A stretch of DNA of 64,000 nucleotides. It comes from Chitinophagaceae bacterium DXS (GTDB lineage: Bacteria > Bacteroidota > Bacteroidia > Chitinophagales > Chitinophagaceae). Numbering within the stretch: the first letter of the stretch is position 1; each line of letters starts with the position of its first letter. A program made the position numbers and the translations under genes. Shown one piece after another: positions 1 to 64,000 of the stretch. The notes under the pieces are model-generated. The model was not told the DNA's origin and searched no databases. It worked only from the letters and a program-made list of their open reading frames with translations. The stretch lies in assembly GCA_030345135.1 (NCBI GenBank), contig CP128386.1, positions 6,029,327 through 6,093,326 of the forward strand. Direction: 5' to 3'.

Positions 1-1458
1 AAATATAATTCCGATTGGCTGGTGCGCGATGTCCCGGGAATGGGCAGGGCAATGAGTGCAGGTTTGCCGGATTATCCCTGGTTCTTTAGCAATGATCAGG
101 CTTATACTTTTCGCGGACTTACGGGCACAATGCAACCTTCGTTATTCTACAGCTCGTGGAAAATGCTGAAACAACTTTCAGATAAAACGAATAATGGCAA
201 TGGAAGAATTATGCATGAAGCATCTACCAACGGCGCCGTTTATGATAAAGGCCGGATGGAGGAATCACAGCTGCATATCATTGCCGCATGGCATATTTTT
301 AAGTGGACAGGCGATCTGGATTTTCTAAAAGAAAACTATGCTTATGGTAAAAAGACCTGGGATTGGTTACAGCAACACGATACAAACAAGAATGGTTATA
401 TAGAAGGATATGGCGGGGTTGAAATTGAAGGCTTAAATGAGGAAATGCTGGATGTGCAGGTGCACACCCAGAAATTTCTCGCCTGTATGTCGGCTATGGC
501 AAGGCAATTGAGTGATGAAGCAAGTGCGCAGATTTACGCGCAAAAGGCGGATTATTTAAAATCAAAGATCAATACGGAGTGGTGGCTGCCGGAGGAAGGC
601 CGTTATGCCGATTTTATTACTTCACGAGGAAAAGCGCTTACAATAATCGATACCGCCCTGAGTAAACGTGTTCATACAGGCAGGAACGAATGGGCAAGAA
701 AAAAACTGAGTGACCTGCGGAGACAAATTGCCGACGGAAGCTACCGCGATAAGGGTTACGCAGTTTATTACAACACACCCGGAATTTTGCCTGCCGAAAC
801 CGGTATAGTTGACACCGCGAGAGCGAGGGAAATGTTTAAGAAACTGAGCTTCTTTACCAATAAATTTGGTTTATACATAGCCGGCATCGAACGGCCGGAT
901 GATATTTCAACAGACGAAGGTTCTTTTGCACACGACAGTACTTTTACCTACAACAGGGCTGTTATGACAATAGCGACTTCGACGGCCGCCATTGCCGCTT
1001 GCAAATATGGTTTGGCAGATACTGCCCTGGCTTATATCCATAAGATCCTGAATACCTTCGGTTATGCGACGCCCGGAACTACTTACGAAGTGTCTCCTGA
1101 TTATGGCATGTTTGTTCAGGCGTGGAATACAACGGGAATCAATATCCCGTTAATTCAGTACTTTTTTGGAATTGACCCTGATGCGTACAACAAACAGATT
1201 GCCATCAGGCCACTCATGCCATCTAAATGGAATAAAGCAAGCATTGGCGATGTTATTATCGGAGATGCCAGGCTTTCTTTTGACTATAGCAGGAATAAGG
1301 ATCAAACTACTTATATGATCAAGATAAACAAGGAAGGATGGACGATCAATGTAGCATTGCCGGCCGGCGTGCGCGCCGCCACAGTGAACGGAGTTGAGCA
1401 ACAGGCAAAAGACGGGATGATCCTGCTGGATAAAAACAACAATGTCGTAGTTTTTTAG
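1..1458 (+). CDS. glycoside hydrolase, six-hairpin (amylo-1,6-glucosidase-like), 5' truncated
   Basis: Reading frame is open from base 1 (K-Y-N-S-D-W-L-V...), so the gene starts before the window; the GTG at 22 is an internal Val, not a start. About 485 residues are visible. The alternation of long helices with aromatic loops (motifs LPDYPWFF, MEESQLHIIAAWHIF, TTYEVSPDYGMFVQAWN) is that of an (alpha/alpha)6-barrel glycosidase of the glycogen-debranching/alpha-L-rhamnosidase type, and the C-terminal 80 residues look like the small beta-sandwich that closes such enzymes. The acidic pair around EGLNEEMLD may hold catalytic residues, but I cannot assign a family number. Substrate unknown; probably a periplasmic or secreted polysaccharide enzyme, the signal peptide being outside the window. 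Followed by about 100 bases with a promoter for the next gene. Confidence 0.7.
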   Translation, partial: KYNSDWLVRDVPGMGRAMSAGLPDYPWFFSNDQAYTFRGLTGTMQPSLFYSSWKMLKQLSDKTNNGNGRIMHEASTNGAVYDKGRMEESQLHIIAAWHIFKWTGDLDFLKENYAYGKKTWDWLQQHDTNKNGYIEGYGGVEIEGLNEEMLDVQVHTQKFLACMSAMARQLSDEASAQIYAQKADYLKSKINTEWWLPEEGRYADFITSRGKALTIIDTALSKRVHTGRNEWARKKLSDLRRQIADGSYRDKGYAVYYNTPGILPAETGIVDTARAREMFKKLSFFTNKFGLYIAGIERPDDISTDEGSFAHDSTFTYNRAVMTIATSTAAIAACKYGLADTALAYIHKILNTFGYATPGTTYEVSPDYGMFVQAWNTTGINIPLIQYFFGIDPDAYNKQIAIRPLMPSKWNKASIGDVIIGDARLSFDYSRNKDQTTYMIKINKEGWTINVALPAGVRAATVNGVEQQAKDGMILLDKNNNVVVF

Positions 1459-1501
1459 ACTGGATCTGCGTGGAAATTGGCCGGGATCTGTTGTTTTATC
1501 A

Positions 1502-1532
1502 TTTGTTTGAATCAGCATCCTTAGTACCTTCG
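1502..1532 (+). promoter_or_regulatory. Bacteroidota-type promoter for radical SAM gene
   Basis: TTTG at 1502-1505, 19-base spacer, TACCTTCG at 1525-1532, close to the Bacteroidota consensus TTTG-N19-TAnnTTTG. Predicted transcription start is about 1539, leaving a 20-base leader before the ATG at 1559. Confidence 0.5.
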
Positions 1533-1558
1533 TTTTTCACCGTTCATAACCTACAACT

Positions 1559-2965
1559 ATGCCTGTTCGCCCTCACACTTACTATGATTTTACAATAAGC
1601 TTGTGTCCGGTATGTCTTAAAAGAGTAGATGCTAAAATTGTATTTGAGGATAGCCAGGTCTTTATGCTGAAGAAATGTAATGAACATGGATCGTCGAAAG
1701 TGCTTATTGCAACAGATATTGAATATTACAAAAACATCCGCAATTATAACAAGCCTTCAGATATGCCACTTCGGTTTAATACGTCCGTGCATTATGGCTG
1801 TCCGTATGATTGCGGTTTGTGTACCGATCATGAACAACATAGTTGTTTAACTGTAGTTGAAATTACCGACAGGTGTAATCTTACTTGCCCAACCTGTTAT
1901 GCCATGAGCTCGCCACATTACGGCCATCATAGAACGGTGGAAGAAGTAGAAAGAATGCTGGACAAGGTTGTGGCGAATGAAGGTGAGCCCGATGTGGTAC
2001 AGATAAGCGGAGGAGAACCTACGCTTCATCCCGACTTTTTTACCATTCTGGATATAGCCAAACAAAAGCCAATCCGCCATTTGATGGTCAATACCAACGG
2101 CATGCGAATTGCGAAGGACAAGAAGTTTGTTGAGCGGTTAGCAACCTACATGCCGGATTTTGAAATTTATCTGCAGTTTGATTCTTTTAAGCCCCAGGCA
2201 TTAAAACATCTCCGGGGTAAAGATCTTTCAGCTGTGCGGTTAAAGGCATTGGAAAATCTGAATGAGTTCGATTTGTCAACCACGCTTGTTGTCACGTTGC
2301 AGAAAGGACTGAATGATGATGAAATGGGACAAATTATCGAGTTTGCCTTACAGCAACGTTGCGTGCGGGGTGTTACTTTTCAGCCAACCCAAATTGCCGG
2401 AAGGCTGGACGGCTTTAATCCTGCAACGGATAGAATAACACTCACCGATGTTCGCACCAAAATTCTGGAGCAAACAAAGATCTTTCAACCCAATGATCTT
2501 ATTCCTGTTCCCTGTAACCCGGATGCTCTTGTAATGGGCTATGCGCTGAAGTTGGGCGGACAAGTTTTTCCTATGACGCGCTATGTTGATCCTGCACATC
2601 TTTTAAATAATAGCCGGAACACAATCGTTTATGAACAGGATGAGCAGCTTCATCAGCATATGCTGAAAATATTCAGTACCGGTATTTCTGTTGATCGTGT
2701 TGGAGATGATTTTAAAGAGTTGTTGTGCTGTCTTCCTCAAATACATGCGCCGGGGTTGAACTACGACAACCTTTTTCGCATCATCATCATGCGCTTTATT
2801 GATGCATACGATTTTGATGTGCGTGCAATTAAGAAAAGCTGTGTGCATATAGTGCATAAAGATGGACGGATCATTCCTTTTGAGACAATGAACTTGTTTT
2901 ACAGGGATGAAAAACAAGAATATGTGAAAGAGCTGCGGGACCAGATACATGCGGTTCCTCAATAG
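1559..2965 (+). CDS. radical SAM protein of the COG1964 / tetraether lipid synthase (Tes)-like family
   Basis: 468 residues. Radical SAM cluster motif CNLTCPTC (CxxxCxxC) at about residue 107. It is preceded by a second Cys-rich motif GCPYDCGLCTDHEQHSC (about 81-97) and an N-terminal CPVC...KKCNEHG pair (about 17-43), the arrangement expected for a rubredoxin-like iron site plus an auxiliary 4Fe-4S cluster as in the archaeal Tes enzyme MJ0619. SAM-binding GGE motif is present (ISGGEPTLHP). The C-terminal part, where archaeal relatives as I remember them carry further cysteines, reads PCNPDALVMGYAL and CVHIVHKDGRIIPFETMN, so some ligands of the last cluster may be missing. Archaeal Tes joins lipid tails; the role of bacterial members is mostly unknown. 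Probably heads an operon with the two small genes that follow (gaps 24 and 19 bases). Confidence 0.8.
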   Translation: MPVRPHTYYDFTISLCPVCLKRVDAKIVFEDSQVFMLKKCNEHGSSKVLIATDIEYYKNIRNYNKPSDMPLRFNTSVHYGCPYDCGLCTDHEQHSCLTVVEITDRCNLTCPTCYAMSSPHYGHHRTVEEVERMLDKVVANEGEPDVVQISGGEPTLHPDFFTILDIAKQKPIRHLMVNTNGMRIAKDKKFVERLATYMPDFEIYLQFDSFKPQALKHLRGKDLSAVRLKALENLNEFDLSTTLVVTLQKGLNDDEMGQIIEFALQQRCVRGVTFQPTQIAGRLDGFNPATDRITLTDVRTKILEQTKIFQPNDLIPVPCNPDALVMGYALKLGGQVFPMTRYVDPAHLLNNSRNTIVYEQDEQLHQHMLKIFSTGISVDRVGDDFKELLCCLPQIHAPGLNYDNLFRIIIMRFIDAYDFDVRAIKKSCVHIVHKDGRIIPFETMNLFYRDEKQEYVKELRDQIHAVPQ

Positions 2966-2989
2966 CATCAGTAGCCTCAAACCAATGAT

Positions 2990-3262
2990 ATGAAACCATT
3001 GCAATTTCCCTACAAAGTACTTTTGGCAAATATTGTAGTAGCCATAATCTTTTCTTTTCTCTACATCCTTTCACAAAAGAGTGGACCTCGCGATGGCTTT
3101 GGGATAATTTTCGGTCTTACCTGCCTGCTCTCCGGCCTGATTAATTTATTTCTGGGGCTTGTCTTTATTTTCATTAAAGAAAGAGACTGGCGCGTTGGCT
3201 TTTTTATAAGCAGTGCCGTGCTTTTTGTGCTGAGTGGTATATCTTGCGGAAGTAGTTTCTGA
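2990..3262 (+). CDS. small three-helix membrane protein
   Basis: 90 residues, three hydrophobic segments at about 9-27, 38-62 and 70-86 joined by short charged loops (KSGPRDG, KERDWR). No family recognised. It starts 24 bases after the radical SAM gene and is followed 19 bases later by another small gene, so it is probably co-transcribed with both. A membrane partner would fit a lipid-modifying radical SAM enzyme, but that is inference. Confidence 0.6.
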   Translation: MKPLQFPYKVLLANIVVAIIFSFLYILSQKSGPRDGFGIIFGLTCLLSGLINLFLGLVFIFIKERDWRVGFFISSAVLFVLSGISCGSSF

Positions 3263-3281
3263 AATTAATAAAGACTAACTT

Positions 3282-3575
3282 ATGACCAACACAGAAGATT
3301 TTAAACAATCGCTTTCATTTAATCAGCCTCCCGCGGGCTTGAATGTGTATCTGGAATCTTTGTGGTATGATGGCAAGGGGAATTGGGATAGGTCGCATGA
3401 GGTAATACAAGATGTGCCGGATAAAACTGCATCCTGGATACATGCTTATCTGCACAGGAAAGAAGGTGATATCTGGAATGCAGACTACTGGTATGGTAAG
3501 GCTGGGAGAACCCGTCCCGCAGTAAGTCTGGATAATGAATGGGAGACACTTGTTGAATACTGTTTAGGAATCTGA
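3282..3575 (+). CDS. conserved small protein (about 97 residues), function unknown
   Basis: Soluble, Trp/Tyr-rich, no signal peptide or membrane segment. The pattern LWYDGKGNWD...IQDVPDKTASWIHAYLHRKEGDIWNADYW resembles a one-and-a-half TPR-like helical hairpin seen in small hypothetical proteins of Bacteroidota and Proteobacteria. Third gene of the presumed operon with the radical SAM protein. Function not known. Confidence 0.6.
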   Translation: MTNTEDFKQSLSFNQPPAGLNVYLESLWYDGKGNWDRSHEVIQDVPDKTASWIHAYLHRKEGDIWNADYWYGKAGRTRPAVSLDNEWETLVEYCLGI

Positions 3576-3750
3576 CTTCCATTCTGACCGGCTTTTGGTA
3601 TCGCCTTGTCCTTCGTTTACTATTTTATTGCAGACAACAAATGTTGAAGGTTATTTCTCAAAATGCTTGCAAAGGAGGTAAATAATTATTACCTTTTACT
3701 AACCCCCGTAAATAGTCCTTTTTTACCTCACCTTCATAAACAAGTTCTCT

Positions 3751-4464
3751 ATGAAAAAGTTATTTATTTTATTGCTTGCCCCTGCCTTCGTCTGTGCTCA
3801 AAAAAATGTTATCTCTGTTGACAGGATTACTCCTAAGGCGGATAAGATCATGGAATTTGAAAAAGCCGTATCTAATCACATCCAGAAATACCATACAGGT
3901 AACTGGAAGATGCATGTATTTGAAGTGCAAACGGGTCAATATGCCGGAGCTTATGACCTGATTGAAGGCCCAAATACCTGGGATGATATTGATGGCCGCA
4001 AAGATCTAAGTAAGGAACATACCGAAGACTGGATGAAAAACATCGCACCGTTAACATCCGACCGTACCTTCGCAGCATTTGGTGTTTATAAGCCTGAATT
4101 AAGTTCTGGCAGTCCCCAGGACAGTGCTACAAAAATCTACCTTACGCACATTACCGCAAAACCCGGTAAGGTTACCAAGGTTACCGATATGATTAAGACA
4201 ATGAAGACAATGTGGGATAAGGATAATCAAAGTGTTGGGGTATACCAGATGATGCTTTCCGGAGAACCTGGTTTTACCATTGCATACAGGCTAAAAGACG
4301 GGCTAAAAGAAATGGCAGATGGTTACAGAAAGCCCTTACCGGAGAGGTTTAATGCAGCCAACGGCGACGGCTCATTTGATAAGTTCCTGACAGATTTTGC
4401 CGATGCAGTGCAAAGTCGTTGGGATGAGTATGTAATCCTTCGGGCAGATCTTAGTTCTAAATAG
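3751..4464 (+). CDS. secreted protein, tandem dimeric alpha/beta-barrel (ABM-like) domains
   Basis: 237 residues with a clear Sec signal peptide (MKKLFILLLAPAFVCAQ). The mature part seems to hold two similar halves, each starting with a beta strand and a helix: SVDRITPKADKIMEFEKAVSNHI near residue 22 and LTHITAKPGKVTKVTDMIKTM near residue 131. This layout is typical of antibiotic-biosynthesis-monooxygenase-like ferredoxin folds. No metal or haem ligand stands out, so an enzymatic role is not shown. Stands alone, followed by a bidirectional terminator. Confidence 0.6.
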   Translation: MKKLFILLLAPAFVCAQKNVISVDRITPKADKIMEFEKAVSNHIQKYHTGNWKMHVFEVQTGQYAGAYDLIEGPNTWDDIDGRKDLSKEHTEDWMKNIAPLTSDRTFAAFGVYKPELSSGSPQDSATKIYLTHITAKPGKVTKVTDMIKTMKTMWDKDNQSVGVYQMMLSGEPGFTIAYRLKDGLKEMADGYRKPLPERFNAANGDGSFDKFLTDFADAVQSRWDEYVILRADLSSK

Positions 4465-4542
4465 GTCTTTTTATTAGCGTGCGGGAATGGCATAAAACTG
4501 TATCAATTTTTATGAAGTGCATTGTATGCCTGTCCCAAAGAA

Positions 4543-4573
4543 AAACCCGCAGTATGTTTTAAACTGCGGGTTT
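4543..4573. terminator. bidirectional intrinsic terminator
   Basis: 11-bp perfect stem (AAACCCGCAGT at 4543-4553 with its complement at 4563-4573), 9-base loop, A-run before and T-run after. It lies between the converging secreted protein (+) and ompA-like gene (-), serving both. Confidence 0.85.
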
Positions 4574-4596
4574 GCTTTCTCGTATTATTAGTTCGA

Positions 4597-5271
4597 TTAT
4601 TTTTCTCTTACACTTACAGAAATGCGTCTGTCTTTTTGCTTCTCTTCGTCAGGAGCATTGGCTGCAGCTTTCGCGAGCTGTGAGCCATAACCTTCGGCAC
4701 CAGTCAATTGTGCAGTGTTTACTGAATGTCCTTTTAATGCTTCAACTACTGCATTAGCGCGGTCTTGTGATAATTTTTGATTAGCAGCGTCGTCACCTGT
4801 TTTGTCTGTATAACCACCTATTTTGATCTTAACCTTAGGATAAGCTTTCAAAATAGCAGCAATATTTTGGATCTGTGCATGACTTTCCGGAGTGATTTCT
4901 GCGCTTGCAGATTTGAAGTTCAGGTTGTCGAAATCAAACCATGTGTCTTTGCTTACTTTAGCGGTGCTATCATTTAAAAAAGCCACCAGTTTATCTTCTA
5001 TACCACCTTTATATGCATTTAATTCAGTTCCGTCAGGCAATTTAACCTTAATGCTTTCAGCTTTGTGTTCAGCAGGGGCCGGAGCTGGAGTAGCATGTCC
5101 CGCATTTTCAGTGTCATGCGCCTTTGTTGCTTCATGCTCTGCACCGCCTGGTTTAAAACTTCCGCTGCAATTCATCATTATCATCAGGAAGAAAAATACA
5201 GTGACAAAGCTTAAAAAAGCAGTCAGCGTAAATTTTTTTGTGTCAGTTGAATCAAATTCATGATGTGACAT
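4597..5271 (-). CDS. OmpA-family peptidoglycan-binding membrane protein
   Basis: 224 residues. One N-terminal membrane anchor (about 16-35, AFLSFVTVFFFLMIMM, followed by NCSGSF), then an Ala/Pro/His/Glu-rich linker, then an OmpA C-terminal domain (about 110-224) with the usual FDNLNF...INIKIGGYTDKTGDD...LSQDRANAVVEAL layout, which binds diaminopimelate in peptidoglycan. There is no beta-barrel. The anchor could be a signal-anchor, or a lipoprotein peptide with Cys at MNCSG, though the lipobox is poor and the Cys lies after, not inside, a usual short signal. Ends on a strong terminator; the region upstream is filled with repeats. Confidence 0.85.
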   Translation of the reverse strand: MSHHEFDSTDTKKFTLTAFLSFVTVFFFLMIMMNCSGSFKPGGAEHEATKAHDTENAGHATPAPAPAEHKAESIKVKLPDGTELNAYKGGIEDKLVAFLNDSTAKVSKDTWFDFDNLNFKSASAEITPESHAQIQNIAAILKAYPKVKIKIGGYTDKTGDDAANQKLSQDRANAVVEALKGHSVNTAQLTGAEGYGSQLAKAAANAPDEEKQKDRRISVSVREK

Positions 5272-5315
5272 AGGTATCTGTTTTTAGTTATTTGAGCGCA
5301 CAAAATAATAAAAAT

Positions 5316-5756
5316 AGTCAATAGTGAATAGTCAATGGTGAAAGGTGCATCCTTTTACGTAGTCGCAAACATCTGAAAATAGAAAAACTTTTAGTTGGAT
5401 AATTTTAGGCTGCTAGTGAATAGTGAATGGTCAATAGTGAATGGTGCATCCTCTTACGTAGTCACAAACATCTGAAAGTATAAGAACTTTTCGTTAGATA
5501 ATTTTAGGCTGCTAAAAATTGAATCAATTTAAATGAAATGCATTGCAAGTTTCATCTTTCACTATTGACTATTCACTTTTCACTATTGACCATTCACTTT
5601 TCACCAATCAAAATTGATCATTGCAAATAAAAAGTGTGCAAGCTCCACCTTTCACTATTGACCATTCACTTTTCACCATACAAAACTGCTCATTGTAAAT
5701 GAAATGAGTTGTAAGCCGCACCTTTCACTATTGACCATTCACCCTTCACTATAAAA
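5316..5756. repeat. mosaic of GTGAATAG-type heptad arrays with direct duplications
   Basis: Fills the 477-base gap between the M23 and OmpA genes. Two forward arrays of GTGAATA/GTGAATG/GTCAATA heptads (about 5316-5346 and 5415-5445) sit on a 99-bp direct repeat (GGTGCAT recurs at 5344 and 5443). Three reverse-oriented arrays follow (about 5556-5605, 5650-5677, 5723-5752), two of them 73 bp apart (CACCTTTCACT at 5646 and 5719). Forward and reverse arrays could pair into long hairpins. The last reverse array, read on the minus strand, contains the stop codon of the M23 gene. Confidence 0.85.
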
Positions 5757-6456
5757 ACCTCATCATATTCAACACAAGATCCGGATCCGGACAATTACCA
5801 AGATACTTGTCTGCTTCACTAAGACGACAAACACCCGGATAATCGCCTTGCTGTAGTTCCATATCAACAATCACCTGGAAATGAAGATGTGGTGGCCAGC
5901 ATCCATTTTCATGCACATTACCGAAACGGGCGATCTGTTCACCGTGAGTTATATACCTGCCTTTTTGCAAACCTGCTAAATCAAGTAAAGAAAGATGTCC
6001 GTACAAAGTATGAAATACAACACCATCAAGTTGATGCTGTAAGATTATGGTTGCGCCGTAATCTCCTTTATTGTTGTTGTTGGCAAAGCTGTGAATGCTT
6101 CCTCCCATCGGAGCGAAAACTGGCGTACCGGCTTTACCCCATATGTCAATTCCCAAATGAAGTGTGCGTGATTCTTCAACCAGCATCGCAGGTTCATTTT
6201 TATTCTTTTCAAACAGGTTAAACTGGTTGTACACAGTTCTGTTCTCTTTGTATCCACCAATGCCGTACAAGGCATTGCTTTCGGATAAGAGTTCGTTTAC
6301 ATAACTACAGAAGTGGTTTATATCCTGCATCACTTCCGTTGTAAGCTGGCGGTTATTTGCCGTCAGACCCATCTGCAGCAACTTGTCCTTCGACGGGTCA
6401 AAGGGTACAACCTTGTGAAAGGTATTGCGATATCTTTTTAATAATCCGGAAATCAT
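5749..6456 (-). CDS. M23-family metallopeptidase (peptidoglycan endopeptidase-like)
   Basis: 235 residues. Zinc-site motifs of the LytM/M23 fold are intact: HLGIDIWG (H-x3-D, about residue 127) and HLHFQ (about 191), plus H in TLYGHLS. No signal peptide or membrane segment at the N terminus, so it may be cytoplasmic or exported by another route; the N-terminal 110 residues are unassigned. M23 enzymes cut peptide cross-links in cell walls. The stop codon TAG is the first triplet of a GTGAATGG-type heptad array, and the start codon is directly preceded by an AGCT-heptad array. Confidence 0.8.
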   Translation of the reverse strand: MISGLLKRYRNTFHKVVPFDPSKDKLLQMGLTANNRQLTTEVMQDINHFCSYVNELLSESNALYGIGGYKENRTVYNQFNLFEKNKNEPAMLVEESRTLHLGIDIWGKAGTPVFAPMGGSIHSFANNNNKGDYGATIILQHQLDGVVFHTLYGHLSLLDLAGLQKGRYITHGEQIARFGNVHENGCWPPHLHFQVIVDMELQQGDYPGVCRLSEADKYLGNCPDPDLVLNMMRFL

Positions 6457-6836
6457 AAAAGCTATGAGCTGTCAGCTATAAGCTATCAGCTGTTGTTCAG
6501 TTTTAATCAACGTAATTATCTTTTCAAGTACGAATTACGAAGTACGAAGTACGTCAGGTGCATCAGGTTGTTTTTTTCAAACACTCTTAAAACAACAATC
6601 ATCATGACCGATCCTGTATATGCATTCGCACATTCTCACAGCCGAGCATTCGGACAATTAGCATATCCGCAAATTTACCAGCGCGCCTTCATTTTCAATT
6701 GTCCCTTTTCAATTATCAATTCAGTCGCACATTTGGATATTCACACATCCTCACATTCATTCGCACATCCGCACATTCTCATATCCGCACATTGACGCGC
6801 CTCATTTTCAATTTTCAATTATCCATTGTCAACTGA
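6457..6836 (-). repeat. composite repeat cassette A (polA stop to M23 start)
   Basis: The whole 380-base gap is made of short-period arrays. Read on the minus strand from polA: TTGAAAA heptads (6833-6804), GTGCGGAT/GTGCGAAT octads mixed with TTGAAAA heptads (about 6800-6625), a short unique piece, a GTACTTC/GTAATTC heptad array (about 6556-6528), then AGCTGAT/AGCTTAT heptads (6495-6459) up to the M23 ATG. The same order occurs in cassette B (23289-23631) on the other strand. Confidence 0.85.
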
Positions 6837-9698
6837 CTAATGCGCTGCCAGCCAGCTGTCTCCAACGCCTACCTCGGCCTCAACCGGCACATCATTCGGC
6901 AGAGGTAGTGCAATTTTCATGTTCTCCAATATCAACGGCTGAATGATGTCCAGTTCGCTCTTGACTACATCAAATACCAATTCATCATGCACCTGTAAGA
7001 TCATCCTGCTTTGCAGTTTTTCTTTCTTGATGGCTTCGTGAATTTTGATCATAGCAAGCTTGATCATATCTGCTGCCGTACCCTGGATGGGAGAGTTGAT
7101 CGCATTTCGCTCAGCAAAGCCGCGCACAGTAAAGTTGGATGAATTGATATCCCTTAGCCAGCGTTTACGTCCCATCAGCGTTTGCACATAACCATGTTCA
7201 CGCGCAAAGTTTGTGGTGTTATCCATGTATTTGGTGATGCCGATGAATTCCTTTTTGTAATTGTCGATAATTTCTTTGGCTTCGGTTCTGCTGATGCCCA
7301 GGTTGTCAGCCAGTCCAAAAGCACCTTGTCCGTATATGATACCGAAGTTTACGCTTTTTGCTTTGTAACGTTGTTCTTTTGTTACTTCACCCGGTTCAAC
7401 GCCATAAACTTTCGCTGCTGTAGCGGTGTGAATATCTATCCCTTGTTTAAATGCTTCGCACATATTGGGATCGCCACTTATCGCTGCAACGATGCGTAGT
7501 TCTATTTGCGAATAGTCGGCGCTGATCAATACATGATCACTGTTTCTGGGTATGAATGCTTTTCTTATTTCCTTGCCTCTTTCTGTCCTGATCGGAATGT
7601 TTTGAAGGTTAGGATTATTGCTGCTCAATCTGCCTGTAACCGCCACCGCCTGTGCGTAAGATGTATGCACACGACCTGTTTTGCGATTGATCATTAGCGG
7701 CAGTGCATCTACATAAGTGGACTTCAGCTTCGTCAATTCGCGGAAGGTTAGGATATCATCGACGATTGGGTTGGTTTGAGCCAATTTCAATAAAACATCC
7801 TCGCCTGTGGCATATTGGCCGGTTTTGGTTTTCTTGGCCTTAGGATCAAGTTTTAGTTTTTCAAACAATACTTCTCCTAATTGTTTAGGAGAGGCCAGGT
7901 TGAATTTAACACCCGCGCCTGCATACACATTCTGTTCAGCATCAGAAGCATCACTTTCCAATATTCTTGAATATTCTTTTAAGAAGCCTTCATCAATACG
8001 TACGCCTTCAAATTCCATATCGGTCAGTACTTTCACCAGCGGATTTTCTACTTCATAAAAAACCTTTTCTACTTCTTTAGCTTTCAGTCCCGGCTGCAAC
8101 GCATATTTCAGTTGTAAAGTAATATCCGCATCTTCCGCAGCGTAGTCTTTAATTTTTTCTACTTCCACATCGCGCATATTCCCTTGCGCCTTTCCTTTCT
8201 TGCCTATCAATTCTTCAATGTGCACAGGTTCATAATTCAGGTATTGTGCACTCAGCAAGTCCATACTGCGTCTGCCTTCCGGCTCAATAACATAGTGCGC
8301 GAGCATAGTGTCGTAAATGTTTCCGGCCAGCTCAATACCATACCATTTCAGTACCAGCAGATCATACTTTAAATTCTGTCCGATCCATGTTGTTTCGGTA
8401 CTATCAAACAATGGTTTGAAGATCTCTAATAACTGTTTTGTCTTTTCCTGATCAGCAGGTGCAGGTACATAATACGCTTCAAATGGTTTGTAGGAGAAGC
8501 TCATGCCAACAAGTTCAGCGTCGTTAGCGTCGATGTTCGTTGTTTCAGTGTCAAAGCAAATCTCTTTTTCTTTCAAAAGTTTTTGTACAAGATCCTTTGC
8601 TTTTTCATCTGTGTCGACGAGTATATATTCGTGAGGCGTATTGTTAATGTTTTTATCCGCATTAAAACCGCTCTCTACCGGTTCTGCCACTGCAGCTTTT
8701 GCGGGAGTTTTAGCAGGTACATCATTTCCAAATAAGTCCTTTTGACCGTTTTCTTTTGGTTCGGTTGTAGCTGCAAACATTTCGGTCTGAACAGCAACCG
8801 TGGTAGATTGAAACACATTGAATTCATCACCAAGAATGCGTTTGCCAAGCGTTTTGAATTCAAGCTCCGTAAATACTTCAATCAGGTCTACCTTATTCCA
8901 TTCTTTGATCTTATAATCTTCTTCATGGAACTGTACGGGTGCATCGGTAATGATTGTCGCCAGTTTCTTGCTCAATAGCGCAGATTCTTTTCCATTGCGA
9001 ACCTTTTCTCCCAGGGCGCCTTTTATGTTGTCAGCATTGGCAATAACGTTTTCAAGTGTGCTGTACTCTTTCAACAACTTGGCAGCAGTTTTTTCTCCAA
9101 CACCAGGAATGCCCGGAATATTATCTACGGCATCACCCATCAGGCCAAGGATATCCACTACCTGCTCAACGCGTTCTATGCTCCATTTGTCACACACTTT
9201 TTGCGCATCCAATATTTCAACATCACCGCCCTGGTAACCGGGTTTATAGATAAATACATTCTTGTGGATCAAGAGTTGGCCATAGTCTTTATCAGGCGTA
9301 ACCATGTATACTTCATAACCCTGGTCTGCAGCCTGCCAGGCAAGTGTTCCGATAACATCATCAGCTTCATATCCATCAACTTCTACAACAGGAATATTGA
9401 AACCTTTGATGATCTTTTTGATATCGTCTAATGAATCAAGCAGATCCTCGGGCGCTTCCTGCCGGTTGGCCTTATATTCAACAAACTCTGTGTGTCTTTC
9501 AGTTGGTGCGTGTGTGTCAAAACATACAGCGAGGTGCGTAGGTTTTTCTTTATTGATCAGGTCGTATAATGTATTGGTAAAACCGAACTGAGCGTTGGTA
9601 TTGCGACCTTTAGATGTAATACGCGGATTGCGGATCAACGCATAATACGCACGATATATCAGTGCCAGTGCATCTAGCAGGAAGAGTTTTTTTGCCAT
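6837..9698 (-). CDS. polA: DNA polymerase I
   Basis: 953 residues, full length. N-terminal 5'-3' nuclease domain (1 to about 290, starting KKLFLLDALALIYRAYYAL, with DGYEADDVIGTLA and the helix-hairpin-helix GIPGVGEKTAAKLL). A 3'-5' exonuclease domain follows with an intact DEDDy start (FDTETTN) and YAAEDADIT, so proofreading should be active. Polymerase domain carries DYSQIELR (near 730) and VHDELVF (near 900). Repairs DNA and matures Okazaki fragments. The stop codon is followed after four bases by TTGAAAA-type heptads. Confidence 0.98.
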   Translation of the reverse strand: MAKKLFLLDALALIYRAYYALIRNPRITSKGRNTNAQFGFTNTLYDLINKEKPTHLAVCFDTHAPTERHTEFVEYKANRQEAPEDLLDSLDDIKKIIKGFNIPVVEVDGYEADDVIGTLAWQAADQGYEVYMVTPDKDYGQLLIHKNVFIYKPGYQGGDVEILDAQKVCDKWSIERVEQVVDILGLMGDAVDNIPGIPGVGEKTAAKLLKEYSTLENVIANADNIKGALGEKVRNGKESALLSKKLATIITDAPVQFHEEDYKIKEWNKVDLIEVFTELEFKTLGKRILGDEFNVFQSTTVAVQTEMFAATTEPKENGQKDLFGNDVPAKTPAKAAVAEPVESGFNADKNINNTPHEYILVDTDEKAKDLVQKLLKEKEICFDTETTNIDANDAELVGMSFSYKPFEAYYVPAPADQEKTKQLLEIFKPLFDSTETTWIGQNLKYDLLVLKWYGIELAGNIYDTMLAHYVIEPEGRRSMDLLSAQYLNYEPVHIEELIGKKGKAQGNMRDVEVEKIKDYAAEDADITLQLKYALQPGLKAKEVEKVFYEVENPLVKVLTDMEFEGVRIDEGFLKEYSRILESDASDAEQNVYAGAGVKFNLASPKQLGEVLFEKLKLDPKAKKTKTGQYATGEDVLLKLAQTNPIVDDILTFRELTKLKSTYVDALPLMINRKTGRVHTSYAQAVAVTGRLSSNNPNLQNIPIRTERGKEIRKAFIPRNSDHVLISADYSQIELRIVAAISGDPNMCEAFKQGIDIHTATAAKVYGVEPGEVTKEQRYKAKSVNFGIIYGQGAFGLADNLGISRTEAKEIIDNYKKEFIGITKYMDNTTNFAREHGYVQTLMGRKRWLRDINSSNFTVRGFAERNAINSPIQGTAADMIKLAMIKIHEAIKKEKLQSRMILQVHDELVFDVVKSELDIIQPLILENMKIALPLPNDVPVEAEVGVGDSWLAAH

Positions 9699-9724
9699 GC
9701 GGCTAAGTTAATGATTTGGACCGG

Positions 9725-9832
9725 AAAAGACAGTAAGATCGTAAGACGGGGAAGACATGTAAGACACGTAAGACACGTAAGACAGTAAGATCGTAAGATT
9801 GTAAGACCGTAAGATGTGTAAAAGTTATGTGA
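9725..9832 (+). repeat. GTAAGAC octamer array (left arm)
   Basis: About a dozen units of GTAAGAC plus one or two variable bases, between the polA start and a 101-bp tandem repeat. Its reverse complement occurs at 10257-10345, so the two arms bracket the tandem repeat. Confidence 0.85.
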
Positions 9833-9836
9833 GTGC

Positions 9837-10209
9837 ATCTTGCGATGGATTGTCTTGACCTGGATTTGTTGGATTTAGGAATTGACGGGATTATTGATTG
9901 GGAAAGATGGAGGATAATTTCGATTTGAATGTACTCGATCTTGCTATGGATTGTCTTGACCGGGATTTGTTGGATTTAGGAATTGACGGGATTATTGATT
10001 GGGAAAGATGGAGGATAATTTCGATTTGAATGTAGTCGATCTTGCTATGGATTGTCTTGACCTGGATTTGTTGGATTTAGGGATTGACGGGATTATTGAT
10101 TGGGAATGAAGGATGATGATTTTGATTTGATTGTTGCGCATCTTGCAATGGATTGTCTTGACCGGGATTGATGGGATTTAAGGATTGGCAGGATTTAGAT
10201 GCAGATTGA
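9837..10209. repeat. 101-bp tandem repeat, about 3.7 copies
   Basis: Unit boundaries, taken at ATCTTGC, lie at 9837, 9938, 10039 and 10140, an exact 101-bp period. Copies 1-2 are nearly identical; copies 3-4 diverge toward their ends. Inside each unit GGATTTGTT/GGATTTAGG/ATTGACGGG words repeat at about 9 bases. A related phrase follows the amidohydrolase stop codon at 30020-30054, so this is a dispersed family. No conserved ORF: 101 is not a multiple of 3 and the short ORFs differ between copies. Confidence 0.9.
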
Positions 10210-10256
10210 TTTTTTATTTCTTATACGTCTTAAGATATTACGCATCTTGTGGTTTT

Positions 10257-10345
10257 TCCTTCTTACACGTTTTATATGTTTTACGCGTCTTACATGTCTT
10301 ACGGGTCTTACGATCTTACTGTCTTACGTGTCTTACGGTCTTACT
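10257..10345 (-). repeat. GTAAGAC octamer array (right arm, minus sense)
   Basis: Read on the minus strand this is GTAAGACC, GTAAGACAC, GTAAGACA, GTAAGATC and further units. It starts inside the CYTH gene: the stop codon TAA (10341-10343) is part of the first unit. Confidence 0.85.
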
Positions 10346-10859
10346 CTCTTCCCACCATGTCGCTGTAGCTGTTTTGAATAAGGTCTTCTTCTTTTATTCC
10401 GAAGGCTTCCATTAACTGTTGGCATTGTTGATGAAGTTCCTCTACAGTTTTGTTGGGGGCGGTGATGTTGCCGGCTTCAATTTCAACAAAGCTGCCGAGG
10501 GTTTCAAGCTCGTCAAGATGGATTTTTACGTTGTCAAGAAAAAAGATCTTTCTTTTTTTCTCAACGATGACTTTTACGCCAAGTGCATTTTGAAGCAGTA
10601 GTTCCAGTTCGGGACCTTGTGCAATTTTTACCAGGTCAAAATCGGACTGCTTGGGACCGGCCTGGTCGTTCCGCTGATAGAAAATAAGGCTGTTTTCAAT
10701 GTTGCCCTGCCGCAGTTTAAGGCGGCCGTTCGGAACATTAAAATAGGTGTCTTTTTGATGATCAGTACCTTTGAAAACTGCATTGTGTTGCAACAAAAAT
10801 GCTTCCACCTTTTCGGGATGGAAGCATCTTGCTTTTATTTCAACATTAATATGTTTCAT
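10341..10859 (-). CDS. CYTH domain protein (class IV adenylate cyclase / thiamine-triphosphatase-like)
   Basis: 172 residues, single CYTH triphosphate-tunnel domain. The N-terminal signature is NVEIKAR (residues 5-11), a variant of ExExK with Asn in place of the first Glu; other basic and acidic strand residues (GRLKLRQG, HLDELETLGSFVEIE) match the CyaB type. The fold hydrolyses or cyclises triphosphate substrates; the actual substrate here is unknown. Starts 11 bases downstream of the preceding gene on the same strand, so they are probably one operon. Confidence 0.8.
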   Translation of the reverse strand: MKHINVEIKARCFHPEKVEAFLLQHNAVFKGTDHQKDTYFNVPNGRLKLRQGNIENSLIFYQRNDQAGPKQSDFDLVKIAQGPELELLLQNALGVKVIVEKKRKIFFLDNVKIHLDELETLGSFVEIEAGNITAPNKTVEELHQQCQQLMEAFGIKEEDLIQNSYSDMVGRE

Positions 10860-10870
10860 GGAAATTGATG

Positions 10871-11332
10871 TTAAGCCATTTCCATTTTGGATTTTTTGGT
10901 TGATTTTGTTTTTGCAGGGGCAGGAACAACCTCTTCAATCACATCCAGTTTCTGAAATCGCATTGCTGTCCAAACATGGTCCAGTGTTACCTGAATGGCA
11001 GCCTCATAGCTGTTATCACTCAAGATCTGCCAACTGCAGTCCCTGTTAAGATCGCTGGCGATTTTGCTGGCAGCTTTAGGATAAGCCACCCATAACTTGC
11101 TTTCACTATGTAGCGCCGGAAACACTTCTTTTAGAATTGTACACATCTGGTTCTGATTGACGGCAAAAACCAGTGCGAAATCAATTTTTTTACTTTTTAA
11201 TAACGGCGTAACATTCTTTGAGTACGATAACTTAACAAATTGCTTTTCAATGGATGATGGAAGACCTTGAATAAGGATATTCTTCTCATCCTGAATCTGC
11301 AACTTTTCAAACAAACTTTGCTGTGTAGACAT
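10871..11332 (-). CDS. DUF3052-like protein
   Basis: 153 residues, soluble. The stretch LWVAYPKAASKIASDLNRD followed by SWQIL and VTLDHVWTAMRFQKLD is the pattern of small DUF3052-type proteins of unknown function. Ends in a Lys/Ala/Pro-rich tail. A minus-strand -7 element (TACCTTTG, complement of 11371-11378) lies 39 bases before the start. First gene of a two-gene operon with the CYTH protein. Confidence 0.6.
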   Translation of the reverse strand: MSTQQSLFEKLQIQDEKNILIQGLPSSIEKQFVKLSYSKNVTPLLKSKKIDFALVFAVNQNQMCTILKEVFPALHSESKLWVAYPKAASKIASDLNRDCSWQILSDNSYEAAIQVTLDHVWTAMRFQKLDVIEEVVPAPAKTKSTKKSKMEMA

Positions 11333-11406
11333 CCTTAAAAAATAATTGAGGTTTTTAAAGAATCGGAGTGCAAAGGTAAAAAATCCTGCTGGTAGATACT
11401 AAAAAA

Positions 11407-11434
11407 AGCCCACCTTTTTTCGAAAAAGTGGGCT
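11407..11434 (-). terminator. intrinsic terminator after M48 gene
   Basis: AGCCCAC (11407-11413) pairs with GTGGGCT (11428-11434), extended by a T/A stretch; on the minus strand it runs into seven U. Sits 25 bases after the M48 stop codon. Confidence 0.85.
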
Positions 11435-11458
11435 GTCTGCTTAAGTTTTAGCGTTTTT

Positions 11459-12274
11459 TTATTTAGTTACAGGCTTATAGTACTGTAAAGCTTCAGGCAT
11501 TAATTGCTCCAACTTTTGAATTCTGTCCTGATCGCTGGGGTGATCGCTCAAAAATACCGGAGGTTTTTCACCACCAAGATTCGCCATTCTTGTCCAGAAA
11601 GGAATAGCTTCTTTCGGATTATAGCCGGCCATCGCGGCGAATATCAAACCATAGTGGTCAGCCTCTGTTTCCTGCTTTCTTGAATTAGGAAGCAAAACAC
11701 CTACTTGCGCTGTAGGCGCATAAACCTGGTTAAAAATATTGACTGCCTGCGGATTATTGCTCATGGAAAAAGCTGCCGATCCTACTTCCTGTATTCCTGC
11801 CGCCAATAATTGCTCGCTCATTCGTTCTCTCCCGTGTCCTGCGACTGCGTGAGTAATTTCATGACCAAGCACAATTGCTAACGCGGCCTCATTTTGTGTG
11901 ATGGGTAAAATACCTGTATATACCACTACTTTTCCGCCGGGCATACACCATGCGTTTACTTCCTTGCTGTCAACGAGATTAAACTCCCATTGATAGCCCT
12001 TTAATACATCGCCCTGACCTTTTTGTGTATAATACTGTGTAATGGCATTGGCAATTCTTGTACCTACGCGCCTTACCATTTCTGCGTCCTTACTTGTTGT
12101 TGCGGGAACTACTTTGCTTGTAGCGAGGAATTGCTTGTATTGGGTTACTGCTGTTGCCTGCATTTGCTCTTCTGACACTAAAGACAACTGGTTTCTTCCG
12201 GTAATTGCATTCCTGCTGCAACCTGCAATAATCATTGCTGCAATACACGGAATAAATAACATTTTCCTGTTCAT
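11459..12274 (-). CDS. M48-family zinc metalloprotease lipoprotein
   Basis: 271 residues. Lipoprotein signal MNRKMLFIPCIAAMIIAGCS with Cys19. Zinc motif HEITH at 138-142 and third ligand Glu204 in QETEADHYGL, the Ste24/BepA/LoiP type. Such periplasmic proteases degrade misfolded outer-membrane proteins. Length fits the short, single-domain members. Minus-strand -7 element TACCTTTG (complement of 12326-12333) precedes it. Single-gene unit with its own terminator. Confidence 0.9.
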   Translation of the reverse strand: MNRKMLFIPCIAAMIIAGCSRNAITGRNQLSLVSEEQMQATAVTQYKQFLATSKVVPATTSKDAEMVRRVGTRIANAITQYYTQKGQGDVLKGYQWEFNLVDSKEVNAWCMPGGKVVVYTGILPITQNEAALAIVLGHEITHAVAGHGRERMSEQLLAAGIQEVGSAAFSMSNNPQAVNIFNQVYAPTAQVGVLLPNSRKQETEADHYGLIFAAMAGYNPKEAIPFWTRMANLGGEKPPVFLSDHPSDQDRIQKLEQLMPEALQYYKPVTK

Positions 12275-12339
12275 AAGAATTTAATGTTTTAAGGAGTATA
12301 ATTCAATATCTATACCAAAGGGCTGCAAAGGTAGGATTT

Positions 12340-12440
12340 CGATGTTAGATGTATGATGTTAGATGTACGATGTTGGGTTAGGCTTAAGGTGTGTGAGGTA
12401 TAAGGTATCAGGTATCAGGTGTGAGGTATCAGGTATTGGT
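12340..12440 (+). repeat. GATGTTA and GGTATCA heptad arrays (left arm)
   Basis: Heptads GATGTTA, GATGTAT, GATGTAC (12340-12374) followed by GGTATAA, GGTATCA, GGTGTGA (12390-12440). The GATGTTA part recurs in reverse at 12555-12589, so the arms bracket the plsY terminator. The same pair of families, in the same order, follows the fkbM-like gene at 38335-38420. Confidence 0.85.
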
Positions 12441-12483
12441 TAATGCGGCTAGGTCTTGCAAAGTTTTTTTACAAAATGCAAAT

Positions 12484-12508
12484 AAAAAAAGACGGCGTAA
12501 AGCCGTCC
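12484..12508 (-). terminator. intrinsic terminator after plsY
   Basis: GACGGC (12491-12496) pairs with GCCGTC (12502-12507); on the minus strand the stem is followed by seven U. About 80 bases after the plsY stop codon, beyond the GATGTTA-type array. Confidence 0.8.
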
Positions 12509-12554
12509 TTCAATTCAATTATGTAGAAAAAATCTTCTAAAGTCTGTCATAACA

Positions 12555-12589
12555 TCCACACATCGTACACCGTACATCTAACATCTAAA
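12555..12589 (-). repeat. TTAGATG heptad array after plsY
   Basis: On the minus strand the plsY stop TAA is followed after one base by TTAGATG, TTAGATG, TACGGTG, TACGATG, an almost perfect 7-base period. Matches the array after the fkbM-like gene. Confidence 0.85.
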
Positions 12590-13243
12590 TTACTCCCCTC
12601 TTCTCCTCTGTCGCCTCCTGTCCCTGTACTTGAGAATGGGAACTTTGCTTTCGGTGCCGTTGATAAGCCGGTTGATATTTTTTTGATGGGTAAGAATCAC
12701 CATTAGTGCAACGAGAACAGAAAATATTCTGTAAAGTGTCACGTCATCGTTGAATATAAAAAGAATGAATATCGCAAATGCGATGCTGGAAAGTATGGAA
12801 CTAAGAGAAACAAATCTTGTCAGGTATAAAACCAACAGGAAAACACCCACACAGCATACAGCTACCAATGGTTGCATCGCCACGATCATGCCGAACAAAG
12901 TGGCTACACCCTTTCCTCCTTTAAAATTAGCCCAGATAGGAAAAATATGACCAAGTACTGCAGCAAGCCCAAGACCGATCATCAGGTTGGTACGGTCCCA
13001 TTCGCTGTGCATATAAAATGGAAGGAAAATATACAATGAAGTGGCTGCTACACCTTTCAGCATATCTATTACCATTACGAAAGTGCCCCATTTGCTGCCC
13101 AACACACGGTAGGTATTGGTAGCGCCTGCATTGCCGCTTCCGTAGTCTCTTATGTCGATCCCAAAGAATCTTTGACTTACCCAAACAGAGGTAGGAATAG
13201 ATCCAATCAGGTATGCTAACACAATAAGTAGAAGTTCCTTCAT
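12590..13243 (-). CDS. plsY: glycerol-3-phosphate acyltransferase PlsY
   Basis: 217 residues from the ATG at 13243 (MKELLLIVLAYLIGSIPTS), chosen because this is the family's conserved start; upstream in-frame codons do not match. Multi-pass inner-membrane enzyme with the active-site motifs GSIPTS, GSGNAGATN and GGKGVAT. Transfers the acyl group from acyl-phosphate to glycerol-3-phosphate, the first step of phospholipid synthesis. Arg-rich C-terminal tail (RRQRRRGE). Followed by prmA upstream in the same direction with a 75-base gap. Confidence 0.95.
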   Translation of the reverse strand: MKELLLIVLAYLIGSIPTSVWVSQRFFGIDIRDYGSGNAGATNTYRVLGSKWGTFVMVIDMLKGVAATSLYIFLPFYMHSEWDRTNLMIGLGLAAVLGHIFPIWANFKGGKGVATLFGMIVAMQPLVAVCCVGVFLLVLYLTRFVSLSSILSSIAFAIFILFIFNDDVTLYRIFSVLVALMVILTHQKNINRLINGTESKVPILKYRDRRRQRRRGE

Positions 13244-13318
13244 TGGTACATTGGTTAAAGTTGGATAACAAATATAGGTGTATCGGTCCTTAAAACCGAA
13301 TTTCAGCATCGGTATTTA

Positions 13319-14137
13319 TCAGGATTTAGCCTTAAAAACCATACAAATCCATTGTTTTTTTGAATTAGTGGTGAGATGCGTTATATCGTATTTTTTTAAT
13401 GCGTCTGATATTTCGCTTTCATCCTCAACAAGTAAACCGCTCAACAGAAGATGACCTGAAGTGCTGAGCTGAGTTATCAGCGCATCGAGGTTGGATAGAA
13501 TAATATTTTTGTTAATATTAGCCAGGATCACGTCATACTGTTTGCCTGTAACTGCTGTATCTGCCAGTTGCAGTGTAACGTTACCGCAGTTGTTTTTTTC
13601 TACATTTTCAGTTGCATTCTCAATGCTCCATTCGTCATTATCTATGGCGTATACAGATGCCGCACCCAGTTTGTCCGCAAGTATTGCAAGAATGCCGGTG
13701 CCTGTACCAAAATCAAATACAGTTTTTTGATCAATATCGAGTTTGCCCATTTCCTCAATCATCATAAAAGTTGTTGCATGATGGCCTGTGCCGAAGCTCA
13801 TCTTCGGAGTGATCAGAATTTCGTGCTGAACATCTTTGATCGGCTCATGAAAATCCGCACGTATCGCAACAAAATCGTTTACAACAACCGGATCAAAATT
13901 CGATTCCCACACCTTGTTCCAGTTTTGCTTTTCAATTGTTTCAGATATGTAGGAGAGCTGGTAAACAGCAAGTACATCGGCCAGCGCTTCCTCTGAAAAA
14001 AGATCACGGGAAATAAAAGCTTTCATACTGGTTTCTTCTTCCACAAATCCTTCATAGCCTTCATTGCTTAATAATGCGACCAATATTTCCTTTTGCTCTT
14101 CCGTTACCGGTTGAATGGTTACCTGAATGTAGTTCAT
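13319..14137 (-). CDS. prmA: ribosomal protein L11 methyltransferase PrmA
   Basis: 272 residues from the ATG at 14137 (MNYIQVTIQP); 28 codons further upstream are open but run into a terminator hairpin. N-terminal substrate domain, then a Rossmann methyltransferase with FGTGHHATT and VFDFGTGTGILAI (SAM binding) and ILANINKNI (motif IV, NxxxN). Trimethylates ribosomal protein L11. Somewhat shorter than the E. coli protein, as usual in this phylum. Confidence 0.93.
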   Translation of the reverse strand: MNYIQVTIQPVTEEQKEILVALLSNEGYEGFVEEETSMKAFISRDLFSEEALADVLAVYQLSYISETIEKQNWNKVWESNFDPVVVNDFVAIRADFHEPIKDVQHEILITPKMSFGTGHHATTFMMIEEMGKLDIDQKTVFDFGTGTGILAILADKLGAASVYAIDNDEWSIENATENVEKNNCGNVTLQLADTAVTGKQYDVILANINKNIILSNLDALITQLSTSGHLLLSGLLVEDESEISDALKKYDITHLTTNSKKQWICMVFKAKS

Positions 14138-14207
14138 AGTATAGTGTGTTATACGTGATGGGTTGATACAATCGAATTGTATATGATGATGGCCGTTTTT
14201 ATTAACG

Positions 14208-14237
14208 AAACAGGCTAACATTTTTGTTAGCCTGTTT
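14208..14237 (-). terminator. hairpin between pnp and prmA
   Basis: Perfect 13-bp stem (14208-14220 with 14225-14237) and 4-base loop, about 95 bases after the pnp stop. It lies between pnp and prmA on the minus strand and probably ends pnp transcription, though its U-run on that strand is weak; the T-richer flank is on the plus strand. Confidence 0.7.
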
Positions 14238-14279
14238 GTTGAGTTTTATTTGAATAAGCTGATCGTGTAAGTCATATGA

Positions 14280-14328
14280 TATCCGGCATCGCCTGAAACG
14301 TATAACGCACAACGTTCAACTTATAACA
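14280..14328 (-). repeat. GTTGTAC-type heptad array after pnp
   Basis: Read on the minus strand, three bases after the pnp stop codon: GTTATAA, GTTGAAC, GTTGTGC, GTTATAC, GTTTCAG. Same family as the array after the thioredoxin-like gene (27170-27208). Confidence 0.8.
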
Positions 14329-14330
14329 TT

Positions 14331-16478
14331 CTAATTGTTGCTTTCTTCTCTTGGCTTAGCCTCAGGTTTTGGCATCAATACTTTTCTGCTAAGTTTGAAT
14401 TTACCGGTCTTAGGATCAAGGCCAATCAATTTTACCTTAACCATATCACCTTCGCTCAATACACCTTCCATTGATTCAAGGCGTTTCCAGCTAACTTCGC
14501 TGATATGCAGCAGACCTTCTTTTTTAGGAAGGAATTCTACAAACGCACCATAAGGCTGAATGCTTTTTACTTTAGCCTCGTATACTTCACCAACCTGGGG
14601 AACTGCAACAATACCTTTCACCCATTTCAGTGCTTTTTCAACACTTTCTTTATTAGTAGAGAAGATGCTTACTTCACCAAAGTTACCAACTTCCTCAATG
14701 TTGATGGTAGTACCTGTTTCTTTCTGAATTTCCTGGATCACTTTACCACCTGGTCCGATAACTGCACCGATAAATTCTTTATCAATGATCAGTTTTTCCA
14801 TACGTGGCGCGTGAGCTTTCACTTCATCGCGTGCTGCAGGAATTGCTTCATACATAGATTCAAGGATGTGCAGACGCCCTTTGCGAGCCTGTTCCAATGC
14901 TTCACGCATTACATCCATGCTTAAACCATCTACTTTGATATCCATCTGCACGCCACAAATACCATCGCGGGTACCTGTTACTTTGAAGTCCATATCACCC
15001 AGGTGATCTTCATCACCAAGGATATCAGTAAGAATAGCGTATTTGTTATCAGAATTTCTTGTGATCAATCCCATTGCAACACCACTGACATGTTTAGGAA
15101 CAGGAACACCTGCGTCCATCAATGCCAGTGAACCGGCACAAACTGTTGCCATGGAAGAAGAACCGTTACTTTCCAATACATCACTTACCACGCGAACAGT
15201 GTAAGGGTATTCATTGCCCGGCATCATTTTTTTCAAAGAACGCATAGCCAGGTTACCATGACCAACTTCACGACGTCCCGGAGCTCTTACAGGTTTTACT
15301 TCACCGGTAGAGAAAGGAGGGAAGTTATAGTGAAGGATGAATTTTGTGTAATTACTTACAGCAGCGCTTTCAATTAACAATTCGTCCAGTGGAGTACCCA
15401 ATGTTACGGTTGTTAAAGATTGAGTTTCACCTCTTGTAAAGAGCGCTGCACCGTGTGGAGAAGGCAGTACATCTACTTCCATAGCCAACGGGCGAACCTG
15501 ATCCAGCTTGCGTCCGTCTAAACGGGTGCGATCATTAAGGATCATGTCGCGCACCAGTTCCCACTGAAGATCTTCGTAATATTTTTTAGCCAGTTTCTTT
15601 GTCTTGTCATCAGCTTCTTCACCCAGGCTGGCAATTAATTCATCTTTCAATACAGAGAACGCATCGCTTCTTTCATGTTTAGAAGTACCGCCTCTTGAAA
15701 TCTGGTTAATTTTTTCAGTACAGAACGCATTTACTTTAGCGCGCAATTCTTCGTTCTGTTCTGGTTTAGTATAATCACGTTTGGTAGTAACACCAACTTT
15801 ATTTCTTAATTCTTGTTGAGCTTTGATCTGCACGCGGATTGCATCGTGAGCAACTTCCAATGCTTTAACCAGGTCTTCTTCGCTGCACTCGCTACTTTCA
15901 CCTTCCACCATCATCAGGTTCTTTTCAGTAGCGGCGATGATGAAGTCCATATCAGCTTTTGCCAACTGAGAACGGGTAGGGTTAACTATCATTTCGCCGT
16001 TGATTCTTGCGATACGTACTTCAGAAATAATTTCTTTAATGGGAATATCTGAAACAGACAATGCTGCACTTGCAGCTAAACAAGCCAATGCATCAGGAAG
16101 AATTTCTGCGTCGCTGGAAATTAATGTGATTAGAACCTGAACATCGCAGTAGTAATCTTCAGGGAATAAAGGACGAAGTGCACGGTCAACCAGACGGCTG
16201 ATCAGTACTTCATAATCGCTTAAACGGCCTTCACGTTTGAAAAATGAGCCGGGGATACGTCCCGCAGAAGCAAATTTTTCCTGGTAGTCAACGCTTAAAG
16301 GGAAAAAATCCTGTCCTTCTCTGGGTTCCTTGTTAGCTACTACGGTGGCCAATAATATATTGTTGCCCTGGCGAACTGTAACTGAGCCATCTGCCTGGCG
16401 GGCCAGTTTGCCGGTTTCAATAATTACCTCTGAACCATCTGGGAGTGTAAAGCTTGATTGAATAGGTTGAGATAACAT
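14331..16478 (-). CDS. pnp: polyribonucleotide nucleotidyltransferase (PNPase)
   Basis: 715 residues, full length: two RNase PH domains (about 1-215 and 310-545) around a helical linker, a KH domain with IGPGGKVIQEI (near 570) and an S1 domain (near 625-695, VGEVYEAKVKSIQPYGAFVEF). Degrades RNA 3' to 5' with phosphate. Gene order rpsO-pnp on the same strand is the classical arrangement; the 170-base gap between them holds a strong hairpin. Confidence 0.98.
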   Translation of the reverse strand: MLSQPIQSSFTLPDGSEVIIETGKLARQADGSVTVRQGNNILLATVVANKEPREGQDFFPLSVDYQEKFASAGRIPGSFFKREGRLSDYEVLISRLVDRALRPLFPEDYYCDVQVLITLISSDAEILPDALACLAASAALSVSDIPIKEIISEVRIARINGEMIVNPTRSQLAKADMDFIIAATEKNLMMVEGESSECSEEDLVKALEVAHDAIRVQIKAQQELRNKVGVTTKRDYTKPEQNEELRAKVNAFCTEKINQISRGGTSKHERSDAFSVLKDELIASLGEEADDKTKKLAKKYYEDLQWELVRDMILNDRTRLDGRKLDQVRPLAMEVDVLPSPHGAALFTRGETQSLTTVTLGTPLDELLIESAAVSNYTKFILHYNFPPFSTGEVKPVRAPGRREVGHGNLAMRSLKKMMPGNEYPYTVRVVSDVLESNGSSSMATVCAGSLALMDAGVPVPKHVSGVAMGLITRNSDNKYAILTDILGDEDHLGDMDFKVTGTRDGICGVQMDIKVDGLSMDVMREALEQARKGRLHILESMYEAIPAARDEVKAHAPRMEKLIIDKEFIGAVIGPGGKVIQEIQKETGTTINIEEVGNFGEVSIFSTNKESVEKALKWVKGIVAVPQVGEVYEAKVKSIQPYGAFVEFLPKKEGLLHISEVSWKRLESMEGVLSEGDMVKVKLIGLDPKTGKFKLSRKVLMPKPEAKPREESNN

Positions 16479-16592
16479 AAATAGTTTTTTGAATACGATC
16501 TGCGATGTACAAGGCGGGATAGTACGTATGGTACAATCGTAATCGCGGTTAGTTAAAATATTTCCGTAAAAACAGGCTTATGTACAAAAACA

Positions 16593-16629
16593 GCTATTCC
16601 CAACCGTATTATTGTCAGTTGGGAATAGC
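16593..16629 (-). terminator. hairpin between rpsO and pnp
   Basis: 12-bp perfect stem (GCTATTCCCAAC at 16593-16604 with 16618-16629), 13-base loop. Located 20 bases after the rpsO stop. No strong U-run on the minus strand, so it may be a processing or stability hairpin, as at the rpsO-pnp junction of other bacteria. Confidence 0.65.
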
Positions 16630-16648
16630 CTTATACATAACGTAAGAT

Positions 16649-16921
16649 TTATTTTCTGAGGCCCAGTTTTTCGATCAGTGCACGGTAACCTTCAAGGTTA
16701 TGTTTCTGCAGGTAGCTCAGTAAGCGTTTACGCTGACCTACCATGTGCATCAAACCGCGATGGGTAGAATAGTCTTTTTTGTTTGCCTGTAAATGGGCAG
16801 AAATATTGGTGATACGCTCGGTTAATAAAGCGATCTGACCCTCAATAGAACCAGTGTTCTCAGCTTTTCCACCAAAGTTTGCAAAAATTGTTGCTTTTTT
16901 TTCTTTTGTTAGATATGACAT
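16649..16921 (-). CDS. rpsO: 30S ribosomal protein S15
   Basis: 90 residues, one more than the E. coli protein. The conserved core [20 protein letters not shown] and the end [12 protein letters not shown] are present. Binds 16S rRNA helix 22 early in small-subunit assembly. A minus-strand -7 element TACCTTTG (complement of 16977-16984) predicts a leader of about 50 bases. Confidence 0.98.
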
Positions 16922-16976
16922 CTCAATTTCTTTTTAAATGAGCATCCAAAGTTTTTCTTCTTCTTAATTTGGACGG

Positions 16977-16984
16977 CAAAGGTA
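16977..16984 (-). promoter_or_regulatory. -7 element for rpsO
   Basis: CAAAGGTA on the plus strand is TACCTTTG on the minus strand, a perfect TAnnTTTG. No good TTTG is seen at the -33 position. Confidence 0.4.
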
Positions 16985-17029
16985 TATCAATTTCTGTGGA
17001 AAACCGGAAAAAATCTATATTTTTTTCAA

Positions 17030-17246
17030 GAGAAGACCGTAAGACAGCAAGACCGTAAGACGCGTAAGACAGGTAAGACGCGTAAAATAGTCAGACGTTT
17101 AAAGATGGGAAGAGCTGAAAACTAAAAATCTACAAATAATTATTTATTTTCATTTATCTATTCCATCAATAATAGTCAGCCCTCAAAATTAAGCCAAAAC
17201 CTCTTACTGTCTTACACGTCTTACGGTCTTACTGTCTTACGTGTCT
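17030..17246. repeat. inverted pair of GTAAGAC octamer arrays
   Basis: Left arm about 17034-17098 in plus sense (GTAAGACC, GTAAGACGC and variants), right arm about 17208-17246 in minus sense. The right arm begins within the last codons of the glxA-type regulator: its stop codon TAA is inside the first unit. The 110 bases between the arms show nothing else. The rest of the 315-base gap to rpsO holds the rpsO leader. Confidence 0.85.
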
Positions 17247-18217
17247 TTATTGTATCTCTTCCTGTATTCCAGCGGCAGCATACCTGTAATCTTCTTAAAG
17301 GCACTGCGAAAAGCTTTCCGGTCCGAATAACCAACTTCGTACATCACATCATTGATATTCTTGCTGCCTGCTTCCAGGTTCTTTTTCACGAATTCAATCC
17401 TGGCCCGCTGTATATATTCAATAGGTGTATTGGCGGTGGCCTTTTTAAAGCGGCGTTCAAAATTACGTTTGCTCAGGCCATATCTTCTTGCAAGTTCAGA
17501 CACTGAAATTGTTTCGGTTACATTGTTCTCTATATAATGTTGTGCTTGTTTAACCGGTTCATCAATATGATCTTTTTGACCCATAAAGATAGAAAAGGGT
17601 GACTGGCAGTTCCTGTCAATATCAATCTGGCCGACCTTGGAACAATAAATGGCAATTTCACGGCCACAATATTTTTCAACAAGATGAAGTAATAAGTTAA
17701 GGAAGGAATAAGCGCCGCCGTTGGTATAAATGCCTTGTTCTTCGGTAATTACTTTGTCGGTTGTCAGTTTTACATTGGGAAACAGGGAACGGAATTTATC
17801 ACCAGCCTGCCAGTGTGTAGAGCAGCTTTTGCCATCCAGCAACCCAGTAGATGCAAGTACGAAGGCGCCGATGCAAAGACTTGCTACTTCTGCTCCGTTA
17901 TTATATTGCTGCACGATCCAGGGAGTAAAAACCTGGTTGGCCCTTAAACTTTGTTCATTTAGGGCAACGGGTGGTATTATAATAAGATCTGTTTTCTTTA
18001 CTTCTCTGAAATTGGTTTCCGGCTGAATAGAGAACAGACCATCGTTCAGTTTTACTTCTTCTGAATCTCCTACCAGTTCAATTTTAAATGCAGCTTTTGT
18101 TCCTCTTGCGGCAAAATAGTCATTAACAACAGAGAACATTTTGTATGCTCCTATTACGCTGATGATGGTGTTTTGTATAATCTCTCCTTCCGGAATAAGA
18201 ATAGAAATATGTTTCAT
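17237..18217 (-). CDS. GlxA-family transcriptional regulator (DJ-1/PfpI + AraC helix-turn-helix)
   Basis: 326 residues from the ATG at 18217 (MKHISILIPEGEII). N-terminal DJ-1/PfpI-like domain (about 1-190) with the nucleophile-elbow-like VASLCIGAFVLAS (Cys present) and a C-terminal AraC-type double helix-turn-helix (about 225-322: ISVSELARRYGLSKRNFERRF and INDVMYEVGYSDRKAFRSAFKK). Typical of ligand-sensing activators. Divergent from the SRPBCC gene, which is the likely target; the 324-base space between them holds a long hairpin at 18469-18515. Confidence 0.9.
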   Translation of the reverse strand: MKHISILIPEGEIIQNTIISVIGAYKMFSVVNDYFAARGTKAAFKIELVGDSEEVKLNDGLFSIQPETNFREVKKTDLIIIPPVALNEQSLRANQVFTPWIVQQYNNGAEVASLCIGAFVLASTGLLDGKSCSTHWQAGDKFRSLFPNVKLTTDKVITEEQGIYTNGGAYSFLNLLLHLVEKYCGREIAIYCSKVGQIDIDRNCQSPFSIFMGQKDHIDEPVKQAQHYIENNVTETISVSELARRYGLSKRNFERRFKKATANTPIEYIQRARIEFVKKNLEAGSKNINDVMYEVGYSDRKAFRSAFKKITGMLPLEYRKRYNKDT

Positions 18218-18468
18218 TACATGGCGTTTTGCAATTAGATAGCTCAATGAATTATCAGAGGGTAAAAGTTGTTAAGCAGGGAATGAATTATATGCAGTAG
18301 TTGACGGAAAGCAATTTGTGAATTATATAAGCTCTTCAGTATACAGTGCCATTCTAAGTTATTTATCCGGTTTCTTCTCAAAGGTAATAAAAACTGTTTG
18401 TCGCCTCACACCCCCATAGTTGTCGCCCGTGCCAACCTCTATTCTTGTATATGGCTGCTACCTTTATA

Positions 18469-18515
18469 TCGTTGAATCTGTCCTGCACTTTCAAAGTGTA
18501 TGACAGATTCAACGA
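18469..18515. promoter_or_regulatory. long inverted repeat in the SRPBCC leader
   Basis: Arms of 14 identical bases (18469-18482 and 18502-18515) continue inward to a CACTTTCAAAGTG core, giving about 23 pairs with one mismatch and one wobble. The core matches that of the lutB/EamA terminator at 56710-56746. It spans the ATGs at 18500 and 18515, arguing that translation starts later, at 18542. No T-run follows, so it could be an operator or leader hairpin rather than a terminator. Confidence 0.7.
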
Positions 18516-18541
18516 TGACAGCACACATTATTCAGAATAAC

Positions 18542-19720
18542 ATGGATCCAAAAGATTTCCACTGTACTAATCAGGTTAAAGAAACCGTTGAAAGCAGTTT
18601 TAACGCCATTAACAATGTTGCAGGATGGTGGGCAACAAATGTTGCCGGCAGCTCTCAGCAAGTTGGCGACAGGTTCACCGTAAGATTTGGTAAAACCTAT
18701 GGCTCCTTCCTTGTAAAAGAAATTATTCACGGAAGGAAAATTACATGGCTGGTTGAAGATTGTTATCTCCCTTTATTTAAAAATGCGAAGGAATGGAAGG
18801 GTACAAAATTGCTGTGGGATCTTTCTTCTACGGAAAATGGCTCGATCATCAGTTTTACACATAAAGGATTGACTCCGCAACTGGAATGCTATCCTGATTG
18901 TATAAAGGGATGGAGCTTTTACGTGAAGGAAAGTTTATGCAAACTCATCACCGAAGGTAAAGGTTTGCCGGGCACAGGAATATTTGGCAGGATCTTTAGC
19001 GGCGACAGAAAATATGAAGGGATCTTATATTTTAAGAACGATGCTTTACCGGATTATATAGATGGTTATCTGTTTGTCGATGTCAAATCAACATCGGGCG
19101 AAACTGTCACAGCAGCTTATAACGCAGGAGAATATAAGAAGGAGACTTTTGATGCCAGTAACCTTTTGGGAGAATATTTTATGGTGATTGAAAATAAACC
19201 TGTGTATGAAAACATTGACCCATTAAATGATATACTTAATTTAATAAGAAACCATATGGAACACAAAGACTACACCGCTAGCATTACAGTAAATGCTGAT
19301 GCAAAGACAGCTGAACAGGCAATCAGCAAAGTGCCTGGGTGGTGGACGGAAGGTTACACCGGCAGTTCAGAAAAACCGGATGATGTTTTTACAGTTACTT
19401 TTGGCGAAACGTTTGTAACCTTTAAAGTAACGGAAGTTATTCCCGGTAAGAAAATTGTCTGGAAAGTAACAGACTGCTACCTGCACTGGCAGAATGATAA
19501 AAAAGAATGGAATGGTACTGAAGTTGTATGGGATATAGAATCTAACGACAACTCAACCTCAATTACAATGACGCATGTTGGGCTTGTTCCTGAAGTAGAA
19601 TGCTACGAAAATTGCAGGGAAGGCTGGGATTTTTACATATATAAAAGCTTATTTAAGTTATTAACGGAACACAAAGGGATGGCTGATTTAAAGAATAAAG
19701 TGGCTGCGCAGGCAGATTAG
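18542..19720 (+). CDS. tandem SRPBCC (AHSA1/START-like) domain protein
   Basis: 392 residues from ATG 18542, chosen because MDPKDFHCTNQV then matches MEHKDYTASITV, the start of the second repeat (near 239). Two clearly homologous SRPBCC domains (about 1-140 and 239-380), each with GWW...GSS...GD.FTV.FG, a W(L/K)V.DCYL strand and an ECY..C..GW.FY end; about 95 residues of different character lie between them. The hydrophobic-pocket fold binds small ligands; no substrate is known. Divergent from a GlxA-type regulator. Confidence 0.8.
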   Translation: MDPKDFHCTNQVKETVESSFNAINNVAGWWATNVAGSSQQVGDRFTVRFGKTYGSFLVKEIIHGRKITWLVEDCYLPLFKNAKEWKGTKLLWDLSSTENGSIISFTHKGLTPQLECYPDCIKGWSFYVKESLCKLITEGKGLPGTGIFGRIFSGDRKYEGILYFKNDALPDYIDGYLFVDVKSTSGETVTAAYNAGEYKKETFDASNLLGEYFMVIENKPVYENIDPLNDILNLIRNHMEHKDYTASITVNADAKTAEQAISKVPGWWTEGYTGSSEKPDDVFTVTFGETFVTFKVTEVIPGKKIVWKVTDCYLHWQNDKKEWNGTEVVWDIESNDNSTSITMTHVGLVPEVECYENCREGWDFYIYKSLFKLLTEHKGMADLKNKVAAQAD

Positions 19721-19760
19721 CATACAACCCAAGATGCAACTATTTAATGCCGGTTAATAT

Positions 19761-19864
19761 GTAAGACCGTAAGACCGTAAGACCGTAAGACAGTAAGACA
19801 GTAAGACAGTAAGACAGTAAGACAGTAAGACAGTAAGATCGTAAGACCGTAAGATAGTAAGAGT
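19761..19864 (+). repeat. GTAAGACN perfect octamer array, 13 units
   Basis: Thirteen uninterrupted 8-base units from 19761; the first seven bases are constant apart from a few changes, the eighth is C or A in blocks (CCC then AAAAAA, then mixed). About 40 bases after the SRPBCC stop. Paired with a reverse array at 19901-19938. Confidence 0.95.
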
Positions 19865-19900
19865 TTTTCAATTCATGAATCTGCCAAACTTTCAACAGTC

Positions 19901-19938
19901 ATCTTACGCGTCTTACATGTCTTACTGTCTTACGGTCT
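19901..19938 (-). repeat. GTAAGAC octamer array, minus sense
   Basis: Read on the minus strand it starts about 10 bases after the stop codon of the SPL-like radical SAM gene: AAAGACC, GTAAGACA, GTAAGACAT, GTAAGACGC, GTAAGATG. Forms an inverted pair with 19761-19864 around 36 bases. Confidence 0.85.
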
Positions 19939-19946
19939 TTCTATGG

Positions 19947-21053
19947 CTAAAACAATCTGCCCTGCTCGCCCGGCCTTCTGAATTTGCTGCAATCCAGTTC
20001 CCATCTTTCTGCATTCAGGTTGTAAAGCTTATTGTATTTGTGAAACTGCTGACGCACCAGGTCGCTGATGGGGCCTTCTCCGCGCATACGCACGCCAAAG
20101 CGACTGTCGTTTACCTGCCCGCCGTGGCCGTTTTGGATCAGGTGCCATACTTTATCAGCGCGGTCCGGAAAGTTTTTGTAAAGCCAGTCGTGAAACAAAA
20201 ATTGAATGGACCCATTCAACCTGATAAAAGTATAAGCAGAAAAAGTGGCGCCGTTTTCGCTTGCAGCTTTCATGATGCGTTGCATCTCATGTTCATTCAA
20301 TCCGGGAATCATTGGCCCAAGCATCACACCCATACGGACGCCTACGTCACTTAACTCTTTAATAATGCGGAGCCTTTGCTGACCTGTTGTGGTGCGTGGT
20401 TCCATAACCCTGCGCAAATCCTCATTAAAGGATGTGATGGAAACAAGAATGCTTATCAGCTTCCGTTTGGCCATCTCCTGGATAATGTCTTTGTCGCGCA
20501 ACATGCCTGCATTCTTGGTGATCATGCCAACAGGCTGATTAAACTCCAGGCATACTTCAAGAAGCTGTCGCGTAATACGGAATTTTTTTTCAGCAGGCTG
20601 ATAGCAATCTGTATTACCGCTTAACGAAATTGGCAGGCATTCCCATTTCGGATTCATCAGGAATTTGCGTAGCAATTCAGGCGCATTCTTCTTTACAATG
20701 ATCTTTCTTTCAAAATCCAGCCCCGCACTATATCCCCAATATTCAAAAGAGTTGCGCGCATAGCAGTAAATGCAACCGTGCTCACATCCCTGGTAAGGAT
20801 TCATGCTGTAGAACATTCCTACATCAGGACTCTCTACTTTGTTCACAAGTGTTTTGCCGTGTTCTTCTATGTAGGTTGTCTCTGTGTTATGTTCTGTCCA
20901 GTCATCGATGCCCTCTATATGTTCTTTAACTCTTTCAGTTTTTAAAAATTTATTTTTCGTGTTGAACTGTGCACCCCTGCCCTTAAAATAATCATCCCTG
21001 TCTTTATTCTGCGGCCGGGGCTTTTCGTTGGGATTGTGTTCAATGTTTTTCAT
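19947..21053 (-). CDS. PA0069-family radical SAM protein (spore photoproduct lyase-like)
   Basis: 368 residues from ATG 21053 (MKNIEHNPNEKP). Radical SAM motif CEHGCIYCYARNSFEYWG (CxxxCxxC), preceded by MNPYQG and followed by ALELLRKFL-type helix, LSGNTDCYQPAEKKF and LVSITSFNEDLRRVMEPRT, all diagnostic of the PA0069/Rv2578c group related to spore photoproduct lyase. Function of the group is not established; a DNA- or RNA-repair role is often supposed. Located downstream of two 2H phosphoesterase genes and close to umuDC. Confidence 0.88.
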   Translation of the reverse strand: MKNIEHNPNEKPRPQNKDRDDYFKGRGAQFNTKNKFLKTERVKEHIEGIDDWTEHNTETTYIEEHGKTLVNKVESPDVGMFYSMNPYQGCEHGCIYCYARNSFEYWGYSAGLDFERKIIVKKNAPELLRKFLMNPKWECLPISLSGNTDCYQPAEKKFRITRQLLEVCLEFNQPVGMITKNAGMLRDKDIIQEMAKRKLISILVSITSFNEDLRRVMEPRTTTGQQRLRIIKELSDVGVRMGVMLGPMIPGLNEHEMQRIMKAASENGATFSAYTFIRLNGSIQFLFHDWLYKNFPDRADKVWHLIQNGHGGQVNDSRFGVRMRGEGPISDLVRQQFHKYNKLYNLNAERWELDCSKFRRPGEQGRLF

Positions 21054-21056
21054 AAT

Positions 21057-21335
21057 AAAAAAATAGTGAATGGTCAATAGTGAATAGTGAAAGGTGCAGC
21101 AGGCTTAATTGACAATTGAAAGTTCCTGCCCGACTGAAGTCATTCAGGCGGAGAAAATTGACAATGAAAACCTCTGTGGAACTCTGTGTCTTCTCGTGGC
21201 TTCCTCTGTGTAACAAAAAACACCTGAATGTGGCGAATCAAAAAGTTTTCGGCCAACTCTTTAAGTAAGCTTCGCGTTAGTCCACCGAAACGTTTTCTCT
21301 CTGATCATTTTCACTTCTCCATTCTCAATTATCAA
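21057..21335. repeat. mixed repeat region between PA0069-type and 2H genes
   Basis: Contains a GTGAATGG/GTCAATAG heptad array (21060-21092), TTGACAATTGAAA heptads, a CTCTGTGGAACTCTGTGT-type phrase (21170-21210), and, read on the minus strand directly after the 2H stop codon, TTGATAA, TTGAGAA, TGGAGAA, GTGAAAA (21335-21308). Confidence 0.8.
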
Positions 21336-21995
21336 TTAAAAAAGCGTTGCCTGCACTGCACTTGTTATCTTTTTTCCTTCAAAAGAAAATCTTGCAATTT
21401 CTTTGTACCTGTTAAACTCCCTGTCTGACCCTCTTTTCAGCAACAACATATTGTCTGCCATAAAGCCGCCCGTAAAGTGCGTGTTACTCAGTTCCAGCCA
21501 TCCTTTTTGGTATTGCCAGGGAAGTAATTTTCGTGCTATTGTTAAATGCGGCTCCGTTATGAAATATGGCTTATTTGCCTGATCGATTTTCATCAGACGC
21601 TGTGCCTGTCTTATTTCCCTCACTGCTTCAACAATTTTTACTTTTGTCGACACATTAATGTAAATAGTGTGTTCAGGAAAACTACCAAAACCGTCCAGGT
21701 CAACTTTAAACGGACTTATCTGATTGGCTATTGAACGCAGTTTATTAATAATACGGGATTCTGATAAGTCATACTGCACAAAATTGGCCAGCGTTATATG
21801 CGGCTTGGAGTGCTTTGCAACAGGACAATCAAACTTTATTGCAAATTCTTCTTTGATATCTTTAATGCGGTTATACAGTTCCTCGTGAGGCTCAAGAACA
21901 AGTAGGTATTGTATAGGGACAAGGCTATCCACCAATTTAGATTCTTTTGATCTTAAGACTTCACTCTTAAATTCGGCTAGTGTTTTTACCTGCAT
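21336..21995 (-). CDS. 2H phosphoesterase / 2'-5' RNA ligase family protein
   Basis: 219 residues. Both catalytic HxT motifs are present: H66-I-T68 (KPHITLANF) and H150-L-T152 (EPHLTIARKL), spaced as in the LigT/ThpR/YjcG fold. The family opens cyclic phosphates or joins 2'-5' RNA linkages; the substrate cannot be told. The preceding gene, 14 bases upstream, is a paralogue that has lost one motif. Confidence 0.85.
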   Translation of the reverse strand: MQVKTLAEFKSEVLRSKESKLVDSLVPIQYLLVLEPHEELYNRIKDIKEEFAIKFDCPVAKHSKPHITLANFVQYDLSESRIINKLRSIANQISPFKVDLDGFGSFPEHTIYINVSTKVKIVEAVREIRQAQRLMKIDQANKPYFITEPHLTIARKLLPWQYQKGWLELSNTHFTGGFMADNMLLLKRGSDREFNRYKEIARFSFEGKKITSAVQATLF

Positions 21996-22009
21996 AGGTT
22001 AAAGTTTTA

Positions 22010-22624
22010 TCAGTCATACAATGGATGTTGTACAGGCGTCAGCCCAAATTTGTACACCTGCCTGTAAGGTTCGTTTTCTGATCGCCTTTTTAGGAGCACC
22101 AATTCATTTACATAAAATGAGGCGAAGAATGATCGTTGCGAATAATCAAGCATTGCCTTTTCATATACACGTTCATGCAATTTCCTTGCTATTGTAACAT
22201 GTGGATGTTTGCTAAAGCTCAATGGTTTGCAACCATTGCTTAAAAGATATTGATCAATTGCAGAAAACTGTGTCGCCAGCTTTTTAAAAGGTTCAGTGAA
22301 TTGCACCCGCGCGTAGATGGTATGCGGCGGAAACCCGCTGTAATTGTTCAGCATAACTTCAAATGATTCCTGCATGCTGACGATCCTGTGCATCCAGCGG
22401 ATAATGGTGTCTTCCATTTCTTCACGCGCATTAAAACATGCCACTTTAATAAAAGGCTTCGTGGTCAATGCACTATCATCCTGGTAATCCTGATGAAAGA
22501 AATATTTTTCAGCCATGATCATTTCCCGCGCTTCTGCAGAAGGTTCTGCGATCAATATATATTCAGCCTCGTAATATGAAGCAACAACAGGAATCGACGA
22601 AGTGAAGGTTAACTGGTAGCTCAT
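22010..22624 (-). CDS. 2H phosphoesterase paralogue with degenerate first motif
   Basis: 204 residues, aligns along its length with the next gene (PPHTIYARV vs PEHTIYINV; PHVTIARKL vs PHLTIARKL). The second motif H142-V-T144 is intact, but the first reads KPFIKVACF: His is Phe58 and Thr is Lys60. One-sided loss should abolish normal two-histidine catalysis, suggesting a regulatory or binding subunit. First gene of a minus-strand unit divergent from umuD. Confidence 0.8.
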   Translation of the reverse strand: MSYQLTFTSSIPVVASYYEAEYILIAEPSAEAREMIMAEKYFFHQDYQDDSALTTKPFIKVACFNAREEMEDTIIRWMHRIVSMQESFEVMLNNYSGFPPHTIYARVQFTEPFKKLATQFSAIDQYLLSNGCKPLSFSKHPHVTIARKLHERVYEKAMLDYSQRSFFASFYVNELVLLKRRSENEPYRQVYKFGLTPVQHPLYD

Positions 22625-22745
22625 TCTTTCGTGTTTTAAATGTTTGAAATTGGTTTAAATAGTTTCCGGGCGTAAAATCTTCATCTTCTTTGTCTTATCA
22701 AATGCCGGTCTTCTGCCGCCCAAGAAAAATTTTTTCAGACAATAA

Positions 22746-22767
22746 ATTTAGCATAAAATTGCTAAAT
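22746..22767. promoter_or_regulatory. dyad operator candidate between 2H operon and umuD
   Basis: ATTTAGCA (22746-22753) and TGCTAAAT (22760-22767) form a perfect 8-bp inverted repeat with a 6-base A/T spacer, 27 bases before the umuD ATG and 122 bases before the divergent 2H gene start. Size and place fit a repressor site; the bound regulator is unknown. Confidence 0.55.
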
Positions 22768-22793
22768 AAATTAGTAATTCAAAAATAAATTAT

Positions 22794-23288
22794 ATGGATA
22801 GGGAAGAATTTTATGAACCCGCTTATAAGGGTTCTAAAGATTTTAACCAGTGGGATGTTAAGACAGCCAATGCCACTGGTTTTGGTGCCGCTGCAGATGA
22901 TTATATGGAGCGCGGCATTGATTTAAATGAGCAACTTATCCGTAATAAACCGGCCACTTTTTTCTTTCGCATGAACAGCGATGCGATGGTGGGCGCCGGT
23001 ATACAAAATGGTGATATACTAATTGTTGATAAAAGCATCCGGGCGACCAACGGAAAGATAATTGTCGCGGCTGTTAACGGGGATCTTCTTGTGAGGCGCT
23101 ATCAGCAAACGATGAATCGCGTCTCCCTGATGGCCGAAAATAAAAAGTACAGTGATATAGATATGGGTGAATTTACTGAATATCGCGCCTGGGGTGTTGT
23201 TACCTGCGTTATTCATATACTGGATGCGGCGCTGCAGGCCGCAACGGCGCCGGCGCAGCAAGCAAACAGGAGGAGGATCAAGTATTAA
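22794..23288 (+). CDS. umuD: UmuD-like S24 protein lacking the catalytic Ser/Lys dyad
   Basis: 164 residues, co-linear with E. coli UmuD from the cleavage region (TGFGAAADDYME vs CGFPSPAADYVE) through RIDLNQLLI-type and GDILIVD segments to VWGVVTCVIHIL. The catalytic Ser60 of UmuD falls on Ala64 (MNSDAM where family has GDSM) and the general-base Lys97 falls on Arg101 (LLVRRYQ vs FTVKKLQ). The gene reads gcg and agg at these codons, so this is not a translation error. In UmuD, Ser60Ala blocks self-cleavage. Likely partner of the UmuC-like polymerase downstream, but the two are separated by 343 bases of repeats instead of overlapping. Confidence 0.85.
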   Translation: MDREEFYEPAYKGSKDFNQWDVKTANATGFGAAADDYMERGIDLNEQLIRNKPATFFFRMNSDAMVGAGIQNGDILIVDKSIRATNGKIIVAAVNGDLLVRRYQQTMNRVSLMAENKKYSDIDMGEFTEYRAWGVVTCVIHILDAALQAATAPAQQANRRRIKY

Positions 23289-23631
23289 TGTGCAGATGTG
23301 CGAATATGCAAATGGGTAAATGAATTGAGAATTGAAAATTGAAAATGAGGACGAATTGGTGGATGTGCAAATATGCAAATGCGAGAATGAATTGAAAATT
23401 GAAAAGGGATAATTGAAAATGATGGCGAATTAGTAAATGTGCAAATATGCAAATGTGCGAATGATTTAAGAAACTGGTTAAGCATTACGCGTGATCGATA
23501 GAAATTAAGTTAATGCACCTAACGTACTTCGTACCTCGTAATTCGTACTTGCAAAGCGCAGGCAAAAGAGCAGTTAAGTTGATCAAAATTAAACAGTTGC
23601 TGAAAGCTTATAGCTGACAGCTCACAGCTAA
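23289..23631 (+). repeat. composite repeat cassette B (umuD stop to umuC start)
   Basis: The whole gap is arrays: octads TGTGCAGA, TGTGCGAA, TATGCAAA starting at the base after the umuD stop, TTGAAAA heptads, again TATGCAAA octads (to 23462), a unique 50 bases, the GTACTTC/GTAATTC array (23524-23552), a GATCAAAATTAAAC piece, then AGCTTAT/AGCTGAC heptads (about 23605-23630) ending at the umuC ATG. Same order and sense relative to genes as cassette A. Confidence 0.85.
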
Positions 23632-24921
23632 ATGAAAGCCATAGTTGATTGTAACAGTTTCTACTGCTCGTGTGAGCGGGTGTTCAGGCCTGATCTGATG
23701 AACAGGCCTGTGGTAGTGCTTAGCAATAATGATGGGTGTATTGTTTCGCGGAGTGATGAAGTTAAGGCACTTGGTGTTGAGATGGCTGTTCCTTATTTCC
23801 AGGCAAAACCGGTCATTGAGAAACATGGTGTCGAAGCTTTTTCTTCTAACTACAATCTGTATGGTGATTTAAGCTGGCGCGTAATGGAAACCTTACGTGA
23901 AATGGTTGGCAAAAACAACGTAGAGATTTATTCTGTTGATGAGGCCTTTATTGACATGCAGCATATTCCTGCTGAACAATTGCATGAAACAGCCATGCGC
24001 ATGCGTCACACAGTTGAACAATGGACCGGAATCGCTGTCTCAATTGGCGTGGCTCCAACTAAAGTGCTGAGTAAACTGGCCAACAGGCTGGCGAAAAAGA
24101 ACAAAAAGAAAACACAATGCGTATTAGTATTAAATGATCCTGAAATCATTACGGAGGCTTTGATAAGAACGCCGGTAAGTGAAATTTGGGGTGTAGGGAG
24201 AAGTTATGCTGAAAAGCTGGTGAAGTGGGGAATTGACGATGCTTATCAATTAAGCAGGATGCCCGAAGAATGGGCAAGGAAAAATCTTGGGGGTGTGGTA
24301 GGTGTGCGATTGATCAGAGAATTGAAAGGTTATCATGCAATTGATATGGACGATGAGCTGGACTCCAAGAAGATGATCGCCACGACGCGCATGTTTGGAA
24401 CGCCGGTTTCAGATCTGCAGGATATAAAGGAAGCGGTTGCAACGTACACTTCAAGGGCTGCTGAAAAATTGAGGCGGCAATATGGTGCAGCGAGTGTTGT
24501 AAGTGTATTCGTGGTGCCGCGCGAAGAACGAAAGCCAGATGAAAAATATTCACATGGTACTACCGTAAGCAGGCATATTGTACTTCCTTATGCAACATCT
24601 ATAACGCAGGAGCTGATCAAGCCTGCGCTACAATTAACAGAACAGGTGTATGTAAAAGGGTTGAAGTACAAAAAAGCCGGCGTGATGCTGAGTGGAATTG
24701 TAGATGATTCAAGCATTCAGGGCAATTTGTTTATTGACGAGTCTCAGCAGAAGGAAAAGAACAGGATGTTAATGGCCATGATGGATAACATCAATTTCAG
24801 CATGCGCGATGATGCCTTGAAGTTTGCCGCCAGCGGCACTGACCGCAACTGGAAGATGCGCCAGGAATTTCGTAGCCCCCGTTATACAACAAGATGGAAT
24901 GAACTGCCGGAAGTGGGGTAG
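23632..24921 (+). CDS. umuC: Y-family DNA polymerase, UmuC type
   Basis: 429 residues. Palm residues D6 (AIVDCNSFY) and D103-E104 (SVDEAFID) are intact; Tyr11 is the steric gate position. GVAPTKVLSKLANRLAKK and ELKGYHAIDMD match UmuC rather than DinB, and the C-terminal little-finger domain plus a UmuC-specific tail are present. Performs error-prone translesion synthesis, normally with a cleaved UmuD dimer. The stop codon TAG is the first triplet of an AGCT-heptad array. Confidence 0.95.
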   Translation: MKAIVDCNSFYCSCERVFRPDLMNRPVVVLSNNDGCIVSRSDEVKALGVEMAVPYFQAKPVIEKHGVEAFSSNYNLYGDLSWRVMETLREMVGKNNVEIYSVDEAFIDMQHIPAEQLHETAMRMRHTVEQWTGIAVSIGVAPTKVLSKLANRLAKKNKKKTQCVLVLNDPEIITEALIRTPVSEIWGVGRSYAEKLVKWGIDDAYQLSRMPEEWARKNLGGVVGVRLIRELKGYHAIDMDDELDSKKMIATTRMFGTPVSDLQDIKEAVATYTSRAAEKLRRQYGAASVVSVFVVPREERKPDEKYSHGTTVSRHIVLPYATSITQELIKPALQLTEQVYVKGLKYKKAGVMLSGIVDDSSIQGNLFIDESQQKEKNRMLMAMMDNINFSMRDDALKFAASGTDRNWKMRQEFRSPRYTTRWNELPEVG

Positions 24922-25075
24922 CTGTCAGCTACGAGCTATTCGCTATCAGCTTGTCACCGCTAGCTTCGTTGTTTTTAATGATATAATTCTAACCTTGTAA
25001 TTTCTTATTTAAAGATCACTTGTATTCCGGCTCATTGCTGATTGCTGATAGCTCACAGCCAACAGCGAAGGCTGT
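24919..25075. repeat. AGCTGTC/AGCTATC heptad arrays at umuC and lgt-like 3' ends
   Basis: From the umuC stop: TAGCTGT, CAGCTAC, GAGCTAT, TCGCTAT, CAGCTTG (24919-24953). A second copy in minus sense (25030-25072) lies inside the lgt-like coding region and encodes its C terminus. Confidence 0.85.
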
Positions 25076-25797
25076 ATGAAATACCGGTAATAGTACACGA
25101 GTCCTGCCAGTGCAGTGAGTTGAATAGTGGAAAGCCCGAGTACCAATGTATAGCGTGGTTTTGCAAAGTCGAGTATTAATCTGAAAAAGCAGTACGCGAT
25201 CATGAATATTTTGAATCGTGCGCCGTCGGCAAGCGGATATCTTTTTTCAAACGCAACGAGGCATAGCCATAGCATAAGGAGAAATGCAATCTCATACAAG
25301 CATACGGGATGTCTTTTAACATTATCGCCTAAATACATTCCTAAAATACTTGTGGTAGGTGAGCCATAAGTTTCTTCGTGGATGCCCATACTAAAACAGC
25401 CAACGCGACCAATGGTTAATGCGAGGATCATAGGGTAAGTGAAGAGATCGCCGGAAGAGTGTTTTTCGCCGATTATTTTTTTGGTCAATTCTACTCCTGC
25501 CAGTCCGCCGAGAAAACCACCCAGCACGGTTTTGTTGCTGTAGAAGTAAAGCCATTTGTTGGATGCATGTTGAAGTGCGTTGAAATTTTCTAGTCCGCCA
25601 ATCAGCCTGCTGCCGAACAGTGCACCAAAAATTGCACCTGTTAAGATCCAGATCCTGTTAGAGGATTGTATGGTATCGCCTTGCTGTTTGCGTAACCACA
25701 AGAAATAGCGAAAGCCAATAAAGAAGCCAAGCGTTTCAAAAATGGTGTGCCAAAGAATGGTAATTGAGCCGAGTTGTATGGTGAAGGGAAACTGCAT
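25009..25797 (-). CDS. Lgt-like prolipoprotein diacylglyceryl transferase family protein
   Basis: 262 residues from ATG 25797 (MQFPFTIQLGSITI). Seven or so membrane helices. Lgt hallmarks are recognisable but altered: GRVGCFSMGIHEETYGSPT (family GR.GNF.NGE..G.PT), RHPVCLYE, and FFRLILDFAKP. The Asn-to-Cys and Asn-Gly-to-Met-Gly changes at the signature suggest a diverged paralogue, perhaps not the housekeeping lipoprotein enzyme. The last 20 or so residues (LAVSYQQSAMS...) are encoded by an AGCTATC-type repeat array, so the natural C terminus was probably shorter. Confidence 0.75.
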   Translation of the reverse strand: MQFPFTIQLGSITILWHTIFETLGFFIGFRYFLWLRKQQGDTIQSSNRIWILTGAIFGALFGSRLIGGLENFNALQHASNKWLYFYSNKTVLGGFLGGLAGVELTKKIIGEKHSSGDLFTYPMILALTIGRVGCFSMGIHEETYGSPTTSILGMYLGDNVKRHPVCLYEIAFLLMLWLCLVAFEKRYPLADGARFKIFMIAYCFFRLILDFAKPRYTLVLGLSTIQLTALAGLVYYYRYFIQPSLLAVSYQQSAMSRNTSDL

Positions 25798-25805
25798 ATT
25801 TTTTG

Positions 25806-25972
25806 AACCACGGAGACGCGGAGACACAAAGAAACACCGCGAAATACGTTTAGCAAAATCTAAATTTTAGAAGCAAGGGTCAACACCTTTGTTTTACAAC
25901 TCAATTTTATCCTTGTTGCATAATTCTTCTAATATACGTTGTACATCTCAGTGTCTCCCTGTCTCCGTGGTT
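25806..25972. repeat. inverted CACGGAGA octad phrases
   Basis: ACCACGGAGACGCGGAGACA at 25806-25825 and its near reverse complement at 25950-25972 flank about 125 bases between the aldo/keto reductase 3' end and the lgt-like 5' end. Read from the reductase stop codon, the right arm gives CACGGAGA, CAGGGAGA, CACTGAGA. Confidence 0.8.
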
Positions 25973-26990
25973 ACCGCCTTTCTATCTTATCATAAAAGCC
26001 GCCGAAGTTGTTCAGCCTCACCCCATCTTCCCTAAAAAACTCACCCGGGAAGCCCAGGTTAATTTTGCTTGCTTCATCCAATCGTCGCAGATCTTCTTCA
26101 CTCAAAACAAGATCAATCATTTTCAGGTTCTCTTCCAGTTGAGAAAGCTTTGTTGCGCCTACAATCGGAATAGAAGAAATGCCTTGTTGCCTTGTCCATT
26201 GCAACGCAACATGAGAGGGATAAACATTTAATTTATCCGCAATTGCAATCACTTCTTTTGTAATGCGTGCGCTGTTTTCGTTCAGCCTGTTGCTTTCCGG
26301 TTTTATCCGGCCGATATCTCCCCGTAAGTATTTTCCGGTCAATGCGCCTCCAGCCAAAGGAGCCCATGGCGTTAACGTCATACCATAATGCTTTGCCATG
26401 GGAAGTAATTCTCTTTCCGGTGTGCGCTGAATTAAACTGTATTCCACCTGTAAAGCGATAAACTGGCTCCAGCCCATCAATTCCGCTAATGTATTTGCCT
26501 TGCTTACAATCCAGGCCGGTGTATCACTGATGGCTGCGTAATTCACTTTGCCTTGTCTGATCAAATCATCCAGTCCGCGTAATATTTCATCAACCGGTGT
26601 AAGGTCATCCCAGATATGTAAGTATAATACATCAATGAAATCCGTATTCAATCGTTTCAAACTCTCTTCTACACTGCGCATCATATTCTTCCGGTTGTTG
26701 CCGGAAGCGTTTGGGTTGGTAGTGTTGTCCTTCAATGAATACTTGGTGGCAATTACCCAGTAATCCCTGTCGCGTGAGCTGACAAACTCACCAATGATCT
26801 TTTCACTCGTTCCGAGTTTATAGATGTTCGCAGTGTCCAGGAAATTCCCACCCGCATTGCCAAATGCCTCCATTATGGCAAAACTGCTTTCTTTGTCGGC
26901 GCCCCATCCACTCTCTGTCCCAAATCCCATCGTGCCAAGGCACAATTCCGATACCTTTAATCCCGATCTTCCTAAAAGTTTGTATTTCAT
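25971..26990 (-). CDS. aldo/keto reductase
   Basis: 339 residues, (beta/alpha)8 NADPH-dependent oxidoreductase. Catalytic tetrad residues visible: Asp in FLDTANIY with Tyr, Lys in IATKYSL, His in LYLHIWDD. Cofactor-binding end: IPIVGATKLSQLEENL. Closest in layout to the YajO/IolS-like group. Substrate unknown. The stop codon is followed after one base by an octad array. Confidence 0.93.
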   Translation of the reverse strand: MKYKLLGRSGLKVSELCLGTMGFGTESGWGADKESSFAIMEAFGNAGGNFLDTANIYKLGTSEKIIGEFVSSRDRDYWVIATKYSLKDNTTNPNASGNNRKNMMRSVEESLKRLNTDFIDVLYLHIWDDLTPVDEILRGLDDLIRQGKVNYAAISDTPAWIVSKANTLAELMGWSQFIALQVEYSLIQRTPERELLPMAKHYGMTLTPWAPLAGGALTGKYLRGDIGRIKPESNRLNENSARITKEVIAIADKLNVYPSHVALQWTRQQGISSIPIVGATKLSQLEENLKMIDLVLSEEDLRRLDEASKINLGFPGEFFREDGVRLNNFGGFYDKIERR

Positions 26991-26999
26991 TAGTTAGAG

Positions 27000-27208
27000 T
27001 TTTTATAGCTATCAGCTATCAGCAAAGTCTCAATCCAAAGCTGTCTTAAAAAAATGTGCAATAGGGCTTCAACGTACAACGTTTCCCTTGTTTCTTTTCT
27101 AGTTCTTTGGCTTAATGCGCCTCAACCTTTCCATGCCTTAAGCCCACGCCTCAAACCTCAAGCCTCACACCAAAAAACGTACAACGTATTACTTACAACG
27201 TACAACTT
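27000..27208 (-). repeat. string of heptad arrays after the thioredoxin-like gene
   Basis: Read on the minus strand from two bases after the stop: GTTGTAC, GTTGTAA, GTAATAC, GTTGTAC (27206-27178), then GGTGTGA, GGCTTGA, GGTTTGA, GGCGTGG (27172-27140), another GTTGTAC copy (27085-27066) and an AGCTGAT array (27028-27006) near the aldo/keto reductase start. Four families in one intergenic region. Confidence 0.8.
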
Positions 27209-27838
27209 TTACAGATTCTCCTTTAACAGCTGCGTCAACTCCGCCTGAACACTTTGTGTTTTGTCTTTTGAATACCAGCGATGAATTTCTTCTTTAATGG
27301 TATCGTAGCTGGCGTCATTTGCTTTCAGGTGATCGTAAAGCTCTTGTGCAGCCGCAGGTCTTGGTCCCCAGTTAAACAACTCTTCGCCCTGGTTGTTTGC
27401 CACGACTAATTTAGGAATACTTCTGCTTTTGCCATTTTGCAAATATTGATCCATTAGTGGGAGATGTTCATCTCTCAATAAAAAGCGGATTTCAATATTG
27501 CTGTTCAGTTCAGCGAGCTTAGGAAATAAGGGCACAATTTGAGATGCGTCTCCACACCATCCTTCAACAATTACCAGCCAAACCTGTGGTGATGTTATTT
27601 GTGCCACTACATTTTCAAGTTCCCCATCGAGCTCAATTGTCTTATCGAGCCTGTTCATGCGGGCCACATTCAGTTTCGCGTAATTCAACAGGGCTTCCGA
27701 TTGGTTGACGCCTGTTGTTTTTCCTTCTTTTAATAAGTCATCAATTAATTGTCTGTAATTTTTATATGATAACCAATTGTTTGTTTTATCCACTACCGTT
27801 TCTCTCAAAACTTTGCTGGACTTTCTTGTTAACTCCAT
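27209..27838 (-). CDS. thioredoxin-fold protein with single active-site Cys
   Basis: 209 residues. Central thioredoxin-like domain (about 80-190) with EGWCGDASQIVP, i.e. only the first Cys of the CxxC pair, then a cis-Pro-like segment RSIPKLVV. This WCGDA type is common in Bacteroidota and is not expected to work as a dithiol oxidoreductase; monothiol reduction or substrate binding is possible. Sits downstream of the reductase gene with a 52-base gap, possibly in the MarR-controlled unit. Confidence 0.75.
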   Translation of the reverse strand: MELTRKSSKVLRETVVDKTNNWLSYKNYRQLIDDLLKEGKTTGVNQSEALLNYAKLNVARMNRLDKTIELDGELENVVAQITSPQVWLVIVEGWCGDASQIVPLFPKLAELNSNIEIRFLLRDEHLPLMDQYLQNGKSRSIPKLVVANNQGEELFNWGPRPAAAQELYDHLKANDASYDTIKEEIHRWYSKDKTQSVQAELTQLLKENL

Positions 27839-27890
27839 AGTATTACTCCTGTTATTTTATGTTATAGGATGTTGGATTTTTTATGATGAA

Positions 27891-28535
27891 TTAAGTTTTT
27901 AATAATTTAAATGCATGCTGCCAGTCGTTCTGTAAAAATCCCGGTATGCACCAGAGCATACACAAAGGCTCAATTGCACGTGCCGCTTCGGCCTTGCCCA
28001 TGTCTGCTGTTTCCCAGCCAAAAGAAGAAACGATATCTGTAACAGTTTTCCTGGCTTCTTCATCATTTCCGGCAATGAACATGGTAGGTTTGTCTTTTAG
28101 CTGTGGCTTATACATCAGCGTATTGCCAACGCTGTTAAATGCCTTGACAAATTTTGCAGATGGAACAAGCGCCTGTAGCTTTTCCAACAGTGATTCATTC
28201 GGGCCTGTAAAAAACTGTAGAACACCATTTACCGGAGGCTGGTCGGCGATCGGATTGGTGGTATCAATCACAATTTTGTTTTCAAAATTGTATTTACCAG
28301 CAAGACGAACAGCCTCTTCAGCAGCCGTCCCTTTGACGCTTAGCACTATAATGTCTCCGAACCGTGCGGCATCTTCAAAAGTTCCTACAGCTATGCCGGC
28401 ATTCTCGCTGCCGAATTTTACCACATCTTCTTTGGTTACATCGCGTGTACCCAATAAAACTTCGTAACCTTCCTGCTTAAAAGCTTTGGCCAGCACCTGG
28501 CCAACAATACCTGAACCAATAATGCCTGCTTTCAT
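27891..28535 (-). CDS. NADPH-dependent F420 reductase-like oxidoreductase
   Basis: 214 residues. N-terminal Rossmann GxGxxG (GIIGSGIVGQVLAKAF), then GTRD suggesting NADP(H) preference, a second motif VLSVKGTAAEEA and a C-terminal FNSVGN...MFIAGNDEEAR segment, as in the NpdG/F420-dependent reductase superfamily that also contains F420-independent members. The gene follows marR, and a copy of the MarR palindrome (28577-28588) lies 42 bases before its start, so MarR control is likely. Confidence 0.8.
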   Translation of the reverse strand: MKAGIIGSGIVGQVLAKAFKQEGYEVLLGTRDVTKEDVVKFGSENAGIAVGTFEDAARFGDIIVLSVKGTAAEEAVRLAGKYNFENKIVIDTTNPIADQPPVNGVLQFFTGPNESLLEKLQALVPSAKFVKAFNSVGNTLMYKPQLKDKPTMFIAGNDEEARKTVTDIVSSFGWETADMGKAEAARAIEPLCMLWCIPGFLQNDWQHAFKLLKT

Positions 28536-28576
28536 TTTTTTAAGTTTGAATGATTTAAAAAGAGATTATGTGATAT

Positions 28577-28588
28577 TTGTATATACAA
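28577..28588. promoter_or_regulatory. MarR operator copy 2 (before the reductase gene)
   Basis: TTGTATATACAA, a perfect 12-bp palindrome with the same core as the 18-bp site at 29045-29062; it falls between the marR stop codon and the reductase start. Confidence 0.65.
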
Positions 28589-28589
28589 T

Positions 28590-29024
28590 CTACTCCAGCA
28601 CCGTAAACTTATCTGTCAATTTATTCATCGTCTGAACCAATCTTGAGCTTTCTTCCCTGCCCAGAATTGCTGAATATGCCTCATTGAATTTCTGACTGCA
28701 TTGTTTCAGCAGCGGGAATAATTCTTTTGCTTTTGGAGTAGGATATACATTGGTAACCTTACCTTCAGATGTTCTTACAACCAGTTTCTTGCTTTCCAGT
28801 TTTTCTATCAAACGCGTGATGGTACTGGGTGTGAGCATTAAATTCTCTGCAAGAATACCCGGTTGGATCCCGGCGTCTTCAATGATCATCATCAGCATGT
28901 AAGCATGACTCGGCGAAAGATCTACCGGCTTCCAGCTTTCCTGTGCCAGCTTTTCAATTTGCCTCGCAAAAGCCGCGGATGAGAAATAAAGACATTCGGA
29001 ATATCTACAATCATTTGTTTTCAT
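28590..29024 (-). CDS. MarR-family transcriptional regulator
   Basis: 144 residues from ATG 29024 (MKTNDCRYSECLYFSS); 30 open codons upstream would run across the operator and are excluded. Winged helix-turn-helix core QPGILAENLMLTPSTITRLI with wing SEGKVTNVYPT. Two cysteines near the N terminus (C5, C10) could sense oxidation or electrophiles, as in OhrR/DUF24-like regulators, but this is only a possibility. Palindromic sites lie before its own gene and before the reductase, implying autoregulation. Confidence 0.88.
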   Translation of the reverse strand: MKTNDCRYSECLYFSSAAFARQIEKLAQESWKPVDLSPSHAYMLMMIIEDAGIQPGILAENLMLTPSTITRLIEKLESKKLVVRTSEGKVTNVYPTPKAKELFPLLKQCSQKFNEAYSAILGREESSRLVQTMNKLTDKFTVLE

Positions 29025-29044
29025 GATCTGCAAATTTACAACTT

Positions 29045-29062
29045 TATTTGTATATACAAATA
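29045..29062. promoter_or_regulatory. MarR operator copy 1 (autoregulatory)
   Basis: TATTTGTATATACAAATA is a perfect 18-bp palindrome 21 bases before the marR ATG. The core TTGTATATACAA occurs again at 28577-28588. Confidence 0.7.
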
Positions 29063-29129
29063 TGATAAAAGTCATGCGTTGGGAATACCATCGGCAAGTT
29101 TGTGGAGTGTCCATGTTATTTCGCGTTGG

Positions 29130-29350
29130 GCAGTTTATATTAAGTACGAGTTACGAAGCCTGCCCGTATGAAACATTCAGGCGGGTACGAAGTGCCTGGC
29201 TTTGAGCACACTACACTTTTCTTGGCTCTATTAAGGGTGCTGAAAATTCTCAATTGTACATGCATCATTGCCGGATTGCAATTCGTTTAGGTGGTCTGCG
29301 CCTTTCTCCGTGCAACTCTCGGTGTTTCCTTCGTGAAGCTCTGTGTAACT
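29130..29350. repeat. repeat fragments before ydcZ-like gene
   Basis: In the 372-base gap between marR and the transporter: a GTACGAGTTACGAAG-type heptad piece interrupted by a 27-base insert (29138-29196), and a CTCCGTGCAACTCTCGGTGTTTCC-type phrase (29300-29350, related to 21170-21210). Nothing else is seen there apart from the MarR operator. Confidence 0.65.
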
Positions 29351-29396
29351 GTATTTTTATTTACTTTCGGATTTTATTATTGTTAAAGAAATACCA

Positions 29397-29843
29397 ATGC
29401 GCTACCTGCTCATGCTGCTAACATTGATTATTGGCACTTTTATTCCTATTCAGGCTGTTTTAAATACAAAATTGGGTAGACAGATTGGCGGTCCGTTAAT
29501 GGGCTCTTTGATGAGCTTTTTTGTAGGCTTTGTTTGTTTGCTCATTTTAAATTTCAGCGTTAACACCCAAGCGGTTGTCCATATTAAACCTTCCACAACT
29601 TATCCCTGGTATATCTGGATGGGCGGAGTTATCGGCGCCATCTTCGTCGGTTACATTACCTGGGTTAACCAACAGCAAGGTGTCGCCCTGACTTTCGCGC
29701 TGGTAGTAAGCGGACAAATATTTGCCTCTCTTATAATCGATCACTACGGCTTGTTTGGCTCAGTGGTGAAATCGATCACAACCGAAAAGATCATTGGTGC
29801 GGTGTTGATTCTTGCAGGATTGGTGCTGATAAAAAGATCGTAA
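29397..29843 (+). CDS. YdcZ/DUF606-family DMT transporter
   Basis: 148 residues, five hydrophobic segments, with the family start LTLIIGTFIPIQAVLNTKLGR and the end TTEKIIGAVLILAGLVLIK. Inner-membrane half-size member of the drug/metabolite transporter superfamily; substrate unknown. Its last codons (AAA AGA TCG TAA) already belong to a GTAAGAC octamer array. Confidence 0.88.
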   Translation: MRYLLMLLTLIIGTFIPIQAVLNTKLGRQIGGPLMGSLMSFFVGFVCLLILNFSVNTQAVVHIKPSTTYPWYIWMGGVIGAIFVGYITWVNQQQGVALTFALVVSGQIFASLIIDHYGLFGSVVKSITTEKIIGAVLILAGLVLIKRS

Positions 29844-29970
29844 GATAGTAAGATAGTAAGACCGTAAGACCGTAAGACCGTAAGACCGTAAGACCGTAAG
29901 ACCGTAAGACCGTAAGACCGTAAGAAAAAAAGACGTGTAAGATAGTAAGAAAGTAAGATCGTAAGAGGTA
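29838..29970 (+). repeat. GTAAGACC octamer array beginning in the ydcZ stop codon
   Basis: Units GTAAGATA, GTAAGATA, then eight perfect GTAAGACC copies at 29856-29919, then degenerate units to 29967. The stop TAA (29841-29843) is inside the first unit. Confidence 0.95.
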
Positions 29971-30054
29971 TAGCCTCAAGCCTCAAGCCTTATGCCTGAC
30001 ACCTAATACCTCCAAATAAAATCCCGTCAATCCCTTCATCCCCAAAATCCTGGT
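29970..30054 (-). repeat. GGATTTTGGGGAT and AGGCTTG arrays after the amidohydrolase
   Basis: On the minus strand, right after the stop TAG: a GGATT-rich phrase related to the 101-bp repeat (ATTGACGGGATT), then AGGTATT, AGGTGTC, AGGCATA, AGGCTTG, AGGCTTG heptads (30012-29973), meeting the ydcZ octamer array. Confidence 0.8.
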
Positions 30055-31221
30055 CTAGACTAACCTCTTAATCTTTTGGTCCCCGTCCCAATCAGGGAGC
30101 ACAATCACTCCGGGTTGCATTCCCTTTTCAAAGAATCCCAATTCCTTGTCCATTAGTAGTGCTTTGGCGCCATTGGCGGTCGACCAGGTAAGTATTTCCT
30201 CCAGTTCGATGTTAGGGAAGTGCTGGTGAATACTTTTGATTTCATCCCAAATGCTCAGGCTGTGGTTGCTTGCAAGGCTGTCTGTCCCCAAAACAATGGT
30301 GCAGTTATTTTTCCGAAGCAGTTCAAGCGGCGGTGTTGTGTCCTCTATATAAAGGTTGGCATTGATGCAGGTACAAAAGAACAGATCCTGCGCATAATCC
30401 TCTGAATGCTGATGAGCGAGGAAGATATCTTCAGGTCCGGTAAATGTATTGTGGACTAACAAGATATTTTTGGGCATGTTCAGATGCGGAAGGGTTGCGT
30501 ACAGACTGTTCACTCCGGGTGGCTGGTAAAAAGAGATATCCATTTTAAAGAAATCAAACAGCTTTCTGAACTCGCTGATGCCTGTAGTAAAGAAAGTTTC
30601 TTCCTGCAGGGTTTCCTGGTTGTGCATAGAAAGTACTTTCCCCGCAGCTTCAGCATTGATCAACTTCATTAATTCAGTAGAAGTTGAGTACGGGGCATGT
30701 GGCACAATAACACTTGCATCCAGTCCGGATTGTATAAACCGATTGAGGATCTGTTGGCCCTGTTCAAAACGTTTTTCAGCAGATGGAGGAATAAATCCGC
30801 TCACCTCAATAAAATTCAGGTAGCGAAGATTATTTCGAAGTTTTTGATTCAATGTTGATGCATCATTGCAAATGTCCGCAACGGCAACAATCCCGTTTTC
30901 GATCATTTCCTGTTCTCCTTTCGCAATCGCAGTTTCAATCTCGTCCATTGGAAAACTCCGCCTGGTCATCACATTAATCACAAAGTCTACCAAGCCGGTT
31001 CCTTCGGGAATAAGTCCCTTTAAGAAGCTCAGTTCCAAATGACAATGGCAGTTCACAAATCCCGGCGAAAGAATTCCTTTGTATTGCTGCACGCCGTCGC
31101 CTGCGTCGGCCTCCGGTACAATTTCCTGGATTATGCCCCTCTCGTCTGTGATCAATACTGAGTTGCCGATAAAGTTTTCTCCTGTAAAGATCTTGTCTGC
31201 CTTGAATTTCAAACTTCCCAT
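30055..31221 (-). CDS. amidohydrolase, possible aminodeoxyfutalosine deaminase (MqnX-like)
   Basis: 388 residues from ATG 31221 (MGSLKFKADKIFTG). Metal-dependent hydrolase fold with NCHCHLELS (HxH, near 65), VPHAPYSTS (His), SMHNQET, and GTDSLASN (Asp), a single-metal ATZ/TRZ-deaminase pattern. The LSPGFVNCHCHLELSFLKG start resembles aminofutalosine deaminases. mqnC, the next step but one of the futalosine menaquinone pathway, lies 1.5 kb away on the other strand, which supports but does not prove this role; other nucleoside or guanine-type deaminases are the alternative. Confidence 0.65.
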   Translation of the reverse strand: MGSLKFKADKIFTGENFIGNSVLITDERGIIQEIVPEADAGDGVQQYKGILSPGFVNCHCHLELSFLKGLIPEGTGLVDFVINVMTRRSFPMDEIETAIAKGEQEMIENGIVAVADICNDASTLNQKLRNNLRYLNFIEVSGFIPPSAEKRFEQGQQILNRFIQSGLDASVIVPHAPYSTSTELMKLINAEAAGKVLSMHNQETLQEETFFTTGISEFRKLFDFFKMDISFYQPPGVNSLYATLPHLNMPKNILLVHNTFTGPEDIFLAHQHSEDYAQDLFFCTCINANLYIEDTTPPLELLRKNNCTIVLGTDSLASNHSLSIWDEIKSIHQHFPNIELEEILTWSTANGAKALLMDKELGFFEKGMQPGVIVLPDWDGDQKIKRLV

Positions 31222-31541
31222 TTTGTAAAGATAGGATGGTATGCATTTGCAAACATATAAGGGAAAAATGTGGTGCAAGGATATCGGCGCTGTAAGAGGC
31301 CGTTGGCAGAGACTTGTAAAATCCGGCTGAAAAGCGTAATAAAACACTTAATTTTGCCGCCGCAAAAGCTGGTAATTACTTTTGTAATGTAATTGTGCCG
31401 GCCAGGAGTAAAAATGCTGTAACCGAAAATAGTAATGTAAGCAGGCAAACCCGTTGTTAATCGTATACACCCGGATGCAACCTGTTCACTTTCGAACACA
31501 ATTTCCTGGCTGTGACTAGTACCAATCATATATAAACATAC
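31222..31541. other. divergent intergenic region, amidohydrolase / prfA
   Basis: 320 bases between divergent starts. A TAATTTTG element (31349-31356, perfect TAnnTTTG on the plus strand) could serve prfA with a leader of about 185 bases, but no TTTG is seen at the right distance upstream. No repeats of the dispersed families and no ORF. Confidence 0.4.
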
Positions 31542-32609
31542 ATGTTAGACAAACTGGAAGCCATAAAAGCAAGATTCGAGCAGGTAGGCGTAGCTCTGAC
31601 CAACCCGGATATTGTTAGTAATAATAAAGAATTCAGCAGGCTGAGTAAGGAATATCGCCAGCTCGAAAAAATCGTTCAGCCATTTGAACAGTATAAAAGA
31701 GTGTTGGCTGATTACGATTTTGGCAAAGAGGCCTTAAATGGAAATGACGAAGAGATGCGGGAACTTGCAAAAATGGAACTGCCGGAATTGGAAGAGAAGA
31801 AGGATAGTTTGGAAAAAGAGCTGAAAAAGCTGCTGATCCCAAAAGATCCGCAGGATGATAAGAATGCGATGCTTGAAATTCGCGCGGGTACAGGTGGCGA
31901 TGAAGCCAGCCTGTTTGCCGGCGACTTATTAGGCATGTATTTACGTTATTGTGCGAAGAAGGGTTGGAAGACTTCCATCGCCAGTGAAAGCGAAGGAACA
32001 GTTGGAGGGTATAAAGAAGTTGTGGTAGAGGTTGAGGGCGAAGATGTATACGGAACACTGAAGTTTGAAAGCGGCGTGCATCGTGTACAGCGTGTGCCTA
32101 ATACAGAAACACAGGGACGTGTGCACACGTCGGCTGCTACAGTGGCTGTGATGCCTGAGGCTGAAGAGATTGATTTTGAGCTGAGAGAAAGTGATGTGAA
32201 AATGGAAACGGCACGAAGTGGTGGTGCCGGTGGACAGAACGTAAACAAGGTAGAAACGAAAGTAATGCTTACGCACTTACCTACAGGTACGGTGGTGATA
32301 TGCCAGACTGAACGTACGCAGCTTGGCAACCGCGAGAAAGCAATGACAATGTTACGTACCCGTCTTTATGAAGAACAAGTGCGTAAACAGGAAGAAGAAA
32401 TTGCCCGTCATAGAAAAACAATGGTAAGCACCGGCGACAGAAGTGCCAAAATACGCACGTACAACTGGCCGCAGGGAAGGGTTACCGATCACAGAATCGG
32501 TCTAACCTCCTATAATCTCGATGCCGTAATTAATGGTGATCTGGATGAGTTTATTGAAGCGCTACAGGTTGCCGAGAACGCGGAAAAAATGACACAGGAA
32601 ACTGCATAA
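31542..32609 (+). CDS. prfA: peptide chain release factor 1
   Basis: 355 residues. GGQ loop in [17 protein letters not shown] (near 228-244) enters the peptidyl transferase centre; the stop-recognition motif is in the segment around [21 protein letters not shown]. Reads UAG and UAA. N-terminal coiled coil and full length as in the family. mqnC follows after 88 bases. Confidence 0.97.
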
Positions 32610-32697
32610 TTGCAATAAAATAATTCTGCCTGCAATTCGATATACATCTGCCATAAGAGCTTGAATGTTGACTTTGAAACCGATTAATTAAAATTGC

Positions 32698-33825
32698 ATG
32701 ATGAAGCTAGATGAGTTATATAACAGGGCGCTGAACTTTGAGTTTTTAAGTATAGAGGAAGGGATGTTCTTATTTGAACATGCCCCGCTAACGGAACTGA
32801 TGTTTATCGCTGACGAGTTAAGGAAAAAGCAGGTACCTCATGGTAAAGTTACCTGGCAGATTGACCGTAATGTGAACACTACGAACGTGTGCATTGCGAA
32901 TTGTAAGTTTTGTAATTTTTACCGCATACCGGGTCACGCAGACGCCTATATAACCGATATGGATACTTATCGTCGCAAGATAAACGAGACGATTAAGTAT
33001 GGCGGTGATCAGTTGCTGTTACAAGGCGGCCACCACCCGGAACTTGGACTTGATTTTTATACAAATACTTTCCGCCAGATAAAGCAGGAATTTCCAACAA
33101 TCAAATTGCATGCGCTCGGCCCACCGGAAGTTGCACATATTTGTAAACTGGAAAAAATGAGTCATCATGATGTATTGGTGGCCCTGAAAGAAGCTGGTCT
33201 TGATTCATTACCGGGTGCTGGTGCGGAGATTCTTGTGGATCGCGTGCGCAGATTGATCAGCAAAGGAAAATGCGGCGCTGATGAGTGGCTGGATATCATG
33301 CATGAGGCTCACAAACTGAACATCACAACAAGTGCAACGATGATGTTTGGTCACGTGGAAACGCTGGAAGAAAGATTTATTCACCTGGTTCGCCTTCGCG
33401 AAGTGCAAGCGAAAAAGCCTGAGAATGCAAAAGGATTTTTAGCGTTCATTCCATGGACTTTCCAGGATGTTGATACCTTATTGACGCGCATCCGTGGTGT
33501 GCACAACCTGACCACGGCCGAAGAGTATATCCGCATGATCGCTATTTGCCGTATCATGTTGCCAAACGTGAAGAATATCCAGGCAAGCTGGCTGACAGTT
33601 GGTAAACAAACTGCGCAGATCTGTTTAAATGCTGGCGCCAACGATTGGGGCAGCATTATGATTGAAGAGAATGTGGTAAGTGCTGCAGGTGCTCCGCATC
33701 GCTTTACCTCAACCACAATCCAGAATGCCATTCGCGAAGCAGGTTTCGAGCCTCAGTTGCGTAACCAGCAATACGAGTGGCGCGAAATACCTGAAGCAAT
33801 TATTGAGCAGGTAGTGGATTATTAG
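32698..33825 (+). CDS. mqnC: cyclic dehypoxanthine futalosine synthase (radical SAM)
   Basis: 375 residues (or 374 from the second ATG at 32701). Radical SAM motif CIANCKFCNFYR (CxxxCxxC). Signature segments QLLLQGGHHPELGL, DSLPGAGAEILVDRVR, TSATMMFGHVETLEER and NIQASWLTVGKQ...GANDWGSIMIEENVV are diagnostic for MqnC. Cyclises dehypoxanthine futalosine in the alternative menaquinone route. The stop TAG is followed at once by AAAGCTT heptads. Confidence 0.93.
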   Translation: MMKLDELYNRALNFEFLSIEEGMFLFEHAPLTELMFIADELRKKQVPHGKVTWQIDRNVNTTNVCIANCKFCNFYRIPGHADAYITDMDTYRRKINETIKYGGDQLLLQGGHHPELGLDFYTNTFRQIKQEFPTIKLHALGPPEVAHICKLEKMSHHDVLVALKEAGLDSLPGAGAEILVDRVRRLISKGKCGADEWLDIMHEAHKLNITTSATMMFGHVETLEERFIHLVRLREVQAKKPENAKGFLAFIPWTFQDVDTLLTRIRGVHNLTTAEEYIRMIAICRIMLPNVKNIQASWLTVGKQTAQICLNAGANDWGSIMIEENVVSAAGAPHRFTSTTIQNAIREAGFEPQLRNQQYEWREIPEAIIEQVVDY

Positions 33826-33857
33826 AAAGCTTAAAGCCTAAAGCGTAAAGCTTAACG
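33826..33857 (+). repeat. AAAGCTT heptad array directly after mqnC stop
   Basis: From the base after the stop: AAAGCTT, AAAGCCT, AAAGCGT, AAAGCTT, AACGC. The same family, in antisense to its flanking genes, occurs at 54131-54165 between gldD and the DUF3109 gene. Confidence 0.9.
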
Positions 33858-33885
33858 CTGATGCAGAAGCGGCTACAATTATAAT

Positions 33886-33931
33886 AACAGCGGAAGTTGG
33901 CGGACTAAATGTTTTGCAAACTTCCGCTGTT
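33886..33931 (+). terminator. hairpin after mqnC
   Basis: 13-bp perfect stem (AACAGCGGAAGTT at 33886-33898 with 33919-33931), 20-base loop, followed by GCTTT; 60 bases after the mqnC stop. Confidence 0.7.
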
Positions 33932-33996
33932 GCTTTAACCTGGTTCCATGCGCTCTAATCTTTGGTTCTTTGGGCATCCACAAAAAGGAGTAAGTC

Positions 33997-34034
33997 TCGA
34001 ACTAGGTACTTCGTACTTCGTAAATCGTACTTCT
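33997..34034. repeat. GTACTTC heptad array
   Basis: GGTACTT, CGTACTT, CGTAAAT, CGTACTT: a 7-base period, one of eight copies of this family in the window (also near 6530, 23524, 29140, 55095, 55226, 61638, 63948). Confidence 0.85.
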
Positions 34035-34070
34035 TGAGAAGTATTTGATCCACACTCTGATGATATTGAA

Positions 34071-34101
34071 TTGCCTTTTACTTTAAGGTTTGCTAAGTTT
34101 G
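34071..34101 (+). promoter_or_regulatory. promoter of gpsA
   Basis: TTG at 34071-34073, 20-base spacer, TAAGTTTG at 34094-34101 (perfect TAnnTTTG). Predicts a start near 34108 and therefore supports translation from ATG 34129 and not from the earlier in-frame ATG at 34090. Confidence 0.6.
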
Positions 34102-34128
34102 CTGTGTAGAACCAATAAATTAGTGTGT

Positions 34129-35136
34129 ATGCAATTCGGAATTATAGGAAGCGGGAGCTGGGCCACTGCGCTGGCGAAGATTCTTACAGACAATCATCAG
34201 CAGATAAAATGGTGGGTAAGAAATAGTGACACGATACAGCATATTGGCAGCCGAAAGCATAATCCACATTACTTAAGTACAGCTTTTTTCAATACCAGCT
34301 TACTGGATATGAGCAGCAGCCTGGAATATATTGTGGAGAATTCCGAAATAGTGCTTATTGCATCTCCGTCGGCATTTATTCATAACACGTTAAACGTCTT
34401 AAACAAAGATGCTTTCGCCGGCAAGAAAATATTATCTGCAGTTAAAGGCATTCTGCCTGACAGCAATCTGTTGTTGAACGAGTATCTTTTCAATGATTTT
34501 AATGTAAACCTTGAAAATTACTTTGCAATACTTGGGCCTTGCCATGCGGAGGAAGTGGCGGCTGAAAAGCTTTCTTATCTGACATTCTGCGGTGTTGATG
34601 AAGCTTACGCCCAACGTATAGCGGACTGTTTTAAGACGCCTTACATCAATACTATCGTGAATCATGATGTGATAGGTGCACAGTATGCTGCGGTATTAAA
34701 AAATGTATATGCATTGGGCGCAGGGATTGTACACGGACTTGAATATGGCGATAATTTCCTGAGTGTTTACATTGCCAACTGTGCAAATGAGATGACCGGT
34801 TTTCTGCGCAAGGTATATCACGCCAACAATGATGAGGAGAAAGAACATATCAATTACTCCGCGTCTGCTTATTTAGGAGATCTGTTGGTTACCTGTTACT
34901 CGCTTTATAGCCGTAATCGCATGTTCGGCAATATGATCGGTAAGGGTTATTCCGTAAAAGCAGCACAATTAGAATTGAACATGGTGGCCGAAGGTTATAA
35001 TGCCAGTAAATGTATGTTTAAAGCCAACGAAACAGTAGGGGCTCATATGCCGGTGCTGAATAATATTTATAACATCCTGTGGCAGCACATTCCTGCGGCA
35101 GAGGCTTTTGATAAGGTAGAACAATTGCTGGTTTAA
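34129..35136 (+). CDS. gpsA: NAD(P)H-dependent glycerol-3-phosphate dehydrogenase
   Basis: 335 residues from ATG 34129 (MQFGIIGSGSWATALAKIL). Rossmann GxGxWG-type motif at the start; catalytic Lys in VLKNVYALGAGI and the YLGDLLVTCYS...RNRMFG segment are conserved. Makes sn-glycerol-3-phosphate, the substrate of PlsY, so it is the upstream step for the plsY product in this window. Ends 9 bases from the convergent hemW stop. Confidence 0.95.
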   Translation: MQFGIIGSGSWATALAKILTDNHQQIKWWVRNSDTIQHIGSRKHNPHYLSTAFFNTSLLDMSSSLEYIVENSEIVLIASPSAFIHNTLNVLNKDAFAGKKILSAVKGILPDSNLLLNEYLFNDFNVNLENYFAILGPCHAEEVAAEKLSYLTFCGVDEAYAQRIADCFKTPYINTIVNHDVIGAQYAAVLKNVYALGAGIVHGLEYGDNFLSVYIANCANEMTGFLRKVYHANNDEEKEHINYSASAYLGDLLVTCYSLYSRNRMFGNMIGKGYSVKAAQLELNMVAEGYNASKCMFKANETVGAHMPVLNNIYNILWQHIPAAEAFDKVEQLLV

Positions 35137-35145
35137 GACACATGT

Positions 35146-36267
35146 CTATCTAAAGAGATCCGCTGCAATTCCATCAGCCATTAATTTGCCTTTTTGTGTA
35201 AGAATGAGACGGTCGTTTTTATGCTCCATTAAATTGTGCTGTAAAAACTTTTCTGCGTCCCTGACAATTTCTTCAGCTTGTTTGTCCGACCAATGCAGCT
35301 GCACATAAGGAACTGACAATCCTTCCATAGTACGCAGGCTCGTCATAATGTACTCATTCAATTGTTGCTCGGGTGTGAGTTGCTCAATTTCGAAAGGGAC
35401 AATATTCTGCTCAATGCTTTTAAGATATAAAGCATTATTTGCCACATTCCATTGGCGCGATGTGCCGTTAAAAGAATGCGCGGAAGGGCCAAGGCCAAGA
35501 TAAGATGCGCCTTTCCAGTAGCTGCTGTTATGCCTGCTGCGGTGACCAGGCTTTGCAAAATTGGATATTTCATAGTGCTCCCAGCCGGCTTCTTGCATCC
35601 ATTGCATCAGCAATTCAAATTGATGACCTTGCTTGTCAGCACTCACATCTTCAATCCTGTGTTTCTTTATCATATCGGCAAGCGCAGTTTTTGCTTCAAC
35701 GGTTAGCGCATAACAGGAAAGATGTGTAATGCCGAGCGAAAGCGCTTTGTCAACATTATGCTTCCACTGTTCATCTGTCAACGTAGGTGTTCCATAGATC
35801 AGGTCAATTGTGAGATTGTCAAACCCAGCCTGGTGTGCGAGATGAATGCACGCTTCTGCCTGAGTTGCATTGTGGGCGCGGTTCATCCATTTCAAATCCT
35901 CTTCAAAAAAAGATTGAATGCCGATGCTTAGCCTGTTGACACCAGCCTCTTTCCATCCGGCGAGCTTTTCTGCAGTAATATCATCGGGGTTAGATTCAAG
36001 TGTAATTTCCGCATCGGGATCAACATCAAAAAGCTTTTTGAAAGTGGCAATTAGTTTGGATAAGTCTTCAAGTGGTAGAAGAGACGGTGTTCCTCCTCCA
36101 AAATAAATTGTTTCCACTTTGCCTGAAATGTAATCTTTCCGCAATTCGGCTTCATGGACAATGGCCTCACTCATAGCCTGTATTTGCTTTGTGTTTGTAC
36201 TGAAGTGAAAGTTACAATAGTGGCAGGCTTTCCTGCAAAATGGAATATGAATATAAATGCCAGGCAT
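35146..36267 (-). CDS. hemW: HemW-type radical SAM protein (haem chaperone family)
   Basis: 373 residues. N-terminal MPGIYIHIPFCRKACHYCNF carries CxxxCxxC plus the Phe after it, as in HemW and HemN. TIYFGGGTPSLL and LTIDLIYGTPTLT follow. Lacks the HemN N-terminal extension, which fits HemW, a haem-handling protein rather than a coproporphyrinogen oxidase. hemD lies 1.2 kb away on the other strand. Confidence 0.9.
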   Translation of the reverse strand: MPGIYIHIPFCRKACHYCNFHFSTNTKQIQAMSEAIVHEAELRKDYISGKVETIYFGGGTPSLLPLEDLSKLIATFKKLFDVDPDAEITLESNPDDITAEKLAGWKEAGVNRLSIGIQSFFEEDLKWMNRAHNATQAEACIHLAHQAGFDNLTIDLIYGTPTLTDEQWKHNVDKALSLGITHLSCYALTVEAKTALADMIKKHRIEDVSADKQGHQFELLMQWMQEAGWEHYEISNFAKPGHRSRHNSSYWKGASYLGLGPSAHSFNGTSRQWNVANNALYLKSIEQNIVPFEIEQLTPEQQLNEYIMTSLRTMEGLSVPYVQLHWSDKQAEEIVRDAEKFLQHNLMEHKNDRLILTQKGKLMADGIAADLFR

Positions 36268-36309
36268 ACCCGCAAAAATAAAATAACCATGAAGATGTGT
36301 TTAAAAAGA

Positions 36310-36339
36310 TTTGACTTAGTTATTATCACATTATTTTTG
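36310..36339 (+). promoter_or_regulatory. promoter of DUF4271-hemD unit
   Basis: TTTG at 36310-36313, 18-base spacer, TATTTTTG at 36332-36339, a near-consensus Bacteroidota promoter. Predicts a leader of about 65 bases before the DUF4271 ATG. Confidence 0.6.
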
Positions 36340-36411
36340 CGGTCTGATAAAAGGATGTAACCCACATTTGAAGGGGGATGTATTATCCTGACAAAAACCG
36401 AAGACGAACGG

Positions 36412-37407
36412 ATGAAGTATATTTACCAATTGTTTTTTTTACTGCTGCTTTTTCCTTTTGCTGCAACAGCACAAAAAGATAGTTCATCCAAACGGGTAAA
36501 ACCTCCGGCTGTAAAGACGTCAAAAGACACTGTTCTGAATAAACAGGTAACTGTGCCCACTGCATCCGTATCGCTCCAGGACTCAATCAGACGGGATTCT
36601 GCAAGAAAAGTGGCCGATTCAATCAGCAGAATAGCGGCTCCTCCAAGAATAATTACATGGGAAAATGATACGCTGTACAACAAGGTGTTTGAAGTGCCTT
36701 TTCTTCCTGTAAAAGCAGAGCACGTTTTCAGAATTGATTCCGTAAGACAACCACAGTCTAAGGATGAGTTGTTTTATGTGTTCGTCGGCATCTTTCTGTT
36801 TCTCGGCTTTATCCGGTTTATCTTCCCCAAATACTTTCAGAACATATTCAGGCTTTTCTTTCAAACTTCCTTCAGGCAGAAGCAAACACGCGAACAGCTT
36901 TTGCAAGACACCCTTCCATCGCTGCTTATGAATATTTTCTTTGTGCTGGTAGGCGGTCTTTTAATTACACTTTTATCACTGGAGCATCATTGGGTTAAAG
37001 CCGATTTTTGGCAAACGCTTTTGTATTGCTCAGGGTTACTGGCAGGCGTTTACATTGTAAAATACTTGTTTTTAAAGTTTGCCGGATGGGTGTTTAATGT
37101 GCGTGACGCCGCTGAAACCTACGCTTTTATAGTTTTTTTAATAAACAAAATATTAGGAGTTGTAGTCCTTCCGTTGCTGCTTTTTTACGCTTTTTCGGAT
37201 GGCGAAGTGGCCAAAACTCTGATTACTATTATTTTATGCATAATCGTATTAATGATAGCTTACAGGTACATTGCATCGCTGTCAATTATCAGAAATAACT
37301 TGAAAGTAAGTGCATTACAGTTTTTTATATACCTTTGCGCAGTTGAAATGGTACCCATGATGATCATCTATAAGGTATTGTTTAACCTGATAATGAAAAA
37401 CAACTAA
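36412..37407 (+). CDS. DUF4271 membrane protein
   Basis: 331 residues. Signal peptide (YQLFFLLLLFPFAATAQ), a Ser/Lys/Pro-rich periplasmic stretch to about 120, then roughly six membrane helices (about 118-135, 175-192, 205-225, 240-262, 275-290, 300-325). DUF4271 proteins regularly precede hemD in Bacteroidota; function unknown. hemD follows after 22 bases in the same direction. Confidence 0.85.
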   Translation: MKYIYQLFFLLLLFPFAATAQKDSSSKRVKPPAVKTSKDTVLNKQVTVPTASVSLQDSIRRDSARKVADSISRIAAPPRIITWENDTLYNKVFEVPFLPVKAEHVFRIDSVRQPQSKDELFYVFVGIFLFLGFIRFIFPKYFQNIFRLFFQTSFRQKQTREQLLQDTLPSLLMNIFFVLVGGLLITLLSLEHHWVKADFWQTLLYCSGLLAGVYIVKYLFLKFAGWVFNVRDAAETYAFIVFLINKILGVVVLPLLLFYAFSDGEVAKTLITIILCIIVLMIAYRYIASLSIIRNNLKVSALQFFIYLCAVEMVPMMIIYKVLFNLIMKNN

Positions 37408-37429
37408 ATTTTTAACTCAGAATAACAGC

Positions 37430-38230
37430 ATGGTAAAGATCGGGTCAAAAAATTCACAAGATGCTGTAAAAGGCGCTAGAAAAATTCTGATTACCCAACC
37501 AAGGCCTGAAAGCGATAAATCCCCGTATTTTGAACTAGCCAGGAAACATAACCTTGAATTGGTTTTCCACCCTTTTATTCGTCTTGATGCTATACCTGCC
37601 AGAGATTTCAGAAAACAGAAGATAGATATAGCAAAATTCTCCGCTGTTATTTTCACCAGCCGGAACGCTATCGATCACTTCTTCCGTATGTGCGAAGAGA
37701 TGAAGGTTACGATTAGCCAGGATACTAAATATTTCTGTGTTACCGAAGCCGTTGCCCTTTACTTACAAAAGTTTATCCTATACAGAAAACGTAAGGTTTT
37801 TTACGGAGCCGATGGTTCCAATAAGAGCCTGTTTGATGTTATAAACAAACATAAAAGCAACGAAAGCTTCCTGTATGTGTGCAGCGAGAATCAGCAGGAT
37901 AACGACATTGTAAACTGGTTGAAAGCGAATAACTGTGAATTTCAGCTTGCATTCATGTACCGTACTATCAGCAATGAAGTAAAAGAGGTGATGGATAAAA
38001 CTGAATTTGATATCATTTGCTTCTTTACGCCAAGCGGTATTAAGAGTTTGCTGGATAACTATCCTGACTATCAGCAAAACGGAACTTCATTCGGCGCTTT
38101 TGGAAGCAACACAATGAAGTTTGCTGAAGAGGCAGGTTTTAAAGTTGACATTAAGGCTCCTGCACCACAGGCTCCAAGCATGGTTGCAGCCTTAGAGCAA
38201 TTTTTCAGCAAGCAAAATGTAGCCAAATAA
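37430..38230 (+). CDS. hemD: uroporphyrinogen-III synthase
   Basis: 266 residues, two-lobed HemD fold. Recognisable stretches: ITQPRPESDKSPYF, AVIFTSRNAIDHF, CFFTPSGIKSLL and FGAFGSNTMKFAEEAGF. Sequence conservation is low in this family, so the call rests also on the DUF4271 neighbour. Closes the tetrapyrrole ring in haem synthesis. Confidence 0.85.
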   Translation: MVKIGSKNSQDAVKGARKILITQPRPESDKSPYFELARKHNLELVFHPFIRLDAIPARDFRKQKIDIAKFSAVIFTSRNAIDHFFRMCEEMKVTISQDTKYFCVTEAVALYLQKFILYRKRKVFYGADGSNKSLFDVINKHKSNESFLYVCSENQQDNDIVNWLKANNCEFQLAFMYRTISNEVKEVMDKTEFDIICFFTPSGIKSLLDNYPDYQQNGTSFGAFGSNTMKFAEEAGFKVDIKAPAPQAPSMVAALEQFFSKQNVAK

Positions 38231-38266
38231 ATTTATTGCCATAAGTGCAATCGATTTAAAATAAAA

Positions 38267-38294
38267 GAGCCCGCTAATCACATTTAGCGGGCTC
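38267..38294 (+). terminator. intrinsic terminator after hemD
   Basis: GAGCCCGCTAA (38267-38277) pairs with TTAGCGGGCTC (38284-38294), 6-base loop, flanked by A and T runs; may act in both directions for hemD and the convergent fkbM-like gene. Confidence 0.85.
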
Positions 38295-38329
38295 AATTTG
38301 TTATTTATAATAAGAAGGATTTCCTCCTT

Positions 38330-38420
38330 ATACCTCACACCTAACGCCTCAAACCATTTGCATTTGCAATCAGAATATTGTCACACCTCACATCGTACAC
38401 CGTACATCTAACATCACGCA
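38330..38420 (-). repeat. TGTTAGA/TGTACGA and AGGTGTG heptads after fkbM-like gene
   Basis: On the minus strand, from the base after the stop TAA: TGCGTGA, TGTTAGA, TGTACGG, TGTACGA, TGTGAGG, TGTGACA; then after 30 bases AGGCGTT, AGGTGTG, AGGTATA. Same two families in the same order as after plsY. Confidence 0.9.
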
Positions 38421-39206
38421 TTAAAGAAATCTTTCTATCCTTTCTCTCTTCTCCTTTGGTACAAATAAAACATCGCTGCCATTGATCTGATCCATTGGAA
38501 GTGTATAGCATGAAACCAGTTTACCGTTGACAAGGTTAAATGGTTCAAACCCGATCTCTTTGAAAAAGTTGATCATGAATGCCAGGTTATCGTGCCAGGT
38601 TTCCAGCTGAACCAGCGGTTTATGTTTTAATAAAGCATCTTTCATTTCCGGAATTACAACGGTTTCGTATCCTTCAATATCACATTTAATATAATCGATC
38701 TTAGTAAAAGGAGCAAACACCTCGCTCGCTTTCTTAAGAGAACTGTTGAACGTTATATTTTGGGCGATGGCGCGCTCATCTGTTTCAACGGTTACAAGTC
38801 CGTGCCTTAGATAACCCAGGTCACTGAAAGCTGCAGGCATGCCTAAGTGAATGCTTTCCTTGTTCTCATTTCCCAGCGCAAAAGAAAAAAGTGTTACATT
38901 TTTTTTGCCGTCAGTAATCTTGCGTAGTTGCTTTCTGTATGGTTCAACAGGTTCTACACAATATAAATGACCACTGCTACTCAGTTTTTCAAGAAATACA
39001 CTTGCAAAATATCCCAGGTTGGCACCTATATCTACAACAGTGTCATCCTCTCTCACAAGTTTTTTTACAAAATAATGCCATGCATATATAGGGTTGTTCT
39101 TAAGAAAACCGGCTTTGTAAGAAAGCAGGTAGGTTTTTTGTAACAGAGAAAGATAACCATCCAGTCCCAGAAAATTAAACAGTGTCCGTTTTAACAACTT
39201 GGTCAT
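38421..39206 (-). CDS. FkbM-family methyltransferase
   Basis: 261 residues. SAM-binding VVDIGANLGYFASVFLEKL (near 78) and DYIKCDIEGYETVVIPEM (near 168) are the FkbM hallmarks, with VQLETWHDN at the end of the domain. Small-molecule or glycan O-methyltransferase; target unknown. Single-gene unit. Confidence 0.88.
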   Translation of the reverse strand: MTKLLKRTLFNFLGLDGYLSLLQKTYLLSYKAGFLKNNPIYAWHYFVKKLVREDDTVVDIGANLGYFASVFLEKLSSSGHLYCVEPVEPYRKQLRKITDGKKNVTLFSFALGNENKESIHLGMPAAFSDLGYLRHGLVTVETDERAIAQNITFNSSLKKASEVFAPFTKIDYIKCDIEGYETVVIPEMKDALLKHKPLVQLETWHDNLAFMINFFKEIGFEPFNLVNGKLVSCYTLPMDQINGSDVLFVPKEKRERIERFL

Positions 39207-39322
39207 TTAACAGGTATTTTAGTCATGTTTTTGTCGCCGCAGATCAGGCAACTGCGGCAAAGGAAACAAAAAAATAGCAGCATTATATAAATACACGTGA
39301 TTTTTGACATAACAATAGAGCT

Positions 39323-41380
39323 ATGAAAAAAGAACCAAACAGGCTGATCCATGAAACCAGTCCTTACCTTCTGCAACATGCATATAATCCTGTGCAGTGG
39401 TATCCCTGGAGTGAAGAAGCGCTTGAACGTGCAGTTAAGGAAGATAAGCCCATATTGGTTAGCATCGGTTATTCTGCCTGCCACTGGTGTCATGTGATGG
39501 AAAGGGAAAGCTTTGAGAATGAAGATACCGCAGCCATCATGAATGAGCATTTCATTAACATTAAAATAGACCGGGAAGAGCGCCCTGATCTTGATCATAT
39601 TTACATGGATGCAGTTCAGGCGATGACCGGTGGTGGTGGCTGGCCGCTAAACGTTTTTCTCACGCCGGATAAAAAACCTTTTTATGGAGGAACATATTTC
39701 CCGCCGGTGAATGCATACAACAGGATGAGCTGGCGACAGGTATTGGCGTCTGTTAATGATGCTTTTAAACACAAAAGAGATGAAATTGAAACACAGGCAT
39801 TCAACCTGACAGAACACCTTGAGGCTTCAAATTCTTTTGGCATGTCTGCGCCTGGCAGCACCCAGGTGTTTACAAAGGAGAACGCGAAATTGATGGCAGA
39901 AAATATGCTCAAAGCGGCTGACAAAACATGGGGCGGGTTCGGACGTGCACCTAAATTTCCCCAGACTTTTTCATTGCAATACTTACTGCAGTATTACTAC
40001 TATAGCAATGATCAGGATGCTTTGCAGCACGTAAACCTTAGCCTGGATAAGATGATACAGGGCGGGATCTATGATCATATTGGTGGCGGATTTGCCCGTT
40101 ACAGCACGGACGAAAAATGGCTGGCTCCGCATTTTGAGAAAATGCTTTATGATAATGCACTGTTGCTTTCCGTCCTCAGTGAGGCCTATCAATTGACCGG
40201 AAATTCCACCTATCGTAGCGTTATTGATCAAACAATCGAATATACAGAAAGAGAAATGCTTTCGCCTGAAGGTGGATTTTACAGTGCCCTTGACGCCGAT
40301 TCTGAAGGCGTGGAAGGGAAGTATTATACATGGTCCTGGCAGGAGATCCACAACGTGCTCGGTGATGAAGCGGAATTGTTTTGTAATGTTTACGATATAC
40401 AGGAAGGGGGAAATTGGGAGCATACTAATATTATCTGGCTGCCTGCTACGATAAAAGAGGTAGCCGAAAGGAATGAATTATCGCATGACGCACTGGAGGA
40501 TTTACTGAAAATCTGCAGACAGGAATTATTTAATGTGCGCGAGAAAAGAGTGCGGCCGGGATTGGATGATAAGATTTTACTAGGCTGGAACGCATTGATG
40601 ATCAGTGCTTATTGTAAGGCATATGCCGCCCTGGGAAATGACAAATACCTTCAAAAAGCGGAGCGCTCAATCCAGTTTTTGGAAAAAAATCTCAAAGACG
40701 GAAATAAATGGTACCATAGTTGGAAAGAAAATATGCCGAAATACCCAGCCTTCCTGGATGATTTTGCGTATTTAATCCAGGCGTACATTCATTTACATGA
40801 AGTAACCGGTGAAAATGGCTATCTCTCTCAGGCAAGAGAGCTCCTTTTATATGCAATAGATGAGTTTGATGAGGAGGAAACTGACTTTTTTTACTATACC
40901 GGTCAGTCGCAAAAGGATGTTTTGCTCCGCAAGAAGGAAGTGTATGACGGAGCTGTGCCCTCAGGGAATGCGGTAATGGCGCTGAATCTTTATTACCTGG
41001 CCGTGATCTATAATGAAACCAAATGGAGGACTCGGGCTGAAAATATGGTGCAGGCGCTCGGATCAGCCATTGTAAGATATCCAACTTCCTTTGGCGTATG
41101 GGCATTCTTACTGCAGCAAATTGCCCGCGGATGGAATGAGATTGCGATTGCGGGTAAGGCAGCTAATGATTACTTAAAACAAGTCAATCATATATATTTA
41201 CCCGGTAAGGTTTCTATGGTTACGGATAAAGAAAATAACGAATATGCATTATTAGAAAATAAAACGTCTGAAAATGACGAAACGCTCTTATATTGGTGCT
41301 CCAATTACAGTTGCAGCGCCCCGGAAGCGTCGTTGGAGCTGTTTATTCAAAAATTAAAGAAACCGGAAAAACACGAGTAA
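39323..41380 (+). CDS. YyaL/SSP411-type thioredoxin-domain protein (DUF255)
   Basis: 685 residues. N-terminal DUF255 thioredoxin-like domain with [17 protein letters not shown] (CxxC, near 50), then an (alpha/alpha)6 barrel (about 200-670) with [20 protein letters not shown] and [13 protein letters not shown]. Homologous to Bacillus YyaL and human SPATA20. Biochemical function not established; six-hairpin domain hints at sugar or isomerase activity. Confidence 0.92.
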
Positions 41381-41502
41381 AAAAGTATTTGTTAATACAA
41401 TAAGTGGAAAAAAAAGCCGTTTTTCGTAGTTGAGTTAGCTGTTTTGCACGATTTTGTTAAAAAAATCATCAGAGCGCAAAATTCAACAGTTCATTTAATT
41501 AT

Positions 41503-41510
41503 TACATTTG
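41503..41510 (+). promoter_or_regulatory. -7 element of the gldKLMN operon
   Basis: TACATTTG, perfect TAnnTTTG, 30 bases before the gldK ATG. The expected TTTG about 19 bases upstream is only weakly present, so regulation by an activator is possible. Confidence 0.45.
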
Positions 41511-41539
41511 CTTAATACCCAATTAATTATCGATATAGA

Positions 41540-42823
41540 ATGAAAAGCCAAATCTTATCGCTTATTTTACTATTCTCCCTGGTCCTTGTTTTTGAGGGCT
41601 GCTTCACAAAAAAAGGCAAGGGATCGGGCGTGCCTGATAATGGTCAGTTAGTAGGTGTTTCGCCCAATGCCAGAACAAGTATGAATAAGCCAATAGGTAT
41701 GGTTTATGTACCACCCGGAACCTTCCATATGGGCCCAAGTGATGAAGACATAAACTACAACTTTACCGCACGTAACAAGCAGGTATCCATTAACGGTTTC
41801 TGGATGGATGCAACGGAAATCACCAACAATGAGTACCGCCAGTTTGTATGGTGGACAAGGGATTCCCTGGCAGCTATCGAACTGGGGTTCTTTAAAACCA
41901 GTCAGAATGGTGATACTGCTGTAGACTGGGCAAAAGCCAAAAACATTAAATGGAACGATAAAGGCACAATGGAAAAGCTGAACAAGCTTGTGCTTGCTCC
42001 TGACAACAGGATCTACAATAAAATAGAAATTGATCCCGAAAAGATCAGCTACAGCGTGCAGGGTTTCGATCTTAAAGAAGCTGCAAAACGCGAAAATGCA
42101 GGCAAACCAAGAATCACCTTCATTTACAGATACAGCCAGAAAGTTTATCCTGATACATTGGTGTGGATGAGGGATTTCTCTTATTCTTATAACGAACCAA
42201 TGACAAAAAGATATTTCGCTCATCCTTCGTTTGGTAATTACCCGGTTGTTGGGGTTACCTGGAAACAGGCTGTAGCATTTTGTAGCTGGAGATCACGTTA
42301 TTTGACAGATTTCCTCGAAAGAAAGAAATATGCGGTTGAAAGCGATTTCCGTCTGCCAACAGAAGCAGAGTGGGAATATGCGGCACGTGGCGGACGTACT
42401 CAGTCAATGTACCCTTGGGGTAACTATTACCTGAGAAACAAAAAAGGCTGTCTGCTGGCTAACTTTAAACCTGGTCGCGGTAACTATCCTGAAGACGGTG
42501 GTTTTTATACCGTTAGAGCGGATTCTTACTGGCCCAACGATTTCGGTTTGTATAATATGGCAGGAAATGTTTCAGAGTGGACTTCATCTTATTATTATGA
42601 AGGGGCTTACAATTTTCAGCACGATATGAACCCGGATGTGCGTTACAATGCAAAAGATACCGATCCTCCGTTGATGAAACGTAAGGTAGTGAGAGGCGGA
42701 AGCTGGAAAGATGTAGGTTACTTCCTTCAAACAAGTACAAGAGCTTACGAATACCAGGATACAGCCAAATCTTATATCGGTTTCAGGTGCGTGATCGACT
42801 TACCCGCACAGCTTAGAAAGTAG
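41540..42823 (+). CDS. gldK: gliding motility / T9SS lipoprotein GldK
   Basis: 427 residues. Lipoprotein signal LLFSLVLVFEGC with Cys21, then a formylglycine-generating-enzyme-like (sulfatase-modifying) domain: VYVPPGTFHMGPSDED, GFWMDATEITNNEYRQF, RLPTEAEWEYAARGG, MAGNVSEWTSS and VRGGSWKD. GldK forms periplasmic rings with GldN at the outer membrane of the type IX secretion system. First gene of gldKLMN (60, 61 and 11 base gaps). Confidence 0.97.
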   Translation: MKSQILSLILLFSLVLVFEGCFTKKGKGSGVPDNGQLVGVSPNARTSMNKPIGMVYVPPGTFHMGPSDEDINYNFTARNKQVSINGFWMDATEITNNEYRQFVWWTRDSLAAIELGFFKTSQNGDTAVDWAKAKNIKWNDKGTMEKLNKLVLAPDNRIYNKIEIDPEKISYSVQGFDLKEAAKRENAGKPRITFIYRYSQKVYPDTLVWMRDFSYSYNEPMTKRYFAHPSFGNYPVVGVTWKQAVAFCSWRSRYLTDFLERKKYAVESDFRLPTEAEWEYAARGGRTQSMYPWGNYYLRNKKGCLLANFKPGRGNYPEDGGFYTVRADSYWPNDFGLYNMAGNVSEWTSSYYYEGAYNFQHDMNPDVRYNAKDTDPPLMKRKVVRGGSWKDVGYFLQTSTRAYEYQDTAKSYIGFRCVIDLPAQLRK

Positions 42824-42883
42824 TTTCATTTAAAAATCAATATTCCAATTAGAAAAACACAATCAATCACTAAAATTTAAATT

Positions 42884-43651
42884 ATGGCAGCTGCTATTCC
42901 TCCTAAAGTAAGCAGAATCGTAGACATTTTCGTTTCCATTGCGGCAGCAGTGGTAATTGTTGGTGCTTTGTTCAAACTCGAACACTGGAAAGGTGCGGAC
43001 ATGATGCTCATCGTGGGCTTAGGTACCGAAGCTTTAGTATTTACGGTTTATGGTATATTATATTTAATGTATCCGGCAATTGATGATCACCAGGTTAAAC
43101 TTGCCGGCTCAGAAAATCTTTCAGCGGGCAACCCTGCATTGAAAAGCATGGAAAAAATGTTGCAGGAAGCAGATATTACGCCTGCAAACCTTACCAAATT
43201 AAGCTCTGGTTTCCAGAAACTTGGTTCTACAGTTGAAAAAATGGGTGATATTGGTGATGCAGTTTCTGCGACAAGCGAATATGCACTTAAAACAAAAGAA
43301 GCAACTACGGCATTATCTTCAGTAAAAGATGCTTATTTAACCACTGCAAACTCTTTATCAGCGTTTAATAATGCTTCAGATAGCACTAAGGTGTTCCACG
43401 ATCAGATCCAGGTATTGACCAAAAATCTTTCTTCTTTAAATACAATTTACGAATTGGAATTGCAGGAAAGCAATAACCATTTGAAAGCGCTTAACCAGTT
43501 CTACGGTAAACTGGCTGATGCGTCTAATTCTATGAATGGTACTGCTGAGGACGCTAAGAAAGCTAAAGAACAAATTGCTGCTTTGGCAAACAATTTGGGT
43601 AAACTAAACCAGGTTTACGGAAATATGCTTACTGCTATGCAGGGTAGATAA
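42884..43651 (+). CDS. gldL: gliding motility / T9SS motor protein GldL
   Basis: 255 residues. Two membrane helices (about 10-30 and 36-60, GADMMLIVGLGTEALVFTVYG with the conserved Glu49-like acid), then a long cytoplasmic helical region rich in S/A/N/K. GldL5 surrounds a GldM dimer and works as the proton-driven motor of type IX secretion. Confidence 0.96.
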   Translation: MAAAIPPKVSRIVDIFVSIAAAVVIVGALFKLEHWKGADMMLIVGLGTEALVFTVYGILYLMYPAIDDHQVKLAGSENLSAGNPALKSMEKMLQEADITPANLTKLSSGFQKLGSTVEKMGDIGDAVSATSEYALKTKEATTALSSVKDAYLTTANSLSAFNNASDSTKVFHDQIQVLTKNLSSLNTIYELELQESNNHLKALNQFYGKLADASNSMNGTAEDAKKAKEQIAALANNLGKLNQVYGNMLTAMQGR

Positions 43652-43712
43652 TCTTTAGACTTAGACGAGAATATGAAATTATTATATCCTATTAAAAAAT
43701 TGTATTTATTAT

Positions 43713-45239
43713 ATGGCACTACCTAAGGAGCCACGGCAGAAAATGATTAACCTGATGTATTTGGTGCTAACAGCCTTGTTAGCATTGAATGTTTCAGCAG
43801 AAATATTAAATGCTTTTAAAACGGTCAATACGAGTTTGAAAAACTCGAACGACATGATCGATGTAAAAAATGACGAGCTCTTCAAATCTTTCCAGGCTAA
43901 AATGAAAGATGAGAAAACAAGGGAAAGAGCAACCCTGTGGAATGGAAAAGCAGAACAGGCAAAAAAACTGGCAGACGATCTATCCACTTATATCGAAGAT
44001 CTTAAAACCAGGCTTAAAAAAGAATCCGGGCTTGAAATAATAGACGGCGCTGAACATTACCGTGAAGATGAAACCAATACGCCAACACGGGTTATGATTG
44101 AAGCAAGAGAAGCACAGGGAAAGGTGTTATATGACAAACTAGAAGCTTTCAAAAACCAATTGCTAGCGATAGATCCGGAGGTAAAAACAGCTTTTGAAAA
44201 AACATTACCTATTGATCTTAGAGTTCCGGAAACGGAAAACAAAGCAAATCGTGACTGGTCTTCTGCTTATTTCAGAATGACTCCAACGATTGCAGCAGTT
44301 ACTATTCTGAGCAAGTTTCAAAATGATGTAAAGAATAGCGAAGCCCAGGTGGTGGATTTTTGTCACAGGAAAGTGGGTGAGGTAGAAGTTATATATGATG
44401 CGTTCCAGGCTTTCGCGGGAACAAACTCTCAGTACCTGATGCCGGGTCAGGAGTTGGTGGTTACTGCTGGTGTTGGTGCTTTTAGTAAAAAAGCCCAGCC
44501 TACTGTAACCGTCGATGGTGCTCCGGTGACGTTGAATGCAGATGGTGTCGCCGAATATAAATCAGCTGTTGGAGGTCCTGGTACATACACTAAAAAGGTA
44601 AAAATTACGTTTATTAAACCTGACGGAACTCCGGCGGAATTAATAAAAGACGTACAATACACAGTTGGATCTCCTACCGGAATTTCTGTTAGTGCTGACG
44701 CTGTAAAAGTTCTTTACGTAGGGTTGACTAACCCTCTTAGCATCACTGGTGGGGCAAAGGGAGCTGAGTCCATTCAGGCAACTATTGATCAGGGAAGCAT
44801 TGTAAATAAGGGCGGAGGAAAGTATGATGTTACGGTAACAAAAGCTGGTTCTGCCACTATTAATGTTACATCTGAGGGTAAAACAACTCCTTTCCAGTTC
44901 AGGGTAAAAACTGTTCCGGATCCCGTAGCTAAAGTTGGTCAAAGCAAAGGCGGACCAATGGCGGTAAACGAATTTAAAGCGCAGTTTGGTGTTAGAGCGG
45001 ACCTGGAAAACTTTGTGTTTGAAAACGTTAAGTTCAATATATCAAGCTTTACTTTAGTATTAACAGGAGCCGGATTCCCTCAATTGCAATACAGGCAGGT
45101 AAATGGCGATTCGTTTGATGCCGTAAGAAACCTCATTGAGAATTGCCGTCCCGGAAGTACTGTAACAATTGATGAAATTAAAGCAACTGGTCCTGGTGGC
45201 ACCAGAACATTGCCTCCAATCGTTTTTAATCTTAGATAA
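43713..45239 (+). CDS. gldM: gliding motility / T9SS motor protein GldM
   Basis: 508 residues. Short cytoplasmic start, one membrane helix (about 10-30, MINLMYLVLTALLALNVSAE), then a long periplasmic part with a helical first domain and Ig-like beta domains (VTVDGAPVTLNADGVAEY..., VGQSKGGPMAVNEFKAQFG). Transmits rotation from GldL to the GldKN rings. Confidence 0.97.
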   Translation: MALPKEPRQKMINLMYLVLTALLALNVSAEILNAFKTVNTSLKNSNDMIDVKNDELFKSFQAKMKDEKTRERATLWNGKAEQAKKLADDLSTYIEDLKTRLKKESGLEIIDGAEHYREDETNTPTRVMIEAREAQGKVLYDKLEAFKNQLLAIDPEVKTAFEKTLPIDLRVPETENKANRDWSSAYFRMTPTIAAVTILSKFQNDVKNSEAQVVDFCHRKVGEVEVIYDAFQAFAGTNSQYLMPGQELVVTAGVGAFSKKAQPTVTVDGAPVTLNADGVAEYKSAVGGPGTYTKKVKITFIKPDGTPAELIKDVQYTVGSPTGISVSADAVKVLYVGLTNPLSITGGAKGAESIQATIDQGSIVNKGGGKYDVTVTKAGSATINVTSEGKTTPFQFRVKTVPDPVAKVGQSKGGPMAVNEFKAQFGVRADLENFVFENVKFNISSFTLVLTGAGFPQLQYRQVNGDSFDAVRNLIENCRPGSTVTIDEIKATGPGGTRTLPPIVFNLR

Positions 45240-45250
45240 ACGTAAGGTTT

Positions 45251-46318
45251 ATGAAAATAGAATATTCAAAGTTGGTTTGTGTTGCCTTGCTGCTTTCAGT
45301 AGGAATCAGTGCGTTTGCGCAGGCAGGAAGGCAAACAAGACGCAGACCTCCTAGCGCTTACGGTCAGCAGCCCCCGGCTAACAATGCCAACCCGCAGCAG
45401 CAAAATCAGCAGCCGAATAACGCAAATTCTGCATACGGAAATCAACAGGCCGCGCAACAACCTGCAGACACTTCATTGCCGGTTACCGTTGTGAAATCAA
45501 CAAGCGGTGGCCTGATAGACAGCGTTAAGCAGTCCCTCCGGAACGATGGTGCTATTGAAAAGAACCTGGTGAAGGATCGTGCTCCGTTGGAGTACGAAAA
45601 CCTGCGTGAAGATGATGCGGTTTATTCTGCTAAGGTTTGGCGTGAAATAGACATCCGGGAAAAGATCAACCTCCCTTTCAGATATGCAGCAACAGAAGAT
45701 AATGGTAATCAACGATTTATCAGTATTTTGTTGCGTGCGATCAAGGAAGAAGGCGTGACTGCTTTCAGCGGAGACGATGACCGGTTCACTACTCCTATTA
45801 CCCCTGATGATGCAATGAATGCTTTTGGCGGGGGAATGGATACTTCCAAAAAATATGACAGGGATGGAAACGTGATCGGCTACGAGGTGAGAGCTAAAGC
45901 TGTTTCGCCTGACTCCATCTATAAGTTCCGTATTAAGGAAGAATGGATATTTGATAAGGAAGCAAGCAGAATGTTCGTTCGTATTATCGGTATTGCTCCG
46001 GTAATTCCTTACAAACTCTCTAATGGTGATATTGTACCAAATAGTGAGCGCCCGGTTTGGTGGGTATATTATCCCGATATCCGCGCGGTATTGGCTAAAT
46101 ACCAGGTTTACAATGGTAAAAATTACAGCGCAAGGATGACTTGGGAAGAGCTTTTTGAGAGCAGGATGTTCAGTAGCTACATTATCAAATCAACGATTAA
46201 TAACCCGTACGACAAATTCTTTGCAGACTACATTAAGGATCCTCTGTTCCGTTTGCTGGAAGGTGATAATGTTAAAGAAAAGATATTTGATTACGAACAA
46301 TCACTGTGGGCTTACTAA
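45251..46318 (+). CDS. gldN: gliding motility / T9SS protein GldN
   Basis: 355 residues. Signal peptide (to about 24, GISAFAQ), then a Gln/Asn/Pro-rich low-complexity linker (25-75) and the conserved GldN/PorN domain (WREIDIREKINLPFRY, VRIIGIAPVIPY, VWWVYYPDIRAVLAKY, TWEELFESRMFSSYI). Pairs with GldK at the outer membrane. Starts 11 bases after gldM; last gene of the operon. Confidence 0.96.
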   Translation: MKIEYSKLVCVALLLSVGISAFAQAGRQTRRRPPSAYGQQPPANNANPQQQNQQPNNANSAYGNQQAAQQPADTSLPVTVVKSTSGGLIDSVKQSLRNDGAIEKNLVKDRAPLEYENLREDDAVYSAKVWREIDIREKINLPFRYAATEDNGNQRFISILLRAIKEEGVTAFSGDDDRFTTPITPDDAMNAFGGGMDTSKKYDRDGNVIGYEVRAKAVSPDSIYKFRIKEEWIFDKEASRMFVRIIGIAPVIPYKLSNGDIVPNSERPVWWVYYPDIRAVLAKYQVYNGKNYSARMTWEELFESRMFSSYIIKSTINNPYDKFFADYIKDPLFRLLEGDNVKEKIFDYEQSLWAY

Positions 46319-46348
46319 CCCAAAAACAGTATATAGAATTTATTTTAA

Positions 46349-46380
46349 TGAAAAGAGCCTCCATCAGGAGGCTCTTTTCA
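46349..46380 (+). terminator. intrinsic terminator after gldN
   Basis: 14-bp perfect stem (46349-46362 with 46367-46380), ATCA loop, T-run in the 3' arm, 30 bases after the gldN stop. Ends the gldKLMN transcript. Confidence 0.9.
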
Positions 46381-46463
46381 TGTTATAACATGTTAGCAAA
46401 ACATACATAAATCAAACAGTTTCATTGTTTTACACACTAAATTTTTTTTAAGAAAAAAAGAGT

Positions 46464-46502
46464 TGCCAAAATTTGGCAGATTCAAATCAATATATAACTT
46501 TG
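46464..46502 (+). promoter_or_regulatory. orphan promoter with palindromic operator
   Basis: TTTG (46472-46475), 19-base spacer, TAACTTTG (46495-46502): a textbook Bacteroidota promoter. A perfect palindrome TGCCAAA-A-TTTGGCA (46464-46478) covers the -33 element, the position of a repressor or activator site. No ORF follows; a terminator does. Confidence 0.65.
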
Positions 46503-46508
46503 TCATCG

Positions 46509-46570
46509 GTTTTTCATAGGATATTGGATTTTAAAACGGGGTAGGATTTCCATCCAAGCCCCTTTTTTAT
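46509..46570 (+). ncRNA. candidate small RNA, about 60 nt
   Basis: Bounded by the promoter at 46472-46502 and a terminator (GGGG 46538-46541, GGAT/ATCC 46544-46555, CCCC 46559-46562, then six T). The interval has no ATG and no reading frame of note. The 533-base gap between gldN and rng holds this unit, two terminators, and about 255 bases (46575-46825) where I see nothing. Not recognised as any Rfam family I know. Confidence 0.5.
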
Positions 46571-46825
46571 TTTAGCCTGATTTTTGTGAAAAGCAGTCTC
46601 TCCAAATTTTCGAATCGGTAACTTCTTCCTGGCTGTTTTTTCTAAATGCATCATTAATCCTGTTTGGCAAATTAAGGCGCATAACCGGCCAACTCACATG
46701 TAGCTTAATCTTTCTATTAAAAAATTGTTTCAGCTCAACCATTTCGGGCTTTTGTTGTTATAGGGGTATTCTGAGGCGAAGAATGATGCAATATTCTTGA
46801 AACGAGGTTTCCTTCTTATAAAAGA

Positions 46826-46849
46826 AAAATCCCCGCTTACGGGGATTTT
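46826..46849 (-). terminator. intrinsic terminator after rng
   Basis: AAAATCCCC (46826-46834) pairs with GGGGATTTT (46841-46849); on the minus strand a U-rich tail follows. Three bases after the rng stop. Confidence 0.85.
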
Positions 46850-46851
46850 CT

Positions 46852-48411
46852 CTATAATTTAATTTCTTCATCGTTAGCATCATAAAAGTGGAACTCAGTA
46901 AGGTAGTAATCTGAATCGGGTTTGATACCGATTGGAACCTTATATTTTTTGCGCCATTTTCTTTTAATAGAACTGAAGATTCCCTTGGTTAAATGTGAAT
47001 ATACAATTGGGTGCACAAAAAGTGTAAGTGTTTTGTGCTGATGTGTAACCAGGTAATGAATACGTTTTTCAATCTCGTCCTCCAACAGCAGCGTTGACGA
47101 AACTTTGCCGGTGCCGTTACATGTAGGGCAGGTTTCAGACGTATTGATGTTTACTTCCGGACGCATACGCTGGCGCGTGATCTGCATCAGACCGAATTTG
47201 GAAATGGGCAGCACAGCATGCTTCGCCCTGTCGCTCCGCATAAACTGTTCCATGGCCTCCTGCAGCTTCTTCTTGTTATCAGGAAGCTTCATGTCTATAA
47301 AGTCCACCACTATAATACCACCGATATCACGCAGTCTCAACTGGCGTGCAATTTCTTCAGCAGCTTCCAGGTTTGTTTCCAGCGCATTCTCTTCCTGGTT
47401 ATTGCTCACACTTTTATAGCCGCTATTTACGTCAATAACATGCAATGCTTCAGTATGCTCAATAATCAGGTATGCACCACTCTGCAGGTTAACCGTTTTG
47501 CCAAAAGATGATTTTACCTGTTTGGTAACGCCATATTGGTCAAATACAGGGATGCCATTGTTGTAGAAGGAAATGATCTCCGCTTTGTTGGGGGCTATTT
47601 TTTGAATATAGCTTCTCGTATCATTAAAAATGTTCTTGTCATTAATAATGATGCGGTTGAAATCCTCGTTCAGCAGGTCACGCAGAATGCTGGTCGTTTT
47701 ATCCTGTTCGCTTAATATTTTGCTGGGCGCTTCAGCTCCTTTCAGGTTTCTTTGAATTTGGTGCCATGTATCGATCAGTGTAGAAAGATCTTCATGCAAT
47801 TCAGCAGTGTTTTTTCCTTCTGCCGCAGTGCGCACAATCACTCCAATGTTTTTTGGCTTGATGGCCTCAACAATTTTGTGAAGACGCTTTCTCTCGTCAG
47901 AAGAGTGGATCTTTTTAGAAACTGCAACGATATCATTAAAGGGAGTAACAACAACAAATCTACCTGGAAGTGAAATTTCGCAGCTTAATCTTGGGCCTTT
48001 GGCTGCAATTGGTTCTTTCAGAATCTGAACCAAAATGTTGGGCTTGCCATTCAGGACCTCGTTAATTTTACCGGTTTTGATGATTTCCGGTTCTATTTCA
48101 AATTTTGAAAAGTCGAAGCCATTCTCCTGTTTATCAACCATTGCCATTTGCGTAAATTTCAAAATAGATCGCGCAAACGGGCTAAGATCGGTATAGTGAA
48201 GAAAAGCGTCTTTTTCAAATCCAACGTCTACAAATGCAGCATTAAGCCCGGGAATAAGTTTTTTTACTTTACCCAGGTAAAGATCCCCAACAGCAAATTT
48301 TGCATCTGTTTTTTCGTGATGCAGCTCTACCAACTTCTTGTTTTCCAACAGGGCAATTTCCACGCCTGCGGGAGCTACGTTAATAATTAGTTCTTTGTTC
48401 ACAAAATGCAA
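46852..48411 (-). CDS. rng: ribonuclease E/G family protein
   Basis: 519 residues. S1 domain near the N terminus (VGDLYLGKVKKLIPGLNAAFVDVGF), DNase I-like catalytic acids in LHVIDVNSGY and GGIIVVDFIDM, and the zinc-link TCPTCNGTGK. Length fits RNase G without the RNase E tail. Processes rRNA and mRNA 5' ends. Single-gene unit with its own terminator. Confidence 0.93.
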   Translation of the reverse strand: MHFVNKELIINVAPAGVEIALLENKKLVELHHEKTDAKFAVGDLYLGKVKKLIPGLNAAFVDVGFEKDAFLHYTDLSPFARSILKFTQMAMVDKQENGFDFSKFEIEPEIIKTGKINEVLNGKPNILVQILKEPIAAKGPRLSCEISLPGRFVVVTPFNDIVAVSKKIHSSDERKRLHKIVEAIKPKNIGVIVRTAAEGKNTAELHEDLSTLIDTWHQIQRNLKGAEAPSKILSEQDKTTSILRDLLNEDFNRIIINDKNIFNDTRSYIQKIAPNKAEIISFYNNGIPVFDQYGVTKQVKSSFGKTVNLQSGAYLIIEHTEALHVIDVNSGYKSVSNNQEENALETNLEAAEEIARQLRLRDIGGIIVVDFIDMKLPDNKKKLQEAMEQFMRSDRAKHAVLPISKFGLMQITRQRMRPEVNINTSETCPTCNGTGKVSSTLLLEDEIEKRIHYLVTHQHKTLTLFVHPIVYSHLTKGIFSSIKRKWRKKYKVPIGIKPDSDYYLTEFHFYDANDEEIKL

Positions 48412-48570
48412 CTTTTAAAGTGACAAACAATTCAGGGCAGCATCGAAGAAAATAGTAAGCAGCACAAACCACCAACCACACCATCCTGCTACTTATTGAG
48501 ATTTGGAAAAGGTAAAAGTTGCGAGAGGAGAGTTGAGAATCAGAAAGGTGTAACCATTCAAAAATGAAGA

Positions 48571-48603
48571 TAAATGCCGGAATCATAAAGTTTCCGGCAT
48601 TTA
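48571..48603 (-). terminator. hairpin after the small basic protein gene
   Basis: 12-bp perfect stem (48571-48582 with 48592-48603), 9-base loop, 18 bases after the stop of the 31-residue gene. It lies 160 bases before the rng start on the same strand. Confidence 0.75.
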
Positions 48604-48620
48604 TAATAATATTCGAAAAA

Positions 48621-48716
48621 CTATTTATTTTTCTTCTTATGACGGTTTTTTCTTAGTCTCTTTTTACGTTTGTGAGTTGCAATTTTATGACGTTTTCTTT
48701 TTTTACCACAAGGCAT
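48621..48716 (-). CDS. AURKAIP1/COX24-domain small basic protein, probably ribosome-associated
   Basis: 31 residues, starting MPCGKKRKRHKIATHKRKKR and ending RKNRHKKKNK: almost only Lys, Arg and His. Matches the short AURKAIP1/COX24-type proteins annotated across Bacteroidota, related to a mitochondrial small-subunit ribosomal protein. Followed by a terminator hairpin; the TPR gene starts 35 bases upstream on the same strand and may share the transcript. Confidence 0.85.
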   Translation of the reverse strand: MPCGKKRKRHKIATHKRKKRLRKNRHKKKNK

Positions 48717-48751
48717 AGTTCAAAGTGATTTTATTTGTTATCAATTATATT

Positions 48752-49609
48752 TTATTGCAACGCTTTAATGCGCTCGTCAATTTCTTTTTTTGCTTCAGGC
48801 ACCGCTATCTTATCACGTACCACTGTGTACCATTTGATAGCGTTCGCTTTATCTCCCTTGCGATCATAACTTTCTGCAAGGTTAAAAACCGCTTCCATGT
48901 TGGCGGGATTATCTTTTACAACGGCCTCGAAGTGTTCAATTGCTTTATCAAATTGTCCACTTTTTATGCCGCCCATGCCAAGAACCATATGTGCGTATGC
49001 ATTATGCGGATCTTTAGCCAGAACTTCCCTAACCATTTGAATACCCTGCATTGGCGCCTCAGAAATATTTCCAAAAAGGTAGCATGCGCCTATTCCTACT
49101 TTGGCTGAGTCGTTCGCCGGGTTAATCTCAAGCGATTTTTCTAAAAGAGCTTTTGCCTGTACTCCCATCCACTTTTGAAGCGGAGGATTAGTCTCCATCA
49201 TCATATCCTCCAAAAGCAAACGGGCTGCAAAGTTGAGGTTTTTTTCAGAATTTTCCAACTTAGCGCCTTCGCCAATATAAAAAGCTCCCAGGAGATGCTC
49301 GTGTGCCGAGTCTCCCCAGAAGGTAGCCAGCTGTTTGTATGCATCAATTTGCTGTTGCTTAACGTCGCCACGTATAATACCTTTTTCGAGCTGATTCAAT
49401 CTCATAATCTGCTCATTGTTAAGCTTTTGCCTTGCCTGTGCAATAAGCTGATCGGTAGTAAGGGCACTTGCGGACGCGGTTTCAGGAGAAGAAGGATTTT
49501 TGTCTGAAACTTTTTTTTCAGGAATCGTTCTTCCGAAGAAAAATAATACAATAAAAAGTACCAATGAAGCTGATACAAGAATGAGTTGTTGTTTTTTCAC
49601 TTTAGCCAA
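48752..49609 (-). CDS. membrane-anchored tetratricopeptide repeat protein
   Basis: 285 residues. N-terminal membrane helix (8-27, LILVSASLVLFIVLFFFG), a charged linker, and TPR units from about 120 to the end (ALLEKSLEINPANDSAKVGIGACYL, AYAHMVLGMGGIKSGQFDKAIEHFEAVVKDNPAN, AVFNLAESYDRKGDKANAIKWY). Scaffold protein; partners unknown. Starts 14 bases after HU, likely one transcript. Confidence 0.85.
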   Translation of the reverse strand: MAKVKKQQLILVSASLVLFIVLFFFGRTIPEKKVSDKNPSSPETASASALTTDQLIAQARQKLNNEQIMRLNQLEKGIIRGDVKQQQIDAYKQLATFWGDSAHEHLLGAFYIGEGAKLENSEKNLNFAARLLLEDMMMETNPPLQKWMGVQAKALLEKSLEINPANDSAKVGIGACYLFGNISEAPMQGIQMVREVLAKDPHNAYAHMVLGMGGIKSGQFDKAIEHFEAVVKDNPANMEAVFNLAESYDRKGDKANAIKWYTVVRDKIAVPEAKKEIDERIKALQ

Positions 49610-49623
49610 TTAAGACTGCAAAG

Positions 49624-49914
49624 TTATTTGGCTGAGTGCATTTCTTTTACCTCATTAACGAATTCTTTTGAAGGTTTAAATGCGGGAATGAAATGTTCAG
49701 GTATTTCAACGGCAATGTTCTTTTTGATATTTCTACCAATTTTCGCGGCTCTTTTCTTGGTGATGAAGCTCCCAAAGCCTCTGATATAGATGTTCTCGCC
49801 CTTGGAAAGGTTTTCTTTAATTTCCTTCAACATGGTTTCAAGAGTCACTAAAACATCTACTTTCGGAATGCCGGTTTTGTCCGAAATATTATTAATGAGA
49901 TCAGATTTCCTCAT
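49624..49914 (-). CDS. HU/IHF-family DNA-binding protein
   Basis: 96 residues. MRKSDLINNISDKTGI and the beta-arm region IRGFGSFITKKRAAKIGRNIKK...IPEHFIPAFKPSKEF are typical of HU/IHF nucleoid proteins; the arm tip differs from the canonical RNP. The 232 bases before it, toward mutY, hold the divergent promoters but no clear consensus. Confidence 0.93.
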   Translation of the reverse strand: MRKSDLINNISDKTGIPKVDVLVTLETMLKEIKENLSKGENIYIRGFGSFITKKRAAKIGRNIKKNIAVEIPEHFIPAFKPSKEFVNEVKEMHSAK

Positions 49915-50146
49915 ATCATTAAATTTTACTTATTACTCTAAAATAAAAACAATTTAAGAGAACTAAAAGCAAAAATGGAATTTTTTTTGCAGATGTTTTA
50001 TACTGACTGGCAAAGTCTTGGCGCAATGGCCAATGTTTTTCGTTTTTTCGCAAAACAGCTCGTCAAAAATCAGGGCCTAATTTTTTTGTTGTCCAACCAA
50101 TATAACAGAGATTACGCTCAAATTGTTCTAATTTTTTCAGGATTAA

Positions 50147-51202
50147 ATGGATAAGTCAAAATTTTCTGCTATTCTCCTTCACTGGCATCAACATGAGAAT
50201 ACAAGGGTAATGCCGTGGAAGGGAATAAAAGATCCCTATAAAATATGGCTCAGCGAGGTAATACTTCAGCAAACGAGGGTTGACCAGGGCTGGAAATACT
50301 ATGAATCTTTTATTGAGAAATATCCCGACATACTGCACCTGGCAAATGCTGAGGACAAAGAGGTTTTTAAACTTTGGGAAGGCTTGGGATACTATAACAG
50401 GTGTAAAAATCTATTGCACACAGCACGGTTCATAGCAGAAAACAACAACGGCAAATTTCCTGCAGATTATGATGAGATACTGGCGCTAAAAGGCGTTGGT
50501 CCTTATACCGCGGCTGCAATTGCATCTTTTGCTTTCAGGTTACCCTACGCGGTCGTGGACGGGAATGTATTCCGCGTTTTGGCGAGGGTTTTCGGAAATA
50601 GCACGCCAGTTGATGCTACAGAAGGGAAGGCGTTATTTACAAGTCTTGCGCAGGAACTTCTCGATAAAAAAAATCCCGGGCTCTATAACCAGGCTATTAT
50701 GGATTTTGGCGCAACGGTTTGTAAGCCAGCGCTTCCACTATGCAGCAATTGTGTATTGCAGAAACAATGCACAGCTTTTAACACCGGCACCGTAAATCAT
50801 TTGCCTGTAAAAGAAAAAGTGCTTAAGAAAAAGACCCGGTGGTTCAGCTTTTTTGTATTCAGGCACAATAATAAAACGCTGATCAGTAAACGTACAGGAA
50901 ATGATATATGGCAAAACCTGCATGAATTTTACCTGGTGGAAACGGATGAAAAGCCGGTATGGAGCACAGAAACTGTGTTGGATGTTTTAAGCAGTCAGCT
51001 AAACATCAAAAAAGCGGAGGTAAAAGATATTTCACCGCTGATCAGTCAGCAACTCACACATCAGACGATCAAAGCTGTTTTTGTAAGGGTGATTTTGCCG
51101 GAAATTCCTGCTTCTTTAAAAAAGTTGGACTGGCTAAAAGATGCGGAGATAGAAAAGCTTGCATTTCCAAGAATTATCAATCAGTACCTCTCTCAACCTT
51201 AG
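50147..51202 (+). CDS. mutY: A/G-specific adenine glycosylase
   Basis: 351 residues. Helix-hairpin-helix GPD core: SEVILQQTRVDQG (catalytic Glu), LKGVGPYTAAAIASFAF, VVDGNVFRVLARVF (catalytic Asp). Iron-sulfur loop C-x6-C-x2-C-x5-C (CKPALPLCSNCVLQKQC). C-terminal NUDIX-like 8-oxoG recognition domain. Removes A opposite 8-oxoG. The order mutY-ssb-gldE-gldD is conserved in Bacteroidota. Confidence 0.97.
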   Translation: MDKSKFSAILLHWHQHENTRVMPWKGIKDPYKIWLSEVILQQTRVDQGWKYYESFIEKYPDILHLANAEDKEVFKLWEGLGYYNRCKNLLHTARFIAENNNGKFPADYDEILALKGVGPYTAAAIASFAFRLPYAVVDGNVFRVLARVFGNSTPVDATEGKALFTSLAQELLDKKNPGLYNQAIMDFGATVCKPALPLCSNCVLQKQCTAFNTGTVNHLPVKEKVLKKKTRWFSFFVFRHNNKTLISKRTGNDIWQNLHEFYLVETDEKPVWSTETVLDVLSSQLNIKKAEVKDISPLISQQLTHQTIKAVFVRVILPEIPASLKKLDWLKDAEIEKLAFPRIINQYLSQP

Positions 51203-51376
51203 ATATAGCTTAAATTTTCGCCTATTCCCGGTCTATTGCCCGCTTTGAGTGTCAACGGTTCCCAAACTTGGCTTTTTTAACAAATGGGCTTCGCTTTTTA
51301 TTTATTTTTATTTAATTTACGTAACGGAACATGAGGTAGACATTATTATTAAACAGGCGAATCTAAAACCTATTGT

Positions 51377-51820
51377 ATGAGAGGCGTAAATAGAGTAATG
51401 CTCATTGGAAACCTGGGCAAAGATCCGGATGTACAGTATCTCGAAGGAAACATTGCAGTTGCTAAATTTCCGTTGGCTACAACAGAAACTTACAAAGACA
51501 GGGCAGGAAAACTGATATCTCAAACAGAATGGCATACCGTGGTGCTCTGGCGAGGCTTAGCCGAGCTTGCACAGAAATACCTGCACAAAGGAAGCCTTAT
51601 TTACGTTGAAGGAAGACTGAGAACCAGAAGCTGGGAAGATAAAGAAGGCAATAAAAAGTTCGCTACTGAAATAGTTGGTGATAACCTGATCATGCTGGAT
51701 AAAAGAGGAGAAGGACATCCGGGCGGATTCTCAACTCAAACAGGAACCGACTCTATGGAAGGGTTTAGTAACGTAGATATTCCACCATTAAGTGATCCGT
51801 CAGAAGGAATTCCGTTTTAA
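51377..51820 (+). CDS. ssb: single-stranded DNA-binding protein
   Basis: 147 residues. OB fold with MRGVNRVMLIGNLGKDPDVQY, TEWHTVVLWRGLAELAQKYLHKGSLIYVEGRLRTR, and an acidic-hydrophobic end (PPLSDPSEGIPF), a variant of the DDDIPF tip that binds partner proteins. Between mutY and gldE. Confidence 0.97.
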   Translation: MRGVNRVMLIGNLGKDPDVQYLEGNIAVAKFPLATTETYKDRAGKLISQTEWHTVVLWRGLAELAQKYLHKGSLIYVEGRLRTRSWEDKEGNKKFATEIVGDNLIMLDKRGEGHPGGFSTQTGTDSMEGFSNVDIPPLSDPSEGIPF

Positions 51821-51913
51821 GCTCATTGGGGAACGATAAGACTTTGGGCCTAAAGGTCTTAAAGCAGGCAGATTTGCACTCCGTGTAAACGGCCGTACCA
51901 ATATCATAAATAG

Positions 51914-51942
51914 TTGAACTTAAGCTTTAAACTATATTTTTG
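51914..51942 (+). promoter_or_regulatory. promoter of gldE-gldD
   Basis: TTG at 51914-51916, 18-base spacer, TATTTTTG at 51935-51942 (perfect TAnnTTTG). Predicted leader of about 65 bases to the gldE TTG start. Confidence 0.55.
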
Positions 51943-51956
51943 TAACTAATTATCAT

Positions 51957-51978
51957 TGGCACGAGATAAGTCGTGCCA
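51957..51978 (+). promoter_or_regulatory. hairpin in gldE leader
   Basis: TGGCACGA (51957-51964) pairs with TCGTGCCA (51971-51978), 6-base loop, followed by TTTTG. Close to the predicted 5' end, so it may stabilise the mRNA or attenuate; alternatively an ssb terminator. Confidence 0.5.
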
Positions 51979-52012
51979 TTTTGATAATAATTATTCACCT
52001 AAATAAATCATT

Positions 52013-53356
52013 TTGGAAGTTCTCTCGGACGCAAACATTTTAACTGGAAGTATACAACGGCTTGCCGCAGTTAATCTGCAGGGTACGACGGTATTAATCA
52101 TACTGTTGTTGGTGCTTATAGCTCTCTCTTTTGTTGTGTCGGGTGCAGAAGTTGCATTTTTTTCACTCACTTATAAAGATATCAACCTCCTTAAAACCAA
52201 GCAGCAGCATTCTTATCAGAGAATACTTGATCTGCTTGAAGATCCAAAGGCATTACTGGCATCTTTACTAATTGCTAACAGTCTTGCAAATATCGGTATC
52301 ATTATCATTTCAAATTTGGTGCTGGATAGCTTGTTTGACTTTAGTCATCTGGCCTATCCGTGGCTTGAATTCATGATTAAAGTGGTGGCAGTTACTTCAA
52401 TATTGGTGCTGTTCGCAGAAATAATGCCGAAGGTTTTTGCCAATCAAAATAATATCCGCTTTGCCAAGGATTTCGGCATTATAGCTGAAGCTGCATATTA
52501 CATGTTTAACCGCATGGGGCGTGGGCTTATCAAATATTCAGACGTTATTGAAAACAGGCTTGCAAAGAATTTCAACGGCACGTACGGCAGAGAGGAACGC
52601 AGGCATGCGATAGACCTTTACGCTGAAAATTTTGGATCGGAAAAAGAGAAGAATATTCTGTTAGGAATTGAAAACTTTGGTGATGTTACTGTTAAACAGA
52701 TCATGCGCACAAGATTGGATGTAAGTGGAATTGAATATAAAACTGACTTTGCAGAATTGGTGCATAAAGCTGAGGAGCTGCATTACAGTCGCTTGCCCAT
52801 ATTCAAAGAAGACCTTGATGAAGTTGTCGGTATAATTCAAACAAAAGATCTTATCCCTTTTTTAGAACAGGGGCATGATTTTGATTGGCATGAACTGATG
52901 CGTGCGCCTTATTTCGTTCACGAACACAAATTGATTGGGGATCTGCTAAAAGAGTTTCAATCCAAAAGAATTCACTTTGCCGTTGTTGTAGACGAGTTTG
53001 GCGGAACAAGCGGAATTGTTACACTTGAAGATATTATAGAAGAGATCATCGGAGATATAAAGGATGAGTTTGATGAAGATGATTCGCCTGTAAAGAAAAT
53101 TGATAATAATAATTACATTTTCGATGGCAAGGTGATGATTAATGATGTTTGTAAGGCAATTGACCTGCCTTTGGATACGTTTGATATAGTGAAAGGTGAA
53201 AGTGACTCGCTGGCCGGCCTTGTTCTGGAAATAGCAGGTGAAATACCGCAGGTGAACCAGGTTGTGAACAGCGGAGATTTTGACTTTACTGTTATGGAAA
53301 TGGAGAAGAACAGGCTTACGAAGATCAAGGTTACAATCAGAACTTCAGTTTCTTAA
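52013..53356 (+). CDS. gldE: gliding motility-associated CNNM/CBS protein GldE
   Basis: 447 residues from TTG at 52013; the frame has a stop three codons upstream and no ATG for more than 100 codons inside, so a TTG (or ATT/ATC) start is needed. CNNM domain with four membrane helices (about 25-190), CBS pair (about 205-335, VVDEFGGTSGIVTLEDIIEEIIGDI) and CorC/HlyC domain. Suppresses or supports GldB function in Flavobacterium; possibly a magnesium or cation transporter. Confidence 0.93.
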   Translation: MEVLSDANILTGSIQRLAAVNLQGTTVLIILLLVLIALSFVVSGAEVAFFSLTYKDINLLKTKQQHSYQRILDLLEDPKALLASLLIANSLANIGIIIISNLVLDSLFDFSHLAYPWLEFMIKVVAVTSILVLFAEIMPKVFANQNNIRFAKDFGIIAEAAYYMFNRMGRGLIKYSDVIENRLAKNFNGTYGREERRHAIDLYAENFGSEKEKNILLGIENFGDVTVKQIMRTRLDVSGIEYKTDFAELVHKAEELHYSRLPIFKEDLDEVVGIIQTKDLIPFLEQGHDFDWHELMRAPYFVHEHKLIGDLLKEFQSKRIHFAVVVDEFGGTSGIVTLEDIIEEIIGDIKDEFDEDDSPVKKIDNNNYIFDGKVMINDVCKAIDLPLDTFDIVKGESDSLAGLVLEIAGEIPQVNQVVNSGDFDFTVMEMEKNRLTKIKVTIRTSVS

Positions 53357-53435
53357 GAACGGTTGGTGTTGCATATAATTAGAAGGGCTGAAGTAAGAAA
53401 TTTAAAGTAGCTCATTAACTCATTTGATAATTTTT

Positions 53436-54035
53436 ATGGTGTTTAAAAGTGCAGGTTTTGTGTCGGGTTTATTGTTCGCATTAATGGTTGTTTCGTGCAA
53501 TAGCGTTTATACACCAAAACCCCGTGGTTATTTCAGCATATCTTTTCCTGAAAAAAAATATGAAGTGTTTGATCAGCCAGGTTTTCCTTACACTTTTGAA
53601 TATCCTGTTTACGCAAAAGTGGTAAGGGACACATCTTTTTTTGGAGATGCTCCTGAAAACCCGTGGTGGATAAATGTAAACTTTCCTCAGTTTGCAGGTA
53701 CAATCTACATCAGCTACAAACAAATAGGAGCATACACGCTGGATAAGCTGGTGAATGATGCTTATAATATGACGAATAAGCACAGTATTAAAGCCTATTC
53801 TATAGATGACTCACTGATTACTACGCCCAACAATGTTCATGGCGTCTTTTTTAAAGTAGGTGGAGATGTAGCAACCGCCAACCAGTTCTATCTTACGGAT
53901 TCAGTTAAAAACTTTCTTCGCGGCGCCCTGTATTTTGACACAACACCCAACCAGGATTCTCTAAAACCGGTTAATGATTTTCTGCGGGAAGATATGGCCC
54001 ACATGGTCAATACGTTCAAATGGAAGAAATCGTAA
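53436..54035 (+). CDS. gldD: gliding motility lipoprotein GldD
   Basis: 199 residues from ATG 53436 (MVFKSAGFVSGLLFALM), the first ATG. Lipoprotein signal ending VVSC. Conserved GldD features YTPKPRGYFSISFPEKKY and PWWINVNFPQFAGTIYISYK. Needed for gliding in Flavobacterium. 79 bases after gldE in one unit. Confidence 0.93.
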   Translation: MVFKSAGFVSGLLFALMVVSCNSVYTPKPRGYFSISFPEKKYEVFDQPGFPYTFEYPVYAKVVRDTSFFGDAPENPWWINVNFPQFAGTIYISYKQIGAYTLDKLVNDAYNMTNKHSIKAYSIDDSLITTPNNVHGVFFKVGGDVATANQFYLTDSVKNFLRGALYFDTTPNQDSLKPVNDFLREDMAHMVNTFKWKKS

Positions 54036-54130
54036 TTAAATCTGCGTGTTTATTGGATATGGGACATTTGTTTGAAAGTTGAGCCGATTCTAATATTTTA
54101 ATTACTGGAAATCAACAATCATCGCAATAG

Positions 54131-54165
54131 TTTTAAGCTTTAGGCTTTAAGCTTTCCGCTTTAAA
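54131..54165 (-). repeat. AAAGCTT heptad array, antisense copy
   Basis: Read on the minus strand: AAAGCGG, AAAGCTT, AAAGCCT, AAAGCTT, AAAAC. It lies 95 bases after gldD and 40 before the DUF3109 gene; the one clear array that is antisense to both neighbours. Confidence 0.85.
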
Positions 54166-54166
54166 T

Positions 54167-54174
54167 TATCTTTG
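54167..54174 (+). promoter_or_regulatory. -7 element before DUF3109
   Basis: TATCTTTG, perfect TAnnTTTG. Predicts transcription from about 54181, almost at the ATG of a 9-codon uORF (54180-54209). Confidence 0.4.
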
Positions 54175-54205
54175 CAAAAATGAAATCTGCCCTGGAGGTC
54201 TTTTT

Positions 54206-54790
54206 ATGATAGCGATAGATAATAAACTAGTCAGCGACGAAATTTTGGAAGAACAGTTTGTCTGCGACCTGAATAAATGTAAAGGAGGTTGTTGTGAAGA
54301 CGGTGACGCAGGTGCGCCCCTGGAAAAAGATGAGCTGGATGAATTGATAGATAACTATGAAGCAATAAAAGAATACATGACACCGGAAGGTATTGCCACA
54401 GTCGAAAAACAAGGCAAATACCTGTACGACGTGTCATTTGGCTGGGTTACTCCCACTATCAACGGAGGCATTTGTGCCTACGGGTACCGGGATGAAAAAG
54501 GCATTATAAAATGTGCCATTGAACAAGCTTACTATGCTGGTAAGCTGGGCTGGAAAAAACCCATCAGCTGCCATCTGTTCCCTGCAAAAGTCACTAAAAG
54601 TAGCATGGATCCTGATGTTGAGTTTGTAAATTATATACCTCGTGAGGACCTGTGTAAGGCTGCTTGTAATCTTGGAAAAAAACTAAAAGTTCCTGTATAC
54701 GTGTTTTTAAAAGAAGCGCTTATAAGAAAATATGGTGAAGAGTTCTACGAAGCGCTTGCTGCAACAGCATCTCATATGGATTCGCATTAA
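54206..54790 (+). CDS. DUF3109 cysteine-rich protein
   Basis: 194 residues. Cys pattern CDLNKCKGGCC, CAYG, KCAIEQAY, CHLFP, CKAAC suggests a metal or iron-sulfur site, similar to YkgJ-type zinc/iron chelating proteins. Function unknown. Its ATG overlaps the TGA of a 9-codon uORF starting at 54180. Confidence 0.85.
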   Translation: MIAIDNKLVSDEILEEQFVCDLNKCKGGCCEDGDAGAPLEKDELDELIDNYEAIKEYMTPEGIATVEKQGKYLYDVSFGWVTPTINGGICAYGYRDEKGIIKCAIEQAYYAGKLGWKKPISCHLFPAKVTKSSMDPDVEFVNYIPREDLCKAACNLGKKLKVPVYVFLKEALIRKYGEEFYEALAATASHMDSH

Positions 54791-54867
54791 CAAGATCCAT
54801 TCAACACCCAAATTATTTGTAGTTTCAAAATTCGTTGCATAACCTGCTTAATCATTAAGATAAAAAT

Positions 54868-55089
54868 ATGTTCCTCAACAAACGCGCTATTATAGTAAGC
54901 CTGGTATTGTTTACTGTGGTGGCTTTGGCATATTCGTACCAGATTTATTCAATGCTTAATGAAGGAAGGATAGTGCCATCTGAAATGAAGTATGGTTTTT
55001 GCATAACTTTATTTCTGCTTCTGGCAGCTGTTCTTAACTTTCTTAAGTATAAAAACATGCAGAAGAAAAAAGGAAAACAGACTGACTGA
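54868..55089 (+). CDS. small two-helix membrane protein
   Basis: 73 residues, hydrophobic segments at about 8-25 and 42-60, ends KYKNMQKKKGKQTD. No family recognised. Stop followed after a few bases by a GTACTTT/GTATTTC heptad array. Confidence 0.6.
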   Translation: MFLNKRAIIVSLVLFTVVALAYSYQIYSMLNEGRIVPSEMKYGFCITLFLLLAAVLNFLKYKNMQKKKGKQTD

Positions 55090-55093
55090 GCTC

Positions 55094-55258
55094 AGGTACT
55101 TTGTATTTCTTAATTCGTACTTAATAATCGAGTCTGTGTTCCCATACTGAAAGAAATTGATTCACTATTAACTATTCAAAACCGTTCCCTTAAGCTGTAG
55201 GTAAAAATGAACCGGCTCATAATTAGGTACTTCGTAAATCGTACTTCGTACCTGATTA
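55094..55258. repeat. two GTACTTC heptad arrays between small gene and lutB
   Basis: GGTACTT, TGTATTT, CTTAATT, CGTACTT at 55094-55124 and GGTACTT, CGTAAAT, CGTACTT, CGTACC at 55226-55255; the rest of the 225-base gap shows no promoter consensus. Confidence 0.8.
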
Positions 55259-55314
55259 AAGCGTGTTTATCTTTAGAAAACAATATTGATTGACTATCAC
55301 CATTCAGTACTAAC

Positions 55315-56694
55315 ATGAGTAATAATGCTTCATCATTCATAGCAAAAAGTACCATTAAGTCTGCAGATCTTGAACACAGACGTAAGATCAATTTCAATAT
55401 AGGTAAATACAATGCTACCGTTCCTTTGGGCAAGCAGCAGTTCACGGATGTGATGACAGCCCGTGAGCGCGCAAAAAATGCGAAGTGGCGCGCAATAGAA
55501 CATTTGGATAGTTACCTTGAAGAATTTGAAAAACAGATCACGTCCCGTGGTGCAAAGGTGTTGTGGGCCGAAACTGCAGATGATGCACTGAATGAAATTG
55601 CAAAAATCTGCGATGAGAAGAATTGCAGGACGGTTGTAAAAAGCAAGAGCATGGTGACCGAGGAAATTCATTTGAATGATTTCCTTGAGAAGAAGGGCAT
55701 TGAAAGTGTAGAAACAGACTTGGGAGAATATATTCAGCAGTTGGATGATGAACCTCCTTATCATATTGTAACGCCTGCCATGCACAAAAGCAAGGAAGAC
55801 GTTGCAAAATTATTTGCTGATAAATTGAATGTTCCCGGTGGATTAAGCCCTGAAGAGTTGACGCTTGTGGCAAGGCAGAAGCTACGTGAAAAATATATCC
55901 AGGCTGAAATTGGTGTCACCGGTGCCAACTTTATCATTGCAGATATTGGAGCAGTGGCGGTTACAGAAAACGAAGGCAATGCCCGTTTAAGCTGTGCCTG
56001 GCCCAAAACACATATTGTGATCGTTGGTATTGAGAAGATGATACCAGGTATGCAAGATCTTGCATTGTTTTGGCCGTTGCTTTCCACTTATGGCACCGGA
56101 CAAAAAGTAACTGTATACAATACGATCATTGCCGGACCGCGACAACCTGGCGAGACTGATGGCCCCGAAGAAATGTATGTAATACTGCTGGATAACGGCA
56201 GAACTAATTTACTATCCAACCCGAAAACAAGGGAAGCTTTATACTGCATTCGCTGTGGGGCTTGTTTAAATGCCTGTCCTGTTTACAAAAATATTGGTGG
56301 TCATAGCTATGAAACTACTTATAGCGGCCCAATTGGCAGTGTGATCACACCTCATCTGAAAAACATAGGAGAGTATAAGCACCTTAGTTATGCATCTTCC
56401 CTTTGTGGAAATTGTACGGAAGTTTGTGCCGTGAAAATTAACCTGCATGAATTACTTCTGGATAACAGGCATGAAGCTGTTCTGCAGGGTTATTCATCTT
56501 TATCAGAACGCCTTGCCTGGAAAGCATGGAAGACTGCCAGCCTTAACCGTGGAATGATGAATTTGGGTAACGGTAATATGAAAAACTGGGTGGTGAACAA
56601 AGTGTTTAAAGCCTGGACGCAACACCACGGTGCGCTTGATTTCAGCAAGAAGACTTTCAATGAAATGTGGAAGGAAAAACACGCAACGAAGTAA
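55315..56694 (+). CDS. lutB: LutB/LldF-type iron-sulfur protein (L-lactate oxidation)
   Basis: 459 residues. N-terminal LUD domain (about 30-290, with FIIADIGAVAVTENEGN), then two 4Fe-4S motifs CIRCGACLNACPVY and CGNCTEVCAVKI, and a C-terminal DUF3390-type end. Subunit of the lactate oxidase complex LutABC. lutA and lutC are not in the window next to it, which is unusual but common for Bacteroidota copies in singles. Confidence 0.92.
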   Translation: MSNNASSFIAKSTIKSADLEHRRKINFNIGKYNATVPLGKQQFTDVMTARERAKNAKWRAIEHLDSYLEEFEKQITSRGAKVLWAETADDALNEIAKICDEKNCRTVVKSKSMVTEEIHLNDFLEKKGIESVETDLGEYIQQLDDEPPYHIVTPAMHKSKEDVAKLFADKLNVPGGLSPEELTLVARQKLREKYIQAEIGVTGANFIIADIGAVAVTENEGNARLSCAWPKTHIVIVGIEKMIPGMQDLALFWPLLSTYGTGQKVTVYNTIIAGPRQPGETDGPEEMYVILLDNGRTNLLSNPKTREALYCIRCGACLNACPVYKNIGGHSYETTYSGPIGSVITPHLKNIGEYKHLSYASSLCGNCTEVCAVKINLHELLLDNRHEAVLQGYSSLSERLAWKAWKTASLNRGMMNLGNGNMKNWVVNKVFKAWTQHHGALDFSKKTFNEMWKEKHATK

Positions 56695-56709
56695 AGATAA
56701 TTGCATAAA

Positions 56710-56746
56710 AAATATGTCCTACACTTTCAAAGTGTAGGACATATTT
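56710..56746. terminator. bidirectional terminator lutB / EamA
   Basis: 18-bp perfect stem (56710-56727 with 56729-56746) around a single C, A/T-runs on both sides, between convergent genes. The core CACTTTCAAAGTG is shared with the hairpin at 18469-18515. Confidence 0.92.
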
Positions 56747-56758
56747 TTTAGTGGCTTA

Positions 56759-57661
56759 TTACTTCTTAAGACTAAAGTTAACCAGGTAAACCCCGGCTAA
56801 AGTAATTATTGCGCCGAAAAAAAGATTTACGCTTAAAGGTTCTCCCAAAACCCAATACCCAGCAAGCATCGCTACAAGCGGATTAATGTAAGCATAGACA
56901 GAAGATAACGCCGGCGGCAAATACCTAACAGTATATACAAACGCAATAAAGGTTATTAGCGATCCCACGCCTATAAGATAGGCTATTGCGAGCCAGGCTT
57001 GCAGCGGTATTTCATGAATGCCCAGTAATGGCACCTGAACAGTTTTCGCCAGACCAAAGATCATGAACGAGGCCAGGAACATTTGCCATCCCATTGCATA
57101 ATAGGGATTCATCTGGTATTTGTTGCGGGCAATTAATATCGTTCCAAAACTCCAGGAAACCATCCCAATCAATCCCAAAAGAATGCCGAAGCCATAACCT
57201 ACAGGCTGTTCATGAAATGCATTTTCGTATAAAACAAACAGAACGCCCGCAATACCTACGAGTAATCCTGCTAATGTGAGCAGGTTGTAATTTCTTTTGT
57301 TGAAAAAAAGCAGTTCAATAATCACCACGCAAAGCGGATACAACGCACCAATTAATGCTGCCAGGCCACTGGATACATATTTAAGGCTCCATGTGCTTAG
57401 TCCGTTGGCAAATACAAAATTGCAAATAGCCAGCAGTAACAACCATCCAAATTGCTTTAGTGTTGGTAAGGACTCACCGGAAAAAAGAAAGTAAGCAAGA
57501 AAAATAGATCCGGCAATGAACTGCCTGACGAAAGAAACCTCCAGTCCCGGCATGCCAAAGTGCACGGCAGCTTTGCTGCCAACCCAGGTTGTGCCCCAGA
57601 TAATGCTGGTTGTAGTGAGGGCTATGTAAGCCTTTGTTTTATATGGATTAGAATTGCTCAA
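56759..57661 (-). CDS. EamA-family (DMT) transporter
   Basis: 300 residues, ten predicted helices in two EamA repeats (SIIWGTTWVGSKAAVHF at the start; AYINPLVAMLAGYWVLGEPL near the end). Inner-membrane metabolite exporter; substrate unknown. Confidence 0.9.
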   Translation of the reverse strand: MSNSNPYKTKAYIALTTTSIIWGTTWVGSKAAVHFGMPGLEVSFVRQFIAGSIFLAYFLFSGESLPTLKQFGWLLLLAICNFVFANGLSTWSLKYVSSGLAALIGALYPLCVVIIELLFFNKRNYNLLTLAGLLVGIAGVLFVLYENAFHEQPVGYGFGILLGLIGMVSWSFGTILIARNKYQMNPYYAMGWQMFLASFMIFGLAKTVQVPLLGIHEIPLQAWLAIAYLIGVGSLITFIAFVYTVRYLPPALSSVYAYINPLVAMLAGYWVLGEPLSVNLFFGAIITLAGVYLVNFSLKK

Positions 57662-57698
57662 TAATATCTGTTCGTTGTTCGCAGGGGTAATTTATGCG

Positions 57699-57738
57699 AA
57701 GAGGATCAATAAAACATTTCTATTTTACTGATCCTCTT
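57699..57738 (-). terminator. hairpin after purH
   Basis: AAGAGGATCA (57699-57708) pairs with TGATCCTCTT (57729-57738); an inner TAAAA/TTTTA pair extends it. About 100 bases after the purH stop. Confidence 0.65.
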
Positions 57739-57741
57739 ATA

Positions 57742-57835
57742 ATTGAAAATGGCGAATTGACAATTGAAAATGTAGCTTCTGAAGTTTTTCGGGCGCTATT
57801 AATCAGCCATCCTCAAATCAGCCATCAGTCACTTC
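57742..57835 (-). repeat. heptad arrays after purH
   Basis: Minus strand: TGACTGA, TGGCTGA, TTTGAGGA, TGGCTGA, TTAATAG start about 8 bases after the stop; a TTGAAAA/TTGACAA copy (57735-57772) lies beyond. Confidence 0.75.
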
Positions 57836-57838
57836 TTC

Positions 57839-59341
57839 TTAGTGCTTAAAGTGTCTCAAACCAGTCATCACCATTGCCAGTTTGTTTTCAACACAATATT
57901 CAATGCTGTCTTTATCACGAATGGATCCGCCGGGCTGTATAAATGCTTCAATGCCTTCAGCATGCGCCATTTTCACGCAGTCATTGAAAGGGAAAAAAGC
58001 ATCGCTCGCTAAAACAGCGCCTTTCAAATCAACATTAAATTGTTTTGCTTTGTCGATAGATTGTCTCAGTGAGTCAATACGGCTGGTTTGTCCGCAACCT
58101 TTACCCACCAATTGTTTGTTCTTGATCAAAGCAATTGCATTGCTCTTTAAGTGCTTGCAGACAATATTTGCAAAGATTAAATCATCTTTTTCCTGCTGCG
58201 TTGTCGTTCTTCCTCCAACTTCATTCCACTCAGTATAATTGCCGGTGTCGATATCCTGGGCCAGTGTTCCGTTCAATATAGATTTAAACTGCGTTGTGTA
58301 AGAAGCATCAGGATTGATTAGCTGTAACAGGATACGATTCTTCTTGCTCTTCAATACCTGCAGTGCATCTTCATTGAAAGAAGGTGCAATCAGTACTTCA
58401 AAGAATATTTCGTTAATGGCTTCTGCAGTTGCTTTATCAATAGTTCCGTTGCAGATCAATACACCGCCAAATGCGCTTTCAGGATCTCCCGCCAAACCCG
58501 CATCCCAGCATTCTTTAACTGTAGGCCTGGATGAAATACCACAAACATTCGTGTGCTTGATAACGGCAAATGTTGTTTCGGTAAATTCTTTTATTAATTG
58601 AACAGCGGCATCAACATCCACAAGGTTGTTGTAGGATAGTTCTTTACCATTCAATTGTGTAAATACTTCTTTCAGATCTCCGTAGAAAGTAGCGTGCTGG
58701 TGAGGATTTTCACCGTATCGCAGGGATTGTTTAGCACTCAAAGGCTGGATCACTGTGCCACTAAAATAATTGTTGATGGCAATATCATAGTTCATCACCA
58801 CTTCAAATGCTTTGGCTGCGTAAGCCCTGCGTTGTTCAAGTGTGGTCTCTCCATTCTGTGTCTGAAGTAATTCAACCAGGGAAGCATAATCGTCCTTAGC
58901 GGCAATAACAACAAGGTCTTTGTGGTTTTTAGCTGCGGCACGGATCATGGAAGGGCCACCGATATCGATCTTTTCAATAATTGCTTTTTCTTCAGTAGTA
59001 GTGCGTAAAGTTTCCTCAAATGGATACAGGTCAACAATTACCAGGTCAATTTCCGGGATTTTGTATTCTTTCATTTCCTGCAAATCCTGCTCATTGTCCC
59101 TTCTGCCCAGAATTCCACCAAAAACAGCGGGGTGAAGCGTTTTTACACGTCCGCCCAAAATTGACGGGTATGTAGTAAGGCTTTCAACAGCAACACAGTC
59201 AATTTTCAGGTCCTCGATAAATTTTTGTGTGCCGCCCGTTGTATAAATGGTAATGCCGAGGCGTTGTAATTCTTTTACAATCGGCTCCAGGCCATCCTTG
59301 TAAAAAACAGAGATTAATGCGCTTTGAATTTTCTTTTGCAT
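57839..59341 (-). CDS. purH: bifunctional AICAR transformylase / IMP cyclohydrolase
   Basis: 500 residues. N-terminal IMP cyclohydrolase domain (IYTTGGTQKFIED, GGRVKTLHPAVFGGIL) and C-terminal transformylase with the catalytic Lys-His in VIKHTNVCG and ESAFGG. Shorter C-terminal part than E. coli PurH (about 529), within the range for the phylum. Last two steps of purine synthesis. Confidence 0.97.
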   Translation of the reverse strand: MQKKIQSALISVFYKDGLEPIVKELQRLGITIYTTGGTQKFIEDLKIDCVAVESLTTYPSILGGRVKTLHPAVFGGILGRRDNEQDLQEMKEYKIPEIDLVIVDLYPFEETLRTTTEEKAIIEKIDIGGPSMIRAAAKNHKDLVVIAAKDDYASLVELLQTQNGETTLEQRRAYAAKAFEVVMNYDIAINNYFSGTVIQPLSAKQSLRYGENPHQHATFYGDLKEVFTQLNGKELSYNNLVDVDAAVQLIKEFTETTFAVIKHTNVCGISSRPTVKECWDAGLAGDPESAFGGVLICNGTIDKATAEAINEIFFEVLIAPSFNEDALQVLKSKKNRILLQLINPDASYTTQFKSILNGTLAQDIDTGNYTEWNEVGGRTTTQQEKDDLIFANIVCKHLKSNAIALIKNKQLVGKGCGQTSRIDSLRQSIDKAKQFNVDLKGAVLASDAFFPFNDCVKMAHAEGIEAFIQPGGSIRDKDSIEYCVENKLAMVMTGLRHFKH

Positions 59342-59438
59342 GATAAAAAGATGTTTAACTGGTATGTTTACTATAACACCGCAAGAAAAAAATTGTGCAC
59401 TGTTTAATGTACAGGTACTATCCGGCGGGCTAAGTTTA

Positions 59439-61529
59439 TTACAGGTCCATTACAAATGCGCCCTGTTCGGGCACCGAATGGAAGCGCAAATGTAGGCTGT
59501 CGCAGCCTTTTTTCCATTTTTCAATTTTCCAGACCGGGTTGCTGGCGTCAAAAACTACCATTTTAGGCCTGATTTTACTGATAAGCGTGAAAATGTCCTG
59601 CCTGGGATTTCCTGAAATGATCAAAATATCTGGTTCAGCAATGTTGCCGTAAGAATAGGAATGCTTATCGTCATTTATCAGCAGTATTGATTTTCCCGCA
59701 CAGGAAAAACGGGTATTTCTGCAAACAATATAATTTTTAACCGGCGAAATCCTTTGCTGAACGCGTGAGGGTTTTAGATGAAAATCAGCTGCCAGTAAGT
59801 TTTTGAAAAGCAAACTGTCGCTAAAAAACGTGGATTTTCTTCCTTGTACAATGTCAATTGCGGTATGCCTGGGGATATTATAAACAATCAGGTTTCGTTG
59901 CTGGCAGTGTTGCCAGAAATCAATACATCGCAACACGAAAAAAAATAAAATGGCTGCCAAAGCGCCAAACAGGATCAGTTTGCTTTTTTTTAACATCCAT
60001 ATAGTAAGCGCAATAATAATCGTAAACAGCAGGCTTGATTGCAACACTGTTAATTGAAGACCGCTCCACACTGCAAAAGGCATCTGGTTAATATAGATGA
60101 TGAAATTGTTCATCATCAAAATCAGAAATCCTAATAATTTTCCGGCGGCAGATACCAAAAATGGAAAGAAAGATAAGATCAGCAGCAAAAGTTCCCCGTA
60201 CAAAATAAAACCTGACAACGGAACCACTACTAAATTGGTTACGAGAAAAAGCAGGGGCAACTGGTGAAAATAGTAAATAACAAGTGGCAATGTGAGTATT
60301 TGAGCTGCAAGGCTTACGGCACTCAATTGCCAGATCTTATCAAGTATCTTGTTCTCGAAATTGAATAAGTTGTATACCGGTTTCATGAAAAGTACTATAC
60401 TGGTTACCGCAGAATAGGATAACAAAAAGCCCACATCCCACAACATGAAGGGATTAAAAACAAGCAGGCAAAATGCAGAACCCGCCAGGCTGTTGTACAT
60501 ATTTGTCCTTCGGCTGATGCCCTGTCCGATTACAATAAAAGAAAACATTACTGCGGAACGAAGTATAGATGGGGCACCTCCTGCAATGAGTGTAAACAAC
60601 CAGAGAATAGCCAGTATCAGGATGGCTTTTATCCATCGGGTTGAATTTTTTGAAGGAAGCAGAGACAGTACCCAGACTAACAGTCCGTAGATCATGCCAA
60701 GATGAAGCCCGCTAATGGCGATTACATGCACCACGCCGGTATTGCTGTAAGCCTGAACAAGATCTTTGTCCAAATCATACCGGTAGCCGATCAATAAAGC
60801 TTCTGCTACGCCCTGCTCGTTATTACCCGGAATGAATTGTTTAATAATGCGGATGGAGTTGTCCCGCATAGCAAAAAGAAACCGGCTCAAGCGACTTCCG
60901 GCGTTTCCTGGTAAAATGCGGTAGTCTTTTTCTGTCACGAAAACCTGGCCTGCAATATCCTGCAAAAGACAATAACGTTTGTAATCAAACGCACCTGGGT
61001 TTCCGGAATTCATTATAGGCTGTACTTTCTTATGGAGCACAACGCGGCTGCCATAGGCAATAGGTGAAGACAGACTGTCTTTCTTAAAATAAACGATCAG
61101 CTTACCTGTCGCCTGCATCCACTGGTTTACTTTTTTAACTGCTTCAACTGAGCATACGGCTTTGTATGAAGAAGGCTTGCTTACAAGTGGTTCCTGCACA
61201 GTTACAAGAACATCCTCACCCTGGGCGGATATATTCCAGAACCATGTAGCATGATTTCTTGCATCGCTGTACCATGTAGTTAGCGTGCCTGCACATACGG
61301 TCAGGAAGAGCAATGTCAATCCAATTGCGCTGCGGAATTTGAACCTGATGTGAACGGGAAGCAATCGAAAAATGATCAACGTTGCTAAGCAAACGCATAA
61401 TGCAATGGCGAGTAACATAAATGGCAGTTGCACATACCACTGCAATAGAATACCTGCGATTAGTGCGGGTAGTAGTTTAAGGAATGGGGCTGATTTAAGC
61501 ATCCTGTTAACTGGATCCATAGTTTTCAA
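59439..61529 (-). CDS. ComEC/Rec2-family DNA uptake channel protein
   Basis: 696 residues. N-terminal DUF4131 region, then the competence domain (AISGLHLGMIYGLLVWVL, GGAPSILRSAVMFSFIVIG, NPFMLWDVGFLLSYSAV). The metallo-beta-lactamase domain found in many ComEC proteins is absent; the C-terminal 170 residues have no HxHxDH motif. Imports single-stranded DNA across the inner membrane, so the strain may be transformable. Confidence 0.88.
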   Translation of the reverse strand: MKTMDPVNRMLKSAPFLKLLPALIAGILLQWYVQLPFMLLAIALCVCLATLIIFRLLPVHIRFKFRSAIGLTLLFLTVCAGTLTTWYSDARNHATWFWNISAQGEDVLVTVQEPLVSKPSSYKAVCSVEAVKKVNQWMQATGKLIVYFKKDSLSSPIAYGSRVVLHKKVQPIMNSGNPGAFDYKRYCLLQDIAGQVFVTEKDYRILPGNAGSRLSRFLFAMRDNSIRIIKQFIPGNNEQGVAEALLIGYRYDLDKDLVQAYSNTGVVHVIAISGLHLGMIYGLLVWVLSLLPSKNSTRWIKAILILAILWLFTLIAGGAPSILRSAVMFSFIVIGQGISRRTNMYNSLAGSAFCLLVFNPFMLWDVGFLLSYSAVTSIVLFMKPVYNLFNFENKILDKIWQLSAVSLAAQILTLPLVIYYFHQLPLLFLVTNLVVVPLSGFILYGELLLLILSFFPFLVSAAGKLLGFLILMMNNFIIYINQMPFAVWSGLQLTVLQSSLLFTIIIALTIWMLKKSKLILFGALAAILFFFVLRCIDFWQHCQQRNLIVYNIPRHTAIDIVQGRKSTFFSDSLLFKNLLAADFHLKPSRVQQRISPVKNYIVCRNTRFSCAGKSILLINDDKHSYSYGNIAEPDILIISGNPRQDIFTLISKIRPKMVVFDASNPVWKIEKWKKGCDSLHLRFHSVPEQGAFVMDL

Positions 61530-61635
61530 AGGAACGGAATTTTGAATTAGCAGAAAATGATTTTAGTCGAGATGAATGAAACAACCTGTCCTGTCGTTGC
61601 GTTAGGTCTGTGAAAACTAGGCCTGCTGAAAGCTG

Positions 61636-61670
61636 AGTACTTCGTAATTCGTACTTCGTACTTAAGCTAA
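61636..61670. repeat. GTACTTC heptad array
   Basis: GAGTACTT, CGTAATT, CGTACTT, CGTACTT between the comEC start and the DUF6786 start; 244-base gap, nothing else seen. Confidence 0.85.
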
Positions 61671-61773
61671 GTGCGTTGTCAGCAAATAAAGAACATTGAT
61701 TTCTCACAGTAAATTATTGAGCGGCCTCCATCTACTAATTTTTTCCTTATCTTAACCGCTAAAAATTCTAACG

Positions 61774-63009
61774 ATGACACGATCCGGAAACAACTTATTG
61801 CTTCTTGGCATGCTTAGTTTACAGCAGGCATGTAATGCGCCGGTAAATAAAGAAAAGCCTGTTTATACCAAAGGTTCTTACGGATATGCTGCTGACTTCC
61901 TGAAAGAAAATACAAAACGGGTGCTTGAATTATCTACGGACGATGGAATGTCCAAAGTATTGTTATCCGCAGATTACCAGGGACGTGTGATGACCAGTAC
62001 TGCAGACGGTGACAGTGGAATAAGTTTTGGCTGGATCAATTATGATCTGATAGGGAAGCGCACAAAAAAAGCACAGTTCAATCCGGTTGGAGGAGAAGAA
62101 CGCTTTTGGCTTGGACCGGAAGGCGGCCAATACTCTTTATATTTTGCAAAAGGGGACTCATTTAACATCAGCCATTGGCAGGTTCCTCCCATTATTGACA
62201 CCATTCCTTACCAGGTGTTGGATAAAGACAGCACTTCTGTAACATTTACCAAAGAAGCCAAACTAAAAAACTATTCCGGCACAGACTTTCATTTTGTTAT
62301 TCAGCGAAGAATAAGCATCATAGACAAAAGCAAGCTTGCAGACATGTTTTCATTTTCTATTCCGGATGATGTGAAAAGCGTTGCTTATCAAACAACAAAC
62401 GGAATTAAAAATATTGGAACTGAAGCGTGGACAAAAGATAAAGGTCTTATGTCCATTTGGCTGCTGGGCATGATGACTCCAACACCAGCAACTGTGGTAA
62501 TGATACCTTTTTCCGGCGGAAAAAATGCAAAACAAAATATCACAGATGATTATTTTGGAAAGATCCCCGCTGACAGGCTGGTAGTTAAAGACAGCGTGTT
62601 GTATTTTCAGTGTGATGGTAAGCAGAGGGGTAAGTTGGGACTATCACCTGCAATCGCAAAAACATTTGCTGCGAGCTATGATTTTGAAAATAACGTACTC
62701 ACGTTTATCAATTTTCCGGTTGATAAGCTTGGTAATTATGTAAATGGCAAATGGGAAATACAGAAAGAGCCTTACAAAGGAGATGTGGTAAATGCCTATA
62801 ATGACGGGCCGCTTGCAGATGGTTCACAACTTGGGCCCTTTTATGAAATAGAATCTTCATCAGCTGCGAAAGAACTCGGTGCCGGTGATATTCAAACTTA
62901 TCAGCAGGTAACCTGTCATTTGCAAGGCAGTTACGAATCGTTGAAAAAAATTGTACATGATCTTCTCCATATAGATCTTGATGATGTAAAAACAACCATG
63001 AAAAAATAA
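61774..63009 (+). CDS. DUF6786-type lipoprotein
   Basis: 411 residues. N-terminal lipoprotein-like signal LLLLGMLSLQQAC (Cys20; -3 residue is Gln, so weak). All-beta galactose-mutarotase-like architecture suggested by GGEERFWLGPEGGQYSLYF and DFHFVIQRRISIID. Often near sugar-catabolic genes. FAH-type gene follows after 26 bases, probably one operon. Confidence 0.7.
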   Translation: MTRSGNNLLLLGMLSLQQACNAPVNKEKPVYTKGSYGYAADFLKENTKRVLELSTDDGMSKVLLSADYQGRVMTSTADGDSGISFGWINYDLIGKRTKKAQFNPVGGEERFWLGPEGGQYSLYFAKGDSFNISHWQVPPIIDTIPYQVLDKDSTSVTFTKEAKLKNYSGTDFHFVIQRRISIIDKSKLADMFSFSIPDDVKSVAYQTTNGIKNIGTEAWTKDKGLMSIWLLGMMTPTPATVVMIPFSGGKNAKQNITDDYFGKIPADRLVVKDSVLYFQCDGKQRGKLGLSPAIAKTFAASYDFENNVLTFINFPVDKLGNYVNGKWEIQKEPYKGDVVNAYNDGPLADGSQLGPFYEIESSSAAKELGAGDIQTYQQVTCHLQGSYESLKKIVHDLLHIDLDDVKTTMKK

Positions 63010-63035
63010 CTAAATAATCTCGTTAAAAAAGCACT

Positions 63036-63887
63036 ATGAAATTGTATAATACCCGCAAAGGAATTGTTGTTACGCATAAGTCGGTTCATTATCTGCTTAT
63101 TGAAAATAATTGGGATGATCTTGTGAATCGTACCAATCTTCATCGTCATGTTGTTCAGCTGAAAGAAGCTGCAACTGTATTGAGTGACTCGGAGTTTGAA
63201 GATCTTTTAAATGATACATTGTTGGCTCCAATAGGATCGCAGGAAGTTTGGGCAGCAGGCGTAACATATATGCGAAGCAAAGTAGCACGGATGGAGGAAT
63301 CACAGGATGCCGGCGGAGCGGATTTTTACGACAAAGTATATGATGCAGAAAGGCCTGAGTTGTTTTTCAAATCCATGCCGCACCGCGTTTGCGCACACAA
63401 TACAGAAATCTATATCCGTAAAGATTCATCCTGGAATGTGCCAGAGCCGGAGCTGACATTGTTTATCAATGCTAGTGGTGATATTGCTGGTTATACAATC
63501 GGCAATGATGTGAGTAGCAGAAGCATTGAAGGTGAAAACCCACTCTATCTTCCCCAGGCCAAGGTGTATGAAAAGAGTGCCGCTATGGGCCCGTGTTTAT
63601 ATATTCCGGAGGAGCCAATCGACAAAGATGCTGTGATCTCAATGTCTATTACAAGAGATGGCAAAGAGATGTATAATGATTCAGCTTCTATCAATAGGAT
63701 GAAACGCTCCCATACAGAGCTGGCTTCTTATTTACTAATGGGATTTGATTTTCCTCAAGGCGTTTATCTAATGACAGGTACTTGTATTGTTCCCGGCCAT
63801 GATTTTACGTTGCAGCCCGGTGATGTGGTGTCTATTAGTATTGAAGGAATTGGAACGTTGGAGAATAGGGTGGCGCTGAAGCCGTAG
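63036..63887 (+). CDS. fumarylacetoacetate hydrolase family protein (AraD1-like)
   Basis: 283 residues, complete. FAH fold with [60 protein letters not shown] (metal-binding Glu, Glu, Asp) and [17 protein letters not shown]. The AraD1-like group includes 2-keto-3-deoxy sugar-acid dehydratases and hydrolases of non-phosphorylated sugar pathways, which fits the lipoprotein partner. Confidence 0.85.
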
Positions 63888-63890
63888 GCT

Positions 63891-63980
63891 TGTGAATAGT
63901 GAATGGTCAACCAATGTCGTTTCCTTAAGAATAATTGGCATTTATCAAGTACGATTTACGAAGTACGAAGTACCTGATTT
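63891..63980 (+). repeat. GTGAATAG and GTACGAAG heptads at the window end
   Basis: Three bases after the FAH stop: TGTGAA, TAGTGAA, TGGTCAA (63892-63911); then AAGTACG, ATTTACG, AAGTACG, AAGTACC at 63948-63975. Confidence 0.85.
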
Positions 63981-64000
63981 TAGGCTTGCTTTGTTTTTTG

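Follow-up and report, generated by a model that had tools for sequence, protein, structure and literature searches.

The gap between a umuD-type and a umuC-type gene of Chitinophagaceae bacterium DXS and the gap between polA and an M23 peptidase gene, 17 kb apart, hold common families of short tandem repeats in identical order, as read from the sequence, and the question is whether this order records the movement of one composite element. The window that was analyzed is a stretch of 64,000 nucleotides (positions 6,029,327–6,093,326 of the complete 7.29-Mb chromosome). The umuD-type gene (S24 peptidase; 22794–23288, plus strand; ORF list; Pfam PF00717, E 2e-22) ends directly at the first gap, which extends to a umuC-type gene (Y-family polymerase; 23632–24921, plus strand; Pfam IMS and DUF4113) with a start codon at the same position as in relatives; named relatives of this UmuC place the organism in or near the Chitinophagaceae. 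The second gap lies on the minus strand between polA (DNA polymerase I; 6837–9698, minus; Pfam PF00476 and exonuclease domains) and the M23 peptidase gene (5749–6456, minus; Pfam PF01551). Read in gene sense, both gaps run from a block of octads and AATTGAA heptads through a middle piece to a GTACTTC arm, a linker, and AGCT heptads that lead up to the ATG. The earlier note had described this shared order; sequence, coordinates and order all agree with it, and the Pfam matches back the four flanking genes.

In the umuD–umuC gap, the left block (23289–23464, plus strand) consists of TGTGCGAA-type octads interleaved with AATTGAA heptads, the middle piece (23465–23513) is absent from the polA gap and from the other sampled loci, and the right block (23514–23631) comprises a TGCACCT flank, a GTAC arm (23523–23550), the linker, and an AGCT arm (23599–23629), ending at the umuC ATG. 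The corresponding parts of the polA–M23 gap, on the minus strand, are a left block of octads and AATTGAA heptads (6622–6836), a middle piece with no kinship to its counterpart (6563–6621), and a right block (6457–6562) with TGCACCT flank, GTAC arm (6553–6526), linker and AGCT arm (6491–6460), ending at the M23 ATG. The earlier note had spoken of a short unique piece with TGCACCT; the middle of the umuD–umuC gap indeed has no further match in the sampled DNA, but TGCACCT belongs to (T)GCACCTNACGTACTTC, which flanks the arm on its inner side in a GTAC-arm subfamily with about 30 occurrences.

The likeness of the two gaps exceeds the general repeat background: their reciprocal coverage (96%/99%) is the highest among the 139 array-bearing gaps sampled, although by best single match the pair comes no higher than 55th. 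Compared with each other, the left blocks agree at 80% (100 bits); that of the umuD–umuC gap, however, has stronger matches at 974,859 (77%, 130 bits) and 4,768,484 (76%, 115 bits), and that of the polA gap matches 457,554 about equally well (98.7 bits); both are members of a dispersed family with dozens of loci. The middle pieces (49–59 bases) are unrelated, with a mutual score of 8.0 against 8.4 ± 1.7 in shuffles. The right blocks share 78% identity over 117 bp (E 4e-21) and are reciprocally best, at 96–98 bits to each other and 66–76 bits to the next best matches. The gap at 457,554 contains octad, AATT and octad stretches and a GTAC arm, followed by a GACTTTT arm in place of AGCT; because it combines the left block and GTAC arm of the pair with a different right end, the modules evidently recombine.

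It is therefore unlikely that the whole ordered cassette is a single mobile element that was inserted in both gaps and had its middle replaced later. The collinear order, the top reciprocal coverage, and the dispersal of other multi-family composites as units would all fit such an element, as the earlier note had proposed for these gaps, but the middles are unrelated, the left block beside umuD is closer to other loci, 457,554 joins the same left half to another right end, and the 7.29-Mb genome holds just the two full copies, with no third. No full cassette was seen in a limited test of 295 same-family genomes, in which two candidates were scored per genome; in the search of all 296 (the source genome included), scored in the same way, the sole outside match was to the left block, in one genome (G010). 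By eye, no consistent or convincing target duplications flank either gap. What survives of the proposal is the common order and the reciprocal homology of the right blocks, which keeps the idea of copying alive even though the rest of the genome lacks another full cassette.

A second possibility, that the agreement in order is a coincidence of common, side-polarized families landing independently in many gaps, is quite improbable. All of the families are common and restricted to one side, and GTAC recurs beside AGCT on the right sides of several gaps (at 2,112,343, for example, a GTAC arm with TGCACC flank precedes a linker, AGCT and an ATG). Chance agreement of this kind is disfavored by the GTAC–AGCT linkers of the two gaps, which are homologous (score 19 against 8.2 ± 1.7 in shuffles, 6 SD higher), and by the linker motif GTTGATNAAAANTNAAC, which is not a dispersed repeat of the genome (nine matches vs. 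13 in a reversed control, with no enrichment). On sequence comparison, the GTAC–linker–AGCT module pair is clearly a private copy, recognizably common to just the two gaps. A test for local copying of the left arm of a gap to its right side gave no significant result (742 vs. a permutation mean of 677 and maximum of 820).

The earlier note had also taken the umuDC operon to be normally tight, and this does not hold for the family. Among 80 loci in which umuD lies upstream of umuC (that of the window included), 30 junctions are tight (≤25 bp, many with a 4-bp overlap) and 50 are open, by as much as 1,164 bp; most of what these contain has no relation to the cassette, and a broken operon is thus common in the family. 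Cassette-free alleles, which the note had suggested seeking, do exist, and the junction is best regarded as insertion-tolerant rather than as a special target of the cassette. Heptad arrays of other families occupy a few junctions (L026, L028, L160, L018, and L216). Single ORFs stand between umuD and umuC in others (for example, L148, L180, L194, L197, L017, L144, L147, L150, L151, L161, and L205), and by eye these look like putative IS200/RAYT-type transposases or DUF559-type endonucleases. The umuD–umuC junction appears to be an insertion hotspot in the family.

The repeats themselves are a genome-wide feature. In 800 kb sampled evenly from the chromosome, there are 249 period-7 segments (vs. 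one in a shuffle) and 24 period-8 segments (vs. one), counts far beyond chance, while periods 5, 6, 9, 10, and 11 yield zero to seven segments. The genome contains hundreds of arms of 27–35 bp with an internal rhythm of 7 or 8 bases, belonging to about ten families, and the arrays are intergenic in 321 of 360 cases. In the direction leading away from the gene, the GTAC arm reads as one fixed 27-mer with an interruption, AAGTACGANTTACGAAGTACGAAGTAC, of which the genome has 281 copies at ≤3 mismatches and the reversed control none. The arm ends sharply on its outer side; on the inner side, a weak consensus runs on for about 25 bases, after which the core is not conserved. Across 61 genomes, 135 copies occur in one member of another genus (G003; genus g4) and zero to three in each of 59 others. 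In G003, GTAC arms lie at or near the ends of contigs C4, C14, C43, C45, and C94, and many arms are thus probably missing from drafts of genomes of this kind. Between close species (L158/L169, L142/L143, and L147/L144), array positions are kept while the units change much faster than the flanks; L147 and L144 differ over a stretch of about 600 bp, with the loss of one arm there. No clean empty site was found in these pairs.

The arms are oriented relative to genes. In the defining sample, 145 arms lie no more than 80 bp from a gene, and 134 of them point outward (134 vs. 11), counted over the seven families with determinable strand, with families defined by hand and gene ends taken from a simple ORF caller, for which start codons are approximate. 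The rule holds at 3′ ends (104 of 112; 104 vs. 8) and at 5′ ends (30 of 33; 30 vs. 3). Since the expected orientation was set from this first sample, the trustworthy figure is that of 33 separate held-out loci, in which 73 of 80 arms point outward (73 vs. 7). Where both orientations of one family share a gap, they stand in the expected order in 22/22 and 14/14 gaps, and in 4/4 in G003; gaps with a single arm are outward in 26 vs. 4 cases. Gene-edge polarity in G003 is weak (14 vs. 9), many arms there being away from gap edges. The outward rule at both gene ends suggests organization at the level of DNA, and because the polarity is independent of transcription direction and present in single-arm and hybrid-ended gaps, we infer a DNA-level cause. 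In the literature searched, which covered few subscription papers, we found no report of the rule.

Arms also form larger arrangements. A unit of about 250 bp, in which a conserved core separates a CACTA arm from an AGCC/AGCT arm, occurs at L073:18938–19201 and at dozens of loci in the source genome (G000), with 75–97% identity (40 of 369 candidates scored), so that composite units are truly copied in this genome. Copying of a multi-family set, as claimed in the earlier note, is thus real, although the pair of gaps that it named is not the best example. Inverted CTTATATGGTTTAAAA motifs flank some copies of the CACTA–AGCC composite, and the composite is sometimes nested in a GTAC arm pair (L296). 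Clusters in which an arm and spacer are repeated several times before an inverted arm are frequent. Elsewhere in the window, inverted octad arms, fully complementary over 32 nt, surround 3.6 copies of a 101-bp unit (9699–10350; RNA fold z −7.2), and 5272–5749 has AATAGTG/TTCACTA arms at either side, along with 99-bp and 72-bp higher-order repeats. Long, near-perfect runs of GTAAGACN octads occupy 19761–19862 and 29834–29925.

One could suppose that some further machinery adds or inserts heptad and octad arms outward from gene edges, for example by templated end addition during break repair. If so, both sides of a gap would receive the same strand, and the polarity at both gene ends would be explained, as would the hybrid ends, the sharp edges of the arms and their lack of a common core; we nevertheless hold such edge-outward writing to be a long shot.

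Slipped-strand expansion of heptamer microsatellites, arising independently in each gap, is very improbable as a general account. Periods of 7 and 8, some long perfect octad runs, and the over-representation of heptamers in many bacteria that passages of PMC4692102 and PMC4679880 cite would accord with it. Slippage should leave a uniform unit with freely varying copy number, and the GTAC arm has instead a fixed interrupted order and sharp edges; its copy pattern in two genera (281 here and 135 in G003) is unlike the outcome of independent slippage, as are sharp outer edges and fixed polarity relative to genes. Slippage is accordingly disfavored for the GTAC and AGCT arms. The octads come nearer to such a uniform unit, and slippage may still account for the octad families; it seems likelier for the two long octad runs of the window than it does for heptad arms.

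That the paired arms act at the RNA level, as hairpins or terminators that insulate or stabilize transcripts and whose polarity is kept by selection, is likewise very improbable: same-family-ended gaps such as 9699–10350 can fold strongly (z −7.2), arms prefer 3′ ends, and terminator-like sites reading outward are in slight excess (19 vs. 9 of 223), but the polarity extends to 5′ ends, to single-arm gaps, and to hybrid-ended gaps that are unable to pair, shuffled sequences fold as well as the cassette does (z +1.45), and the umuD–umuC gap has no terminator-like site. A hairpin or terminator function of the cassette is not supported, and the window gave no Rfam matches at the gathering threshold.

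Among known systems, REPINs and BIMEs with their RAYT transposases (Bertels and Rainey, 2011; PMC3116915) are similar in arrangement. Like these, the repeats described here are short, extragenic and dispersed in hundreds of copies (the 281 GTAC 27-mers), form clusters, and occur as inverted doublets with fixed polarity (the 22/22 and 14/14 gaps) and variable spacers, though both cassettes are hybrid-ended. Unlike them, the arms are tandem heptads with no REP-type palindrome, as read from the arm sequences, hybrid-ended composites are common, and no RAYT is linked to the arms: the seven Y1 (IS200/RAYT-type) loci of the genome lack flanking heptad arms, their flanks bearing other hairpin motifs and one weak, distant octad-like stretch, and no mobilizer was found. 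RAYT-like ORFs of the same genome (L257, L258, and L259) have their own nearby hairpin motifs unrelated to heptad arms. In our best reading, the arms are heptads arranged in the manner of REPIN/BIME clusters, with no known mobilizer.

Heptamer repeats between genes are on record for Beggiatoaceae, Cyanobacteria, and some Bacteroidetes; the TAACTGA heptamers form intergenic arrays that are patchily distributed over phyla, including Bacteroidetes, and often stand directly before start codons (MacGregor, 2015; PMC4679880). Read outward from the gene, TAACTGA becomes AGTTATC, which resembles arms of relatives (AGTTGACAGTTGATAG, locus L147), but in that system a single heptamer forms short direct arrays, for which a role in translation was proposed (PMC4679880), whereas here there are about ten families, octads as well as heptads, arms that are fixed and interrupted, composites, and a polarity that is outward at 5′ and 3′ gene ends alike. 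The GGGAATC heptamers of Xanthomonas are intergenic and often lie close together as inverted pairs, of which two genomes have 70 and 75, and heptamer repeats between genes also occur in Nostoc (Rehm et al., 2015; PMC4692102); GGGAATC is a single, G-rich, G-quadruplex-forming family, while the arms here are of several families and not G-rich. The heptanucleotide repeats of the cyanobacterium Calothrix, cited in a passage of PMC4692102, are by description likewise families between genes. The arms share period 7 and intergenic position with heptamer simple-sequence repeats in general. The BrickBuilt MITE of Porphyromonas gingivalis, another member of the Bacteroidota, by description also lies between genes and has tandem repeats in its interior and ends that are inverted, but it has 23-bp units, one family and 19 copies (PMC4596501); unlike in a MITE, the cassette ends belong to different families, and the cores of GTAC arms are unconserved.

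Our favored interpretation, which we consider probable, is that both gaps are mosaics of non-autonomous, dispersed extragenic repeats spread by copying, and represent two diverged, hybrid-ended composites. Oriented arm families, each reading outward from the adjacent gene, often stand as inverted pairs around an unrelated core, as clusters of arms and spacers, or as hybrid-ended composites, and in these two gaps the octad/AATT arms supply one side and the GTAC and AGCT arms the other. The right block (GTAC arm, linker, and AGCT arm) is a common copy recent enough to be recognized, and the left block is a member of a wider family. Arms and composites may spread within the genome by ectopic recombination, gene conversion or trans-mobilization, may also pass between genera, and would build up at sites where an insertion is nearly harmless, for the most part downstream of genes. 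That the repeats are mobile, and in which direction, we infer; copy number, fixed arms, polarity, the dispersal of composites and right-block homology are observed. Against such dispersal, no target-site duplication and no same-site empty/filled pair within a species was found, and it cannot be the only process, as slippage must act on some families (compare the octad runs at 19761–19862 and 29834–29925).

For the two gaps themselves, the import is limited: they illustrate mosaic intergenic DNA well, and umuDC is often open in the family anyway. Heptamer repeats between bacterial genes have so far been reported piecemeal, in several phyla and without a mechanism. The polarity rule at both gene ends, the fixed arm that two genera have in identical form and in hundreds of copies, and the composites copied as units are grounds for regarding those described here as a dispersed-repeat system rather than as "microsatellites," such that their mover and their effect can be sought directly.
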